From contig OX637343.1 in assembly GCA_951799405.1 (NCBI GenBank), positions 13,742,524 to 13,806,523 of the forward strand: a stretch of 64,000 bases of DNA, read 5' to 3'. The DNA is from Agapetus fuscipes. Taxonomy: Eukaryota > Arthropoda > Insecta > Trichoptera > Glossosomatidae. Every line of letters starts with the position of its first letter. Position 1 is the first letter of the stretch. Both the position numbers and the translations under genes were made by a program. Below are positions 1 to 64,000 of this stretch, piece by piece. Under the pieces are notes generated by a model. The model was not told the DNA's origin. It did no database searches and saw only the letters and a list, made by a program, of their open reading frames with translations.

Positions 1-167
1 AACACTTCTGACTCGTAAATGGAAGGTTGTGGGTTCAAATCCCGGCGGAGCACAAAAAAAAAAATCCATTTATATTTAAAAAAATGCTCTTTGCTGGGTG
101 AAAAATTCGTATACCTGTACCAAAGACCGGTCACTAGAGGTGCAAATGGGTCTTGCTTGAAAATTGG
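1..167 (+). mobile_element. SINE1 (tRNA-derived SINE), cut by window edge
   Basis: Same family as the copies at 23881-24197, 57476-57794 and, on the minus strand, 20067-20294. It holds a pol III B-box-like motif (GGGTTCAAATCCC near 31-43) followed by the family body (GCTGGGTG..., CAAAGACCGGTCAC). The 5' head with the A box lies outside the window. After TTGGCGC the family sequence stops and a LINE tail begins. Confidence 0.7.
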
Positions 168-241
168 CGCAGAGGGCTCTTGAGGTGTGATACACACAAA
201 AGCAGCGCTCACCAAATAAATAATCCTAAGATTATTATTAT
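168..241 (+). mobile_element. CR1/L2-like LINE 3' tail
   Basis: The stretch reading GGGCTCTTGAGGTGTGA with ACACACAAAA matches, in reverse, the segment just downstream of the LINE reading frame at 20330-20840 and the insert near 53835-53935. It ends in an AT-rich ATTATT tail. It joins directly to SINE1, so it is either an insertion at that point or the tail of a chimeric SINE. Confidence 0.5.
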
Positions 242-651
242 TTGATGCTGAAATTTTTTAGGTGATGAGCTCTGTGTTTGCTTTACTAAATTAACATTGT
301 TTCATATCCTTACATTGCATTAGGGGTAATTATTATTTCATCAATTCATTCAACGAATGTTTTATAAGTAAAAAGGGACAATACAGGGTTTTTCAGCCAG
401 TGAAATAAATGAAGTCTGCACACGGCTGGATGCAAGGATGAACGCTAACCAAAATTTTATTGTTGATTGCTAAGGACCCTAGTCAAATAGACCTGTGGCG
501 TTTGCCCGCCTAGCAAAATTCTAATCTCGAGTCCATTACAGAATGTATGTTTCTTCGAATGTATTGAAAAATCGACTGCTTTGTAAAAATTCTTACAGAA
601 TTTTAAGCTACCTAAACATACCCCGACATTCTCTACACAGGGTATTATTTA
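242..651. other. Unassigned AT-rich sequence
   Basis: No reading frame, RNA gene or recognisable repeat supported here. Confidence 0.4.
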
Positions 652-867
652 CGGCTGACCTCCCATGCTGTAGAAAATGGTTCACTTTGCCAATGTCACT
701 CCTGTTTCAGGGAATGTCGGCAGGAGTTGCAGGGTGTATGCTTATTTGAGATTCGGGTTTGTATATTGTAGGTCCACATGCGGCATGTTTAAGCGGGAAC
801 TTATATATGCTTGTGCAAATGCATATAATGTGAATCTATAATGTTACATCTATTTGCAACTTAGATA
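652..867 (+). repeat. GTR repeat, partial
   Basis: Matches the family from the 'CCCATGCTGTAGAAAATGG' region to GCAACTTAGAT. The first ~30 bp of the family (TTCCTTGACTTATAGG...) and the GATTA tail are missing or decayed. Short open frames inside are spurious. Confidence 0.8.
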
Positions 868-1239
868 TTTGTAAAGCTCTATTTTTAATTTTATTGCTGA
901 TTAATTTCCCCCTTTGCTTTCAATTCCCAACATTTCAATTCATGGATATCTTGTACCAGAGGATCCTCTACCAGGTGGTCGTCTGCCATACGTGTGACGT
1001 CACCCCGCCTCACCCCTCGCTGTGGACAAACTCAGGGGAAATTAGCGACGGTGTGCTAGAGTGGACGATACTGCACCTCAGCTGGGGATGATCCCCGGAC
1101 CAAAATCTTACACCGGCCTACCTGTGACCTACATTACGTACGTACAGTAGGCAGGCGGACGTATCAATTCATGATGGAATACTTAATTTAGTACACGGTT
1201 ATTTCGGGAGTAGTTTGGTTGAGCTTAAACTGAAGGAAA
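868..1239. other. Unassigned sequence with a GC-richer patch
   Basis: About 980-1110 is richer in G+C than its surroundings (CACCCCGCCTCACCCC...). No coding pattern or known family recognised. Confidence 0.3.
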
Positions 1240-1332
1240 ATTGAATGAGAGTTGTAGGCTTACACGGCCGGCTGATGATGCTGGAGAGAAGTTTCTGTGG
1301 GTCTGTTGCCGTTGTCTATGGGAGCTGGAGGA
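1240..1332 (+). repeat. Fragment of the 17.2-17.5 kb Penelope-like/foldback family
   Basis: The segments GGCTTACACGGCCGGCTGA, GATGCTGGAG and TATGGGAGCTGGAG also occur, reverse-complemented, at 17380-17475 and, diverged, at 53735-54090. The copy is partial and lacks the hairpin core. Confidence 0.5.
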
Positions 1333-1416
1333 AAATTACCCATGCAAAAAATGTGAAAATACTGGAGAGGGAAACAAAACAATATGTTTTTTTATTTTCG
1401 GTCTTTGACTATTCAT

Positions 1417-1657
1417 TCCTTGACTTATAGGATGGTATGAGGCTGACCACCCATACTGTAGAAAAATTGTTCACTTTGCCAATGTTTCAGGGAAGGTCGG
1501 CTAGAGTTGCTTTATGTTCATTTGAGATTGGGTTATTATGTTGTAGGTCCACGTGCGGCATGTTGAAGCGCGAACTTATACGTGTCTGCTTCCGGGAATG
1601 CATATAATATGAATCTCAAATGTAAAATGTTTGTTCAACTTAGATTAGACTAAACAA
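1417..1657 (+). repeat. GTR repeat, full-length
   Basis: Starts with TTCCTTGACTTATAGG and ends with AACTTAGATTAGACTA. It has a short internal deletion around the 'CACCCCTG' block. The sharp 5' boundary is shared with copies at 2549, 18088, 22368 and 30631. Confidence 0.85.
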
Positions 1658-2548
1658 AATTTTGCTTAAACTTAAAAAAATGTAGCCGAATTTCATGCGT
1701 GCGCTTTTATGATAAATCGGTTCTAGTATTTGTAAAAACAACCTCTTTTCAACATCATTGAGAATATGTGACTTTATTCTAAAAAAGTGTTTTAATATTG
1801 TGGGTTGTACCTTTAGACTTCAGAGTAGTCGATCTTCTATTGTGGAATGCCTTCAATGGCTATGACTCAGTAAAAATATATTTAGGTTAGTAAATACTTA
1901 CGGCAAAATATTACTTCCAAATTATTTTCTCACATATTGTGATATCATTTCATTCACCAATCAATACTTTGAATACGAACTCCTAATGAAAGTACCTCGT
2001 TTAAATGGCAAATGCTTGTCTTGTTTTTAGTAGTATGTTACTATGCAATAATTCAAATGGAAAAAGATCTGACAAAAATGATGAAATGCTCTTATTGCAT
2101 ACAAATACGTATTTCCATGAAATTTAACATATTGGGTCACATTTCGAATTTGAATTCAATGCCAGCATGTAACGACTGATCTAGTTCTCAAAGTGAGACT
2201 AAAATGAGATGAAATAAGATTTTAAATTATGATTACGGTCGTTAGACATTTTAAAGAATGAAAAAAAAACGGATATTACTGACCGTGCAAAAGAGAAAAA
2301 CGATTTTCTCTACGTTTCATCGGAGTCATATCCGACGTCTTCAGGAGACGTGTGTCCTCTACAAAGAGGAACCACGAACTGTTAAATTATTGTTGTTTGT
2401 TCGAAGCCGAAGGTTGTAGGTATTTTTATTAACCTTCGGTGATACATCCATAGTTGTCGCTATAGCTCCAGTTGTACAGAAATAAGATTTGTTCATTTTT
2501 AGAGTTCTTAGTATAGCTTCTGAGTATAAATACCATTTTTATTTGTTC
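1658..2548. other. Unassigned AT-rich sequence
   Basis: No supported gene. Nothing beyond short homopolymer runs. Confidence 0.4.
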
Positions 2549-2796
2549 CTTGACTTATAGGTTGGTATGCGGCTGACCACCCATGCTGTAAAATTGGTTC
2601 ACTTTGCCAATGTCACCCCTGTCTCAGGGAAGGACGGCAAGAGTTGCAGGGTGTATGTCCATTTGAGATTTGGTTTATATGTTGTAGGTTCACATGAGGC
2701 ATGTGCAAGCGCGAAGTTGTATGTGTCTGGTTGTGAGAATGCATGTAATGTGAATCTCCAATGTAACATATCTTTGCAACTTAGATTAGATTAGAG
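2549..2796 (+). repeat. GTR repeat, full-length
   Basis: One of the best-preserved single copies, about 248 bp, from TTCCTTGACTTATAGG to AGATTAGATTAGA. A 75-codon open frame inside recurs in other copies only because the copies are similar; it has no protein-like features. Confidence 0.88.
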
Positions 2797-3261
2797 GATA
2801 AATGAATCATTTACTCAATTGAAAAAAAAACAATATTGAAGATTCTTGTGTAAGCAATATCCTGCTAAGAACAATCCTTCATTAATAATTGACAGTGACA
2901 AAATGAAAAAAATAACACATATAATTATAACCTTTAGGAATGTTCAGATGTGAATCGGGACATCTTAAAAATAAGGGGCTCATTCAATTTGTAAGCTCTC
3001 GAAAACTACCATTTTTTCTATACATTTGTATTCATAAAGACGTGTTTTGATCGGTTTTAGACTTAGCCAATTCGTGCATAAGTACCTTAATCTCTCGAAA
3101 AATCAAATTGATTCAACATCCGTGAAGTCTTTTTTTGAAATTTAGCTTTTTCTTTTCATGGATGAAAATGTATCGTGATTCGTGAAAACCGCTGTTTTAA
3201 TGATTACCTTTATTTGAAATTCATTGTGAAATAAGGTGAAATGCAAAGAATTGAATACTAA

Positions 3262-3672
3262 GGCCCGGTATTTTGAAGTATCGGAAAGTTAACTAAAAGG
3301 CAATTTTAGTTAAATCATCATAATATTTCACTCACCGAATTTCGGCAATATTTAGTAACTTTAACTTTCAATTTTCAAGATGGCGTCGCTTTACTGACAG
3401 CAGCTGTTCTTTTTTAATGTAAGGATACATCAAAATTGTTGCAAACTGAATTTTTTTGTCTCGTTTTCTAGCTTAAAGGTTAGGCATATGATTTTTATGA
3501 ATAGTTGTTTGTTTTAAAGTTTTTGAATGGCATTTTCATTATTTTTAAGAGTTGGGGGCGTGGTTTCATATTTCGGTAATGTTCGGTTTTAGTTAACTCG
3601 AGATTGAGTATTTTGAATAAAAGTTCAAGTAATAGTTAACTAAAATATTACTACACTTCAATATACCGGGCC
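3262..3672. mobile_element. MITE, PIF/Harbinger-type by its 3 bp target duplication
   Basis: Inverted termini GGCCCGGTATTTTGAAG on the left and CTTCAATATACCGGGCC on the right. Further inside, GTTAACTAAAA-type motifs recur near both ends. The element is flanked by TAA on both sides (3259-3261 and 3673-3675), the usual PIF/Harbinger target. There is no coding capacity in 411 bp. It is not obviously related to the intact Harbinger at 32279, whose ends differ. Confidence 0.7.
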
Positions 3673-3675
3673 TAA

Positions 3676-6320
3676 CAAATGGCCTGGATGAACCGAAGGA
3701 AGTATGCAAGGATAGTTTGAAGTAGACTCTGGCCATCTCTTGTAGAAAGGCAACAGATTTACAATCATACTCAAAGATCTCCATTCAAATATTGCCTGCT
3801 GAAGTTGTGTTTATGGCGCGTGTGCAAAAGCTTCCCGCCATCTAATTTTCATTTATTTCGAACGATGTATAAAATTTTCAATCACCCGTCCTGTGAAAGT
3901 GGGTTATTGTGCTGGTGTATTAATCACCCGCCTCTGCACAACATCGTAAAAATACTATTTATTGAAATGAAATCATTATTTCGGTGGAGGTTATTTATGG
4001 ATCGTACAGGAATCCAAGGTAACCTTTGGCAATCTCCCGAACCAAACACACTAATATTTCGCGTGAACGAAGCGAAGTGACAGGTAGGAGAGACAAATGT
4101 TCGTGTCATCCCGGCTCGCGGTGCCACAAATAAAAATTTGGAATACCAGAAAATTTAACTTTTTCAATTGAGAATTTCAAGCCCGACTCAACTGTTCTAA
4201 GAATTTTGTTGTATAATCTTGAAATGTACCTCTACGACAGGTCTATGCACTCAAGTAGTTTTTATTTTATTTTTCAAGTTCTACTGGTTCAATTTTTCCC
4301 TTACTAAATGCTGACTCTCTGAAGTTCTTTTTTTTTTATTAAATGCACATTTGTTTACATAGTTGCTTTTTATCAATCAAGAGAGTCTCTAATCTGAGAT
4401 GCCTGTTTTAGAACAAAAAATCTTATCATGAAGCAAACCATGGTCCACTAGCTTTCCTCACGAAGACGTCTTTTTATTTTTGTGAAATTGTTTACCACAT
4501 AAAATTCCTTATTTATTCACCATGATAAATTCAGACCTCTATTTAGAACCGCAGTGGGAGGATGAGCGCTGTCAAAAAGTCACAAAATAAATAACGATAA
4601 TGCTCCGATGGTCATCGGAAGAATCACAAAAATAATCTCCTCTCAGCCGTATTGACAGCGGAAGCTTACTTCGCCGTGACGAATGGCGTCCAGAAGGAGC
4701 TCAAAGGTCTCCAAATAGTGGAAATCAATCACCACAAACTCTGGCGGCTGGGATTAAAGGCATCACAAAATAGAAAGACGTCCATTATGAATCACCGTAT
4801 ACTTCCTTGTGCTTTAATTTAAATCCAGTTCTCCTGCAATATAGTTAGCTAACGATTAATATATATTTAATTAATAAAACATCGAGAGTGAATAAACAAG
4901 ATTATGAATGTATTGATGTTTTGGTGTGTCAAATGTACTCCTTACTCGTGGATTCGTCATGTTTTAGTGTTGCAACCTGTTTTCATTCATTAATTTTTCA
5001 AATCTCTGCAAGAATTCACTACTCTCCTCCCAATGGTCGTCTTGATTTGTTTTGTCCATTATATTGGTGTCTTCGTTTATAAAATACCTTGATGAATGAT
5101 GAACAATAAAAGGACCTGGATTGTATTAAAATTTTGTAGCAAAATGTTGGCACGTATATTATTTTGTTTAAAAAAGAGAGTCCGTATTGTTGAATCAATT
5201 GAATCATACATAATTCCCTACGGAATCATTCTTTTATAACAACCATGTTGAGGTAGTTATTTTTACAGCAATGTTGTAATTCATTAAACAGTTAATTGTG
5301 ATGTATGATTAAATGACTTTGTACACAGCATGAGCCTGTTGTGACGTGGCATAACTTTTCGCATCACCTCTCCGCTAGGCTGTCTAAATTAATGATTCCC
5401 CGCATAAGCGCGCTAACTTTTAATTTGCTTGAATTCCTAGTGACCTGCGTTGTGGGGAGACCATAACAGACTCATGGAATGGCCCCCTTAGCGGGGACTA
5501 AATTATAAAAGTACAACACTTTTCATTATCACACCGACATCGTGTAATTCTTGTGGCTAGCTTTTTTAGTTTCTCTTGAAATAAAACCAACATGTTACCA
5601 TTTGAATCATAGTTAATACAAAATCATTAGGCGTAAAGTAATGAACATACATCATGAAGAAAAATTGACGTCCTATTAGTGTCCTTAGAGAAGCCACAAC
5701 GATACATGTTTAATTTCATAAAATCAAGAAGGGCATCGATAGCATAGTAAAACGCAGTGGGTTTACAAAATTATGTGTTCAATCGAATTCAATCTGGATG
5801 TGGTAGCTTGATTTGGTCTATCGACTGCCTCAAGGCACTGTATTGAGACCCACATTGTTTATCAGATTTTTTTTTAATGTCCTTTATTGTGTATTGCCAT
5901 TAATTTATTTCAATCATTTTTTAAAAATGGTTTAAATATCTTACACACTTGGTGAAAAAAAAAACACGATCCACGAGATTGTAATCGTGTGCCAAGAGTC
6001 CACGGTCCGCTTCATTGACTCCGCGCGCTCGGCCAGTTGGACACGGGCACCTGTACAGTTGCCGTCCATTTTTTGGTAGAGTTTGAATGTGAAGTTTCAT
6101 AGTTGGGGTACTGACGACCGCCGAGCCGCCCACCTTGCTCACCGCCGCGCATGATACATCAGGCATCGGCCGTACACACACCGGCGTGCTGCGGTGACTA
6201 GCGTAGCTATTCCTGGCGCAAATCTTACGCTAGAGAAGTGAGAATATTGAAAGCAGGTAGAATTCAGTATTGAAAGATTTTCCCTAAATTACAAATCGGA
6301 GGAAATTTCACATATTTTCT
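3676..6320. other. Unassigned AT-rich sequence
   Basis: About 2.6 kb with no supported gene. There are small GC-richer patches near 4590-4770 and 5990-6190; open frames there show no domain, splice pattern or codon signal I trust. Confidence 0.35.
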
Positions 6321-6322
6321 CC

Positions 6323-6404
6323 TTCTGTATCTGTGGCTCCTTTTGTCTCAATTGTATTTTTCCAAGCCTAGAAATTTACTTGAAACTATCATCAATATTG
6401 ACAT
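6323..6404. repeat. Direct repeat, left copy
   Basis: About 82 bp beginning TTCTGTATCTGTGGCTC and ending TTGACATG, repeated with about ten differences at 6701-6782. The MITE at 6406-6698 sits exactly between the two copies. Confidence 0.75.
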
Positions 6405-6405
6405 G

Positions 6406-6698
6406 GGGGCTGTCCATATATTACGTCATTTGCATTGAGGGGGGGGGAGTCTGGTCTGTGGATGATGGCAAATGATGTACGAGTACCAAAAGTGACGTCG
6501 TTCTTGTTAATACCAATTTCTACAAAATATACAAATATTATGTAAGTAATATAAAATTAATAATTATTAAGCTCATCCATTATTACCTACAGCAAGAGGG
6601 GGGGAGGTCATAAGATAATGACTGTAGGATGATTGTAAGGGGGGGGGGGGGGGGTCGAAAATCGGCCAAAATCGATGATGTAATTTATGGACGGCCCC
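6406..6698. mobile_element. MITE with GGGGC(T/C)GTCCAT termini
   Basis: Left end GGGGCTGTCCATATATTACG; right end, read in reverse, GGGGCCGTCCATAAATTAC, followed on both arms by a short ATCAT/GTCAT stretch. The interior holds three G-runs, the longest 16 G at 6639-6654. No coding capacity. The superfamily is not assigned because no clean target duplication is visible next to the ends. Confidence 0.6.
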
Positions 6699-6700
6699 TT

Positions 6701-6782
6701 TCTGTATCTGTGGCTCTTTTTGTCACAATGATATTTTTCCAAGCTTTGAAATTTACTTGAAACTATCATCAATACTGGCATG
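6701..6782. repeat. Direct repeat, right copy
   Basis: Partner of 6323-6404. The pair is far longer than a normal target-site duplication, so the MITE either landed at the junction of a tandem duplication or was part of the event that made it. Confidence 0.7.
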
Positions 6783-9140
6783 GCAATTCTTTTTTTTTTG
6801 TAAATGCACTGAATCCTTGTACGTGAAAGTACTGCCTTCTGGAAATTGTACCCCACAATTTTGATAATTTGGTATGTACTTATGATTTGGCGTTGCATTT
6901 CCTTTTTAAGGTGTCTACGTATGACTTTGATCTGATTCAGAAAAAAATCACAATTTGTTTATCCTACTGAAAAGCGTGCTATAATTGTGTATTTTGAAAA
7001 AAAAAAATGGTTCATCTTCGTGATAGAATTGAATTACTCAAATTTAGCAACTCTCTTCCCGTTTGGATTCCCTAGTCGCGGCTCCCTCTCTAGTGCTTGG
7101 AATGCGAGATGAGGTAACGTCCAACAAAGATGAAGTATTATTGGCTTTTATAGGAAGCTGATGGACACGCTGGCAGAGGTATCCGCCACGGCTCCCTGTG
7201 CTTTCAACTGACCGCCTCTTCCTATTTTTTTCATTAAATATTGCATTAGTCATTTTTTTGTGAGATATTTACCTAAGTAAGTTTATTTGAAATAGTCAGT
7301 CTAGCTTTTCTTTGTCGTCAAAATAAAAAAAATGCCTTCTTCGCGAACATACAATTTTTTCTTCAATTTTGCATTGGCATCCTCCTTTGGCATTTTTACA
7401 CGCCATCTTTTCCTCGGATGCTCAAATGATATTTGCAGCCTCTTGATGTAAAATCTGCATGTAGACTCTTCGTCGTATAGATTTATCCCAAGAATATGAT
7501 ACACTTGGCTACAAACATTCGCAAGTACAAGGGGTCTCTTAAACTTACATTCCTTCTTGGTTAGTATTATTTTCTGGTATTTTAATGATACAATATTTGC
7601 CTACTCACATACTGCTGACTATTCTAAATTTTCTAACATTCCACACAGATCTGAAGCTCACCTGGTCGTGGTCTCTCATTACTCTCTACCTGAGGACTCC
7701 GCTACGTCGTGTGTCTTTGTGCGCGTGCCAACGAATTGACGCACAGCATTTGTTATGTGGGGAATGACGCCCAGGTGTGTCATCTCTGAGATCAATGCAA
7801 GCCTCTTCCTAATGATGAAGAAGTGGCGCGCTTTGAACCGGAAAATGACGTGATTACTCTGAAATCTCATCAAAGGGCTGTAGGAACTTCCTGTAGGTGA
7901 AGAATGTTTTTTTTATGTTGCAATGAAACGAAATCAAACATCATAATATTGTATTTTTTAGTGTTGATCTGTTATTGTATCTGTCATAATATTGGTATAA
8001 TCACTACCTTAGGGGCTTGAATATTTATTTCAAGAATTTGTCATCCAAGGAAAAAAACTGACAGTAACACACAGAAAATTGTTTTTCTTGAAACAGGGCT
8101 CGTGTTTGACTAATGATGAAATATTTTTTAAGTGCTCTATCTATATCACGTAGAGATAAATACGGTTACGTGCATATTTTTCTACCAGTTTTTCATACAC
8201 ATGCTATTTCTCATTCGTTTTTTTTTTGTCAAAAAAACAAAGTTTAGCATTTGCATTTAGTTCATTTCAATAAGAATGCAACAATGGTGAATGAATTAAA
8301 TACAAGTTTTTAGCACAATAACGGCATTAGTCACATCAATTGTTGATAAACCGTTCCAATTTCCATTCATAGCAACTTCTTACGAAAGTGCGTGACCATA
8401 GTGTTGTGTTTCCCATTTATCACACGAGCTTGGTGTGGTTGGTTGTCGCGATGAAGAGGCCCTGCAGTAATGATGGTCGGCTCGGTTTTTAATCTCCAGA
8501 AGCCGCGCTATTGTCTGGGACAAAGGCGCCGCAGACGGAGGAGGGACACTTCAGAAACGAAATGATCAACTCGCCGGGCAGAACAAAGCACAAGACGAAA
8601 CTGTGGCGTGATGTGGACGAACTTTTCAAATGCGTGACAATGAATAATCTACAATTTATATTTGAATAAATACCGCTATATATTTCAGGCATTCAAGTAG
8701 CTGGTCGAATAAAAACTTTAGTTTAATTAAAAGTGTTGTATCATATTAGTTAACGCGTCCAGAATTAAGTCTATTTCCTTTGCTCAATTCTGAGATTTAT
8801 CGGTGAAAACTATGGTGTCAAACCAAGGTTTTAATTTCAAGGGCTGCAGAATTTGTGTACCGCAATGTTCTTAATTGATCGAATACCAGAGCAGAATCCA
8901 CCCATCTTTATGATGTAAGACAATATTGAAGGAGTCCTGTAATATTTGTGCTGCTAAAGTTGCTTGCATCGACAGGCATTTATGACCGTTAATTTTTGGT
9001 ACGTGAAGATGCACAACGAGATTTAATCAAAACATACTTTTTATGACTTATTTTATTAACTAATTATTAACTACTTTTTGTTACGATAAAAGAAAAACAG
9101 CTTTGTTTTCGATTACGTGAGTATATTATATTTTTTTATA
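6783..9140. other. Unassigned AT-rich sequence
   Basis: No supported gene or repeat. Short open frames lack domain signal. Confidence 0.35.
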
Positions 9141-9182
9141 CCACAACCGGTTTCGCAAACATCCGTTTGCATCGTCAGGTGG
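9141..9182 (-). ncRNA. Hammerhead-ribozyme-like motif, Penelope-type
   Basis: Reading the minus strand: CCAC, CTGACGA, a perfect 6 bp stem GCAAAC/GTTTGC with loop GGAT, GAAA, the palindrome ACCGGT (its first A is the last A of GAAA), T, then GTGG, which pairs with the opening CCAC. That is the order of a type I hammerhead with a tiny palindromic stem III, as described for Penelope-like elements. One unpaired T between the CTGACGA box and stem II departs from the textbook core. No Penelope reading frame is visible beside it, so this is probably an isolated terminal fragment. Confidence 0.55.
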
Positions 9183-9639
9183 TTTGTACGCCATTTTGAT
9201 TTCATGCATTTTTAAAGGTCCACCAGTTTGTGCATATTTTTAACCAACTAACAAATGGATACTTTGGTGTTACAATAACTTTAAAAACTGGAAAATACTC
9301 ATGCGAGAACAAAGCTGGGCCCAGTTCGCGTCTTATTGCAGAGATGGAAACATTATTGCTGTATTTTTGTAGGTAAACAATGTTGTATGGAAAACTTTGT
9401 GTTGCACAAGACAGGAAATGAACTGTGGAATTGTCGAAGAGAGATTTGTGGACAAACAGCATTTTATAAAACGAATATTTGGCCGTAGCGATAGACAAAA
9501 AGCGAGATTGTTTACTCACAGGGCGACGTGTGAAAAAAATGTAAACAGAAGTTTCTAAAATCCAAGCTCTTGGTACGTTTTGTGTGCTTATGGATTTTTA
9601 GTTTGCAGACTTTGGTTCATGTATTTGACTAAATTATAA
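9183..9639. other. Unassigned sequence
   Basis: A 105-codon minus-strand open frame (9202-9519) has no recognisable domain and is not called as a gene. Confidence 0.35.
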
Positions 9640-10000
9640 TCTATAATTTACGTTGCAAAGATATATTGACATTTAAGGCTCATATTTAATGCATGTCCAC
9701 AAGCAGGCACATGTAAGTTCGCTCTTACATATGCTGCATGTGTACCTACGTATAAAATAAACTAAACCTGAACATTACGTTACAACTCTTGCTGCTTTTC
9801 CTTGAAACCGGAGCGGCATTGGAAAAAGTGAACTAAGTAATAAATAAGTGAATTAAAACTCTGCCTTATCCATTTGAATTTTTAAATAATTAAAAATGGA
9901 CTTTCACTGTGTAAATAGATTAACACTAAAAATGTATATAGTGAACTAAGTTTTTACAGCATCGGGGGCTAGCCTCATACCAACTCATAAGTCAAGGAAC
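9640..10000 (-). repeat. GTR repeat, interrupted by a Penelope-like insert
   Basis: Reads as GTR in reverse, from the ATAATTTACGTTGCAAAG tail side to CATAAGTCAAGGAA. The copy is broken at 9838-9939 by a 102 bp insert flanked by an 11 bp direct duplication. It abuts the Jockey-like LINE fragment head to head. Confidence 0.82.
9838..9939 (+). mobile_element. Penelope-like terminal fragment with 11 bp target duplication
   Basis: The stretch from AAGTGAATTAAAAC to AACACTAAAAATG matches 55435-55530, the 3' end of the Penelope-like copy at 54618-55530. AGTGAACTAAG flanks it on both sides (9827-9837 and 9940-9950). It is a 5'-truncated insertion of only ~100 bp. Confidence 0.72.
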
Positions 10001-10054
10001 TAGTCGATGTTAAGAACTCTTACTCGAATTATACAAACTGTTACAGAGTCTGGA

Positions 10055-11356
10055 AGATATACTATGGTATTCACGGTGACCTATTGAGGTGGATTAGTTC
10101 ATATTTAAGCGATAGACTTATGACAGTAACTCTTAATGGGTTTAAATCAGAATACGTGTGTGTTACGTCGGGGGTACCCCAGGGTTCTGTTCTGGGGCCT
10201 CTGTTATTTCTAGCTTTCATCAATGACATAGGAAATTGCTTCATTCACTCAGATTTTTTACTATTTGCAGACGATCTCAAAATTTATCGTACCATAAGAA
10301 CTGAGGAGGACGCTGTTTTGTTGGAAGAGGATCTCGGTAGGGTCCATGACTACTGTGTTTGCAATAGATTGGAACTAAATCTGAAAAAATGTTTTTCCAT
10401 ATCCTTCACTAAAAACAAAAACATTATTTCTCATAATTATGCGATTGCTGATACCATGCTGCAACGACTCGACTCGGTAAAGGATCTTGGTGTTATCTTT
10501 GACTCCAAACTGCATTTTGACGATCACATCGATAAGATTCTAACACAATGTAACAAAATGCTTGGTTTTATCCTAAGGGTGACCAGGGAGTTCAGAGATC
10601 CCACATCTCTTATGACCTTGTATGTCTCACTTGTACGCTCTCGGGCCGAGTATTGCTCCCCAGTATGGAATCCCTTATATGACAAATATAACGTTGCATT
10701 GGAAAAAATCCAACATAAACTAATACGAATTGGAAATCACAGATTCGGAACATCCCGTTTCAATGACTTAATAGACCTCTCGTCGAGGCGTGAACTTGCA
10801 GATGCCTGTATTCTACGCAGAATTTGTATGTCTGCACTAGACACACCCCTATTACTGAAATTGATAGACTTCGCGGTCCCAACAGTTAGACGATCATTTT
10901 GGCCCTTTCACATTAAGCGTCACGTTACCAATGCAGGTTTGCGAAATCCTCTGCTAAGAATGACTAAAAATTATAACAATAAATTTAAAGATGTCGATCT
11001 GTTTCACGGTAGTTCTAATTTATTTAAAAAATCAATTTTAGCTATACTTGAGCAGTGAGTATCCCTTCCCCTTCCCCTTCCTTTCTTCCCTACTACCTAC
11101 TTCTATTTATATTATTTTATTATTGTTGTTTGAATTTTTGAGTGTTGTATTCCGTTTTAAAAAAAATGTTTTTATCCTTAGTATGTAAGTGAAATTATTT
11201 TGATATTTTTGTGTGCTTTTTTTATCACATTGTATTACGCTTACACCGGTAATGGGGTGCAACATGATTTCTTCTTTTGTTAATTTGCCTAATGTGCTAT
11301 TTTTATGTTGTGCCTGTTGGTGTGTGATTGTGAATAAATAAATAAATAAATAAATA
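10055..11356 (+). mobile_element. Jockey-like LINE, 5'-truncated
   Basis: Carries the C-terminal half of a reverse transcriptase (10084-11058), a pyrimidine-rich 3' UTR, and a 3' tail of about five AAAT units ending at 11356. The 5' part of RT, the endonuclease and any ORF1 are absent, as expected for truncation during target-primed reverse transcription. Confidence 0.85.
10084..11058 (+). pseudogene. Jockey-like reverse transcriptase, C-terminal fragment
   Basis: About 324 residues, uninterrupted. It opens in the RT palm (YGIHGDLLRWISSYL just upstream and across the first codon), then motif B SGVPQGSVLGPLLF, the catalytic box LLFADDLKI, and the LGVIFDSKL block typical of Jockey-group LINEs, followed by the usual C-terminal region (ILEYCSPVW-like). 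Motif A and everything N-terminal are missing, so it cannot act alone. The frame is still open, suggesting a fairly young insertion. The first Met is simply the first in the open frame, not a natural start. Confidence 0.85.
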
Positions 11357-11879
11357 TAGTTGTAGTGTAATAGTTAACTTAGCGGGTGCAGTTCGGTGGA
11401 AAGGCGCAGAACAAGGCAGCGCTGACTGCGGGTGATCAAGGATGCCGTGCCAGTGATGCTGATGATTTGAGCAAATGCGTGTCACAATTAAACCGCACCG
11501 ATTCCAAGAACAAGAGCATCGCGAGTTGCATTGTTCTTCGGGCATCTGATCCACGCCAGTAATTTCTCTTGCATAGGTTACCTGTCGGTTGCGTTGCTGT
11601 TGGAGTGACAATTCATTAGCTGTGATTGGGAGGCGTTAATGGACGGTGAAGAATGAACAGCGACATCAAAGTGTGCCACAGATAGTACTGAGAATTCCTA
11701 GTTAACGTAGTCGCAGCACGCAGTGCGCACTAGTTCTGACTTGAAAACTAGTGTAATTAACGTCATTTTTTGTTTTCCGTTTCCTATCAGATCAGAAGAT
11801 CCTAAAACTGACTTACCTAAAAAAAGAATAGTAAGAATAGCTGTTGTGCACAAAAATAAACACGCACACCGTCTTTTTT
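11357..11879. other. Unassigned sequence
   Basis: GC-richer around 11390-11620. No supported gene. Confidence 0.35.
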
Positions 11880-13105
11880 TACTTTCTTGCTATAGCCGAA
11901 GGCTATAAAGAAAGTTATGATTTGGTGTGAAAAAAAAATTTCGAGGTTTTCACGGAAATGAGTTGTCCTGGTGCAGGACATGCCAAAAAACACTATCTTT
12001 CAAAAACGTCCGTCTGTATGTATGTATGTATGTATGTATGTATGTATGTATGTATGTGTGTGTGTCACTTTCCAAAGTATAAGACCTAGAGATACCAAAT
12101 TTTGGCTACATCAACTTTTTTGGACATGTATTAAGTATGAATAACATGACATTACACCAACTTGAAAATTCAAGATGGCTGCCATACAAAAAAAACATAA
12201 AATTGCACTTTTCTCAAAAACGGCTCCAAGAATTTTGCTTAAATTTTCAGAATTGCCATTAATTAATTTTTAACTTAATAAATTAGTTATGACAACACTC
12301 TTACTAATCTGTGTCTATGGGCTGCCATATGAAAAAAACAAACGATTGTGATTTTCTCGAAAGTAAAGGGGTCAACAATAGTATAATGTTCTACAATATT
12401 ATGGACAACATAAATTTCTACAAACTTATTAAAAATATTTTTTGAAAAAATAAATATAAAGCACCGTTTACACGACCTGAAATTTTAAATCGAAAATATT
12501 ACAAAAACCTATTAAAATGCAAGATATTTAAATTTGTTTTAGATTTGATAGAAAGAACAAGCTTATCACTTTAATCCGTAATCATTTTTTTTTTACTTTT
12601 TTGAAAATTCAAGATGGCTTCCGAAGAGCTGAAAATTTAAAATGCGATTTTCTCAAAAACGGCTCCGACGATTTTTCTTAAATTTTTTGTGAATCCATTT
12701 ATATAATAGTGCTATCAAATAATTATAATCATTTCTTCATCATAATCTCGGTTTAGGGAGTTGCCATATAAAAGAAAAAAATAATGGAAAAATTCTCGGC
12801 AGTTAGAGGGTTAATAAAAAAATAATGTATCGCAAATGTAAAACAATAATAATAACCTATATATTGCCATCATTATTTTTTCCAAAAAGTGAATCAAAAG
12901 TATAGCCGCCATACAAAGTGAAAATTTTCCATACAAAATGTATTAGCAATTTTCTTGGTAGTCAAAGGGTTAAAAATAGATAAAAGGCTGCGATTCTTAA
13001 AATTTTATAAATACCAATAATAATCAGTCGTTACTTTTTCAAAATATAACTAAAAAGTTTACCCACCATACAAAGTCCTAGTTTGCATACAGAAGGGTTC
13101 AATGA
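11880..13105. repeat. Internally repetitive non-coding region
   Basis: Begins with a hairpin built on TATAGCCGAAGGCTATA (11891-11907), then a TATG microsatellite, then diverged internal repeats. A block reading GAAAATTCAAGATGGCT with CTCAAAAACGGCTCC about 55 bases later occurs at ~12163-12250 and again at ~12603-12693. Variants of GCCATA(C/T)AAA plus AGGGTTAA recur near 12360, 12760 and 12905. No reading frame. I cannot assign it to a known element class. Confidence 0.5.
12014..12064. repeat. (TATG)n microsatellite
   Basis: About ten tandem TATG units passing into TGTGTG. Confidence 0.95.
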
Positions 13106-13110
13106 CCATC

Positions 13111-14040
13111 TATAATAATCTAGAATATAAGTTGCAATGAAATATAAACATTCAAAACTAATATGAAATGCATGCCCACAAACAGGTACGTGTAAGTTCG
13201 CGCTTACGAATGCTGAATTTGTACTTACAAATTAAAACCAAATCTCAAATGAACATAAAACCTGCAACTCTTGCCGACCTTCCTTGAAACAGGGGTGACA
13301 TTGACAAAGTGAATTATTTTTTACACTTTGGGAGGACTGAGAAATGCGAGAAAATTGAGATAAGACTGAATGAAAAAAGAGTTGAGGTCGTGAAAGAATT
13401 TGATTATCTGGAAAGCAAGTTTGAGTCGAATGCGAAATTGACGAAATAATTGGAAAAGCGCGCTAGTAGAGGAAGAAGTGTAATGGAAACGATTGGAAGA
13501 ATTGCAAGAAATTGGAAACTTACGCAGAATATGAGATCGGCGGTCCACAATGGCATATTGGTTGGTGGAAGTGAGGCTTAATGAATGTGAGCTGAGTAAA
13601 GTATGTAAGTACGGTTGAAATGGCTTACCTGAGAGCAATGGCTGGAAAGACACTGAGTGATAGAGTACGTAATGCTTGAGTGATGAACGAGTGTGGTGTA
13701 AAAGAGAATATGAGAATGAAAGTACAAAAAAGTACGATGAGATGGTTCAGACATCTTGAAAGAAAGGATGATGAACAACTAACGAAGAAAGTGTACAAAG
13801 GAAATGTCAGAGGAAAGCGCGGAAGGGGAAGGCTGAGGAAAGAATGGTTAGACCAAATAGGTGAGATTGCGAAAGAATGGATTCTGCAGAGTGAGAATAA
13901 GAGAAGAGTATGTATGAAAAAGGTGATGACAGCAAAAAGTGGAGGCGTATCTGCGGAGGTACCGGCAACCCCTAATGAAACGGTGGCAGGATACAGTACA
14001 GTACAGTACAGAGGTCAGCTTCATACCAACCTATGAGTAG
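13111..14040 (-). repeat. GTR repeat interrupted by a LINE insertion
   Basis: The tail-side part (13111-13340) and the head-side part GGTCAGCTTCATACCAACC (14014-14040) of one GTR copy are separated by a LINE fragment whose 3' tail is a run of CAGTA units. Confidence 0.75.
13341..14013 (+). pseudogene. LINE reverse-transcriptase C-terminal fragment, frameshifted
   Basis: Same family as 31078-36240. Pieces corresponding to VEVVKEFDYL, ...MRSAVHNGI and MRWFRHLERKDDEQLTKKVY appear in different frames; the last ~118 codons (13680-14036) are continuous. Stops and frameshifts break the earlier part. It ends in repeated ACAGT units. RT catalytic motifs lie 5' of the truncation. Confidence 0.75.
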
Positions 14041-14354
14041 AGGAGATTTCTTGTGTAATTGGTACTTTTTCAAATAAATCAACAAAATATTTATATTTAT
14101 TTAAGTATTTATATGCCTATATCATATTGTACGAGTATGCAGGTACACACCGCGGTGGAATAAAATTGATTTATTATTGATGTATTATATTTTTATTGAA
14201 ACGGCATAAGCTGGTAGATGATTCTAGCTTTACATACGTCATACAGTGGGTTAATTTTTGCAAGAAAGTCGAGTACAGATTCTGTGCAATTTATTTTTCT
14301 TCATAAAATAGCATACTTTTTGATGATCAATGATTAAAACTCCTTTATACTGTT

Positions 14355-14497
14355 TTATTTTTAAGGGTAATTCTGTTAACACAGTGAAAGTCCATTGTAT
14401 TTTTTTGTATACATTCAATGGGAAAAACTAAGTTTTAATTCACTTGAACTTATTTTTTGCTCAAACGTTTTCGTCAAATAAGGCATCTTCAGGAGCA
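14355..14497 (-). mobile_element. Penelope-like terminal fragment
   Basis: In reverse this matches 55386-55530: GCTC, CTGAAGA, a degenerate stem, GAAAACGTTT, GAGC, then AGTGAATTAAAAC and GGACTTTCACTGTGTTAACAG. The hammerhead-like core (14459-14496) keeps CTGAAGA and GAAA, but stem II carries a mismatch. Confidence 0.65.
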
Positions 14498-15178
14498 TAA
14501 TCCTTTAGACTGCTTTTTCAATCTTAATTTAAATATGATCTTATTTTATACTTTTCTTTTTAAAATCAAATTTACATGTAAAAACCCTTGTTGATAGTTC
14601 AACAATCGCTTTCTGAATGACAGACCTGAATTTGGAACAATTCAGTGTAAAAATGGTTGCAAACCTTACCTTTGTAAGAAATATGGTAAGCCTCACAACA
14701 AGCTTGATTCTGAATTTATAAGATAGCTACATATACGCAGATATTTATTGATGGCATAGATACGCGAGTAAAAAAATCAATTTTATGTAACACTTTTCCC
14801 ATGTCCTAGTATAATCGATTTAGCTCGTTTATGTTGAAGCGTTGCGTTGTTTTGAGTCATGATTCCGTTTGTTGCGCTAGCCCGCTGTCCGCAGTTGTAT
14901 ATCGGTCTCGGTGCGGCTATTCTGGTCCTCATCACCTGTGTGGCAGAGAGAGCGGCACTCCTGCATGAGAGACTATAACTGTACCAGAGGACCGGGGAGC
15001 TGGGTGGTGTGTGGGGGGAGGTGGACGGCATAGCTGCGGCTTGTTAGGCCACCACCCCGCGTTCCCATTTATTATTGATCTCCTTCAGATATCTTAATGT
15101 GAAAATGAGCAACTTGGATTCGGAAATTTTAAAACTTTTTATGAATCTTTTCATGGGTTAAGGGACTCTTTCAAGTAA
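14498..15178. other. Unassigned sequence
   Basis: Contains a GC-richer patch near 14880-15060. No supported gene. Confidence 0.35.
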
Positions 15179-15460
15179 TCCCGAAATGCACTAGAGATTT
15201 TCTGAGACATGCGTCAGTCGTACGAACTTTCATACAAAGATTCTACACGCTTCCTAAAAATCAAAGCGAACTTCCATACATTTTTAACTCCCCACGGAAT
15301 ACTTAGTTAAAACAATTTCTATGCTCACATGTCGTGGGGAGTAAAATATGTATGGAAGTTCGCTTTGGCATTTACGCTTACTGGAAGCACTGTTGAATCT
15401 TTATATGAAAGTTAGTACGATTGATGCACGTCTCTGAAAATCTTTAGTCCATATCGGGCA
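15179..15460. mobile_element. Foldback element, ~280 bp
   Basis: Two arms of ~120 bp are imperfect inverted copies. The left arm contains GATTTTCTGAGACATGCGTC, GCGAACTTCCATACAT and CTCCCCACG; the right arm contains CGTGGGGAG, ATGTATGGAAGTTCGC and GCACGTCTCTGAAAATC. The loop is ~50 bp. No coding capacity and no clear target duplication. Confidence 0.75.
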
Positions 15461-16450
15461 TGTGATCTGCAGTTCAATAAATTGGATGCCTGAATAAGTC
15501 AAGGGCTCTACGCATTGTAAGCCATTTTGGCAAAATTTTCCGGAATGCGTTATTAGTTTGTCTAGTGTTTTAACACAACATTAAGAAAAACCGCAAATAC
15601 ATATATTTTTAAATGAACAGTGGTTATGGTAAGAGATAAAACCATCTTTAAAATAAGGATTGAGGAGTATTAAATGGGTTAAGCTCTTTCTTCTCGATGC
15701 TTAAGAATTTTTGGAGTTGGTAATTTTTAAGGCTGAAACGAAAACATTTGAGGTCTACATACTATATAGAATGTGGTGTTTCGTTAAGCTGAAATATCAA
15801 AGAACTCACATGCAACCATTTTCTCATCGATACTTGAATAAAATGCACAAGAGTTATCTACACAGGCGGCATCATCTACTTGTGTATTGTTCTGTAACAC
15901 ATCCGATGTTCGGTAGAATGCTTTTAGATGCTCCCGCTGCACTTTTTAGAGCGCCCAAAGCAAATAAAGCTTCCAGGGAGCGCTAATGCTTTACGACTCG
16001 ATGTTTGCTTCTTCAATTTTAACTCTTATCGGCTTTTTTACTGCTACTCCTTCCGAACACTCACCTTCAAATAACTACAAAATTAACTCTCCTACGAGTC
16101 AGGAACTAATTATATGAAACCCAATACCGTTGTGTGAGGGGCAAGTGATTAATTTGTCAATAGCATTAAGTGTAGCCACTTGCATTAGTGACCGTTATAT
16201 GGCTTTGTTTATTACATTTGTAGCTGATACTTGAACTCTGAGCTTAGTACTTACTTGAGGGAAGAAAAAATATATTTTCCGCTTCCGTAACTGTTAGTAT
16301 AAAATTCGTATAGGTCATTGAATTGCTTTGATTACTTATTTGTATCCAGAAGCTAACTTTCAATTCAACTTTAATCTTCTATACTCAATATAATCTCAAT
16401 ACTTGTAGTTCTATATTTCGATTTTAGAGTGACATTGGTCAAACATCAAC
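15461..16450. other. Unassigned AT-rich sequence
   Basis: No supported gene. A 91-codon frame at 15711-15986 has no recognisable feature. Confidence 0.35.
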
Positions 16451-16454
16451 CAAT

Positions 16455-17175
16455 GATATAACCATAGATGATGATGATGAGTTGATGATTTCTTTATAGC
16501 GCCGTTTCGTGATGTAGTCACTCCAAGGGCGCTGGTGCAAACGATGCCAGAAATTTGCTTGTCTTCAGTGCATTCCGGAACTTTCCATGGTCCTCTAGCT
16601 CTCTCACATGATTTGGCAGGTGGTTCCAGGCCAGAGGGCCAGCAATTGCAAATGCACGCTCTCCAAACACTGTGTTAACTCTTCTTATAGGTTCTTCAAT
16701 CCTTGATTTGGCTCCAGTCTCAGCTGAGCGCAGTGTTAGGCTTTTTTGCCGAGGGTGACTGGTTTGATTAAATCAGCGAGATATTTGGGTGTTTTTCCAA
16801 ATAATGCTTTGTAGACCATCGTGCACACTTCGAACTCGATGCGCTCCGGTATACGGAGCCAGTGAAGCTTGTGGAGAAGAGGAGTAATGTGTGTAAACTT
16901 CGACTGACCAGCAATCATGCGAGCGCACGCATTTACAACCAATTGTAGCCTATTCAATTGACATTTTGGTTGACCTGCATTTAAGCTTTTGCAGTAGTCT
17001 ATTTTAGATACCACAAATGCATTTACTAAAGCTTTCCTTGCTTCCATTGGTAGACAGTTATTAACAAGCTTGATTTGCCGTAATCCGTAGAAACTCGAAC
17101 TAACGGTCTTATTTATTTGAACTTTCATAGTCAGACAACTGTCTAGGTGAACTCCTAGGAGTAGACATACAAAAA
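16455..17175 (-). pseudogene. CR1/L2-like LINE, C-terminal RT fragment
   Basis: Minus-strand frame 17166-16736 begins near LGVHLDSCLTMKVQ and continues through KIDYCKSLNAG and the ITPLLHKLHWLRIPERI block and YKALFGKTP, typical of the region after the RT domain in CR1/L2-group LINEs. Beyond a break near 16736 the homologous frame resumes (FGERAFAIAGPLAWNHLP). The 3' end is an ATC/GAT-rich tail near 16465. RT catalytic motifs are absent because of 5' truncation. It is related to but distinct from 20330-20840. Confidence 0.75.
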
Positions 17176-17201
17176 CCCCGGAATAAAAAATTATCTTTGC
17201 T

Positions 17202-17455
17202 GGAGTGATGTTTTCCGGGATCTGTTGCCGTGTTCTGTGGGAGCTGGAGCTTCCGGACGTTTCGCCCATTTCTACGATGGGCTTCTTCATCGTGAAGTAT
17301 GAGAACTGCGATGATCAAGATTAAGATCAAGATCATCTTCATCATCATAGTTCACGCTGAAGAAGCCCATCGTAGAAATAGGCGAAACGTCCGGAAGCTC
17401 CAGCTCCCATAGACCACGGCAACAAATCCTGGAAAACATCACTCCAGCATCATCA
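17202..17455. mobile_element. Penelope-like terminal repeats in foldback arrangement
   Basis: Two ~90 bp arms are near-perfect inverted copies, each holding GAAGAAGCCCATCGTAGAAA, GGCGAAACGTCCGGAAGC and CCAGCTCCCA. Between them lies ~65 bp rich in GATCAA/ATC. The right arm (17357-17391) shows the order CTGAAGA, stem II, GAAAC, GTC, that is, a hammerhead-like core. Fragments of the same family lie at 1240-1332 and 53735-54090. Confidence 0.6.
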
Positions 17456-17475
17456 GCCGGCCGTGTAAGCCTAAA

Positions 17476-18087
17476 ACTCTTGTTCAGTATTATCTTAGTT
17501 CATAAGGCAGGTAATTCCTCTATAGAGGTCTGTGTATGTTAATCATATCATTGTATCGGAGAAGTTAGTTTTACAAGTTTTTCTGCCTATCATCCATTAC
17601 TTTCAACACTTATGAGCTATCAGATGTAGGTTTGTATTGTTTTGCTTAGTTACCATTGTTTACGTATGAGATTATATTCTCCTTATTATCACTTTTTTAA
17701 AGTTACTTTTGTCCCAATTTTTCCTGGTTTATTTGATCTTATTTTATCACCAGTCAACTGATTTCTCTTGTTTATGCAATACGTAATTATTTTATGGGAC
17801 GCTGTGTCCGATGTGGAACGGATTTGCTGTGGTCGCGAGACAATGGCCGCGGCGTCCGCAGGAAGGCCGCAAGGAGAGTGTGGTGTTGGCCAACGCCGCC
17901 GCATCGGGGCCGACAACTTCAGATCCAAGAAGTAAACCATCATGCCGGGCTGTTGCGTCATCGTGTTTGTTTGTTTGTTTTTCAAATTAACCCTGACCGT
18001 GTTAAATGGATAAGATTTCTTAGTTGACTGACTCTACGAATAAAATGAACACCTTCCACAAGGTTTATCAAGTCCAATTTGTTGTGT
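17476..18087. other. Unassigned sequence
   Basis: A GC-rich patch at ~17795-17920 is open on both strands but shows no domain. Not called. Confidence 0.35.
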
Positions 18088-18331
18088 ATGTTCCTTGACT
18101 TAAAGGTTAGTATGCGGCTGCACACCCATGCTGTAGAAAATGGTTCACTTTGCCAATGTCACCCCTGTTTCAGGGAGTTGTAGGGTGTTTGTTCATTTAA
18201 GATTTGGGTTTTTATGTCGTAAGTCCACATGCGGCATGTTTAAGAGCAAACTTATACGTGTCTGCTTGTGAAAATGATTATAATTTGCATCCCGAATGTT
18301 ACATATCTTTGCAACTTAGATTAGATGTGTT
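18088..18331 (+). repeat. GTR repeat, full-length
   Basis: TTCCTTGACTTAAAGG at the head and GCAACTTAGATTAGATG at the tail. A ~15 bp internal deletion removes the 'AAGGTCGGCAAGAG' block. Confidence 0.85.
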
Positions 18332-18920
18332 GCTCTTGCAATAGTTGAGGGGCTATGGATCGCTTTTAGAGCCGAATCTCCCAGTCGTAGGGCCACACAG
18401 TTCGTAGAGCCGGGATCAATTTTATATTTAGGTTTTTACTTAAGTGATGTTATAGGTACTTAGATACACATAATTAGTGAAAGTCAAGTGGCCTCTTAAT
18501 TTAAACCTCGTGATTTTAATGGAAGGGTACTTATTCGTATCAGTAAATTCATAGTAGTTTATGAAAAATGTAGTTTATGGAAATACATCGCAGAATCGTT
18601 TTATGGTATTTCTAAATTAAGTACTCGTGTTCAATTTTTTAGCGAAAGTTAAAACATGTGAATTCGAAAAAAAACTTTTGATTTTAAAATCATGCTAAAA
18701 GGAAAAGTACAACAGTGATTTATCATTGGTTTCGCTTTGCAAACTTATTTCATGAAAATTGTTGCATAATTTCTAATAACATGTCATAGTTATCCGGAAA
18801 TTACACAAATGTCCTTCTCACATAAATCACATCCATCAGCATTCATTAAAACAACACTCATTATTAATGGTTGTGGCTTGGTGTAGAGATCCGCAGCGCG
18901 TGAGATGCTCCCCATGAAAT
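18332..18920. other. Unassigned AT-rich sequence
   Basis: No supported gene or repeat. Confidence 0.4.
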
Positions 18921-19186
18921 GAATATCTATAATCTATAATCTATAATCTAAGTTGCAAAGATATATTCATTTAAAGCTCTCAGATGTATGCCCACAAACC
19001 AACAAGTGTAGTTCGCGCTTACAAATGCTGAATGTGTACTTACAAATAAAATCCAAACCTCAAATGAACATAAACCCCACAACTTTTGCCGACCTTCCCT
19101 GAAACAGGGGTGACATTGGCAAAGTGAACCATTTTTTACAGTATGGGTGGTCAGCCTCATACCAACCTATAAGTCAAGGAATATGA
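18921..19186 (-). repeat. GTR repeat forming the 3' end of a LINE copy
   Basis: In reverse this runs TTCCTTGACTTATAGG to GCAACTTAGATTATAG, with a tail of GATTATA units. It continues without a break into LINE 3' UTR and coding sequence (19187-19462), and the same junction recurs at 28862-29398, showing that GTR is the 3' terminus of that LINE. Confidence 0.85.
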
Positions 19187-19462
19187 ATAATAAATTACAT
19201 TTAAATATAAAAAAGAACAAAACCTTACAAAGAAATCTATACAAAAAAAGTCAAAAATTTCCTATGCAAAAAATGTAGCAAATGAATACACCAACATTAG
19301 AAATCAACATTGCAGATTAGCCGCCACTTCTTCCTGTCCTTGCATACTTCTTTCATTTCATCCAGAGTCATAACCTTTTTCATACAAGTCCTCCTTTTAT
19401 TATGACTCTGGATATCCCATTCATTCGCTATTTCAGAGATTTGATCCTTCCATACTTTATAT
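19187..19462 (-). pseudogene. LINE 3' UTR and last ~50 codons, 5'-truncated
   Basis: In reverse, the end of the RT-family C-terminus (matching ISEIANEWDIQSHNKRRTC at 29235-29960) is followed by a UTR of ~110 bp and then GTR. The copy is cut at ~19462, where the match to 29398 ends. Confidence 0.8.
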
Positions 19463-19802
19463 CATAATATCAGTTTTGCAATATCGCTTCTTGCTTACTT
19501 ACCTGTCGCGCATGCCAAAACGTGAAAATAACCCAACAGTTATTTGGCAAATCAAATTATTTTGATGCAACACGATATAAATATGCGCCGAGACAGTCTT
19601 ACTTACATGAATTATCACCGCGGCAAATGGATTACATGAAGATAAACATTTCTGCATTTTCATGCTGTAATAATAACATGCGTGAAGAGGATTTCATTTT
19701 AAATCGTAATCAAGTAAAAACGTCATTTGGATCAATCAGCTGCCCGATCGTACCTCGGTAGATATCCACCCTTAGTACGTTTTTTCTTGCAACACGACAA
19801 CA
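19463..19802. other. Unassigned sequence
   Basis: A 79-codon plus-strand frame (19522-19761) shows no recognisable feature. Confidence 0.3.
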
Positions 19803-20058
19803 ACGCAACTAAGCTACACATATAGTGTAACTTCTTGCCTGCGTTATCCCCGAAGAGGTCGCATGTGGCGATTCAGGACCTATTTATTTTTACGGGTAAG
19901 GGAGCCGGCCTCACACCAACCACTTCCAGTTGAAGTGGGGGTTTCCCAGCTCCCGGGGGGCTGGTTCTCATTTCTTGTGAAGGCTGAGTAAACCTTGAGA
20001 TCGAACCCTTGCTCTCGGCATGGTTTGCAAGCATTGTACCAATTGAGCTATCGACCTT
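19803..20058 (-). mobile_element. SINE2 (tRNA-derived SINE)
   Basis: In reverse: GGTCGATAGCTCAATTGG (A-box region), GGGTTCGATCTC (B-box-like), the family body including the 'GAAGTGGTTGGTGTGAGGCC' block, and CGAAGAGG...TAGCTTAG at the 3' end. It lacks ~35 bp between B box and body that is present at 44684-44942. Confidence 0.8.
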
Positions 20059-20066
20059 TTTTACGA

Positions 20067-20294
20067 GCTTGGTCGTCGTCGCTACAAAGCGCCAATTCTC
20101 AAGCAAAATCCAGTTGGTGTAAGGCTGGATGGACCTTTGTTGACCGGCCATTGGTAAAGGTTTATGAATTTTTTAACCCAGCGAAGAGCAAATTTGAAAA
20201 TATAAATGGTATATTTTTTGTGCTCCGCCAGTTTGAACCCACAGCCTTCCATTCAGAGTCTGAAGTATTACCACTGATCTACGGACCGGTCTTA
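20067..20294 (-). mobile_element. SINE1 (tRNA-derived SINE)
   Basis: In reverse: GACCGGTCCGTAGATCAGTG, a diverged B-box (GGGTTCAAAC), then GCTCTTCGCTGGGTT...GACCAAGCTCGT. It is shortened at the 3' end, where a run of A leads straight into the SINE2 head, so the two SINEs are tandem and in the same orientation. Confidence 0.8.
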
Positions 20295-20329
20295 TTATCC
20301 TGTAATAATAATCCTTGCAAGATTATTAT

Positions 20330-20840
20330 TACAAGATAATTTATTTCATAGTACACATAATAAGAGGGCTCCGTTTTTTGTGTGTGTCACACCTCAAGGG
20401 CCCTCTCCGATCACGGATAAGACTTATTGAAGAGACAAGTTTTCAGTTATCCCCGAAATACCTTCACCTATAGACTCAGATTTTCTCACTCCGGATGGTA
20501 GTCTGTTCCACTCCACCGGACCCGCGATCCGGAAGGCTCGGTGTCCAATGATTGTGCGCGTCTGACGGCGTGGCTGAACCAAATCGATAACACCATCACC
20601 CGCAGATCTGAGTGTCTGCCTCCTCACACCCATCTCTACAGGCGAAATCATGTCAGTCAGATATGATGGAGCCAAGCCACAGATGGCTTTGCACACCATC
20701 ATACAAACACGGTAGACCACCCTCTGCGGAAAGTGAAGCCAATGCAGTTTCTCTAGCAGCGGAGTGATGGGAGAAAACTTGGACATCCCTAAGATGTGTC
20801 TTGCTGCTGAATTAAGGTGTGACTGAAAACGGTTCATTTT
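20330..20840 (-). pseudogene. CR1/L2-like LINE, C-terminal fragment
   Basis: Minus-strand frame 20837-20424 (~137 codons) includes ARHILGMSKFSPITPLLEK, LHWLHFPQRVVYRV, GLAPSYLTDMISP and HRAFRIAGPVEWNRLPSGV, the conserved C-terminal region of CR1/L2-group LINEs. It is followed by a 3' UTR with GGGCCCTTGAGGTGTGACA and an AT-rich repeat tail. RT catalytic motifs are lost to 5' truncation. Confidence 0.8.
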
Positions 20841-21177
20841 CTTCCTCGGCAGTATTTTTTGTCCTTATACTACTTGTATACACTCACCATTTCTCTAGGA
20901 GTGGCTAGTGCCTCCGCAGGTGTGTCTACACTTTGTTCTCTCCTTACACACTTCTTACGCTGAATATACTACGCAATGCAATTCAAAGTGATTAAATTTT
21001 TCAACTTAATTTATGTTTCTCTTTTTGTTGTTGCAGGTATGTACCGCTTTTCTGTCACGGATTCTTCCCTATCACAACTGCGCTCGTAATATAAAAGTAA
21101 GTTTTGCTTAATATATCTGCATTATAAAGTTGTTCCTATATATAAAGAAAGTGTTCCTATGTATAAAAAAAGTTGTC
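20841..21177. other. Unassigned sequence
   Basis: Holds a short tandem TGTTCCTAT(A/G)TATAAA duplication near 21131-21170 just before SINE2; otherwise nothing recognised. Confidence 0.4.
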
Positions 21178-21502
21178 CGGTCGATAGCTCAGTTAGTAGA
21201 GTGCTTGCATTCCATGCCGTGAGCTCGGGTTCGAATCTCGCCCAGGGTGTCAGAAATGTTTTCCCGTTTCGGTGTTTATTTCAAACCCCAAAATAAAATA
21301 CCGGCAAGGTTATTCACAAGAAATGAGTATCAGCCCTCTCGGGAGTCGGGAGCTGGGAAACCCCTACATCAACTGAAGTGGTTGGCGTAAGGCCGGCCCT
21401 CTTATCTGTAAAAATTAATAGGTGCTACTCGCCATATGCGACCCCTTCGGGGATAACGCGGAAAGGAGTTACAATTTATGTGTAGTAGCGTTTTTTTTTT
21501 TT
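21178..21502 (+). mobile_element. SINE2 (tRNA-derived SINE), full-length
   Basis: Head GGTCGATAGCTCAGTTAG with A-box spacing, B-box GGGTTCGAATCTC, a body with TTTCCCGTTTCGG and a CTACATCAACTGAAGTGG block, and a 3' end at TAGTAGCG followed by a T-run. The length (~325 bp) and tRNA-like head mark it as a pol III SINE. No functional tRNA fold is expected beyond the head. Confidence 0.85.
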
Positions 21503-22367
21503 GGATGGCCGTATTGAAATATCTTTCCATACAATGTATTCATTAGGCTGGGTTGGCATCTCATTCAGTTCCAAGTGTTGACTGAGTTATCGTCCATAGT
21601 AATGACCAGTACTCCGAGTATAGAACATAAATAATAAATCTCACCTCGATCGTATACAATTGAAAATGTATGTACTATACGACGGCACTCCTAGAGAGTG
21701 ATTATGTTTTCATACACTTTTTGTTTTACTAGAGACACACCACTTAGATGTAATCCTGCGAGTGTACCAGGAGCACAGACCCAGTCTTATATCAGACGCG
21801 CCGGTACGTCGTGCCAGGAGGGGATTGCGAGTGAGATGGATATCAGGATGAAATGTTAATGATGGGCTCTTTGGTGACAAATCTATTTGAGATTTAAATC
21901 AATATTCAGCTCAGAAAATTATCATGTATTAATGGTAAGGATCTTGAAAAAAATGAGACAGTTTTGTTGTTGTGTTGTCGGTTAGAATTCATGATAATTT
22001 TATTGATTGTCAGATTATTGGTTGGTTATTGAAAAAATAATTTAAATTTTCATAGGAGTAGGTACCAATAATGTGGTTGATATGTTAATTACGTATGAAT
22101 TATATTAGGGTGGACTGATCAGATTTTTTTTGTTACTTATCAAAATCAAATTATTTTTAAGTGAATCTGAAATAATTGTTAAAGTGATGATGTAATATAA
22201 ATACCAATTTTTTCCTTGGAATCTATCTGCTTTAGGACGAAAAAATGTCTTGTGAAATAGAAAAGCGTAGACAGCTATGACAATACTGATATTTTTGTTA
22301 GCAGTTTTTTTTTTTTTTTTGTAAATATAAGGAGAAATTTGAGTTTGAAATAATTGATTATACAACA
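21503..22367. other. Unassigned sequence
   Basis: Nothing supported; a GC-richer patch near 21760-21850. Confidence 0.35.
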
Positions 22368-22619
22368 TTCCTTGACTTATAGTTTGGTATGCGGCTGACC
22401 ACTCATGCTGTAGAAAATGGTTCATTTTTCCAATGTCACCCCTGTTTTAGGGAGAGTCGACAAGAGTTGCAGGGTGTATGTCCATTTGAGACTAGGTTTC
22501 TTTATTGTAGGTTCACATGCGGCATGCGCAAGCGCGAACTTGAACGTATCTTCTTATGAGAATACATGTAATGTGAATCCCCAATGTTACAAATCTTTGC
22601 AACTTAGATTAGATTAGAT
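22368..22619 (+). repeat. GTR repeat, full-length
   Basis: TTCCTTGACTTATAG at the head, GCAACTTAGATTAGATTAGA at the tail, no internal gap. Confidence 0.88.
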
Positions 22620-22975
22620 ACAGCCACATGTCAAAATATGACTTTGCATTTGATGGTATCAATATTTCTGAGAGTCGTCTTCCATGAGACTTCAGTACCT
22701 ACATGCGAGTAAGTGAAAAGGCAGGACAGAATACAATGGGTGTGCAGATTGTACAAGTCCCATTTAGCAATCAGACTCTAGCGGGCGCAGGCGGAGCCCC
22801 GCCTCCCCGCGGGACATTATTCATACCCCATACCACCGCGCCGCACCACCAACACTGATATTCACAGACTTAAACACTATAATTCTTAGACAACTAAAAA
22901 TGTGTTTAGAGAGTATCTTTTTAGGTATGAATTAAGCAATTTGATTCTTTGACTAATTTGAGACCCGAGAAAAGT
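22620..22975. other. Unassigned sequence with GC-rich patch
   Basis: About 22780-22850 is strongly GC-rich (GCGGGCGCAGGCGGAGCC). No gene supported. Confidence 0.35.
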
Positions 22976-23160
22976 ATGGAGCGATCAGATTGAAGAGATT
23001 GTGATACAAAGTGAGCGTAAAAGAAGAAAATGCTGAAAACAGGTGATGGATATGAATTAATTAAAAGAGGTATGTAAGGATAGGAAGAAATAGAGGCAGC
23101 TCTGCAAGGCTCTGGCCACCCCTAGCGTAATGGAGACAGAGTTACAGTTACAGTACAGTG
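22976..23160 (+). pseudogene. LINE 3'-terminal fragment
   Basis: Matches 36045-36240 (KVWSDQIEEIVKEW region to CTCTGGCCACCCCTAGCG and the GTTACAGTTACAG tail) with small deletions that break the frame. Extreme 5' truncation. Confidence 0.8.
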
Positions 23161-23233
23161 AGTCTTATTGAATTTCAAAATCCGGTTTAATTAATTAGAA
23201 ATTTGCGAAACTGGTTGTTGATATTTAACTATG

Positions 23234-23350
23234 CAAAAGTTGCAGGGTTTATGTTCATTTGAGGTTTGGATTTAATTTGTAAGTACACATTCAACATTTG
23301 TAAGCGCGAACTATACGTGTTTGTTCGTGAATATGCATTTGATAGGAGCT
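23234..23350 (+). repeat. GTR repeat, middle part only
   Basis: Runs from AAAGTTGCAGGG to ATATGCATTTGATAGGAGC; both ends are missing. Confidence 0.65.
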
Positions 23351-23880
23351 TTAAATTTTATTATATTCTTCGCTTTAGATTAAAGTATTATATAGATGTC
23401 CAGTGTTGGCTCTGCATAGCAGTGTTAGTAAGTAGTCTTCTATAGGCGCAGCGCATCTAAGGCGACCCGACCCTTAAGTTCCCTCTCCGTGTGTGTCTCG
23501 GAGCAGGTAATTTACGGCCCACCCTCCTGCATGTATCTTGTTTATGTTTTTTGTACGGGGCCTTGTGGTTTATGACTTACCGATATGCCATCTCGGAGGA
23601 ATTCAAGGTGCCGCATAAGTATCATGAAGAGAAAAATATCATACTCCTTTTGTTCTTGAAAATTTCTCATAATACTCGTATATCTCGTAGTATTTTATGT
23701 TATTTATATTGCGTATTTCGTATTGAAACTCGTGTGTTTCCGATTCTTTTCAATATTTCTCGTAGAAGTGTATTTTGATGTACCTTCCTCTTTTATTATA
23801 ACTTCATAATCAAATCAGCATAATCCTGATTAAAACCTTGTATCAAAGTATGCAAATTGTGAATATGGTGAATACGGAAT
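23351..23880. other. Unassigned sequence
   Basis: A 95-codon frame (23491-23778) shows no domain and is not called. Confidence 0.35.
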
Positions 23881-24197
23881 GGACCGGTCCGTAGTCCGTA
23901 GTGGCAACACTTCGGACTCGTAAATGGAAGGTTGTGGATTCGGATCCCGGCGGAGCACAAAAATATACCATTTATATTTCGAATGTGCTCTTCGCTGGAT
24001 TGAAAAATTCATAAACCTTTACCAATGACCGGTCACCAAAGGTCCATCCAGCCTTACAGTAACTGGGTCTTGCTTGAGTATTGGCGCTTTGTAGCGACGA
24101 CCAAGCTCGTACACCTCTGCGGCACTACAACAAGTGTCATAGACCCCTAGAGACTTTAGAATCTAGGGAGTCTCCCGCACAGGATTTCTTAAAAAAA
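23881..24197 (+). mobile_element. SINE1 (tRNA-derived SINE), full-length
   Basis: Head GGACCGGTCCGTAGTCCGTA, B-box-like GGATTCGGATCCCGG, the body GCTCTTCGCTGGATTG ... GCGACGACCAAGCTCGTAC, and the 3' end CCCGCACAGGATTTCTT followed by an (TA)n-rich tail to ~24230. Confidence 0.85.
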
Positions 24198-26116
24198 TAT
24201 ATATATATAAATATATATATAATATATGCATACAAAAAAATTATGTAGTTTCTTAGAGAATTGTCTTTCGCCTCACTGTGTGTTCATCCCTGTTCCTACT
24301 CCAATCATCCTACTAAGAAAGAAGTTTTCCCCAGAATACAGTCCGTCCGTAAAAAATATTCAAATCTATGTAGCACATTGTTTTTATTCTTATCTTGTAT
24401 TATATCTTGTTATATAAGAAGAATGGATGTCGAAGGGCAAATAAAAGTCATAAGATGTAAAGATTTTCGTATTTTTAGATTATCAGACAGAAATATGTAT
24501 GAGTTATTAACAAATTGTTCTGTAGCGTAGATGCGGTTTCTTTGCACGAATGTAACATTCATGCGAATATTTTCATCCGGGTATGAAATATACAGAAACA
24601 AAGCCACCCCCATATCAGCATGCAGCAGGATCGATGCGGGCTGACAGACAACTTTACGAGACACGTAGAAGGGAAATGTATGCGAGGAGGAGATGACCTG
24701 CAATTCCGCACAAAACTGTTTGCGCGCATGACGTAATAACTTACAGTGCACTTGTGTCGGAATATTGTATGAAATACGCCTCGAACCTCCACCTGTTCCG
24801 GCGATATGGGCGGTTTGTTCCGCGGATGAAGCTAATGAGTAATAAACCTACGTGGAAGGTCAGGGTGGATTCTTCTTCGTGAGGTTTATGGGAATCGTTC
24901 ATACATTGAATGCAGTATTGTAATTCGTTTTGAATCATTCATCAGTCTCAGTTGTATTGATAAAATTCCCTGTAAGAATCTTTATTTGACAATCAATTGC
25001 TTATTCGATTCTTGAAAAATTGCCCTTACAATATCTGTCTTAGTCATTGTTCCACTAGAAATTGCCAGAAGGACACGTTAATACATATTTTCAACTTTTA
25101 GTTATTGAGATAGCTGGTTCTACAAGATTTTTGGCGTAATTGGTAAAGGATCCTATTGCTTTGATACAATTTATTCGATCTTCATTCAATGCAGTAAATG
25201 TAACAATATTTTTTCCACTTTCCACTTGTGGTGTCCCAAGCTTTTTCATTCAGCTCACCTTTGTAATTTTCGATTTAGATTTATTTTCGGTACATAAAAT
25301 TGTATTGCCCACGACCATTGATTAATTTTAATGTACAACATTCTGTTAACACACAACCCATTACTTACATAATTATCAGGGTAATAATTCACATTAACGT
25401 GTTCGACTTCCTTGAAGCCTCGCTGTGATATAACCGTACTCGCTTGTAGTCAAGGAATTCCTCTCACAGATTCATCCGTTGTTTTTGCCTCCATGGCTCG
25501 TCCATCAGCTTCGTACAAGCTCTCGAGGCATCCTGCGACTTCGCACGGCTCATTAGGGTGAGGATATTCGGTCTCGCCCAAGCCTGCGTTATTTTCCTGG
25601 CTGCATGGGAATATGCGTGCGAGATATTCCAATCATCTTAATTGAATTTGTGATAAATCATTGCAACTTTGAGTTTGTTTAGACTCATAGATCTTGAGTG
25701 ATGAGATGGCCAGGTTATGCGGAAATAATTGATGTATGTACAAATTTTAATATGTACAAAATAAAATAAACAATAAGTTTGCAGAGAGAGTAAAATTTGT
25801 TCTGATTGTTTAGGCATTGGTTTTCACCTCCTTATCACGTTGGAATGTGAGACTGTATTCCAGAACGCTCGGTGGGTTTATCAACAATTCAAAGCGCCTT
25901 ATCACTTGAGGTTGACAGTCAATCTTTTAACAAATCTATGGAATTTCGATATTGTATTAACGGAGCTGAAATCTTTATGGTACATAATTATGTAATTGTG
26001 TATTTGTATTGTCTAGGTCCAAATTTATTTTGTAGATATATATTGCATTGCTTTATTGTACTGAAAGCATCTATGGCCCACGAGTGCAGTTTACATTTTT
26101 TTAAATCTATAATCTA
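24198..26116. other. Unassigned AT-rich sequence
   Basis: No gene called. Two stretches look less random than their surroundings: 24590-24800 and 25450-25632 (minus-strand open frame of 60 codons, rich in acidic residues). Neither has a domain or clear splice sites on both sides. Confidence 0.35.
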
Positions 26117-26660
26117 TGTGTATTCTTTCTTGATCTTAGTTGCAAAGATATAGTAACATTTAAATTTAATATTAAATGCATGCCCATAAACAGACACCTA
26201 TGATCAAACCCTCCTCATACCCGTCCTATATGTATGTTTCTGAAGGATCCACAGCACATGGACGCCTATACAAAGCTATATATTTTCCCAAATGGCGGAA
26301 GGCCTTCCCGTGAAGTAAAACACTTGTAAGTTCGCACTTACTAATGCTGCATGTAGACATACATGTTCACCCTCCTCTGACCCACGCCCTGTATATCCAT
26401 CCCATCCGGGGATGTGTCACAGGACTCGCATGCAAAATACTATACAGATGCAAGTGGCAGAAGGCCCTCCCGTGAGGCTAACACTCTCTCCAGTTTAAAA
26501 CAAGACAAGGTGGATCAGTACACAAGCAAGCAATGATAGACATAAAGAATCCAATGTGAAATAAACATAAGCCCTGCAACTCTCGCACATTGGCAAAGTG
26601 AACCATTTTTTTAGAGTACAGGTGGTCAGCCTCATACCAACCTACAAGTCGAGGAGTTCT
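26117..26660 (-). repeat. GTR repeat carrying two related inserts
   Basis: GTR pieces in reverse at 26117-26203, 26326-26362 and 26551-26660 are separated by inserts of ~120 bp and ~190 bp. The inserts resemble one another: ACCCTCCTC near each start, and GGC(G/A)GAAGGCC(T/C)TCCCGTGA in each. Confidence 0.7.
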
Positions 26661-27480
26661 AATTCAATTAAATTTATTTCCATTATTTAGCGCCTGGTTC
26701 ACGAAATCTCATTCCGGCTTTATTCAATTTGTCCGCGTCACAGTTGCGTAACAGAGACACATTCCCGAATATGCAATAAATAAAGTGGGGAACATCATCG
26801 CATTGTAAATAACGTCGGACGTGATTTGTTTTCCGTGAGTTAAGTTTTTTTTGTTTTGCTCGATTTGTCGCAGGGCTTGCGGGACCGGCCCGCGCACTGC
26901 GTACACTTCTCTATGGTTTTATTTTTATTTATTTTTTATTTTGTGAGCTGGTCACACTGGGCGGGCGTGGGACCAGGAAATGGCAAATCGTAACTTGAAT
27001 TCAACACATTACACTTGTCAACAAAGTATTTAAAATACTTTTCTTATTCTTTGTTCATTGATAAGCTTGAAGTTTTGAAGTTACTTCACTTTCTTCCCAA
27101 AATATGCTCGTAGTCCTGCAGGGCAAAAGTAAACAATGTTCTACTGTGATTTGTTTTCTACAACTGTCGGTTATTAATATATATTTTTTTGTAGTTTAAT
27201 TATTTACACAACCAAGAGGTTTATCGACCATAGTTGCTCTTCGAAACACTAACATTGATATTAACATCATTCTTTGGAATGTTTTTTTAACATAGTAGAT
27301 ATCCAGCCTAGAAGAGTCTAGCTTATAAAAACTGTTAAAAACTTAGCATGGAGAAATATGTTTCATCGATTTTGATTGCTTTCTCCTGTGATCTGCAATG
27401 TTAGTTGGTTTTCATATATTTTTTCTAGGTACGCGATCGAGGGGAATCAAGGCAATGTTTTATACTAGGGGTACTTATCA
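26661..27480. other. Unassigned AT-rich sequence
   Basis: No supported gene or repeat. Confidence 0.4.
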
Positions 27481-27482
27481 TA

Positions 27483-27905
27483 TCGACGGCTAAAAGGCCG
27501 TAGGGCATAAGCGACATTTCAGTCAAAAATTAATGCTATCCTACTTGAAATTTTCCGCTCTTTCTAATGCGCTAACTCCCATAGCTCTACGAAGATTTTT
27601 GTGTTGTTTTTGCCCAAGCAAACAACTGCGTTTCCGAAGTATGGTTTTAGTGTAACCGACAGGATTTGGTCCTTTTTTGTCCTAAAGGCGCTTGTGACAT
27701 AAAAAAATCGTAAAACATCGTAAAACCACATTAATAGGAAAGCCAAAAAATGCCTTTTTTTTTTAAATTGTAGAGCTGTTTTGATTTTCACGAAATGATA
27801 AAAAATAAAAAAAGTTATGCTATTTTTCTGCAATCATAAATTTTAAACTGCTCTCCTGAACAATTTAGTTTATGTCGCTTATGCCCATTGCCTTTTAACC
27901 GTCGA
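27483..27905. mobile_element. MITE, Tc1/mariner-type by TA flanks
   Basis: Ends TCGACGGCTAAAAGGCC on the left and GGCAATGGGCATAAGCGACA-type sequence read in reverse on the right; about 30 of 36 terminal positions agree. TA flanks both ends (27481-27482 and 27906-27907). 423 bp, no coding capacity. Confidence 0.72.
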
Positions 27906-27907
27906 TA

Positions 27908-28497
27908 TGCATATTATAATGTGAGTCCCCAATGTTAGACTGTTTCGGAAACATGATAGAAGCTCATCTGTATTTCTGCACGTTGATGTTGGTGTTGCTT
28001 TACCCTTTGGGCAATAATGTCAGCGGCTGTCCGGTCCAGTGGATCCCACTTGATGCATGCGCCACGCGGACCTCCCCCTGTCCTCTGCTACAGTCCTCCT
28101 ACTCCTCACTCACACATCCTGGTGGAACACTTGCGAACTGTTCCATATCAATTATTTGTCAAGCCAATTAAAGCAACGCTCTCCCCACTGTGCGCACTGG
28201 AGAGATTGATGAAAGCTTTTATTTTGCCAAAACTGTACGAATTGACATTCAATATTGTCTAGATTAAATTAAAACTCACTAAAATGTGCTAATAATTTCG
28301 TAATCCTAAATAAATAGTTTTTAAACGAGGATTCCATACTAGGCACGGTAGGGAAATGTGACTTATAAATTGGTTAAAACATTTTTTTTAAAACGGATTC
28401 TCATATCTGCAAATAATGTTAAATCTTGTTAAGAAACGTTTATTTTTCGATCGGTAAGTTAAAAGCAACAATCTGTGGTCCAAAAAAATGTAGGTCA
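27908..28497. other. Unassigned sequence
   Basis: Overlapping short frames at 27932-28262 show no domain. Confidence 0.35.
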
Positions 28498-28784
28498 GGT
28501 CGAAAGCTCAGTTGGTAGAGTGTTTGAATTCCAGGCAGAGAGCTTAGAGTTCCATTCCCAACGTGTATGTCAGAAATGATTTCCCGTTTCGGTATTTATT
28601 TCAAATCTTACATTCAATAGCGGCAAGGTTTACTCAGCCTTCACCAAAAATGATTTTCAGCCTCTTTGAACACTAGGGAACCCCTTCGCCCTCTCCTGTA
28701 AAAATTAATAGGCTCTACTCGCCACATACTACCTCTTCGAAGAAAGCGCGGCAAGAAGTTGCTCTATATATGTAGCTTAGTAGC
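28498..28784 (+). mobile_element. SINE2 (tRNA-derived SINE), diverged
   Basis: Head GGTCGAAAGCTCAGTTGG, decayed B-box (AGAGTTCCATTCCC), the body TTTCCCGTTTCGG, and the end TAGCTTAGTAGCGTTTTTT. An internal deletion removes most of the GAAGTGG block. Confidence 0.8.
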
Positions 28785-28861
28785 GTTTTTTGACGACGTG
28801 TAAAATTTATATTGAAATAAATACAAAAAAATCATAATTATTAACCTCAGTTTCCTCTGTC

Positions 28862-29125
28862 TTCTATAATCTATAATCTATAATCTAAGTTGCAAGGATA
28901 TATTCATTTAAAGCTCTCAGATGTATGCCCACAAACCAACAAGTGTAGTTCGCGCTTACAAATGCTGAATGTGTACTTACAAATAAATCCAAACCTCAAA
29001 TGAACATAAGCCCCACAACTTTTGCCGACCTTCCCTGAAACAGGGGTGACATTGGCAAAGTGAACCATTTTTTACAGTATGGGTGGTCAGCCTCATACCA
29101 ACCTATAAGTCAAGGAATATGAATA
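28862..29125 (-). repeat. GTR repeat at the 3' end of the LINE at 29235-29850
   Basis: Nearly identical to 18921-19186, including the GATTATA-unit tail, and joined through the same ~110 bp UTR to LINE coding sequence. The outer flanks of the two copies differ, so they are separate retrotransposition events and not a segmental duplication. Confidence 0.85.
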
Positions 29126-29234
29126 ATAAATTACATTTAAATATAAAAAAGAACAAAACCTTACAAAGAAATCTATACAAAAAAAGTCAAAAATTTCCTA
29201 TGCAAAAAAAATGTAGCAAATGAATACACCAACA

Positions 29235-29960
29235 TTAGAAATCAACATTGCAGATTAGCCGCCACTTCTTCCTGTCCTTGCATACTTCTTTCATTTCATC
29301 CAGAGTCAATACCTTTTTCATACAAGTCCTCCTTTTATTATGACTCTGGATATCCCATTCATTCGCTATTTCAGAGATTTGATCCTTCCATACTTTTCTC
29401 GGTCTTCCTCTACCACGACATCCATCTATTCTAGCAACATATACTTTCTTCGTCAATCTTTCATCACTCATTCTCTCCAAATGCCCGAACCATCTTAACA
29501 TACTTCTTTTAATCTTCACTTTCACACTTTCCCTTACACCACATTCTTCTCTTACAAAATCATTCCTCACCCTGTCACTTCGTTTTTTCCCAATCATACT
29601 TCTTAGATAGTCCATTTCTACTGTATGGACTTTACTAATTTCCCTTTCACTCACCGTCCAGGCTTCACTTCCATACATCAAGGTTGGCACTAGTATACCA
29701 CCGTGCACCGCCAATCTAAAATTTTTTGAGAGATTTTGGTTCCTGGCGATGCAAGCGGTCGCACCCAGTACACACCTACCTTTCATTATTCTTCTTTCAA
29801 ATTCACCGGCCATTCTTCCATCTTTTTCAAACTTACTTCCCAAATATACAAACTTAAATGAAAATAAAAATATGTATGTAGCTCGATCTTGTGGCGTTGC
29901 AAAAATATCATTGTAAGTCATTTCCTTGGCCGTGACCCGCGCCAGAAATATTCTGCCCAC
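29235..29960 (-). pseudogene. LINE reverse-transcriptase C-terminal fragment
   Basis: An open frame of 241 codons. From about residue 38 (YLGSKFEKDGRM) it matches the post-RT region of the LINE at 31078-36211: ILVPTLMYGSEAWTV, RSMIGKKRSDRVRND, MLRWFGHLERMSDERLTKKV and RGRGRPRKVWKDQI. The first ~35 residues come from unrelated flanking DNA. RT motifs A-C are lost to 5' truncation. The remaining frame has no internal stop, so the copy is young. Confidence 0.8.
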
Positions 29961-30630
29961 ACTTTACATCTCTCCTTATATAATTGCCGTCTCTCTCTCT
30001 GTTCTTGAATAATTGCTCATTCATTTTATTTTCGCCCGGCCCGTCTTGTCTGGCCGTAATATATATATTTGGTTTCGCAAAGCCGCGCGGGACGTCCCAG
30101 GAAGATTGAACACTTTTTTCTCCCCGTTCTTCTTATTCACGTGTCGTCTTGTCCCGCTTTATGTAGGTTGTTGGCTATGTGTGTGCAGTCAGTCACACCA
30201 GCGACGTGTTTCGATGTTTTACAGAAAGTCACAAAAAAATGAACAGAATAACACACATACCACAGAGCAATCAAAACGTTTCTTTGTAGTAAATTATTTT
30301 TATTACATGTTTAGTCACTTTTTCAACTGTTTGAAGACCACTAGAAGAAGATAAATATACAAAAGCCATTGATAGATTTGGCTTTTTGGGACAGAAGGAA
30401 GAGTCAACATCCTGGACACAACTCTACCCGGATTCGGGCTTACTGCAACAACTACTACCCGTGCTTTTTATCCAATGCCTTTGTTTATAGTCTCACGATC
30501 TATCTGTTAATCACTATTATACCAATTTGTCGAGATTTCTTGCTCAAGTTTTGCATCCCTCTTGGTCCTTCTTCACAACTTTCTTTTCCATGCTCTGATA
30601 GTTCTGATATAGCTCTGAATTTGTCATGTA
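29961..30630. other. Unassigned sequence
   Basis: Overlapping open frames (30013-30354, 30369-30647) have no domain or conserved pattern I recognise. Confidence 0.35.
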
Positions 30631-30905
30631 TGTTCCTTGACTTATAGGTTGTTATGCGGCTGACCACCCATAATATAAAAATTGGTTCACTTTGCCAATG
30701 TCACCTCTGTTTCAGGGAAGGACGGCAAGAGTTGCAAGGCTTATGTTCATTTGAGATTGGGTTTTTATATTGTAGGTCCACATGCGGCATGTGTTAGCGC
30801 GAAATTATACATATCTGCTTGTGGGAATGCATTTAGTATTAATCTTAAATGATATATATCTTTGCAGCTTAGATTAGATTAGATTAGATTAGATTAGATT
30901 AGATA
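30631..30905 (+). repeat. GTR repeat with long GATTA tail
   Basis: TTCCTTGACTTATAGG head; after CAGCTTAGATTAGATTAGA there are about six GATTA units (30870-30904). The variable tail is what a retroposed repeat using a template-slipping RT leaves behind. Confidence 0.9.
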
Positions 30906-31077
30906 GTGCTTTAGCTGTAAAAGTTCCATCCAGTGAAGTCTGCCGATTTTTATTGTCTGCCCTACATCAGTATCTATTTAAATAGAGTCCGGTTGCAAAT
31001 TGGCCGCTTGTGAAAAGCAGCTATTTTTTTTAATGTGCTTTATTTTAAAATCAACGCATCATCTTTTATTGAATTAA

Positions 31078-32278
31078 GTGAAAGGCCCATATAAGCCCGT
31101 CATAAAGGAATTAAAGAATGGGAAAGCTGCAAGTGTGGATGGTGTGAGACCTGAGATGATGAAAGCGGGGGGAGAATGTGTGATTGAATGGATGAAAGAG
31201 CTTTGCGAATTGTGTGTTAGTGTCAAGGAGGTTCCATCGGACTGGAGAGAGGCGGTCATTGTGCCAATTTACAAAGGTAAAGGTGACAAAAAAGACTGCC
31301 GTAACTTCAGACCGATTAGCCTTCTTAGTGTGCCAGGTAAAGTGCTATGCAAGATTCTTATCCATAGGGTAAGATTATCCACCCAGGAGAAGGTCTCAGA
31401 TATAAAATCTGGCTTTATGCCGGAAAGAGGTTGCGTAGACCAGATATTCGCGCTTCGACAGATAGTCGAAAAACAGCTAGCCGTAAATAAAAAGGTCTAC
31501 GCGGCTTTCGTAGATCTTGAGAAAGCCTTCGACTCGGTGGATAGAAGTATGATGTGGTGTGTGCTTGAGAGGTATGGTGTGAACAAAGCACTTCTGAACG
31601 CGATACGCGCCATCTATCTTAATAGCAGGGCGTGTGTCAGGGTGGATGGAGAATACAGCGAGTATTTTAATGTGTACAAGGGTGTGAGACAGGGTTGCAT
31701 AATGAGCCCATGGTTATTCAATATAATCATGGATCATTGTGTTAAACAAGCGAATCTGGAAGGGCATGGCATACAGATTGGAGAGAGAAAAGTCGGAGTT
31801 CTGCTTTATGCTGATGACGCAGTATTAATTGCTGATTCAGCAGCGGAACTTCAGGCAATGCTCTCTAGTCTGAACCATGCTCTGTGTGTGAACAAGTTGA
31901 AAATTAATGCAAGTAAGACGAAAGTACTGATTTTTGACAGAATGGATGAAAATGAAGAATGCACGCTCATGTTGAATGGTACGAAAGTTGAAATTGTGGA
32001 TGAATTTAGATACTTGGGAAGTATGTTTGAGAAGAATGGAAAGATGACAAGAGAACTTGAGAATAGGATGTGTAAGGGCAAGCAAGTGGTCGGTGCAATA
32101 GGAAGAATAGCAAAGAACAAGCGATTGACGATGGATCTGAGAATGGCGGTACACAATGGCATATTGTTACCGACTTTGATGTATGGAAGTGAAGCATGGA
32201 CAGTGAATGATAGCGAAATGAGTAAAGTATGTACGGTGGAAATGAAGCATTTGAGAAGCATGACAGGAAAAACTCTGA
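31078..32278 (+). pseudogene. LINE reverse transcriptase, part 1 (split by Harbinger)
   Basis: About 400 uninterrupted codons beginning inside the RT fingers: NGKAASVDGVRPEMMK, NFRPISLLSVPGK, motif A YAAFVDLEKAFDSVDR, motif B VRQGCIMSPWLF, the catalytic box LLYADDAVLI, motif D KINASKTKVL, then RYLGSMFEKNG and LMYGSEAWTV. The endonuclease and N-terminus are missing. The frame is interrupted at 32278 by a 3.58 kb transposon and resumes at 35859. Without the insert and one TGA duplicate, the frame reads through. I do not assign the clade; the RWFGHVERM-type C-terminus is shared with the fragments at 13341, 22976, 29235 and 56725. Confidence 0.88.
32276..32278. other. Harbinger target-site duplication TGA (left)
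   Basis: TGA here and at 35859-35861 flank the transposon. Removing one copy plus the element restores the LINE frame (ACT CTG AGG GAT). Confidence 0.85.
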
Positions 32279-32360
32279 AGCAGAGCATACACGGTCAATA
32301 ATACTGACAGTAGGTATTGATAAAAGTACTGAAGGTGCCCTTCTTCAGTATTTTCTGTGA

Positions 32361-32433
32361 TTACACGATCATTATTACTGAAAGTATTACTGATGTTCGT
32401 TTAATTCACACGGTCATTATTACTGTCAATATT
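32361..32433. repeat. Subterminal repeats, left end of Harbinger
   Basis: TTACACGATCATTATTACTG at 32361 and CACACGGTCATTATTACTGT at 32407, both resembling the inner part of the terminal repeat and both in the same orientation as their counterparts at 35679 and 35791. Likely transposase or MADF binding sites; this role is inferred. Confidence 0.6.
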
Positions 32434-32476
32434 ATTCGTCAGTTCCCGCTTTCCATCCTTTAGTAGATAACTTAAC

Positions 32477-34396
32477 ATGGATAGAGCCTGTTTGGCAATA
32501 GTTATAGCTTCTGCTGTTGTAAAGAAAAGAAAAAAAAGAAGAATATGGGTTAAGGATTGGCTGTTGGAAAGAGACAGGTACACCCATTTAAACCTATTGA
32601 ATGAAATAGTAGTTAAAAATCCTGCAGATTTCAAAAATTATTTTCGAATGAGTGAAACAACGTTTTTAACTTTATTGGACATGGTTTCACCTCATATTAA
32701 AAAGCAAGACACTAATATGAGACAAAGTATCAGTCCAAAAGAGCGACTCGCTGTTACTTTGCGATACCTGGCGACAGGAAGAAATTTTGCTGACCTCAAG
32801 TTCTCAGCATTGATTTCCCCAGCAGCAATTAGTTCAATGATAATTGAAACATGTGAAACTCTCATCTATGTGCTTCGAGATTATATCAAGGTAAGTTGAA
32901 CAAAAAAATTCAATTAGTAAAATATTTTATTAGTATGTATAGGCATTTATACACTTTACAAAATTTTATTTTATTCACAAAATGTATGATAGTAGTCCTT
33001 CAAGTTATTTTTTGATGAAATGCCGTTATCATCGATTGGATCATAATTGTTATTATTGTTTAAAATCATAATTTTTTGGGGGGAAGTGGTGGTGGTAGAA
33101 GGGACACGGACTGGACTAGGAAGGGTTCCGTTCAGTATTTGGGAAGGATTTGATGAATGGACTGGACTAGGAACGGTTCCGTTCAGTATTTGGGAAGGAT
33201 TGCGGCTCGTTGATTTTAACGGAGTTGTGATGCAGATTCCCCATTGTAGCCTCAAATAAAATGTCGTTTATGGCCTTTTCGGCAAGTATTTTTTGGGTCG
33301 CATCCAAATTTTGCAATTTTGTAGCCCAAACTTTCGCTAAGTTAAGATTGTAATCTCCTTCTTTTTCCTTGGTCAGGTACTCACACGCTAAATTCAGCAG
33401 CTCTGATTGTTTATTACATTTTTTTTGTTTTTTGGATTTTCTGTTGTAATTTATTGAAGTCGAAGGCTGAGTGATAACATCGTCCTCTGGAATTATGTTT
33501 GTAGTTTCTTGAGCCTAAAAAATAAAACAAGAGTTAAAAAATTCCTCGATGTTCATATTTCATGCTTTAAAAATGATTGACATTCTTTGTAACTAATTAC
33601 AGCAAATTTTTATTACTACTAATAATAACAATCTTATTATTATTTAAAAAATATTTTTTTTTTTTTACAGCTTCCCTTAACAGAAGAGGAATGGTTATTA
33701 ACTGCAGCAGAATTCAGCAAGAACTGCCACTTTCCTACTTGTCTCGGAGCTCTTGATGGAAAGCATATCGCCATAAAAAAACCGGCTAATACCTCCTCTC
33801 TGTATTATAATTATAAAGGACACTTTAGCATTGTTTTAATGGCATTGGTCAATGCAAATAAGGAATTTATAATGGTGGATGTAGGAGCTAATGGTAGGAT
33901 CTCCGACGGTGGGGTCCTCTTTTATACAAAATTTTGGGATTTGTTTCTAAAAAAGCAATTGCATATTCCACCTCCCACAAAGTTACCAGGTTCAGAGGAT
34001 TATTTTCCTTACGTTTTTGTGGCAGATGAGGCCTTTGCTTTGCACTGCAACCTTATGAAACCATACCCTCAAAAAAAATGTACAAAGGAGCAAGATACTT
34101 TCAATAAACGACTGTCCACAGCTCGATGTGTAGTCGAAAATGCCTTTGGCATTCTCGCATCAAGATTTGGTGTGTTTCAAAAGCCAATAAATCTTGGTCC
34201 TGACAAAGCAACAAAAATTACACTAGCATGCTGCTATCTGCATAATTACTTAAAAAAGGAATCTCTAAACTTTAGTGCACAAAACGAAATTGAAAGCATA
34301 GATGTAGGGGCTAGTCTTCGTGAAGAACATAGTAGGAATGCAAGCGACGCAAAATCCACAAGGGATAAATATTGTACATATTTTAATCTTACATAA
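32477..34396 (+). CDS. Harbinger transposase (2 exons)
   Basis: Cuts and rejoins the element's ends in the nucleus, normally with the MADF partner. Exon 1 is 32477-32890 (donor AAG|GTAAGT), exon 2 33671-34396 (acceptor TTTTTTACAG|CTT); both meet in phase 0, giving 379 residues, usual for this family. Exon 1 holds the N-terminal helical region (FRMSETTFLTLLDMV, RLAVTLRYLATG). Exon 2 holds the DDE nuclease: LGALDGKHIAI (Asp 167), YYNYKGHFSIVL, NGRISDGGV (Asp 217), FVADEAF (Asp 257) and VVENAFGILASRF (Glu 294). No stop or frameshift. The 780 bp intron contains the last exon of the antisense MADF gene. The start is the first Met of the open frame, ~200 bp inside the left end. Recognition is by family motifs; splice sites are inferred from consensus and frame. 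Confidence 0.9.
33117..33205. repeat. 54 bp tandem duplication at the MADF gene 3' end
   Basis: GGACTGGACTAGGAA(G/C)GG plus TTCCGTTCAGTATTTGGG occur twice in tandem. The MADF stop codon (33167-33169) falls in the downstream unit, so the duplication sits at the 3' end of the reading frame. Confidence 0.7.
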
Positions 34397-34991
34397 TAAT
34401 TTGTCATAATACTTTTGCAAATGTTAATTTTTTATTTCAAAAAATTTAATACTGAAATTTATGGTAAAAACCAAACAATCAAAATCATACCTGTTCCTCT
34501 TCCTCGTTTTCCACATCAATCGACGAGTGGGTTTCGAATGGCTGCTCGATTTTATCAAGAAATTGAAGAGCATAAAATACCCATGACGACGGAGTGTAAA
34601 TGTCTTCGGTACCACATCCAGACCTTTAATAACATAATAAATTCATTTCATATTTTCTTTTTTATATAATTATTATAAAAACAACTATACCTAATGCCTA
34701 AATAAAATTTTACTAAGAAAATCAAAATGTTGGTATATATTCTCACCTTTTCGAAGATTCAATTTTCTTAAGTTCTTTTCGAAAATTTGATCTTAATGTA
34801 TTTATTTTTTTCCTGACATCGGAAATTTCCGCGTTAGGTTTTATTTTTTTGTACAAAGGCAATAATTTATTTAAGGCTTCCATCCTTTTATTTTTTTTCA
34901 TGTAATTTGGATCTGTGGAGCTCCACAATTCGGGCATGGATTCAAAAGTATGAATAAATAATTTAAGATCTTCGTCCATATTATCCTCCAT
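33167..34991 (-). CDS. Harbinger MADF-domain DNA-binding protein (3 exons)
   Basis: Accessory protein thought to bind element DNA and help the transposase reach the nucleus and ends. Exons on the minus strand: 34991-34747, 34623-34491 and 33514-33167; donors GTGAGA and GTATGA, acceptors ATTAAAG and TTTTTTAG; phases agree, giving 241 residues. Residues ~8-82 form the MADF (Myb/SANT-like) domain: LFIHTFESMPELWSS, YMKKNKRMEALNKLL, DVRKKINTLRSNFRKEL. Exon 2 has the usual GTEDIYTPSSWVFYALQFL follow-on. Exon 3 carries a basic, Lys-rich stretch and a BESS-like end (DATQKILAEKAINDILFEA). A further 5' non-coding exon probably ends at 35421 (GTAAGT), with acceptor TTTGCAG immediately before the ATG. 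Exon 3 lies in the transposase intron, and the MADF second intron spans transposase exon 2. Confidence 0.85.
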
Positions 34992-35047
34992 CTGCAAATT
35001 ATTTAACAAAATGTAAATGAAGTTATGATTAATATTTTCGTTATTAA

Positions 35048-35382
35048 CCCTCCGAGTACCATGGGGTCCTTTTGGGACCCAACACTTTTACGAGAATTTA
35101 ACTTTCTCTGCTGTATGACCTTTGTAAACTCCGTTTTAAAATATTGTTTCTTCAGAAAATACAAGAAAAAACAAGTTGCACCTTTTATTTATTTTTGGGC
35201 ATAAGTTAAAAGATGAGTAAACTTGAAGGTAAAATTCATTATTAGCATTCAAAAACATGTGAAAGTACCAAGTTTCAACTTCCTATTCAATAACCCAAGA
35301 TTTAAAATGGAAAAAAATATTTGGGGTCCAAAAAGGACCCCTGTGGTACTTGACTTTCATGAGGACCGTGGTACCCAGAGGT
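35048..35382. mobile_element. piggyBac-type MITE inside the Harbinger
   Basis: Flanked by TTAA on both sides (35044-35047 and 35383-35386), the diagnostic piggyBac target. Termini CCCTCCGAGTACCATGGGGT and, in reverse, ACCTCTGGGTACCACGG. Each end also holds a GGGTCC/GGACCC palindrome. 335 bp, non-coding. It occupies most of the 429 bp intron 5' of the MADF start codon; without it that intron would be about 90 bp. Confidence 0.78.
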
Positions 35383-35678
35383 TTAAATTCACAGTATTTT
35401 AAAAATAATCTTGTACTTACTTTGGATGCACGAGTTTTTGCACAATTTAATAACTGAGGAAGATAAATTTATCGTAATTAAACTTAATTTAACTTAATTT
35501 AAAACGTAATTTAACTTAAATTCGTAAGAAAATAAGCAGGCTTCACGTTTTCAGAGAAAATAAACGGCAACTCTACAAAAAGCAAACCAACGTCGAACTC
35601 CAAGATTTCATCAATTAGATGGCACGTGTTTTCACAACCTAAACCCGCCTCATTACTGAAGAATGAAGCAAACCCGGC

Positions 35679-35816
35679 CACACGGTCATTATTACTGTCA
35701 GTATCCCCACTACTCGGCGACCAGAACTGAGGAATGAATGGATTGAAGCATCAATCTTCAGTACCCTCTTCAGTACTTCAATACCTCGGATTACACGATC
35801 AGTATTACTGACAATA
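35679..35816. repeat. Subterminal repeats, right end of Harbinger
   Basis: CACACGGTCATTATTACTGT at 35679 and TTACACGATCAGTATTACTG at 35791, in direct orientation relative to the left pair, not inverted. Confidence 0.6.
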
Positions 35817-35858
35817 TTTTTCGATACTGTCAGTATTATTGACCGTGTATGCTCTGCT

Positions 35859-36240
35859 TGAGGGATAGAGTTAGGAATGAATGGGTAAAAAAAGAATGTA
35901 ATTTGAAAGAGGATGTGAAAGTTAAGGTACAAAAGAATGTGATGAGATGGTTTGGGCATGTGGAAAGAATGAACGATGATAGACTGACAAAGTATGTATA
36001 CAAAGAAAGTGTGAAAGGAAAAAGAGGGAAGGGACGACCGAGAAAAGTATGGAGTGATCAGATTGAGGAGATTGTGAAAGAATGGGATATACAAAGTGAG
36101 CGTAAAAGAAGAAAATGCATGAAAAAGGTGATGGATATGAATGAATTGAAAGAGGTATGTAAGGATAGGAAAAAATGGAGGCAACTCTGCAGAGGCTCTG
36201 GCCACCCCTAGCGGAATGGCGACAGAGTTACAGTTACAGT
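35859..36240 (+). pseudogene. LINE reverse transcriptase, part 2, with 3' tail
   Basis: Continues the frame broken at 32278: RDRVRNEWVKKEC, MRWFGHVERMNDDRLTKYV, GKGRPRKVWSDQIEEIVKE and KRRKCMKKVMDMNELKEV, with the stop at 36209-36211. The 3' UTR is under 30 bp (GCGGAATGGCGACAGAG) and ends in TTACAG units, the same tail as at 23160 and, reversed, 56725. Confidence 0.85.
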
Positions 36241-36278
36241 TATTACCCATTATTTTTTTTTACTTAAACTAAACATAC

Positions 36279-36794
36279 TGTTATGTAAATATAAATATTG
36301 AAATAAGTATGGGTAGTTATAGTGTTATGTAAATATAAATATTGAAATAAGTATGGATAGTTATAGTTATAAGAATCCTCAAAAGTATTGGTAGGTAAGA
36401 TCGATAATTATGTATAAGTGTAGAATTCTCTAGGCTAAGTAGGTATTTGTTATAATTATAGGAATACTGTATTGCATTGGTAGGTAGGATTTTGGTTGTG
36501 TCTAGGTAGTACGTGAAACATCGAGAAGTAATAATTACTCTGGAACCTTCTAGCAACTATAGGTCTAGATTATACTGCTCTAAAGAGTATAAAGGGTGCA
36601 AATGGCCTGCAGAGCGGCCAGTATCATAGAGACTTACAAACACATCGAAGTCATCTGATCAGTGAACCAAAACCAAGTGGAATAATCGAGAAAGTAGTGT
36701 GAAAATAAATTTTGTAACTGTGTAAAATAAATAACTATTGAAGAAGACCTGTGTATTTTTAATTTGAAGACAATTGAACCCTAATTTCGTAACA
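36279..36794 (+). repeat. 5' LTR
   Basis: Begins TGTTATGTAAAT and ends TTTCGTAACA (TG...CA). Its first 44 bp are tandemly duplicated (36279-36322 and 36323-36366, one difference). The ATAC duplication flanks the first copy, fixing the outer edge there. Confidence 0.96.
36588..36618 (+). promoter_or_regulatory. Probable LTR core promoter
   Basis: TATAAAG at 36588-36594, with a CCAGTA initiator-like sequence ~30 bp downstream (36618). The same arrangement is in the 3' LTR near 43368. AATAAA motifs further on (near 36703 and 36727) could serve 3'-end formation. Confidence 0.5.
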
Positions 36795-36796
36795 AT

Positions 36797-36814
36797 TGGC
36801 GTCAGGTGCGGAAT
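36797..36814 (+). other. Probable primer-binding site
   Basis: TGGCGTCAGGTGCGGAAT starts two bases after the LTR. TGG pairs with a tRNA CCA end; the reverse complement ends ACCTGACGCCA, which could fit a leucine tRNA, but I cannot confirm which. Confidence 0.6.
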
Positions 36815-37470
36815 TGTCAAGAAAAATTAAGATCTTCTGTCTAAAAATAAATAAAATAAATTAAATAGTGTTAAAATGAACTTTATTCAAATTGAACTTT
36901 GTGTGAACTGACTTTTGTGAAAACAAGTGTTTAAATAAATTTTTGTTAAAAGAAAAGACGCAAAAGCAAGTTGCTTATAAATTCTGGAACATCATATGGA
37001 ACATAATTCTGGACATAATTCTGGACATAACATAATGACTATTTTACCGCATTGAGAAAGTCATCAAATTGGACCATAGTTTTTTTATTATTGTGTGTGA
37101 TTAAAAAAAATAAAATAAATAAATAAAAATCTTGAAAAATATTACAAAAGAACGTTCCAGATTCATCGAGAAAAAGTTTTTGAATAACTATCCTTTGTTT
37201 ACAAGTGTGTGAATGTACATTAACTACCTACCTGTGTGTTTGAAAGACTTGAGACGAAATAAATAATTATGTACTATCAGACATTATTATGTTAAAAAAA
37301 TATTGGTGAATTAAAAATAAATATTAAAAGACAGTACCTACCAATCAGTGTAATCAGATAAATTATTATTTTGCTAAAGTACGTATTCAAAACAGCTATA
37401 TATATAAAACTCAAAACTTGTATTAAATAAATTTAAAAATATTTTTGTTTTGAAGTAAATTTTAAAAAAA
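36815..37470 (+). other. Gypsy 5' leader
   Basis: About 650 bp, very AT-rich, without a long frame; presumably holds packaging signals. Confidence 0.5.
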
Positions 37471-38841
37471 ATGGCAACCAAAGTGAACATCAAGGACCTC
37501 AAAGTCACTGAGCTTAAAAATGAGCTTCTGGAGAGGGACCTGGAGACCTCAGGAGGGAAGGCGGCCTTACAGGCACGCCTCATGGAGGCCTTAGAACAGT
37601 CAGGCGAAGACCCGGCATATTTTGTCATGGCGTCTGGAGGGGACCGCGCCTTGGACGAGCTAAACCTCAGCATCACCGGAAACTTCACTTCCATGGAGGA
37701 AAAGCTGAAAGGGGAGATGGCTGACAACGCCAAGACCCTGAAAGTGGAGATGGCTGACAACGCCAAGACCCTGGAGGAGAAGATGGCTGACAACGCCAAG
37801 ACCCTGGAGGAGAAGATGACCAGCAACCTGACCGGGCTAGAGGAAAAGATGACCAGCCTGAAGGTGGAGATGGCTGACAGCCTCACTACCCTGAAGGAGG
37901 ACCTCAATAAGAATCTCACAACCCTGAAAGGAGAAATGGAGGAGAAGATGACAACCAACCTCTCGGCCCTGAAGGGGGAAATGGAGACTCGGATGTCAAA
38001 CCTGGAAGACCGTCTGCGTGCCGAGCTGGCTGACAAGTGCCAGATGGAGTCCACCAGGATATCCCCCAAAGGCCTTCACGACGAGATCGAACAGGGATGC
38101 TCAACTCCAACCAGGGTCACTAGAGGGGATGACGACCCTTCGCTGGCGAAGCACAACCTTCCGACCTTCGACGGGAAGACGTCGTGGGAGGAGTATTTGA
38201 CCCTCTTTGAGACGGCTGCCATGATGGGAGCCTGGAGCCAGCAGAAGAAGGCTTCGGTTCTCAGCCTGTCGCTCCGAGGAGACGCTCTCAGGGTCCTGCA
38301 GGCCATACCCCTGGACAACCGTGGTGACTTTGGGCAGCTGAAGCAGCGCTTGGATATGCGCTATGGCCACAAGTGCTTGGAGCAGCTGTACAAGTCACAG
38401 CTGAACACAAGGGTGCAGAAGCCCAACGAGAGCCTCCAGGAGTTTGAGATGGACATCGTCCGCCTGGTACGAGACGCTTACCCGACAGCCTCCGACGACA
38501 TCTGTGAGAGCTTGGCAGTGGATAAGTTCCTGAACGGGTTGCGGGAATGGGAGACGCAGCAAGCCGTAAAACTGGCCCACCCCAAGGCGTTGAACGAGGC
38601 GCTAAGCCAAGCTCTCGAGTTTGAGGCTGTCAAACAGTCCATCAGGGGCCACGCCAGGGTTCGTGCAGTCGAGGCAGAGGAAGTCAAGCTACCAACAACC
38701 GAAGAGTTAATTGAAAAAGTGCTGGAACGTCTGAGACCTCGAAGACGAGACCCACGCTGCTGGAACTGCGGACAGCTGGGCCACCTTAGCACCAAGTGTC
38801 CCAAGCCTCAGAAACCCAGAAAACAGGCTGCGGAAAACTAG
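37471..38841 (+). CDS. gag: Gypsy Gag polyprotein with SAP-like N-terminus
   Basis: Structural protein that forms the cytoplasmic particle and binds the element RNA. 456 residues. Residues ~8-42 read as a SAP motif (LKVTELKNELLERDLE...GGKAALQARL), a DNA/RNA-binding helix pair known from chromatin proteins. Residues ~73-187 are a coiled coil of 11-residue repeats (EMADNAKTLKV, EMADNAKTLEE, KMADNAKTLEE ...). Residues ~228-390 form the capsid-type region (LPTFDGKTSWEEYLTLFE ... MRYGHKCLEQLY). The zinc knuckle is C430-X2-C433-X4-H438-X4-C443 after an Arg-rich run. The ATG follows an A-run and is the first in a long frame. Pol overlaps the end in the -1 frame. Intact. Confidence 0.93.
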   Translation: MATKVNIKDLKVTELKNELLERDLETSGGKAALQARLMEALEQSGEDPAYFVMASGGDRALDELNLSITGNFTSMEEKLKGEMADNAKTLKVEMADNAKTLEEKMADNAKTLEEKMTSNLTGLEEKMTSLKVEMADSLTTLKEDLNKNLTTLKGEMEEKMTTNLSALKGEMETRMSNLEDRLRAELADKCQMESTRISPKGLHDEIEQGCSTPTRVTRGDDDPSLAKHNLPTFDGKTSWEEYLTLFETAAMMGAWSQQKKASVLSLSLRGDALRVLQAIPLDNRGDFGQLKQRLDMRYGHKCLEQLYKSQLNTRVQKPNESLQEFEMDIVRLVRDAYPTASDDICESLAVDKFLNGLREWETQQAVKLAHPKALNEALSQALEFEAVKQSIRGHARVRAVEAEEVKLPTTEELIEKVLERLRPRRRDPRCWNCGQLGHLSTKCPKPQKPRKQAAEN

Positions 38842-41800
38842 AAAGGGTTAATGGGAAGGGGCAACCGTTGACCCGCGCTGGAGAGGCCCTGAAATCTGCT
38901 GCTACTGTCGCAACTGTGAGAGGAAAAGCCAGCAGCATTTTTATCAATGGCATAATAGATGGAGTAACCCGTGAACTACTGGTGGACACGGGAGCAACCA
39001 GGACAATTCTGAGACGCGACATAGTGGCACGAGGTAAGCAGATTGCACCAACAAAGTGGTCTCTGCACACCGCCACGGGAGAGTCAGCACAGGTGTATGG
39101 GGAGACGATTGCCACCTTCCAAATTGGCAGCACCACTTTTGATCATCGGACGTTGGTGGCCAACATTGAAGAAGACGTTATATTGGGAATGGACATACTG
39201 GACAGATTTGGGTGCAGCTTAAATTTAAAAAAAGGTGCCATTAAAATTGAAAATGAAGAAGTCATCCTGCAAAGACGGAAAGAACTGGCTGCACGTGTGA
39301 TCCTAGCCAAGAATACCGAAGTGAAGGGGCGATCCGAGATGATAGTGAGTGCCCGCCTGGATTCCAGTAGTACAAATGACCAAATCTGTATGATAGAACC
39401 GGAGAACATGGACAATGTTAACAAAGGAGTCATGGTGGCAAGAACAGTGATTCGCGCGCAGGAGACCATTCCTGTCAAGATCATGAATGTGAACAGCTAC
39501 CCAGTTAAAATGAATGAAGGTTTTGTTTTGGGCAGATGTGAGAGGATAACTTCCATTGTGCAACAGATGACAAACATGACATGCGAGGGAAGAAAATTAT
39601 CGACACAATTGGAAACCCTGGTCCACGACGCTTCCCAAGGTCTAACCGAGGAAAACAGACTTAGAGTGAGGAGTTTGATCTGCCGCTACCAGAACATTTT
39701 CGAGGACTCTAATGGCCGTCTGGGAAGAACCAAGGTAGTGCGACATAGCATAGACACCGGAGAAGCAAGACCAATCAAACAGGCTCCAAGAAGACTACCC
39801 TTTGCAAAGCGGGAAGAAGCCGACAAGATCATCAAAGACATGAGCAAGGATGGCATCATAGAACCATCAAGTAGCCCTTGGACATCCCCGGTGGTACTGG
39901 TGAAAAAGAAGGATGGTACCACGAGATTTTGTGTGGACTACAGACTGCTCAACGATGTTACGAAAAAGGATAGTTACCCTCTGCCAAGGATTGACGACAC
40001 CTTGGACACATTGGCAGGATGCACCATTTTTTCCACATTGGACCTGAAAAGTGGCTACTGGCAAGTTGAATTGGATGCCAAAGATAAGGAGAAAACGGCA
40101 TTCTCGACTGGATCTGGACTTTGGCAGTTCACCGTGATGCCATTTGGCTTATGCAATGCCCCCGCCACGTTTGAAAGGCTGATGGAGAATGTGCTGCGAG
40201 GACTGTCATGGGAAACCTGCCTTGTATACTTGGATGACATAATCATCCTGGGAAAGGACTTCAACCATCAGTTGAGAAATCTGGAGCAAGTTTTCGGGCG
40301 ACTACAAGACGCTGGACTGAAGCTCAACCCGAAAAAGTGTAACCTGTTCAAGAAACAAGTAAATTACCTGGGACACATAGTTTCTCAACGTGGAGTTGAA
40401 GTTGACCCTGCCAAAATCAAGGCAGTAAGAGACTGGCCCGTGCTGAAGGACAAACATGAAACTAGGAGCTTCCTGGGGCTGTGCACTTATTACAGGAGGT
40501 TTGTGCCAAGATTTGCGGACATTGCAAAACCGCTCACCAAGCTTACGGAAGAAAACACTCGCTTCCATTGGAGTGATTCCTGCGCACAAGCATTTGAAGA
40601 GCTTAAGGGAAGATTAACAAGTGCCCCCCTCTTGAGCTACCCACGAAAAGATGGAAAGTTCATCCTGGATACCGACGCTAGTAATGTGGGGATAGGAGGT
40701 GTCCTTTCCCAAATACAGGATGGGCATGAGACTGTTCTGGGTTACTTCAGTAAAGTGCTTTCCAAGCCAGAACGAAATTATTGCGTGACCAGACGAGAGC
40801 TTCTTGCCGTGATAAAATCAGTGGAACACTTCCGCAAATACTTGTACGGGAGAAAATTCACACTACGGACTGATCATGCTGCACTGGTTTGGCTTCTGAA
40901 ATTCAAAAACCCAGAAGGGCAAGTGGCTAGATGGATTGAAAGGCTCCAGGAGTATGATTATGACTCCGAACATAGACCTGGCACGCTTCATCGAAATGCG
41001 GATGCATTATCCAGACGACCATGCGCCAGTGACTGCAAACATTGCAGCAGGATGGAGGACAAGGTAGCAATTGTCCAAAGGACGACCACCGAAGATGAGG
41101 ACTGGCAAGATGAAAAATTGGCGCAAGACCAACTGAATGATCCGGACTTGAAGTATGTGATGGAATGGGCGCGAGAAAGAGAAAGGCCAACCTGGGAAAA
41201 ACTCGCCCCCTTATCACCAACTGTCAAGGCTTATTGGGCTCAATGGGGATCCATAGTGATAGAAGGAGGGCTTCTGAAACGAAAGATCGAGAAGGAAGAC
41301 GGCACACTTAGAAGAAAGCAAACCCTCGTTCCGAGGAGCCGAGTACCGGAAATCCTTGGACTGCTGCATGGAGGAACTTCTGGAGGACATCTAGGCGTTA
41401 AGAAGACGCTGGAGAAAGTGAAAGAGCGATTTTACTGGATCAACTGCAGCGAAGACGTCAAAGATTGGTGTCGAAAATGTGTAACCTGTGCAACGGCCAA
41501 TGGACCGCAAAGGAAAAGGCGAGCACCAATGCGTCAGTACAATGTTGGCAGCCCCTTTGAAAGAATTGCCATCGACATAGTCGGCCCATTTCCTACAACT
41601 GAGAAGGGTAACAAGTACATCATGGTGGTGATGGATTACTTCAGCAAGTGGGTGGAAGCTTACTCAATCCCTAACCAAGAGGCCGTAACCGTGACTGAAG
41701 TTCTAGTTACCGAATTTATCAGCAGGTTTGGCGTACCCCTGGAATTACATTCTGATCAGGGAAGGAACTTTGAAGCTGCTATCTTCCAGCAAATGTGTGA

Positions 41801-43058
41801 GCGGCTAGGGATCTACAAGACCAGGACCACTGCGCTACATCCACAGTCTGATGGAATGGTGGAAAGGATGAACCGTACCGTGGGGAGGTACTTAGCCAAA
41901 GTAGTGTCCAGCCATCAGCGGGACTGGGACCGACATCTGCCTTTGTTCTTATTGGCTTACCGGTCGGCTGTTCAGGAAACGACGAAGAAGACTCCCAGCA
42001 GCATACTGTTTGGGCGAGAAATGCGACTTCCTTGTGATCTCAAATTTGGCTGCAAACCAGGTGAAGACCTAGCCGGAGAAGACTATGTGACAGACCTTCG
42101 CAGGAGGCTGGATGACATCCATGATCAGGTCCGCATGAACATCGGGGAAGCCAGCGATCAAATGAAGGAGCGCTATGACACCAGAGCTGACAGCATGGGG
42201 TACAAAGCTGGTGACTGGGTGTGGCTTTTTGACCCCAAGAGGCGCCAAGGATACTGTCCGAAACTTCAGCGTTCCTGGGACGGGCCGTACGAGATCTTGG
42301 AGCGCATCAACGATGTGGTCTACCGCATAAAAAAGAGACCAAACGGAAAACCAAGGGTCGTGCACTACAATCGCCTCTCACCATACCTAGGCGATAATGA
42401 TGACCAACCAGCCCAAAAAGTACGACAGTGCGTCGCATCCGAAAGATCACCAGCCTTTGAGACGTTTTGGGAGAACGCGAAGGCAGGGCAGAAGTTTCGC
42501 CATGGAGTGACCACAGAAGTCCACAAGGACTTATTTGAGGTCACTAGGGACCACACACTGGCATGCAGTGTACCGGAAGATCTAGATATGTCTAGAGGAA
42601 TTGCACGGGTCTTCCGATACAAATTCGGAGAACCGCAACCCTCGAGCAGCCCGCAAGGAAGAGCTCTGAGACTACCGAAGGGGCGTCAACAAGCATACTG
42701 CCTGGTTGTCCCGGATTCCAGCAACCTGGAAGAGGACTACAAGGCATTGTGGGACGGCCTTGTTGAGCTGCGTGACTACATGTTGGAGGATCAGCAGGCG
42801 CGTCTGGCAATACCGAAGATGGGTGGCGGCCGCGCTAATCGAGACTGGCGGATAATCCGGAGTATGATTGAAGCAGTGTTCTCGGGAGTCGGCATCAGTG
42901 TCATGGTGTGCTGCGAGCAAGCGCAGCCGAGAGCCAGTGGGGAGAAATCCGTGGACTGCCACTTCTTCCTGACCACAGGGTGTCGACGTGGATCAGCATG
43001 CCCCTACCTACACAGAGTCAAGACTGTTCCGGGACAAAACAGTCTAGGTGGGGGGTAG
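38796..43058 (+). CDS. pol: Gypsy Pol polyprotein with C-terminal macrodomain and CCCH finger
   Basis: Processes the polyprotein, copies RNA to DNA and integrates it. The open frame (1420 codons, first codon GTG and not a true start) is entered by -1 frameshift near the gag stop. Protease LLVDTGATRT (Asp 64); RT with FSTLDLKSGYW (Asp 416) and VYLDDIIIL (478-481); RNase H with DTDAS (627), RREL (Glu 668), TDH (693), NADALSR (736); integrase zinc site H858, H865, C895, C898; DD35E catalytic residues D927, D987, E1023; GPY motif 1163-1165. Residues ~1244-1372 resemble a macrodomain of the TARG1/OARD1 type (KDLFEVTRDHTLACSVPED, GIARVFRYKFG, LAIPKMGGG). C1388-X7-C-X5-C-X3-H1406 is a CCCH finger. 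The stop touches the 3' LTR. No broken codon found. Confidence 0.93.
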   Translation: MSQASETQKTGCGKLERVNGKGQPLTRAGEALKSAATVATVRGKASSIFINGIIDGVTRELLVDTGATRTILRRDIVARGKQIAPTKWSLHTATGESAQVYGETIATFQIGSTTFDHRTLVANIEEDVILGMDILDRFGCSLNLKKGAIKIENEEVILQRRKELAARVILAKNTEVKGRSEMIVSARLDSSSTNDQICMIEPENMDNVNKGVMVARTVIRAQETIPVKIMNVNSYPVKMNEGFVLGRCERITSIVQQMTNMTCEGRKLSTQLETLVHDASQGLTEENRLRVRSLICRYQNIFEDSNGRLGRTKVVRHSIDTGEARPIKQAPRRLPFAKREEADKIIKDMSKDGIIEPSSSPWTSPVVLVKKKDGTTRFCVDYRLLNDVTKKDSYPLPRIDDTLDTLAGCTIFSTLDLKSGYWQVELDAKDKEKTAFSTGSGLWQFTVMPFGLCNAPATFERLMENVLRGLSWETCLVYLDDIIILGKDFNHQLRNLEQVFGRLQDAGLKLNPKKCNLFKKQVNYLGHIVSQRGVEVDPAKIKAVRDWPVLKDKHETRSFLGLCTYYRRFVPRFADIAKPLTKLTEENTRFHWSDSCAQAFEELKGRLTSAPLLSYPRKDGKFILDTDASNVGIGGVLSQIQDGHETVLGYFSKVLSKPERNYCVTRRELLAVIKSVEHFRKYLYGRKFTLRTDHAALVWLLKFKNPEGQVARWIERLQEYDYDSEHRPGTLHRNADALSRRPCASDCKHCSRMEDKVAIVQRTTTEDEDWQDEKLAQDQLNDPDLKYVMEWARERERPTWEKLAPLSPTVKAYWAQWGSIVIEGGLLKRKIEKEDGTLRRKQTLVPRSRVPEILGLLHGGTSGGHLGVKKTLEKVKERFYWINCSEDVKDWCRKCVTCATANGPQRKRRAPMRQYNVGSPFERIAIDIVGPFPTTEKGNKYIMVVMDYFSKWVEAYSIPNQEAVTVTEVLVTEFISRFGVPLELHSDQGRNFEAAIFQQMCERLGIYKTRTTALHPQSDGMVERMNRTVGRYLAKVVSSHQRDWDRHLPLFLLAYRSAVQETTKKTPSSILFGREMRLPCDLKFGCKPGEDLAGEDYVTDLRRRLDDIHDQVRMNIGEASDQMKERYDTRADSMGYKAGDWVWLFDPKRRQGYCPKLQRSWDGPYEILERINDVVYRIKKRPNGKPRVVHYNRLSPYLGDNDDQPAQKVRQCVASERSPAFETFWENAKAGQKFRHGVTTEVHKDLFEVTRDHTLACSVPEDLDMSRGIARVFRYKFGEPQPSSSPQGRALRLPKGRQQAYCLVVPDSSNLEEDYKALWDGLVELRDYMLEDQQARLAIPKMGGGRANRDWRIIRSMIEAVFSGVGISVMVCCEQAQPRASGEKSVDCHFFLTTGCRRGSACPYLHRVKTVPGQNSLGGG
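42525..42911 (+). other. Macrodomain-like region of Pol
   Basis: Pol residues ~1244-1372. Blocks recalled from human TARG1/OARD1 line up in order: KDLF..., an ED-x2-M-x2-GIA stretch followed by FRYKFG, YCLVV, a helix with DYKALWDGL, LAIPKMGGG, DW, and EAVF near the end. At the positions of TARG1's catalytic Lys 84 and Asp 125 I see Pro 1306 and Ala 1347, with Asp 1350 three residues on. So, if the fold call is right, ligand binding is likelier than glycohydrolase activity. Based on remembered sequence, not a search. Confidence 0.72.
42957..43013 (+). other. CCCH zinc finger at the Pol C-terminus
   Basis: Spacing C-X7-C-X5-C-X3-H (residues 1388-1406), the canonical CCCH form, usually single-stranded RNA binding. 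It includes CRRGSACPYLH. Only 14 residues follow before the stop. Confidence 0.8.
43046..43058 (+). other. Polypurine tract overlapping the pol stop
   Basis: AGGTGGGGGG then TAG (43056-43058), with the 3' LTR at 43059. Plus-strand priming site by position. Confidence 0.75.
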
Positions 43059-43574
43059 TGTTATGTAAATATAAATATTGAAATAAGTATGGGTAGTTAT
43101 AGTGTTATGTAAATATAAATATTGAAATAAGTATGGATAGTTATAGTTATAAGAATCCTCAAAAGTATTGGTAGGTAAGATCGATAATTATGTATAAGTG
43201 TAGAATTCTCTAGGCTAAGTAGGTATTTGTTATAATTATAGGAATACTGTATTGCATTGGTAGGTAGGATTTTGGTTGTGTCTAGGTAGTACGTGAAACA
43301 TCGAGAAGTAATAATTACTCTGGAACCTTCTAGCAACTATAGGTCTAGATTATACTGCTCTAAAGAGTATAAAGGGTGCAAATGGCCTGCAGAGCGGCCA
43401 GTATCATAGAGACTTACAAACACATCGAAGTCATCTGATCAGTGAACCAAAACCAAGTGGAATAATCGAGAAAGTAGTGTGAAAATAAATTTTGTAACTG
43501 TGTAAAATAAATAACTATTGAAGAAGACCTGTGTATTTTTAATTTGAAGACAATTGAACCCTAATTTCGTAACA
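43059..43574 (+). repeat. 3' LTR
   Basis: 516 bp, identical to 36279-36794 at an exact offset of 6780 throughout. Confidence 0.96.
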
Positions 43575-43578
43575 ATAC

Positions 43579-44683
43579 GTGTAAATAAATAAATGTATTG
43601 ATGAAAATATATTCCCTGTTAAGTTTCTCAACAAGGTTATGTAATTGAGTGATGCTTAGTGAAAGGTCTTGTGATCAAATCGATCCGTGTTTTTTTATAT
43701 CTTAAATTGATTGTGTATAAAAAAACCTAGAGAAATTGAGTAACAGTAATCTGGAGCAATGAACCTATTCGTTTCCAATACAGTACACATTGCGTACTCG
43801 GTTTTTTTTTGTACAAAGGGCTATCAGCTATTAAACTCTTGTATTGCTTTGCCGCAGTCTATCATACTAGCTCTTTTTTCAATGTGATCAATGATTAATT
43901 TTACGGTCTTTAAAGTGTTACGAGACTAAATTGAATAGATCATTGTTGCAAAAGATGCTTAACAAAATTGTTTGTATGGTTTAAGATTTACTTTTAAAAT
44001 AATTTTCAATTTATTTCTAAATGCCGTTTAATTGATTTTCTCGTATATCGTAATATTAATCCTACTTTAAAATAAAGTTTAAATGCATTCTCTTGGGCAA
44101 TAGTTTCATTGTATCATTCTGTACTTTAATTCAATAACAAATTACCTTTAAAAAGGTAATTTAGTATTTGTAACCTTGTTTTCATTTGTTGGGTCTTCTA
44201 TAATCGGCAGTGCTTAAAAAACCATTTGTATTTGTAAAATTTGCCCTTATGTTAAAGAACCTCCTCCAAATATAGTCACTCCGGTTTCTCTTTGACTATT
44301 TATACCTTCTCACTCTGACTATTTATGCTGAATATTTAAAGAAAAACCGAAAACTATTTTATTTGTGACGTCATAGATTTCGCAGACTGGACAATAATAA
44401 GATACATAAAGACGACCATTTGGAGATCCTGCCCATCCCTAGTAAAAAGGCAGCATTGTTAAAATAACCATGAAGTGATGTCTCATTAAAAAACGCCGTA
44501 TCAATATTTTATGTTTTTATCAGGAAGTTCGGTGTTATGGCCGAGGGTTCCAATGGCTGATCTTTCTAGCGTATTTGGAATAGAGAATTGCTGGTTTAGA
44601 TCCCCTGGGTCATTTGACCATAACTTTGATCCTGGTTCAACAGATGTCATTGGGTAGTTATTAATTAATAATTCATTATGCAA
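43579..44683. other. Unassigned AT-rich sequence
   Basis: About 1.1 kb with no supported gene or repeat. Confidence 0.4.
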
Positions 44684-44942
44684 CTGCAACTAAGCTACAC
44701 ATATAGTGTAAATTCTTGCCGCGTTATCCCCGAAGGGGTCGCATGTGGCGAGTTGTACCTATTAATTTTTACAGGTAAGGGGGCCGGCCTTACGCCAACC
44801 ACTTCAGTTGAAGTGGGGGTTTCCCAGCTCCCGTGGGGGCTGGTACTCATTTCTTGTGAAGGCTGAGTAAACCTTGCCGGTATTTTTATTATGGGGTTTG
44901 AAATAAACACCGAAATAGGAAATCATTTCTGACACCCTCCTC
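44684..44942 (-). mobile_element. SINE2, lacking the tRNA head
   Basis: In reverse: GGTGTCAGAAATGATTTCC, TTCGGTGTTTATTTCAAACC, the GAAGTGG block, CCCCTTCGGGGATAACGCGG, and TAGCTTAG at the 3' end. Truncated just before the B box. The flanks on both sides are TAATTAATTATT-like and may hide a target duplication. Confidence 0.8.
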
Positions 44943-45452
44943 GGTATAATATAAAATAATTAATTATTAATTGATGACATTAATGCCTGTTTCTGGCCAG
45001 GCAGAATAGGTCGGTGAATTGCATTCCTCTTCACAAATCTATTTATATATAAAAAAAAAATTGGCTCCTTGCACATCTTGTACGAGATGACTTAAAAAAT
45101 CCAAGATTAGCAATTGCAGTGAAAGTTGTAGCTACACCTGATCATGATGGTTGTGTTTAATTACCTCGGCCCGTCTCTCAGTAATTAGTGCTCCGCCATT
45201 GGAACCTGCTCATTGTGTGCCTCCACGTGACGGATGGAGCGCATCCGCCGTGTCTTATGAAAGCCTTCAAGGTTGGGTCTTCCCTCTTCACATGTGCCAT
45301 CTCTGCTTGATTATTTACATCATCATACTCTGTTCCAATCGAACATGGAGGTGTTCTTATCTCTTGATACCCTCGGCTCCATATTTGTATGTAGATTTGA
45401 TGTTATGATAAAACACAAATTAATAAATAGTGATCGCTTCCTTTTTTTCCAG
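44943..45452. other. Unassigned sequence
   Basis: No supported gene. Small GC-richer patch near 45170-45300. Confidence 0.35.
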
Positions 45453-45982
45453 TAGGGGAGACCGGGGCTGAAAGTTCCGATTTTCAAATAACATGAAATT
45501 TTATGATAAAAATGATAAGATATCAATTTTGATATTTGATTTTATTAAAAAGTCTTTATCGGTCTATGTAATAGTTAAGTCATTTCTGCTAGTTTCTCAA
45601 TATGTTTTTTTGTACAGGCATATTTTTGCAAAATTTCGGAAGGGAACATTCAACCCCACTTTGGGGCGAGTTGTTCCAAGTGTGGGGCAAGTTGTGCCAC
45701 TTGGATAATATAAATAAAGTTTAGGGATAATGTATAGTTTCTTTGAAATAAACCATAATTTCTACAGTTACATTTATTTCGTTGTTATGCAATGTTATAA
45801 ACTTTAAAAAACAACGAAAAAACATTACTAGCTACATCTAGATTAACATTTTGTATTGGTTAACAAAAATTGAGATCTGTTGGCTTATAAATCTGACTAC
45901 CTACATACATACTTAAGGATACAAAAAAATTTAACTGAAAAGGATAGGTACTTGAGATAAACACTTTTTTATAACTAAGATA

Positions 45983-45985
<3 letters not shown>

Positions 45986-46025
<40 letters not shown>
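45986..46025. repeat. Poly(T) run of 40, the poly(A) tail of a minus-strand LINE
   Basis: Forty consecutive T. Its place at the 3' end of 46026-46535 and its length indicate a recent poly(A)-primed insertion. Confidence 0.85.
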
Positions 46026-46026
<1 letters not shown>

Positions 46027-46535
46027 GTGCACAACAGGTTGCCCTAATTACAGTGCACCCTCACAGCCATCAACACGCTGGGAGGAACTCTTTTACCATA
46101 CTTTTGAAGGTGTCTACATTATATTGAAATATATCTATTTTTGCCTCATTAATGAGTTTGACACTCCGAGTTAAAGGATGCTGTGCCAAGACATCGGTGC
46201 GGCTCATTGGTAGATGAAAAAGATCATGACCTCGCCCCCGATTATAGTAATTTGGTATAAACAACCTGAAACCCTCCAACAGGGTGGGACTGTCTATTAA
46301 ACCATTGATGACTTTATAAGTGAGCACCATCAGGGTCCCGTTGCGCCTAGTTTCTAAGCTCCTGAAGCCAGTTTCCCGAAGCAGGTCCTCATGGTGCATG
46401 AACTGAGGGTAGTTTCCCTGCGTTCTCATGAGGAGGTACCTCAGGAACTTCTTCTGGAGCTGTTCTAACATATTAATGTACTTCCGCTGATGAGGTGTCC
46501 ACACCTCAATATATTGGCACTTCCATAACAACAGG
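46026..46535 (-). pseudogene. LINE C-terminal fragment, poly(A)-tailed
   Basis: Minus-strand frame of 153 codons (46531-46070): VWTPHQRKYINMLEQLQKKF, LRYLLMRTQGN, ETGFRSLETRRN, KVINGLIDSPTLL and LINEAKIDIFQYNVDTFK, the post-RT region of Jockey/R1-group LINEs. It is followed by a short 3' UTR and the 40 bp tail. RT motifs absent. A different family from 10055-11356 by sequence. Confidence 0.78.
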
Positions 46536-46947
46536 TTCTTGCAAACGTTTCATTAATAAATTTAATGGAAAGTGAGATCAAAACTTACAATTATAATTAA
46601 ATAACAAAACGAAACTCGTAACGCCAATCCTTTATTATATTACCCTTCGTCGTCGTCATTCGTCGTCGAGTTTCGATTTTCAAAATCAATGCCATCACAG
46701 CAGATGAAACACATTCATGCTCTATAGCAAATTAATTTTTGTATATATGCTGCAATGCGGCGAGCTTACGCGTGTGTGTTTACAAATGTATGAAAACTTT
46801 TAGGAATTAATCTGTTTGTTCATACTAAAAATGTATGGAACAATATTGACATCTAGCGGCAAAACGTAAAAGTTTTTTTTACATTTTCTTTTATTTCATG
46901 CAAATTAAAAATAAAAAAAAAGCCAAATAAAAATGGATTTCAATCTG
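46536..46947. other. Unassigned AT-rich sequence inside the Tigger-like element
   Basis: No supported feature. Confidence 0.35.
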
Positions 46948-49620
46948 TAATCTAAGTTGCAAACATATATAACATTTGAGATTCATATTACATGCATTCT
47001 TACGAGCAGACATGTATAAGTTCTAATCTAATCTAATCTAAGCTGCAAAGATATATATCATTTAAGATTTATATTAAATGCATTCCCACAAGCAGATATG
47101 TATAAGTTCCCGCTTACATATGCTGCATGTGTACTTACAACATAACAGCCCATTCCAAATGAACATAAGCCCTGCAACTCTTGCCAACCTTCCCTGAAAC
47201 AAAGGTGAATTTGCAAAGTAAACCATTTTTTAAAGTATGGGTGGTCAGCCTCATACCAACCTATAAGTCAAGAAAATTATTTTGTGTATTTCTTTACATA
47301 ATCTAAGTTGCAAAGATACATACCATTTAAGATTCATATTAAATGCATTCCCACACGCAGACAGGTACAAGTTCACGCTTACAAATGCCCAATGTGGACT
47401 TGCAAAATAAAAAAACTAATCTCAAATGAACATAAGCCCTGCAACTTTTGCCGACTTTTCCTCAAACAGAGATAAAATTTGCATGGTAAACCATTGCTTA
47501 CAGTATGGGTGGTCAGCCACATACTAACCTTTTAGTCAAGGAAATTATTTTGTTTAGTTCTATAATCTAAGTTGCAAAGATACATACCATTTGAGATTCA
47601 TATTAAATGCATTCCCACAAGCAGACAGGTACAAGTTCACGCTTACAAATGCCCAATGTGGACTTGCAAAATAAAAAAAACTAATCTCAAATGAACATAA
47701 GCCCTGCAACTCTTGCCGACTTTTCCTCAAACAGAGATAAAATTTGCATTGTGAACCATTGCTTACAGTATGGGTGGTCAGCCACATACTAACCTTTTAG
47801 TCAAGGAAATTATTTTGTTTAGTTCATTAATCTAAGTTGCAAAGATACATACCATTTGAGATTCATATTAAATGCATTCCCACAAGCAGACAGGTATAAG
47901 TTCGCGCTTACAAATGCCCCATGTGGACTTATAAAATAAAAAACTAATCTTAAATGAACATAAGCCCTGCAACTCTTGCCGACTTTTCCTCAAACAGAGA
48001 TAAAATTTTCATTGTAAAACAATCTTACAGTATGGGTGGTCAGCCACATACTAACCTATAAGTCAAGGAAATTATTTTATTAAGTTCTATAATCTAAGTT
48101 GCAAAGATACATACCATTTGAGATTCATATTAAATGCATTCCCACAAGCAGACAGGTATAAGTTCGCGCTTACAAATGCCCCATGTGGACTTATAAAATA
48201 AAAAACTAATCTCAAATGAACATAAGCCCTGCAACTCTTGCCGACTTTTCCTCAAACAGAGATAAAATTTTCATTGTAAACCATTCTTACAGTATGGGTG
48301 GTCAGCCACATACTAACCTATAAGTCAAGGAAATTATTTTATTAAGTTCTATAATCTAAGTTGCAAAGATACATACCATTTGAGATTCATATTAAATGCA
48401 TTCCCACAAGCAGACAGGTACAAGTTCACGCTTACAAATGCCCAATGTGGACTTGCAAAATAAAAAAACTAATCTCAAATGAACATAAGCCCTGCAACTT
48501 TTGCCGACTTTTCCTCAAACAGAGATAAAATTTGCATGGTAAACCATTGCTTACAGTATGGGTGGTCAGCCACATACTAACCTTTTAGTCAAGGAAATTA
48601 TTTTGTTTAGTTCTATAATCTAAGTTGCAAAGATACATACCATTTGAGATTCATATAAAATGCATTCCCACAAGCAGACAGGTACAAGTTCACGCTTACA
48701 AATGCCCAATGTGGACTTGCAAAATAAAAAAAACTAATCTCAAATGAACATAAGCCCTGCAACTCTTGCCGACTTTTCCTCAAACAGAGATAAAATTTGC
48801 ATTGTGAACCATTGCTTACAGTATGGGTGGTCAGCCACATACTAACCTTTTAGTCAAGGAAATTATTTTGTTTAGTTCTTTAATCTAAGTTGCAAAGATA
48901 CATACCATTTGAGATTCATATTAAATGCATTCCCACAAGCAGACAGGTATAAGTTCGCGCTTACAAATGCCCCATGTGGACTTATAAAATAAAAAACTAA
49001 TCTCAAATGAACATAAGCCCTGCAACTCTTGCCGACTTTTCCTCAAACAGAGATAAAATTTTCATTGTAAACCATTCTTACAGTATGGGTGGTCAGCCAC
49101 ATACTAACCTATAAGTCAAGGAAATTATTTTATTAAGTTCTATAATCTAAGTTGCAAAGATACATACCATTTGAGATTCATATTAAATGCATTCCCACAA
49201 GCAGACAGGTATAAGTTCGCGCTTACAAATGCCCCATGTGGACTTATAAAATAAAAAACTAATCTCAAATGAACATAAGCCCTGCAACTCTTGCCGACTT
49301 TTCCTCAAACAGAGATAAAATTTTCATGGTAAACCATTCTTACAGTATGGGTGGTCAGCCACATACTAACCTATAAGTCAAGGAAATTATTTTGTTAAGT
49401 TCTATAATCTAAGTTGCAAAGATACATACCAATCGAGATTCATATTAAATGCATTCCCACAAGCAGACATTTATAAGTTCACGCTTACACATAATGCATG
49501 TTGACTTACAACATAAAAACCCAATCTCAAATTAATATAAGCCCTGCAACTCTTGCCAATCTTCCCTGAAACACAGCTGAAATCTTCAAAGTGAACCATT
49601 TTTTAAACTATGGGTGGTCG
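46948..49620 (-). repeat. Tandem GTR array with higher-order structure
   Basis: Eleven GTR units in one orientation start (at TAATCTAAG, or the longer CTAATCTAATCTAAG of unit 2) at 46948 (partial), 47022, 47299, 47563, 47828, 48090, 48352, 48616, 48881, 49143 and 49405. From 47299 the spacings are 264, 265, 262, 262, then 264, 265, 262, 262: a four-unit block of exactly 1053 bp repeated twice, with the next unit starting at the same offset. Blocks are nearly identical; neighbouring units within a block differ more. The outer units (47022 and 49405) are the most diverged. Confidence 0.92.
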
Positions 49621-50462
49621 ATTTTCTTTTACAAAGGCTGCATGTTTTTATTTTACATGTTTTCCGAATTTTAACGCGAGGAAACTATGCGCAATATACA
49701 CATTCACCAAATGTTAAGGGGTTGGGCTGCGTAGCAGCCAGGGGCAACGCCCCTAGTATTATTTATCATCTTGAAGTTATCAAATTATTTTTATTAAGTG
49801 AAATAAAATTACATTGAAGACAAATCATCAGTCTCGTTAAATTTTTCATCTGACAGTTGGGACACATAAGTAATATTATCAGTTTCATTTATAAATGTCC
49901 TAATAAGGCCTATTGATGAAATTTCCCGCTTCGAGTTTTCAAATAGCCGCCAATGTTTGTAGAAGTGTGTGTGGACATTAATTAACGCACACAGCACAAC
50001 AAGTGGTCCCTGACGTGAGCATGTTGGATCCTGGAGTCCAAAACAACCAGGACGCGGAGCGCTTGTTTGATTTCTTAAGGTTTTGGCAGAGTAAAAAGTA
50101 ACATTTTTATTTTTATTTGTACACGGTGTGCTGTGCTTTCTCTATAGGATAATTATATGTGTAGACATGTCCTCTAAGATTTAATATAAGTATTGACAAC
50201 ATATTGTATACATTAAAATAAATGAAAGCTTATTTGTTTTTATGTAGGCCTTATTAAGACACAGGGTTCCCAATAAGGCCAAAATGCCATTTTAGTTATT
50301 TGTGTTCACAAAAGTGGGATTTTTGTTTATAAAGCAATTTTATTTCATTTATTACAAAGTTTAATAAATAAGTATAAGTATTTCAAATTACCATTGCATT
50401 ATTATTACGAGTATAAGCCCGCTAGTTATGTAATACCAAAGTTAAGGTAGGTCTTATTTGGG
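49621..50462. other. Unassigned AT-rich sequence inside the Tigger-like element
   Basis: No supported gene. An AATAAGGCC-containing motif recurs near 50246 and 50270. Confidence 0.35.
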
Positions 50463-51086
50463 TCACTTACATTTAAAATGTGCCCAATTTTTACACATGC
50501 TACATTCTATCCACTGTTCTCTTGGAAGTGAATTTGAATATGAATCACAACAAATTATGCAGTACCATTCCAGATCCTCATCATCACTATCACTCTCGCT
50601 TTCTTGTAATTCTCTTCGTTTAGCTTTTTCTTGAGCATTTCCCTTTCCTTTTCCCTTGCCTTTACCTTTTCCTTTATTATTGTTGTTTTCTTTCCCTTGT
50701 TTCTAATGGCTTCGTCTTTCCTTGCTTCCTTCTTTACCTGGACTTCAGCTAATGCATTTTTTTCTGGCGTGTCGGTCTAAACCGCTGTCTTTCTTATATG
50801 GCATTTTGTAGCCGTCTGCAATCTTAGGGGTTCTTTTGGTAAAGGCTTTACAATTTCAGGATAAAACCCAGCTAAAGCATTTGTCTTTACTGTAAATTGA
50901 AGTTGTTGGTCACTATTAACGGTCACAGAGGCAGCCTGAGATTCCAGTTCTTTCCAGTTCCAAATTTCCAGTTCTCTGGCTACCATTTTTACTTTTCTTC
51001 CATCTTGTATGACAGCATTGGCAGCTTGGCGTAATAACGTTTCAGATGTTTTCCCTCTCTGTTTTCCGTTTGTAGGTACGTACCAT
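50463..51086 (-). pseudogene. Tigger-type transposase, internally deleted and frameshifted
   Basis: The minus strand starts at ATG 51086 (MVRTYKRKTER), just after a TTATTTTTAG acceptor-like site, then shifts frame into ETLLRQAANAVIQDGRKVKM, the helix-turn-helix that binds element DNA. The DDE nuclease core is missing. The sequence passes to the C-terminal region (EIVKPLPKEPLR, then TPEKNALAEVQVKKEARKDE in another frame) and ends with a Cys-rich finger, WYCIICCDSY ... QWIECSMCKNWAHFKC, stop at 50463. Such PHD-like ends occur on insect Tigger/jerky-type transposases. At least two frameshifts plus the core deletion make it non-functional. Confidence 0.68.
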
Positions 51087-51559
51087 CCTAAAAATAAATC
51101 GTAAAACTGTATAGAAAATTTAAGCTTAGATCGATTGGGGTAAGTTGTTCCGGGGAACAACCAGCCCCTTTGGAAGGGAACTTGTAGCCCCAAATTATAT
51201 TTTTGTACAAAACTGTCATGCTAGCAAATTAACAAATTCAATTGAAAAAAACATTCAAGCTATTAAATACCTCACTAATGCCACTTTAAAATTGGAAAGA
51301 TTCACATAAATCGGTCAATAATAAAGAAAAATAGACCAAAAAGTTTAAATACGAAAAAATTTACTAACGTGGTGTTCTAATAGCGTGGTGCACACAGCCA
51401 CTCGTCCGCCGCCGTCGAAGCAACTAAGATGGCCGCCAAATTGGCGCGTCACCTGATGCTTCAACGACGCACTTCACGTGTATTGCTATCGCTTTTCTTT
51501 ACAAAGTTATTACTGTCGGAACAACGTGCCCCGGGAACGTTCAGCCCCGGCCTCCCCTA

Positions 51560-53734
51560 CCTTCTCAAGTCCCCTGATTTCGATTTTGACTTGCAAGAAT
51601 ATCTATTTATCTCTCGCGGCTCCAAATAAGTCCTTATCCCTGTTCAATCTCGTGTATTACGGAGCCATGAGATCTGCGTCCTGCCGATACCTACTTTTCC
51701 CTAGATCCTTCATTCTGTGATCAAATCGCAGTAAATCAAAGCTCTATCAGTCTTGTGCATTAAAACGCTTGAGATGAAAGAAAAGTTAAAGTAAAATAAA
51801 GTTTTAAACTTTCACATTCATGGTCGATGTTCAATGATATAGTTTTTGTCGGGTTAGACAGTTAGTTGTTTTTTTTTCGTTCTTGTAAATAATGAATTTT
51901 CTTTAAGCTGGTTAAAAATTAGACATCAACTTTTATAAACAAGCACCAATACATATTTGTGCAAAGAACGTCAATTTTTTTAAGTCAAAATCGCTTCTGT
52001 AAACACGAGCAATTTAAGAATCGAAGTCCGTCAATGCAAGAAAAAAAAAACAAGAAACGATCATAGGACATTTCTAAAAAGAAAAAAAAAATGTTTTTCT
52101 CTATGAACGTGGTCTACAGTGGCCGCTAACGACCAAGCACCTTCTAAAAGTCAGCGGCATACCTGTCTGTGATAGATGACTGAGCCGTCGTGTATAATAC
52201 TCGTATATTTAGGTAGAACGTAACGACGTACACATCTCAAGTTATTATTTGTGATGTTACACTGTTGCGTAGTAATAACGATGCACTGCATTCATTAACA
52301 TCATATTGGGCAACACTTTTAATTACAGGCATTATGTGACGCAAGTGTCTAAAAAATGTACAAGAAAATGACAGGGGAGAGTGGTGTGTAATTGGACGAT
52401 TATCAAACATGCAATTTTAGTTAGGAAATACTTACAAAATTGTCATCTGCCTACGTACTTTGAAGAAATGAATACGTGACACTCCGTCTAAAGGTTCTTT
52501 ACACTCGAGAAAATATCCTCTAACGGAAAAAGACATGTTGCTGCTCGTTTAAATTACCCAAAGTAAATGGAAAAAATGTAAGAAATCTAAATCGCTCTCA
52601 AATAGGGATGTTTTTCTACATTTTTCACAGTGTTTTATACCCATGGTCCATGGTACTATTCGCACTTTTCACTTTTGGCACAAATAAATGTAAACCCCGA
52701 ATGCTCTTACAAGATCTTTCTTACACCTTCTAGCTTTTGTCTCTGTTGGTTTTGGGTATTTTTTCTGAATTAACTGCTCATATGAAATTCGAACTATCTC
52801 ACCGGTACAAAGACCTAGGTTACAAAATCAGTCAAATGCTTTATTACGCTAGTAGGTTGTGTGCATGGTTTTCTTCTTTACGTTTTTGTCGGTTCCACCC
52901 AACGATTACGATCTCTTTGGCGAACATGCTCTCCTGCAAACTTCGGTTGCCGATCTACTCCGTTATATTTCCCAGCCAGGACATGTGTCTCCTGCCGGCC
53001 TTCCTCGTCCCACAATTTTAAGTTGAAGAAGATGGTATTTTTCCCCATTCATTTTAACCCAATTGTAAATGTGCAAAATAATAGTATCGATAAATAATCA
53101 ATAGATTATCACCCTTGCTAAAGAGCTATAATTCTCCATTAAATCATTATAATATTAGCCGCCTTGCGTTGTAGTTGAATATTTTATGACACGTCCTCTA
53201 CACAAGTAGGACCCCTAGAGTGGTAGGTAAGTACGTGTACTCGTGTCTGTGTGAGATTTAAATCCTCGTCGGCTTTAAGGGACAAGCGGCGGCTTATATT
53301 GTGTTGGATTTACCGCCCGGCTATTTATTATTAGCGCATATTTACCGTCCGGCCGGGATTAGCTGGACCACCCGTATTTCCCACCCTCCTCCCTCCGTGC
53401 GACCCCCGCGATATCTCGGCTCGCCACTTCATAATGTAATTCACCCCCAAAATATTTTTTGTTTCAATTGTACAACCTACAAGTTAACCCCCACTTCCGC
53501 ACCATATTTTAGCTCGTGTACCCAACGCTCTTACCATGAACTTATAGGAGAAAATGAAATGATTGTGCCTTGGAGGTTTTTTCTAATTGAAAGCATTGGT
53601 TCCTTGACACAGCAAATCTTGGTGATAATAATAACAAAACTTCGATTTTTTTATTTTTTTTTTATTAAAATTCCTCTTCAAAAAATTTGAAATACTCAAC
53701 ATAGTTTGCCCTGAGTATTAGTGAACATATCTGT
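51560..53734. other. Unassigned AT-rich sequence
   Basis: About 2.2 kb with no supported gene. GC-rich patch at ~53310-53420 without coding signal. Confidence 0.35.
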
Positions 53735-54090
53735 CGTACTGGAGAGTTTCTTTCTGAGATTTTTTGCCGTGTTATATCGGAGCTGGCTTCAGGACGTTAC
53801 GCCCATGTGCGTGATGATGTGATAGATACAAGAATAATTAATTTATTTAGAAAGTACACATAATTTAAGCCCGCAGTTTTTGTGTGTTATCACATCTCAA
53901 AGGCCCTCTCAGAACACGGATAATGTGATATAACAACAGTTTAATCAGCATCACATCACGCTGAAGAAGCCCATCGCATACATGGGTAAAACGTCCGGAT
54001 GCACCAGCTACGATAGACCACGGCAGCAGCTCCAGGAAAAAAACTCTTAAGTGTCAATCACCGACCGTGTAAGCTTAAAACTATAACTAT
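53735..54090 (+). mobile_element. Penelope-like foldback family copy with CR1 tail inserted
   Basis: Diverged copy of 17202-17455: a left arm (GGAGCTGGCTTCAGGACGTT) and a right arm (CACGCTGAAGAAGCCCATCG, AAAACGTCCGGATGC). Between them, 53835-53935 matches the CR1/L2-like 3' tail (GTGTGTTATCACATCTC, GGCCCTCT). The hammerhead-like core at ~53961 keeps CTGAAGA, but GAAA is changed to AAAA. Confidence 0.55.
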
Positions 54091-54602
54091 TGTAGCCGGT
54101 ATCTGCGTTTCGAAATCCCTGAACAATATTTTTTCACTTGCTTTCATTCATATTATACATATTTGTAGACTGCTTGAGCCCTTGAGCTATTTACCTAAGG
54201 TATTTGATTATCTATTTTATTTTTCATTGTATTTCTAAACTGGTAGAATTGTTTCTCTTACCAAACAATTATCCCGCGTACAATATATTCCTTTACTCAT
54301 TCGTTGGCACGCTCCGCGCTGAAACGCCAAGGTTTGACTGTATTAGGCTAAAGTAAAATTATTATAGAGACAGCATTATCTGGGCCTTTGTTTTTAAATG
54401 CTATTCATTTCATTTTTTTGCTGTTCAGTAAACAGATTACGGGGTTTCGTGTAGCAGGCTGGCCGGTTGAATAACATTGTATTGTTTAAAGGCTATATTC
54501 GTTTTGTTTTCCCTCCCGGTAAATAAATTAGATATTCTGCTGAGGCTGTTCTTTTTGTTCGTTTTTTTTTATCGTAGAGCTCTATATTGTGCTATAACTA
54601 AG
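54091..54602. other. Unassigned sequence
   Basis: No supported feature. Confidence 0.35.
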
Positions 54603-54858
54603 TCATATTATATCATAAATATTTAAAAATATAAATGGTAAAACATTGTTTAATTCACTTTATTTTATTTGTTTATGCTCACAACCTTAACTATACGAGT
54701 CTGAAGCGTTACCACTAGACTACGGGCCAGTCACTTAACTTTTTTCAGGGAAAAATGGCAAGAGTTATTGAGTAAATGCTCATTTAACGTTTTTGTTTTA
54801 TTTTTTAGGTGGGAAATTTTTCATTTATTGTGAAGACTGAGTAATAATGTATAAATGA

Positions 54859-55155
54859 GTGTATAAAATTAAATGTAATGACTGTGAGGCTTTATATATT
54901 GGTGAGACAGGGAGATCAGTACGCACAAGATTTAAAGAACATTCCAGAGCACTCAGAGGCTTATCTGCATACTCTGAGATGGCAGACCATTGCATTGATA
55001 AAGACCATACTTTCGATATTACCAATGTAGAGGTAATGCACTCTGAGTGTGAAGTGAGGAGACTGATGGCTCTGGAAGCGTTGGAAATCTACAAAAATAA
55101 AAATAAAGACTTAGTGAATGTGCAGATTCCCTATGTTTCACCAATATTGCAATAA
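54859..55155 (+). pseudogene. Penelope-like GIY-YIG endonuclease domain
   Basis: 98 codons. YKIKCNDCEALYIGETGRSV carries the Y...YIG pair with the CxxC-type linker typical of Penelope nucleases; RTRFKEHSRAL has the catalytic-region Arg and a KEH motif; CIDKDHTFDITN follows, then RRLMALEALEIYK, where Glu is expected. The reverse transcriptase that should precede it is missing through 5' truncation. Read alone it cannot retrotranspose. The GTG at 54859 is simply where the open frame begins. Confidence 0.85.
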
Positions 55156-55385
55156 TTTGTTTTTTATTTGTTATTACTATTATTATTTTTATTTAACTAA
55201 CATATTTTATTTTTATTGTATTCAAATTTTTAATTTCATTATACCTAACAATAATGCATTTTTGAATCTTACATTTGTGTTTAAAAAAATTTTTGTCTAT
55301 GAATTTTGCTTTTGTTTTGGGAAAAAAAGTTGTTTTGAAAATTGTTTTGAAAATTATTTTATAAAAATATATTTGTAACCATTCT

Positions 55386-55423
55386 GCTCTTGAAGATGCC
55401 TCATTAGGCGAAAATATTCGAGC
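55386..55423 (+). ncRNA. Hammerhead-ribozyme-like motif, probably inactive
   Basis: GCTC, TTGAAGA, stem GCCT/AGGC with loop CATT, GAAA, AATATT palindrome, C, GAGC. The first and last four bases pair as stem I. The core opens with T where C is required, so cleavage is doubtful. Confidence 0.5.
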
Positions 55424-55545
55424 ATAAACAAATAAAATAAAGTGAATTAAAACAATGTTTTACCATTTATATTTTTAAATATTTATAAAAATGGACTTTC
55501 ACTGTGTTAACAGATCAACACTAAAAAATATCATATTATATCATA

Positions 55546-56256
55546 TTAATTTTCAATGAGTTCGTCTCAGGATTGGTCTTCGATGTTTTTTGAACCAATA
55601 TCATGTTGAATGCATATTATCAAATTCCTCCAGTCCCATGTATTAACATCTTAGTCAAATCGCCTTCTCTGCCTACACCTTTCCACTTGCATCCATCTGA
55701 TTATTCTTTTAAGTAACGGTACCGGCGATTCTACCTAACTCATCAAAGGAATGTTTTGAGGTCTGGGTGTCCTCTATGTTTTATCTTTACGAATCTGTAG
55801 TACACTCTCACAGGGACGGCAGTTTTTCCTAATGTTTGTGTGTTGCAGTTTTCTCAACAGATATTTTGATCGTGTGATTGCGAAGGTTAGAAAAAAATCC
55901 ACTTCTACCGTACATGCACACATAATATATTTGTATGAATTGTATTCTTTTCCTTTCACGTCCGTAGTCAGTTGGGTAAATCCCGGGCTTTGTTCACTGT
56001 CAATCCTTGCTTTCATTATCACTCACCCTTTCACTGTTGCCTTCTGTGTAAGGAGGGATATGTGACCGGCTAAATATTTGTTTCTACACATGCAATAACG
56101 GCTGTTGTTCGACAGTTCTGTCCTCACGTCACCCTAGTCTCCCCGGTGCCTCGGCTGACACGTCTTCCGTGCTACTTTTTAAAAGCCAATGAAATTTGTT
56201 TTTTATTTTTATTGTACTAAACAAAAATTATTTAAAAACATATTTAAAATATCGAT
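55546..56256. other. Unassigned sequence
   Basis: No supported gene or repeat. Confidence 0.35.
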
Positions 56257-56464
56257 ACCTTTAAGGTAAAACTGAATAAGGAACATACTACGCCAACATG
56301 GGTTTCTCACAAAATGCATGTTTTTTCCTATTTTATTTGAGAGAAAACACTAAAATAGTGTGATGATCCTGTTGTGTTACGATGAGAATTTTTACCCAAT
56401 ATTTTTTTGATCCACGAGTTTTCCAATCAGTTAATCAGCGTCAATTCAGTTTTACCTTTAAGGT
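56257..56464. mobile_element. Short MITE, ~208 bp
   Basis: Inverted ends ACCTTTAAGGTAAAACTGAA and, in reverse from the right, ACCTTAAAGGTAAAACTGAA (20 of 21 bases). No coding capacity. Target duplication not clear. Confidence 0.6.
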
Positions 56465-56724
56465 GGCGATATGTAGGTAAACATCATTGCAGAAAGAAGA
56501 AAAAAATGCTTTCTGAATTATCTGAAGATATTATTGTGATTGGATGAGTAACAATGAAATGGGAGTGACCATGGAATACAGAGCTTTGATTGGTCTGAAA
56601 AATAATTGGTTTATTCACTGAAATCGTTATTTACACCAATCGAGCTTCTATCTATTATGTTCTTCCCCCTTCAGAGGTAGAGGAGCTTTTATCACTGATC
56701 TGACGAATTTACTTCCGTAGTATT

Positions 56725-57000
56725 TTCACTGACTGTAACTGTAACTCTGTCGCCATTCCGCTAGGGGAAGCCAGAGCCTCTGCAGTGCTGCCTCCATTTT
56801 TTCCTATACCCCGACATACCTCTTTCAATTCATTCATATCCGTCACCCTTTTCATGCATTTTCTTCTTTAACGCTAACTTTGTATATCCCATTCTTTCAC
56901 AATCTCCTCAATCTGATCACTCCATACTTTTCTCGGTCGTCCCTTTAATCTTTTTCCTTTTGTCAGTCTATCATCATTCATTCTTTCCACATGCTTTTCG
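56725..57000 (-). pseudogene. LINE 3'-terminal fragment
   Basis: In reverse matches 35965-36240: ERMNDDRLTK region, a GRPRKVWSDQIEEIVKEW region, CCTAGCGGAATGGCGACAG and a GTTACAGTTACAG tail. Small indels break the frame. The RWFGHVERM start is where truncation falls. Confidence 0.8.
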
Positions 57001-57391
57001 AAAACAGTCTCTGGTTAAATCACCCTTGAAACTTGTTTTTTCTATCATGACATTACGCGCAGCTTTACATGAGTTATTATGTATTTTTCACTTAGCGTCG
57101 CTGATTTATTCAAAGATTTCCCGCGGCGTCCCGGGAGCACTACGATGATATATATCATTACAGTGGGTAACCCGTGTAAGGCTGCGTGCACCGCTCTTGT
57201 CACATGGGCTGTACATCACACGCTACCATATGGAACATTCTTTACGCACGTCCTCCGAGACTTGGGAAAACAATCTGGAGAGAAACGCTGAGATAGATAT
57301 ACCTACATTTGTATGTCTATAGAATATGTGGTCATGGAAATGAAGGTGATTTGAAAAGTTTAAGAATGTTGTAAACGATGTGTTTTTAGTG
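57001..57391. other. Unassigned sequence
   Basis: No supported gene. Confidence 0.35.
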
Positions 57392-57465
57392 TCTAATTGG
57401 TCACGCCAAGTGGACAGGCATTAGTGTCGAAGTCGTCTGCAAAAAAGGACAAAGCTAATATAATA
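57392..57465. repeat. Direct repeat, left copy
   Basis: About 74 bp (TCTAATTGGTCACGCCAAG ... GACAAAGCTAATATAAT) repeated at 57795-57870 with a few changes; a SINE1 lies between. Confidence 0.75.
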
Positions 57466-57475
57466 ATAATTTCTT

Positions 57476-57794
57476 GGACCGGTCCGTAGTCCAGTGGCAA
57501 CACTTCGGACTCGTAAATGGAAGGTTGTGGATTCGAATCCCGGCGAAGCACTAAAAATATACCATTCATATTTCCAAATGTGCTCTTCGCTGGGTTGAAT
57601 AATTCATAAACCTTTACCAAAGACCGGTCACTGAAAGGTCCATCCAGCCTTACAGCAACTGGGTCTTGCTTGAGTATTGGCGCTTTATAGCGACGACCAA
57701 GCTCGTACACCTCTGCGGCACTACAACAAGTGTCATAGACTTCTAGAGTCTCTAGAATCTAGGGAGACTCCCGCACAGGATTTCTTTAAAAAAA
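57476..57794 (+). mobile_element. SINE1 (tRNA-derived SINE), full-length
   Basis: Head GGACCGGTCCGTAGTCCAGT, B-box GGATTCGAATCCCGG, a body ending CCCGCACAGGATTTCTTT and an A-run. The best-preserved copy in the window. Confidence 0.88.
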
Positions 57795-57870
57795 TCTAAT
57801 GGGCCACCCCAAGTGGAAAGGCATTAGTGTCGTAGTCGTCTGCAAAAAAGAAGGACAAAGCTAATACAAT
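57795..57870. repeat. Direct repeat, right copy
   Basis: Partner of 57392-57465; includes a 3 bp insertion within AAAAAAGAAGGAC. Confidence 0.75.
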
Positions 57871-58532
57871 GATGGCGAAGTATAGGTGTCTTTTCTCCTT
57901 AAATACGCGTTGATTGTGTTGTGTATGGCTTTATTAAAGGATGACGAGACCCCGGCAGGAGACAAATGTCTCAGCTGGGAAATATAAAGGTGTGGACCGA
58001 AATCCGATGTGTGGATGAGCTGTAGTAAACGGCACAGAGCAGAGGCAAGTTCGCCGAAGTGATCGCCAACGTGAAGGCACATAGTAGTGAAGGCATTGAG
58101 TAATAACCTACATAACGTAACGAGGAGCAGAAACTAACTGACTGCATTGATACATACTATCTACCACATTTGTCTCAGTCCTGTCAAACGTTGCAGTTGT
58201 GTAGTCATACAAAACATGTTTTTAAGCCTCAAATTTGATGTTTTCTTGCTTTTTCCATTTTGTGTGTTGACACCCAATTATAATTTATGCCATAATGTCT
58301 TAAAATAATGCATTTTTCCTTCAAAATTTGTCAATTTTATCGATCACAAGATTTATACCGCACGCGTCTATGTTCGGACTGCTCCGGGCATGCGTACGCA
58401 TGCGGCAATGTTGCCACCTTTCTAGAAACATTTTTACACATGTTTTTTTGTACACATGAAAATGCAACTGTAAAGTTCTTTGTTCTCTTTCTTACTAATG
58501 ACCATTTTCGTATGTAGGTGGAAACAGATATA
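57871..58532. other. Unassigned sequence
   Basis: No supported gene. Confidence 0.35.
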
Positions 58533-58544
58533 CAGGTATGTATA

Positions 58545-61292
58545 TTCTTCTTCTTCTTCCTTAGCCATCTCTCCACTGCTGGATATAGGCCTCTTCCATG
58601 TTTCTCCACTCCTTTCTATCCTGTGCCCTCTGAATCCATTTCCGCCCCGCGACTGGAACAATGTCATCTGACCATCTTTTTTGTGGTCTGCCGACGCTTC
58701 TTTTATCTTCCCATGGTCGCCACTTGAGGATTTTCGTTGCCCATCGGTTGTCATCTCGTCTTGCCATATGGCCTGCCCATTGCCATTTTAGTTTTGCAAT
58801 ACGATCCATGATGTCTGTGACTTTTGTTAGGTGTCTGATGTCTTCGTTTCTTTTTCTATCTTTAAGACTTATTCCCAACATCCGTCTTTCCATGGATCGT
58901 TGTGAGCACTTTAATTTATGGACGCTCACTGCGGTTAGCGAGATGGTTTCTAGGCCATATGTTGTCACAGGGAGGATGCAAGTCTCGTAGATCTTTCTCT
59001 TTAGGTTCATTGGGATGTCTTTATTTTCGAGTATGTGCTTTAATTTTCCAAAAGCTGCCCAGCCCAATCCTATTCGTCTGGGTATCTCTGCAGTTTGGTT
59101 TTCCTTTCCCATTTTGATCTTGTGTCCAAGGTAGATACGAGTATATTCGTTTACAGCCTCTATGTGTTTGTTGTTGATGTTTAGGCTTTCGTTTGTTGGG
59201 CTCATAATTTTTGTTTTACTGATGTTCATTTCAAGACCAATTTTCAGAGAGGTTTCATGCAGTTCTTTGATCATACTCTTCAGCTCTTCGATGTCTTTGC
59301 TTATAAGCACTATGTCGTCGGCAAAACGGAGGTGGTTCAGGTAAACTCCATCAATTTTGATCCCTTTGTTGTCCCAATTCATCATTTTAAAAATATTCTC
59401 CAGGGCCAGCGTAAACAATTTAGGAGATATAGTGTCCCCTTGTCGAACTCCTCGCTTAATGTTTATTTTATCAGTTCTTGTTTCGTCGTCTAGTTTAATA
59501 TCCATTGTGGCATGATCATATATAAATTTAATGAGCCTTGAATATCTGGAGTCGATTCTTGCGTCGTTTAGAGCCTGTATGATAGCCCATGGTTCTACAG
59601 AATCGAAAGCTTTTTTGTAGTCCACAAAAGCCAGATGAATTGGGATTTTGTATTCAGTTGTCTTCTCAATCAGTAAACGGACAGTCTGGATGTGATCAGT
59701 TGTTCCAAAACCCTTTCTAAACCCTGCTTGTTCAACCGGTTGGTACATGTCAAGTTTTTGTGTTAAACGATTTGTTAAGATCTTTGTAAGCAATTTATAC
59801 AGGTGGGACAGTAAGCTTATTGGTCGATAATTCTCCAAATCTTCCGGATCTCCTTTTTTGAATAATAGTACCACTTCAGCATTTTGCCAGTTTTCTGGTA
59901 TGGCTTCTAATTCAATGCATTTATTTAGAAGTATTTTCACGGCTTCATTTAATTTTTTGCAGCCCATCTTTAAAATATCATTTGTAATTTTGTCTTCTCC
60001 TGGAGCTTTATTTTTCTTCATGTATTTTAGAGCATTTTCCATCTCCTCGTGAGTTATTTCTGGTACATCTTCTGATCCCACGTTAAGTATTACGGTATTT
60101 TGTGATTGGTTTATATTTTGTGTTTTAGATGTATATAGGTCAGTGTAGAATTCATGAATCGCTCCAGTGATCTCGGCCTTATCGTTTAATGTCCTGCCAT
60201 TTTTGTCTTTCACTTTAGTAATATTTTTCTTTCCTTCCGCGTTATTTCTCCTTAAAACCTTCATATTTTTGTTTGACTCTATTGTCTTTGTAATAAGCTC
60301 GTTATTAAATTTTCGTAGATCCTTTCTCACCTCTCTTTTGATTGTTTTATTTATTTCTTTATATTCGATGGTGTCTCTGCCCATACTTTTTCTTTTTTCC
60401 ATAAGTGTTATTGTATTTGCAGATAGTTTGTTATTTTTATTTTTCTGTTTAAATGAAAGAGTCTTTACGACTGTTTGAAAATCTGAAGTAATCTTTTCTG
60501 TTAAGTCGTTTAATCCCATGTTGTTTAGATTTGTTAGGGGTTCCAATTTGTCTTTCATTTTTGTATTAAATGTTGCCCTTTGGTGCTTGATCATTTCCAC
60601 TGTGGGTTGTTTTTTGTTCTTTTTATTTACCATATTATATCTCTCAGTCTTAGTGTTTATCTTAAATGTTGCTCTTACTAGTCTATGATCGCTGCCCGTA
60701 TTAAAACGGTTTAAAACTGATACGTCTTTGCAAGTTTTTAAGTTGTCTGTGAAAATATAATCAATCTCGTTTTTTGTCTTGCCATCTGGGCTCTTCCAAG
60801 TCCATTTTCTTTGGTTTTGTTTTTTGAAAAATGTATTTGTACAGTAGAGTTGTTCGCTTTGAAGGTATTCCACGAGAGTTTCTCCTCTCTCATTTCTTTT
60901 GCCAAGTCCGAACATTCCGATATATTCTGGGTCTCCTTGTTTTTTCTCTCCAACCTTAGCATTAAAGTCACCCATTAAGATTGTTAACCTAGCCTTTTCC
61001 ATGTTTTTTGCCCTTGTGATATCTTCATAAAATGTTTCTATTTCTTCATCATCTGCTGTACTTGTGGGAGCATAGGCCTGTATGATTTGTATTTTAAACT
61101 TTTTATTTATTTCCAGGACTACGTATAGTACCCTGGGTGATATATTAATCATTTTAGTTATTTTATTCTTAATGTTTTTATTTATCATGATGGCGACTCC
61201 TCCAGCCGAGGATTGTGAGTTATTTCTAAACAGTATATGTCCTGATGGAAGTGTTACCGATTCTTCTCCTTTTTGTGTACTATGTATATTAT
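58545..61292 (-). mobile_element. RTE-type LINE, 5'-truncated
   Basis: About 2.75 kb. The 3' UTR is almost absent: the stop is followed directly by GAA units. CAGGTATGTATA (58533-58544) and CAGGTAAGTATA (61293-61304) flank it, one mismatch in 12. The single long frame is open end to end, lacking only the start of the endonuclease. Confidence 0.85.
58561..61188 (-). pseudogene. RTE-type endonuclease-reverse transcriptase, N-terminally truncated
   Basis: Nicks target DNA and copies element RNA onto it. 875 codons from the first Met; the frame is open a further ~100 bp upstream (SVTLPSGHILF, SSAGGVAI) to the insertion edge. APE endonuclease: LMGDFNAKVG (73-76), NEIDYIF and GSDHRLV (166-169). 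RT: APGEDKITNDIL, LENYRPISLL, motif A HLAFVDYKKAFDSV (Asp 523), motif B GVRQGDTISPKLF, and FADD at 622-625. The C-terminus carries KWQWAGHMARR and GRPQKRW, as in RTE elements. The first ~50 residues of the endonuclease are missing, so it is probably defective despite no internal stop. Confidence 0.88.
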
Positions 61293-61304
61293 CAGGTAAG
61301 TATA

Positions 61305-62741
61305 TTGTCTATTTTCGTTAAAATAATTTCTAGTCTACATATATCATAAGTCAATGGGTCAAAGAGTGGCTTTATTATTAATTATATGTGAGCAAGTTCA
61401 ATTGGTTGTAAGGGTTTCCCTCTTTTCCAAATTACAATTGAATCCTTACATTGTCTACAAAAAACATTTTTTTTGAGAAGTGAAATATTTAATTGTGTAA
61501 TATGAAGAATGTCGCACAAGTTGGTCCATCCCACACCGCTTACACAACATGTGACTCACACACAGGAGATGCTTCTATTTTCGTTAGAAATTTTCACGGT
61601 TACAACTCACAACAACCATCTGTGCTGAATAAGCGCTTGTGCCGCTCGTTTTTTTCCTCCTCACTATACCAGCGCAAATAAATAAATAAAGCACACTCGT
61701 ACAAAAAGGTCAGTTTTTCTCGGAAAAGTGGACGTATGTGTAATTTCTCTCCCTCTGGAATACGGCCAATGATGTTTTAATTTAAATCTCGTGTAGCGGC
61801 TAATTTTTACATTTATTTTTTCTTTACTCGAGTTTCATGAAAATAGTTAATTTTTCCATGCAAGATTGTGAACGTCGTCAATTTCATTATTTAAAACTAT
61901 TTATTGTTTTTGAATAATGAATATTAACACACTTCTTAAATGAACCAAAGGATTTTATCCAAGCGATTTTAATGTTTGTTTTTCTTTGTCAATGTATTTT
62001 TTTACATTAATAATTAAAATATGTATTTGTCTTCTTCTTTGTCGACCTCATTTGACGTCCTCTATTTGCCATAGCTGGTCACATCTTGGGCAACTGTTTC
62101 CTGGTACCCTAAGCGTCCAATTAATTATTAATTTATCGTGTGAAGGACGGTATTTTTTTTCATGTGTCTTTTCTGAATTTTTAGAAAGAAAATAAAATCA
62201 TTGAAATTGTTTTTTCCCACCAACTCTTCATCGTCAAATACGAAAATAATAATGAACCAAATAAATCAAATATCTACTTAACTATTAAGTAAGTGTTAGT
62301 AAGTCACCAAGATTTTTTTTGTATTTCAACATTTTTCCGTTGTACCTACCTAATTATTTTCAGTAAAAAAAATATTTTATGAGTCACGTTTTTCTGTTTC
62401 TTCTTTCGCCTCAGAATATTTTTAATTCTATCATTAATCTTTGTAACGTTTAAAACTATTTTCTCTCCCAAGAATAATAATTGCAGTGTAATTTATTTTT
62501 CTGTTAAAATACCTCTGGCATATGTTATTGTACAAGCCAGTCTTTGTCATCGGTTTGTAGTTAATCTATGAGTCGTCCTGGCTTTCAGCTCAAGGTGGTT
62601 TCCTAAGGAGAAATTAAAAATGAGTAAAACGTACACTGGGTAGTAGTATGTATTTAATTAAAAAATCTAGTCCATGCCTATTAATGTGTGTTGAAAAAAT
62701 GACAGCATTTAAAAAAAAACTTTAACAGGTTTATTTCTTTC
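61305..62741. other. Unassigned AT-rich sequence
   Basis: No supported gene. Confidence 0.4.
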
Positions 62742-63001
62742 AAATCTAATCTAATCTAATCTAAGCTGCAAAGATATAAATCATTTAAGATTCATATTAA
62801 ATGCATTCCCACAAGCAGACATGTATAATTTCGGGCTAACACGTGCCGCATGTGGACCTACAATATAAAAACCCAATCTCAAATGAACATAAGCCCTGCA
62901 ACTCTTGCCGTCCTTCCCTGAAACAGGGGTGACATTGGCAAAGTGAACCATTTTTTACAGTATGGGTGGTCAGCCGCATACCAACCTATAAGTCAAGGAA
63001 C
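62742..63001 (-). repeat. GTR repeat, full-length
   Basis: In reverse TTCCTTGACTTATAGG to GCAGCTTAGATTAGATTAGA, about 260 bp; closest to the copy at 30631. Confidence 0.88.
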
Positions 63002-64000
63002 AAATCGCCCCAGATATTTTTTCAAAATATTGTTACATTTTTGCTGGGTTCTCTTTTTAATTAAATCAATCATTTATTCTTACAGAATTTATTTTGCACA
63101 ATTTAGTTCACAATTTTACAATACTTGACAATCACTGTTTATTGGTCTTTCACGGAAAATTGCTCTAAGCGACTGACTGCTCTCCGTACCATTTCAGTCC
63201 ATTATATTGGGAACCAGAGAGGTCTTTCTTGCATTCTCTGGATAATTCTTCCACCAGAACGTTATGCACTAACACAATCATGGCCTACTTCCAGATGGTG
63301 CTACCGTACGTGTATAGGTGCGCGTAGGCACTTTAATTTCATAGTTCGTCACACTATGTATGCGTGTACAGGCGCACATACGTATCTCAAGTTCGTGACA
63401 ATAAAATGTTCTTCAAAAGAAATTCATTAATGTTTATATCGTTCTTATTTGTAAACGCTTTTTCGTCATTAGATATTTCGCAAGGCTAAAAATTATGAGT
63501 ATGTGGTCGTTAATTACAGAGGCTATTACTGCCTCCTCAAATCTTCGTGGTGGTGTAAAGCAGTTTGAAAAGATTCATCAAGAAAGTTCTCAGAGTATTC
63601 TTTGCTTGGTCAATCAGTTAACCATCGATGACGCATTCTTCTCGCACTGTCTTCAAAGAATCGAAATATCCGCCTTTTTCATAATTAAATCATGATAAAA
63701 CGTCACTAAATCTAAATGAAATAGATTGTGAGAATAGATTAAGAGGAAAATGTTCTTGCCTGTGAGTATCAGTAGTCAGCCAGCTTCTGCCAGATGTCTC
63801 ATGCCGCTACAAATAGACGGTGATTCGCCTTCAGTTTGTTGGAGGACGCGTGCAATATTTTTGTCTTGATTGCATTGTAGTGCGATCTAACAGAGTCTCA
63901 CTTCATAGGCAAATATCTAAAAAATAATAAGATACGAGTTGTACTTTTGTGCAGATCAATATGCTATCGTAGTGCGACTCTCATTCATCCCTTTGCAGTC
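63002..64000. other. Unassigned sequence
   Basis: Short open frames (63125-63430, 63495-63695) have no domain signal. Confidence 0.35.

What the first reader, a model, noticed from the sequence alone, without database searches (positions are those of the whole stretch)
42525..42911. A gypsy Pol polyprotein appears to carry a TARG1/OARD1-like macrodomain
Seen: after the integrase and its GPY motif, Pol runs on ~200 residues in the same intact frame. Residues ~1244-1372 contain, in order, blocks matching the TARG1/OARD1 macrodomain as I remember it (DLF, GIA...KFG, YCLVV, DYKALWDGL, LAIPKMGGG, DW). Known: macrodomains bind ADP-ribose, and TARG1 uses a Lys and an Asp to release it. Both aligned positions are changed (Pro 1306, Ala 1347). 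Inference: the element captured a host macrodomain and uses it as a ligand binder, perhaps against ADP-ribosylation-based defence or to target integration to modified chromatin. I cannot tell whether such elements have been described.
Basis: partly seen in the sequence, partly recalled or inferred. Interest (0 to 1): 0.92.

Follow-up and report, generated by a model that had tools for sequence, protein, structure and literature searches.

The report
Retrotransposon Pol with TARG1-like macrodomain tail
A young, abundant jumping element in an animal genome carries, fused behind its integrase, a relative of the ADP-ribose-handling domain TARG1 that has lost its catalytic residues, plus a zinc finger, which hints at a link between retrotransposons and ADP-ribose signalling.

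The parts
36275..36278 (.). target-site duplication ATAC, left copy
36279..36794 (+). 5' LTR, 516 bp, TGTTATG...GTAACA, identical to the 3' LTR
37471..38841 (+). gag ORF: SAP domain (37489-37596), short tandem repeats, gag core, zinc knuckle
   Evidence: SAP E 2.9e-8 and zf-CCHC 1.7e-5 above cut-off; Retrotrans_gag 5.2e-5, 23.8 bits, just below its cut-off of 24.1; repeats
38796..43058 (+). pol open frame, 1420 codons, in another frame than gag with a short overlap
38943..39206 (+). aspartic protease
   Evidence: PF13975 E 1.3e-11
39900..40382 (+). reverse transcriptase
   Evidence: PF00078 E 7e-38
40569..40955 (+). RNase H
   Evidence: PF17919 and PF17917
41328..41828 (+). integrase H2C2 zinc domain and catalytic core
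   Evidence: PF17921 1.4e-18, PF00665 2.6e-16
42282..42374 (+). integrase C-terminal (GPY-type) domain
   Evidence: PF22938 6.7e-11
42513..42911 (+). TARG1/OARD1-like macrodomain, catalytic Lys and Asp replaced by Pro and Ala
42945..43013 (+). CCCH zinc finger (C-x7-C-x5-C-x3-H)
   Evidence: PF00642 E 2.2e-4, 21.5 bits, cut-off 20.5; best PDB match for this part CPSF30, E 0.0039
43059..43574 (+). 3' LTR
43575..43578 (.). target-site duplication ATAC, right copy

Best explanation
Shown: this is a complete Ty3/gypsy element of a recently active family whose Pol continues beyond the integrase into a TARG1-type macrodomain and a CCCH zinc finger, an arrangement kept in more distant relatives. Inferred: the macrodomain has given up catalysis and works as a reader. 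Its adenosine and pyrophosphate pocket binds ADP-ribose, poly-ADP-ribose or a similar nucleotide ligand, and the CCCH finger contacts nucleic acid. Fused to the integrase, the pair tethers the integration complex to ADP-ribosylated chromatin or chromatin proteins, in the position where other gypsy elements carry a chromodomain. The integrase core then picks the base-level site (RTAY).
For: Homology to TARG1 for the window (weaker 41, 42) and for its sister family D (E 2.4e-18). Position directly behind the integrase C-terminal domain, where chromodomains and a Tudor domain sit in Ectocarpus gypsy elements (PMC12477816, passages). Of TARG1 contacts named in PMC6397177 (passage), the window keeps D20, L21, F22, I44, P118, G121 and G123 and loses S35, T83, D125 and the nucleophile K84. 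Family D also lacks D125 and K84. Purifying selection on the macrodomain: dN/dS 0.18 (Fisher 1.4e-12) against L151, about 71% identical; 0.10, 0.14 and 0.26 against three older copies (Fisher 2e-8, 0.0013, 0.0025). The four zinc ligands and their spacing are the same in family D at 44% identity of that part.
Against: No ligand binding was tested; loss of S35, T83 and D125 may weaken ADP-ribose binding, and the excess of kept pocket residues is not significant (7 of 10 against 18 of 47, p 0.087). Y150 is Cys and L152 is not aligned in the window. The macrodomain is less constrained than integrase (dN 0.168 against 0.065 versus L151; 51% against 80% identity versus D), and for the CCCH part dN/dS of about 0.6 in close pairs is not distinguishable from neutral. 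Identity of the young copies says little about function, since they are young. Target sites are explained at base level by RTAY (43 of 49) with no sign of chromatin targeting, which was not tested. The model was built with OARD1 rows; the single-sequence control failed (pLDDT 50). The CCCH finger could point to an RNA role instead.
Confidence: 0.4

Rival explanations
1. Counter-defence: the macrodomain removes or masks ADP-ribose that the host puts on element proteins, RNA or DNA, as viral macrodomains do. In the window's lineage it would act by masking; in the env-bearing lineage by hydrolysis.
For: The env-bearing lineage keeps K84, D125, S35, T83 and the published TARG1 motif in 3 of 3 sequences compared, and TK and G-x-GLD are visible in 9 of 9 fetched rows; dN/dS between two of its families is 0.084. 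Alphavirus macrodomains are among the next structural neighbours of the window domain.
Against: The window's own lineage and its relatives D and L151 lost the nucleophile and the Asp. The env-bearing copies changed the adenine-binding D20 to Ser. One further env-bearing family has lost the ligand loops, so the activity is dispensable there.
Confidence: 0.25
2. Nucleic-acid handling: macrodomain and CCCH finger together bind RNA or cDNA and help packaging, reverse transcription or transport; ADP-ribose is not the ligand.
For: CCCH finger nearest CPSF30 among solved structures, an RNA-binding protein (recalled); distal-ribose residues lost while phosphate and most adenosine contacts stay.
Against: CCCH homology is short and generic; no direct data on RNA binding.
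Confidence: 0.22
3. Structural passenger: a macro fold that extends the integrase tail and keeps only its stability, with no ligand.
For: Only 25 of 61 highly conserved OARD1 positions are kept; an env-bearing family shows a domain without ligand loops at its own macrodomain position.
Against: D20-L21-F22, GIA or GVA, and GxG persist between the window family and family D across saturated synonymous divergence.
Confidence: 0.12
4. Artefact or chance similarity, or a frame not translated with Pol.
For: Pfam gives no macro hit.
Against: TARG1 E 8e-11 for the window and 2.4e-18 for family D; about 100 of 150 scored copies have the same 1422-codon frame (hand count).
Confidence: 0.01

Closest known systems
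TARG1/OARD1/C6orf130 macrodomain (ALC1-like class)
   Same: Fold, domain length, D-L-F, GIA and GxG stretches
   Different: 30% identity; K84 to Pro, D125 to Ala, S35 to Pro, T83 to Val; fused to a retrotransposon Pol
Chromodomain integrases of chromoviruses, and chromodomain and Tudor gypsy families of Ectocarpus (PMC12477816, passages read)
   Same: Reader-type domain at the C-terminus of integrase in a gypsy Pol
   Different: Different fold and presumed ligand; a CCCH finger is added here
NADAR domain in the N-terminal region of Ectocarpus gypsy Pol (PMC12477816, passages read)
   Same: A domain family of NAD and ADP-ribose pathways in a gypsy Pol
   Different: Another domain family (unrelated fold: recalled), other end of Pol, database hits almost all bacterial according to that paper
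Fish epsilon-like endogenous retroviruses with macro domain ORFs (Basta 2009; known only from one sentence in PMC4977317, the paper itself is not held)
   Same: Retroelement that acquired a macro domain
   Different: Retroviruses, additional ORF, vertebrates
ALC1 macrodomain (PMC9967889, passage)
   Same: Macrodomain without enzymatic activity that interacts with PAR
   Different: Part of a host chromatin remodelling enzyme

Membership tests
Ty3/gypsy LTR retrotransposon (Metaviridae) | gag plus pol in the order PR-RT-RH-IN between LTRs, with target-site duplication | tested here: met
Macrodomain fold | Predicted macro fold | tested here: met
   model built with OARD1 rows, single-sequence control uninformative
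Macro family PF01661 | Pfam match above gathering score | tested here: not met
TARG1 enzyme | Sequence homology to TARG1 | tested here: met
   E 8.3e-11
TARG1 enzyme | Catalytic K84 and D125; motif TKx(30,35)Px[IL]GxGxD | tested here: not met
TARG1 enzyme | ADP-ribose binding or hydrolysis | not testable with these tools
   needs a bench assay
CCCH zinc finger | C-x7/8-C-x5-C-x3-H and Pfam above cut-off | tested here: met
   (21.5 bits, cut-off 20.5); also L151 (21.7); family D is below cut-off (17.1) with ligands kept
Chromovirus | Chromodomain behind integrase | tested here: not met
   no chromodomain match
Errantivirus-type (env-bearing) | env gene behind pol | tested here: not met
   the pol stop codon abuts the 3' LTR in the window element; Baculo_F seen only in the second lineage, L072 and L145

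The most novel reading that the evidence does not exclude
ADP-ribosylation is a contact surface between Ty3/gypsy elements and this host. Macrodomains sit in Pol at two positions, perhaps from two captures. The env-bearing lineage keeps a working TARG1-type hydrolase between RNase H and integrase that strips host-made ADP-ribose. The env-less lineage turned the domain into a catalytically dead ADP-ribose reader fused to integrase with a CCCH finger, and with it reached hundreds of young copies.
Probability: 0.25. Interest if true: 0.93.

Novelty: new variant of a known kind. Interest (0 to 1): 0.8.

Why it matters
Gypsy integrases are known to carry chromatin readers such as chromodomains; a macrodomain would add ADP-ribose to the marks a retroelement can read. 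The catalytic-looking domain in a separate env-bearing lineage would make ADP-ribosylation a testable host defence against retroelements in this animal. The many near-identical copies make insertion-site maps feasible.

Tried and rejected
Pol-sized proteins with this tail in public proteins: 1605 candidates, none at E<=0.01. The database holds eukaryotic proteins, but the search needs shared exact words, so absence is weak evidence. A 133-aa search found one near-identical fragment among 11 candidates, P0002 (232 aa, 996-base ENA contig, organism not given). Viral contigs: three scans, no relative confirmed (records of this or very near genomes may be left out there). A foreign codon signature was not clear: macrodomain codon distance from the rest of pol 0.27; pieces of pol 0.223 +- 0.031, highest 0.325. 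Donor by tree: undecidable. All Pol macrodomains form one side of a branch with support 77/77 or 53/76, drawn open; the window lineage plus the genome's own OARD1 is not rejected (p-AU 0.13, 0.54); neither is a split of prokaryotes from the rest (p-AU 0.40); long branches throughout. By phmmer score the window family, older copies and D are nearest animal OARD1s rather than the genome's own or prokaryotic ones; of the env-bearing sequences two score highest with a bacterial one and one with an animal one. For that tree I used 16 of the 39 prokaryotic loci and dropped one.

Dropped rows: the integrase and linker rows for older copies and for D against D, and 'B vs E RT', were out of register and are not used. 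One search compared minus-strand loci without turning them; one search replaces it. One search's LTR start was off by up to three bases; one search replaces it. One search's LTR pairs were partly cut short; one search is used. L038 and L048 gave no LTR end and were left out of the 51-copy site count (49 used). L101 was left out of the tree because of a stop. For dN/dS I used 3 of 9 fetched window-type copies (L084, L087, L089); two others have stops in the tail (L094, L095).

Literature: ten searches of open-licence PMC papers; no listed title or abstract start, and no passage that I read, describes a macrodomain in a gypsy Pol. Repbase and most subscription papers were not searchable. PMC8672886 and PMC2864245 were searched for terms and had nothing relevant.

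Full report
The thing itself. Window 36279-43574 is a complete LTR element. The two LTRs are 516 bp and identical, begin TGTTATG and end GTAACA, and are flanked by the same four bases, ATAC. gag (37471-38841) has a SAP domain, a gag core (just below Pfam's cut-off) and a zinc knuckle. pol (38796-43058) has protease, reverse transcriptase, RNase H, H2C2, integrase core and the integrase C-terminal domain in gypsy order. The pol stop codon abuts the 3' LTR, so the tail behind integrase takes up all remaining coding space.

Residues. Of 61 columns conserved in at least 90% of the OARD1-type rows, the window keeps 25. PMC6397177 (passage) names the TARG1 contacts. The window keeps D20, L21, F22, I44, P118 and both glycines of GxG. 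It loses S35 (Pro), T83 (Val), D125 (Ala) and the nucleophile K84 (Pro). So the adenosine and pyrophosphate side is largely there and the distal ribose and catalytic side is gone. Against this, Y150 is Cys and L152 is not aligned, and the excess of kept pocket residues is suggestive only (7 of 10 against 18 of 47, p 0.087).

Copies. The window lies in a 618 Mb genome of 148 contigs. The domain query gave 1040 candidates; 150 were scored, all 150 identical in protein over the 129 residues queried, none with a stop, and by hand count of the listing about 100 in a 1422-codon frame. In ten copies with both ends fetched, all ten have perfect 4-bp target duplications; nine LTR pairs of equal length differ by 6 of 4565 bases, and the tenth differs by a 44-bp unit. 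Of 51 copies whose 3' flank was looked at, 49 could be read: the four bases next to the LTR have TA in the middle in 49 of 49 and are RTAY in 43 of 49, against 2% for RTAY in the window. This is a recent burst with a strict DNA-level site preference.

Relatives with the same tail. A search of the genome with P0103, an OARD1 83% identical to a Mytilus OARD1, scored 150 rows, of which 27 were fetched and read. Fifteen of these 27 are of the window's kind: nine window-type copies (92-98% identical in the tail, two of them with stops) and six of family D (about 50%). In 14 of the 15 the match runs through the CCCH finger; in L093 it stops before it. An integrase upstream was seen in L081 and L083, in L148, L149 and L151, and in 7 of 8 young copies compared by DNA. 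L151, from a later search, is a single further relative, about 71% identical. Family D matches TARG1 better than the window does (2.4e-18), which is independent support. Its K84 is Arg and its D125 is Ala; L151 has Pro and Ala at these places (read).

Selection. dN/dS of the macrodomain is 0.18 against L151 (Fisher 1.4e-12), 0.10, 0.14 and 0.26 against three older copies (Fisher 2e-8, 0.0013, 0.0025), and about 0.16 with saturated synonymous sites against family D. L151 looks like a mosaic, its 3' part being close to the window family (CCCH dS 0.095 against 0.93 for the macrodomain), so that value is approximate. The macrodomain is less constrained than integrase (dN/dS 0.03 against L151). For the CCCH part dN/dS near 0.6 is not distinguishable from neutral in close pairs, but its four ligands and spacing are the same in family D at 44% identity.

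A second lineage. Nine of the 150 rows (L072-L080) are different elements. In L072 and L078 the macrodomain lies between RNase H and the integrase H2C2 domain, not behind integrase. An env-type gene follows pol in L072 (Baculo_F 4.5e-5, 22.7 bits, just below its cut-off). Reverse transcriptase identity to the window element is 41%. The macrodomain of L072 matches TARG1 at 1.4e-20, although Pfam again gives no macro hit. It keeps S35, T83, K84 and D125 and the published TARG1 motif in 3 of 3 sequences compared; D20 is Ser. dN/dS between L072 and L078 is 0.084. A further family (L145-L147; Baculo_F 4.6e-40 in L145) has in the same place a domain about 32% identical to theirs that has lost the GIA and GxG loops and has no related PDB match.

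Origin. The genome's own OARD1-like gene (L069-L071) has the catalytic Lys and Asp. Trees cannot tell whether the two positions reflect one or two captures, nor whether the donor was animal or bacterial.

How it works. The position behind integrase, the loss of catalysis with most of the adenosine and phosphate contacts retained, and purifying selection together favour a reader fused to integrase. This is the same logic as in chromodomain and Tudor gypsy elements (PMC12477816, passages). The strict RTAY preference shows that the final site choice is made at DNA level, so a macrodomain effect, if any, is on where the complex is brought. For the env-bearing lineage, hydrolysis of ADP-ribose is the more natural reading. 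Neither is shown.

Known or new. Ten searches listed no macrodomain in a gypsy Pol. The nearest reports are NADAR domains in Ectocarpus gypsy Pol (PMC12477816, passages) and macro domain ORFs in fish retroviruses (one sentence in PMC4977317 citing Basta 2009, which is not held). I rate it a new variant of a known kind: an LTR retrotransposon with a captured domain, where the domain type, the pairing with CCCH and the two positions are new as far as I could search. The host is probably an insect, perhaps a moth or butterfly; this is a guess from base composition and repeat look, not from any call.

Noticed in passing
L072, L073, L074, L075, L076, L077, L078, L079, L080: Second gypsy lineage (env seen in L072) with a catalytic-looking TARG1-like macrodomain, placed between RNase H and integrase in L072 and L078.
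   Followed up: partly
L145, L146, L147: Related family (env seen in L145) whose domain in the same place has lost the ligand loops; perhaps a degenerate macrodomain.
   Followed up: partly
window 37489-37596: SAP domain (PF02037, E 2.9e-8) at the start of Gag, followed by short tandem repeats (37671-37926).
   Followed up: no
window 36275-36278, 43575-43578 and 3' flanks of copies among L010-L068: Target sites TA-centred in 49 of 49 copies read, RTAY in 43 of 49.
   Followed up: yes
L151: Relative about 71% identical to the window's macrodomain, with a 3' part nearly identical to older window-type copies: looks like a recombinant.
   Followed up: partly
L069, L070, L071: The genome's own OARD1-like gene at three places; its GxG is ACG, so it fails the published TARG1 motif although Lys and Asp are kept.
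   Followed up: no
window 36279-36366 and LTRs of L009, L010: The LTR starts with a 44-bp unit that is doubled in the window; one copy has LTRs that differ by 44 bp.
   Followed up: no
window 46948-49638: Satellite-like array with units of about 262-265 bp.
   Followed up: no
window 58561-61188 (-), 31078-32301 (+), 10084-11058 (+), 33839-34396 (+): Further reverse transcriptase frames, one with an endonuclease domain, and a DDE_Tnp_4 transposase fragment.
   Followed up: no
P0002: A public 996-base ENA contig encodes the same Pol tail at 98-99% identity; organism not given.
   Followed up: no
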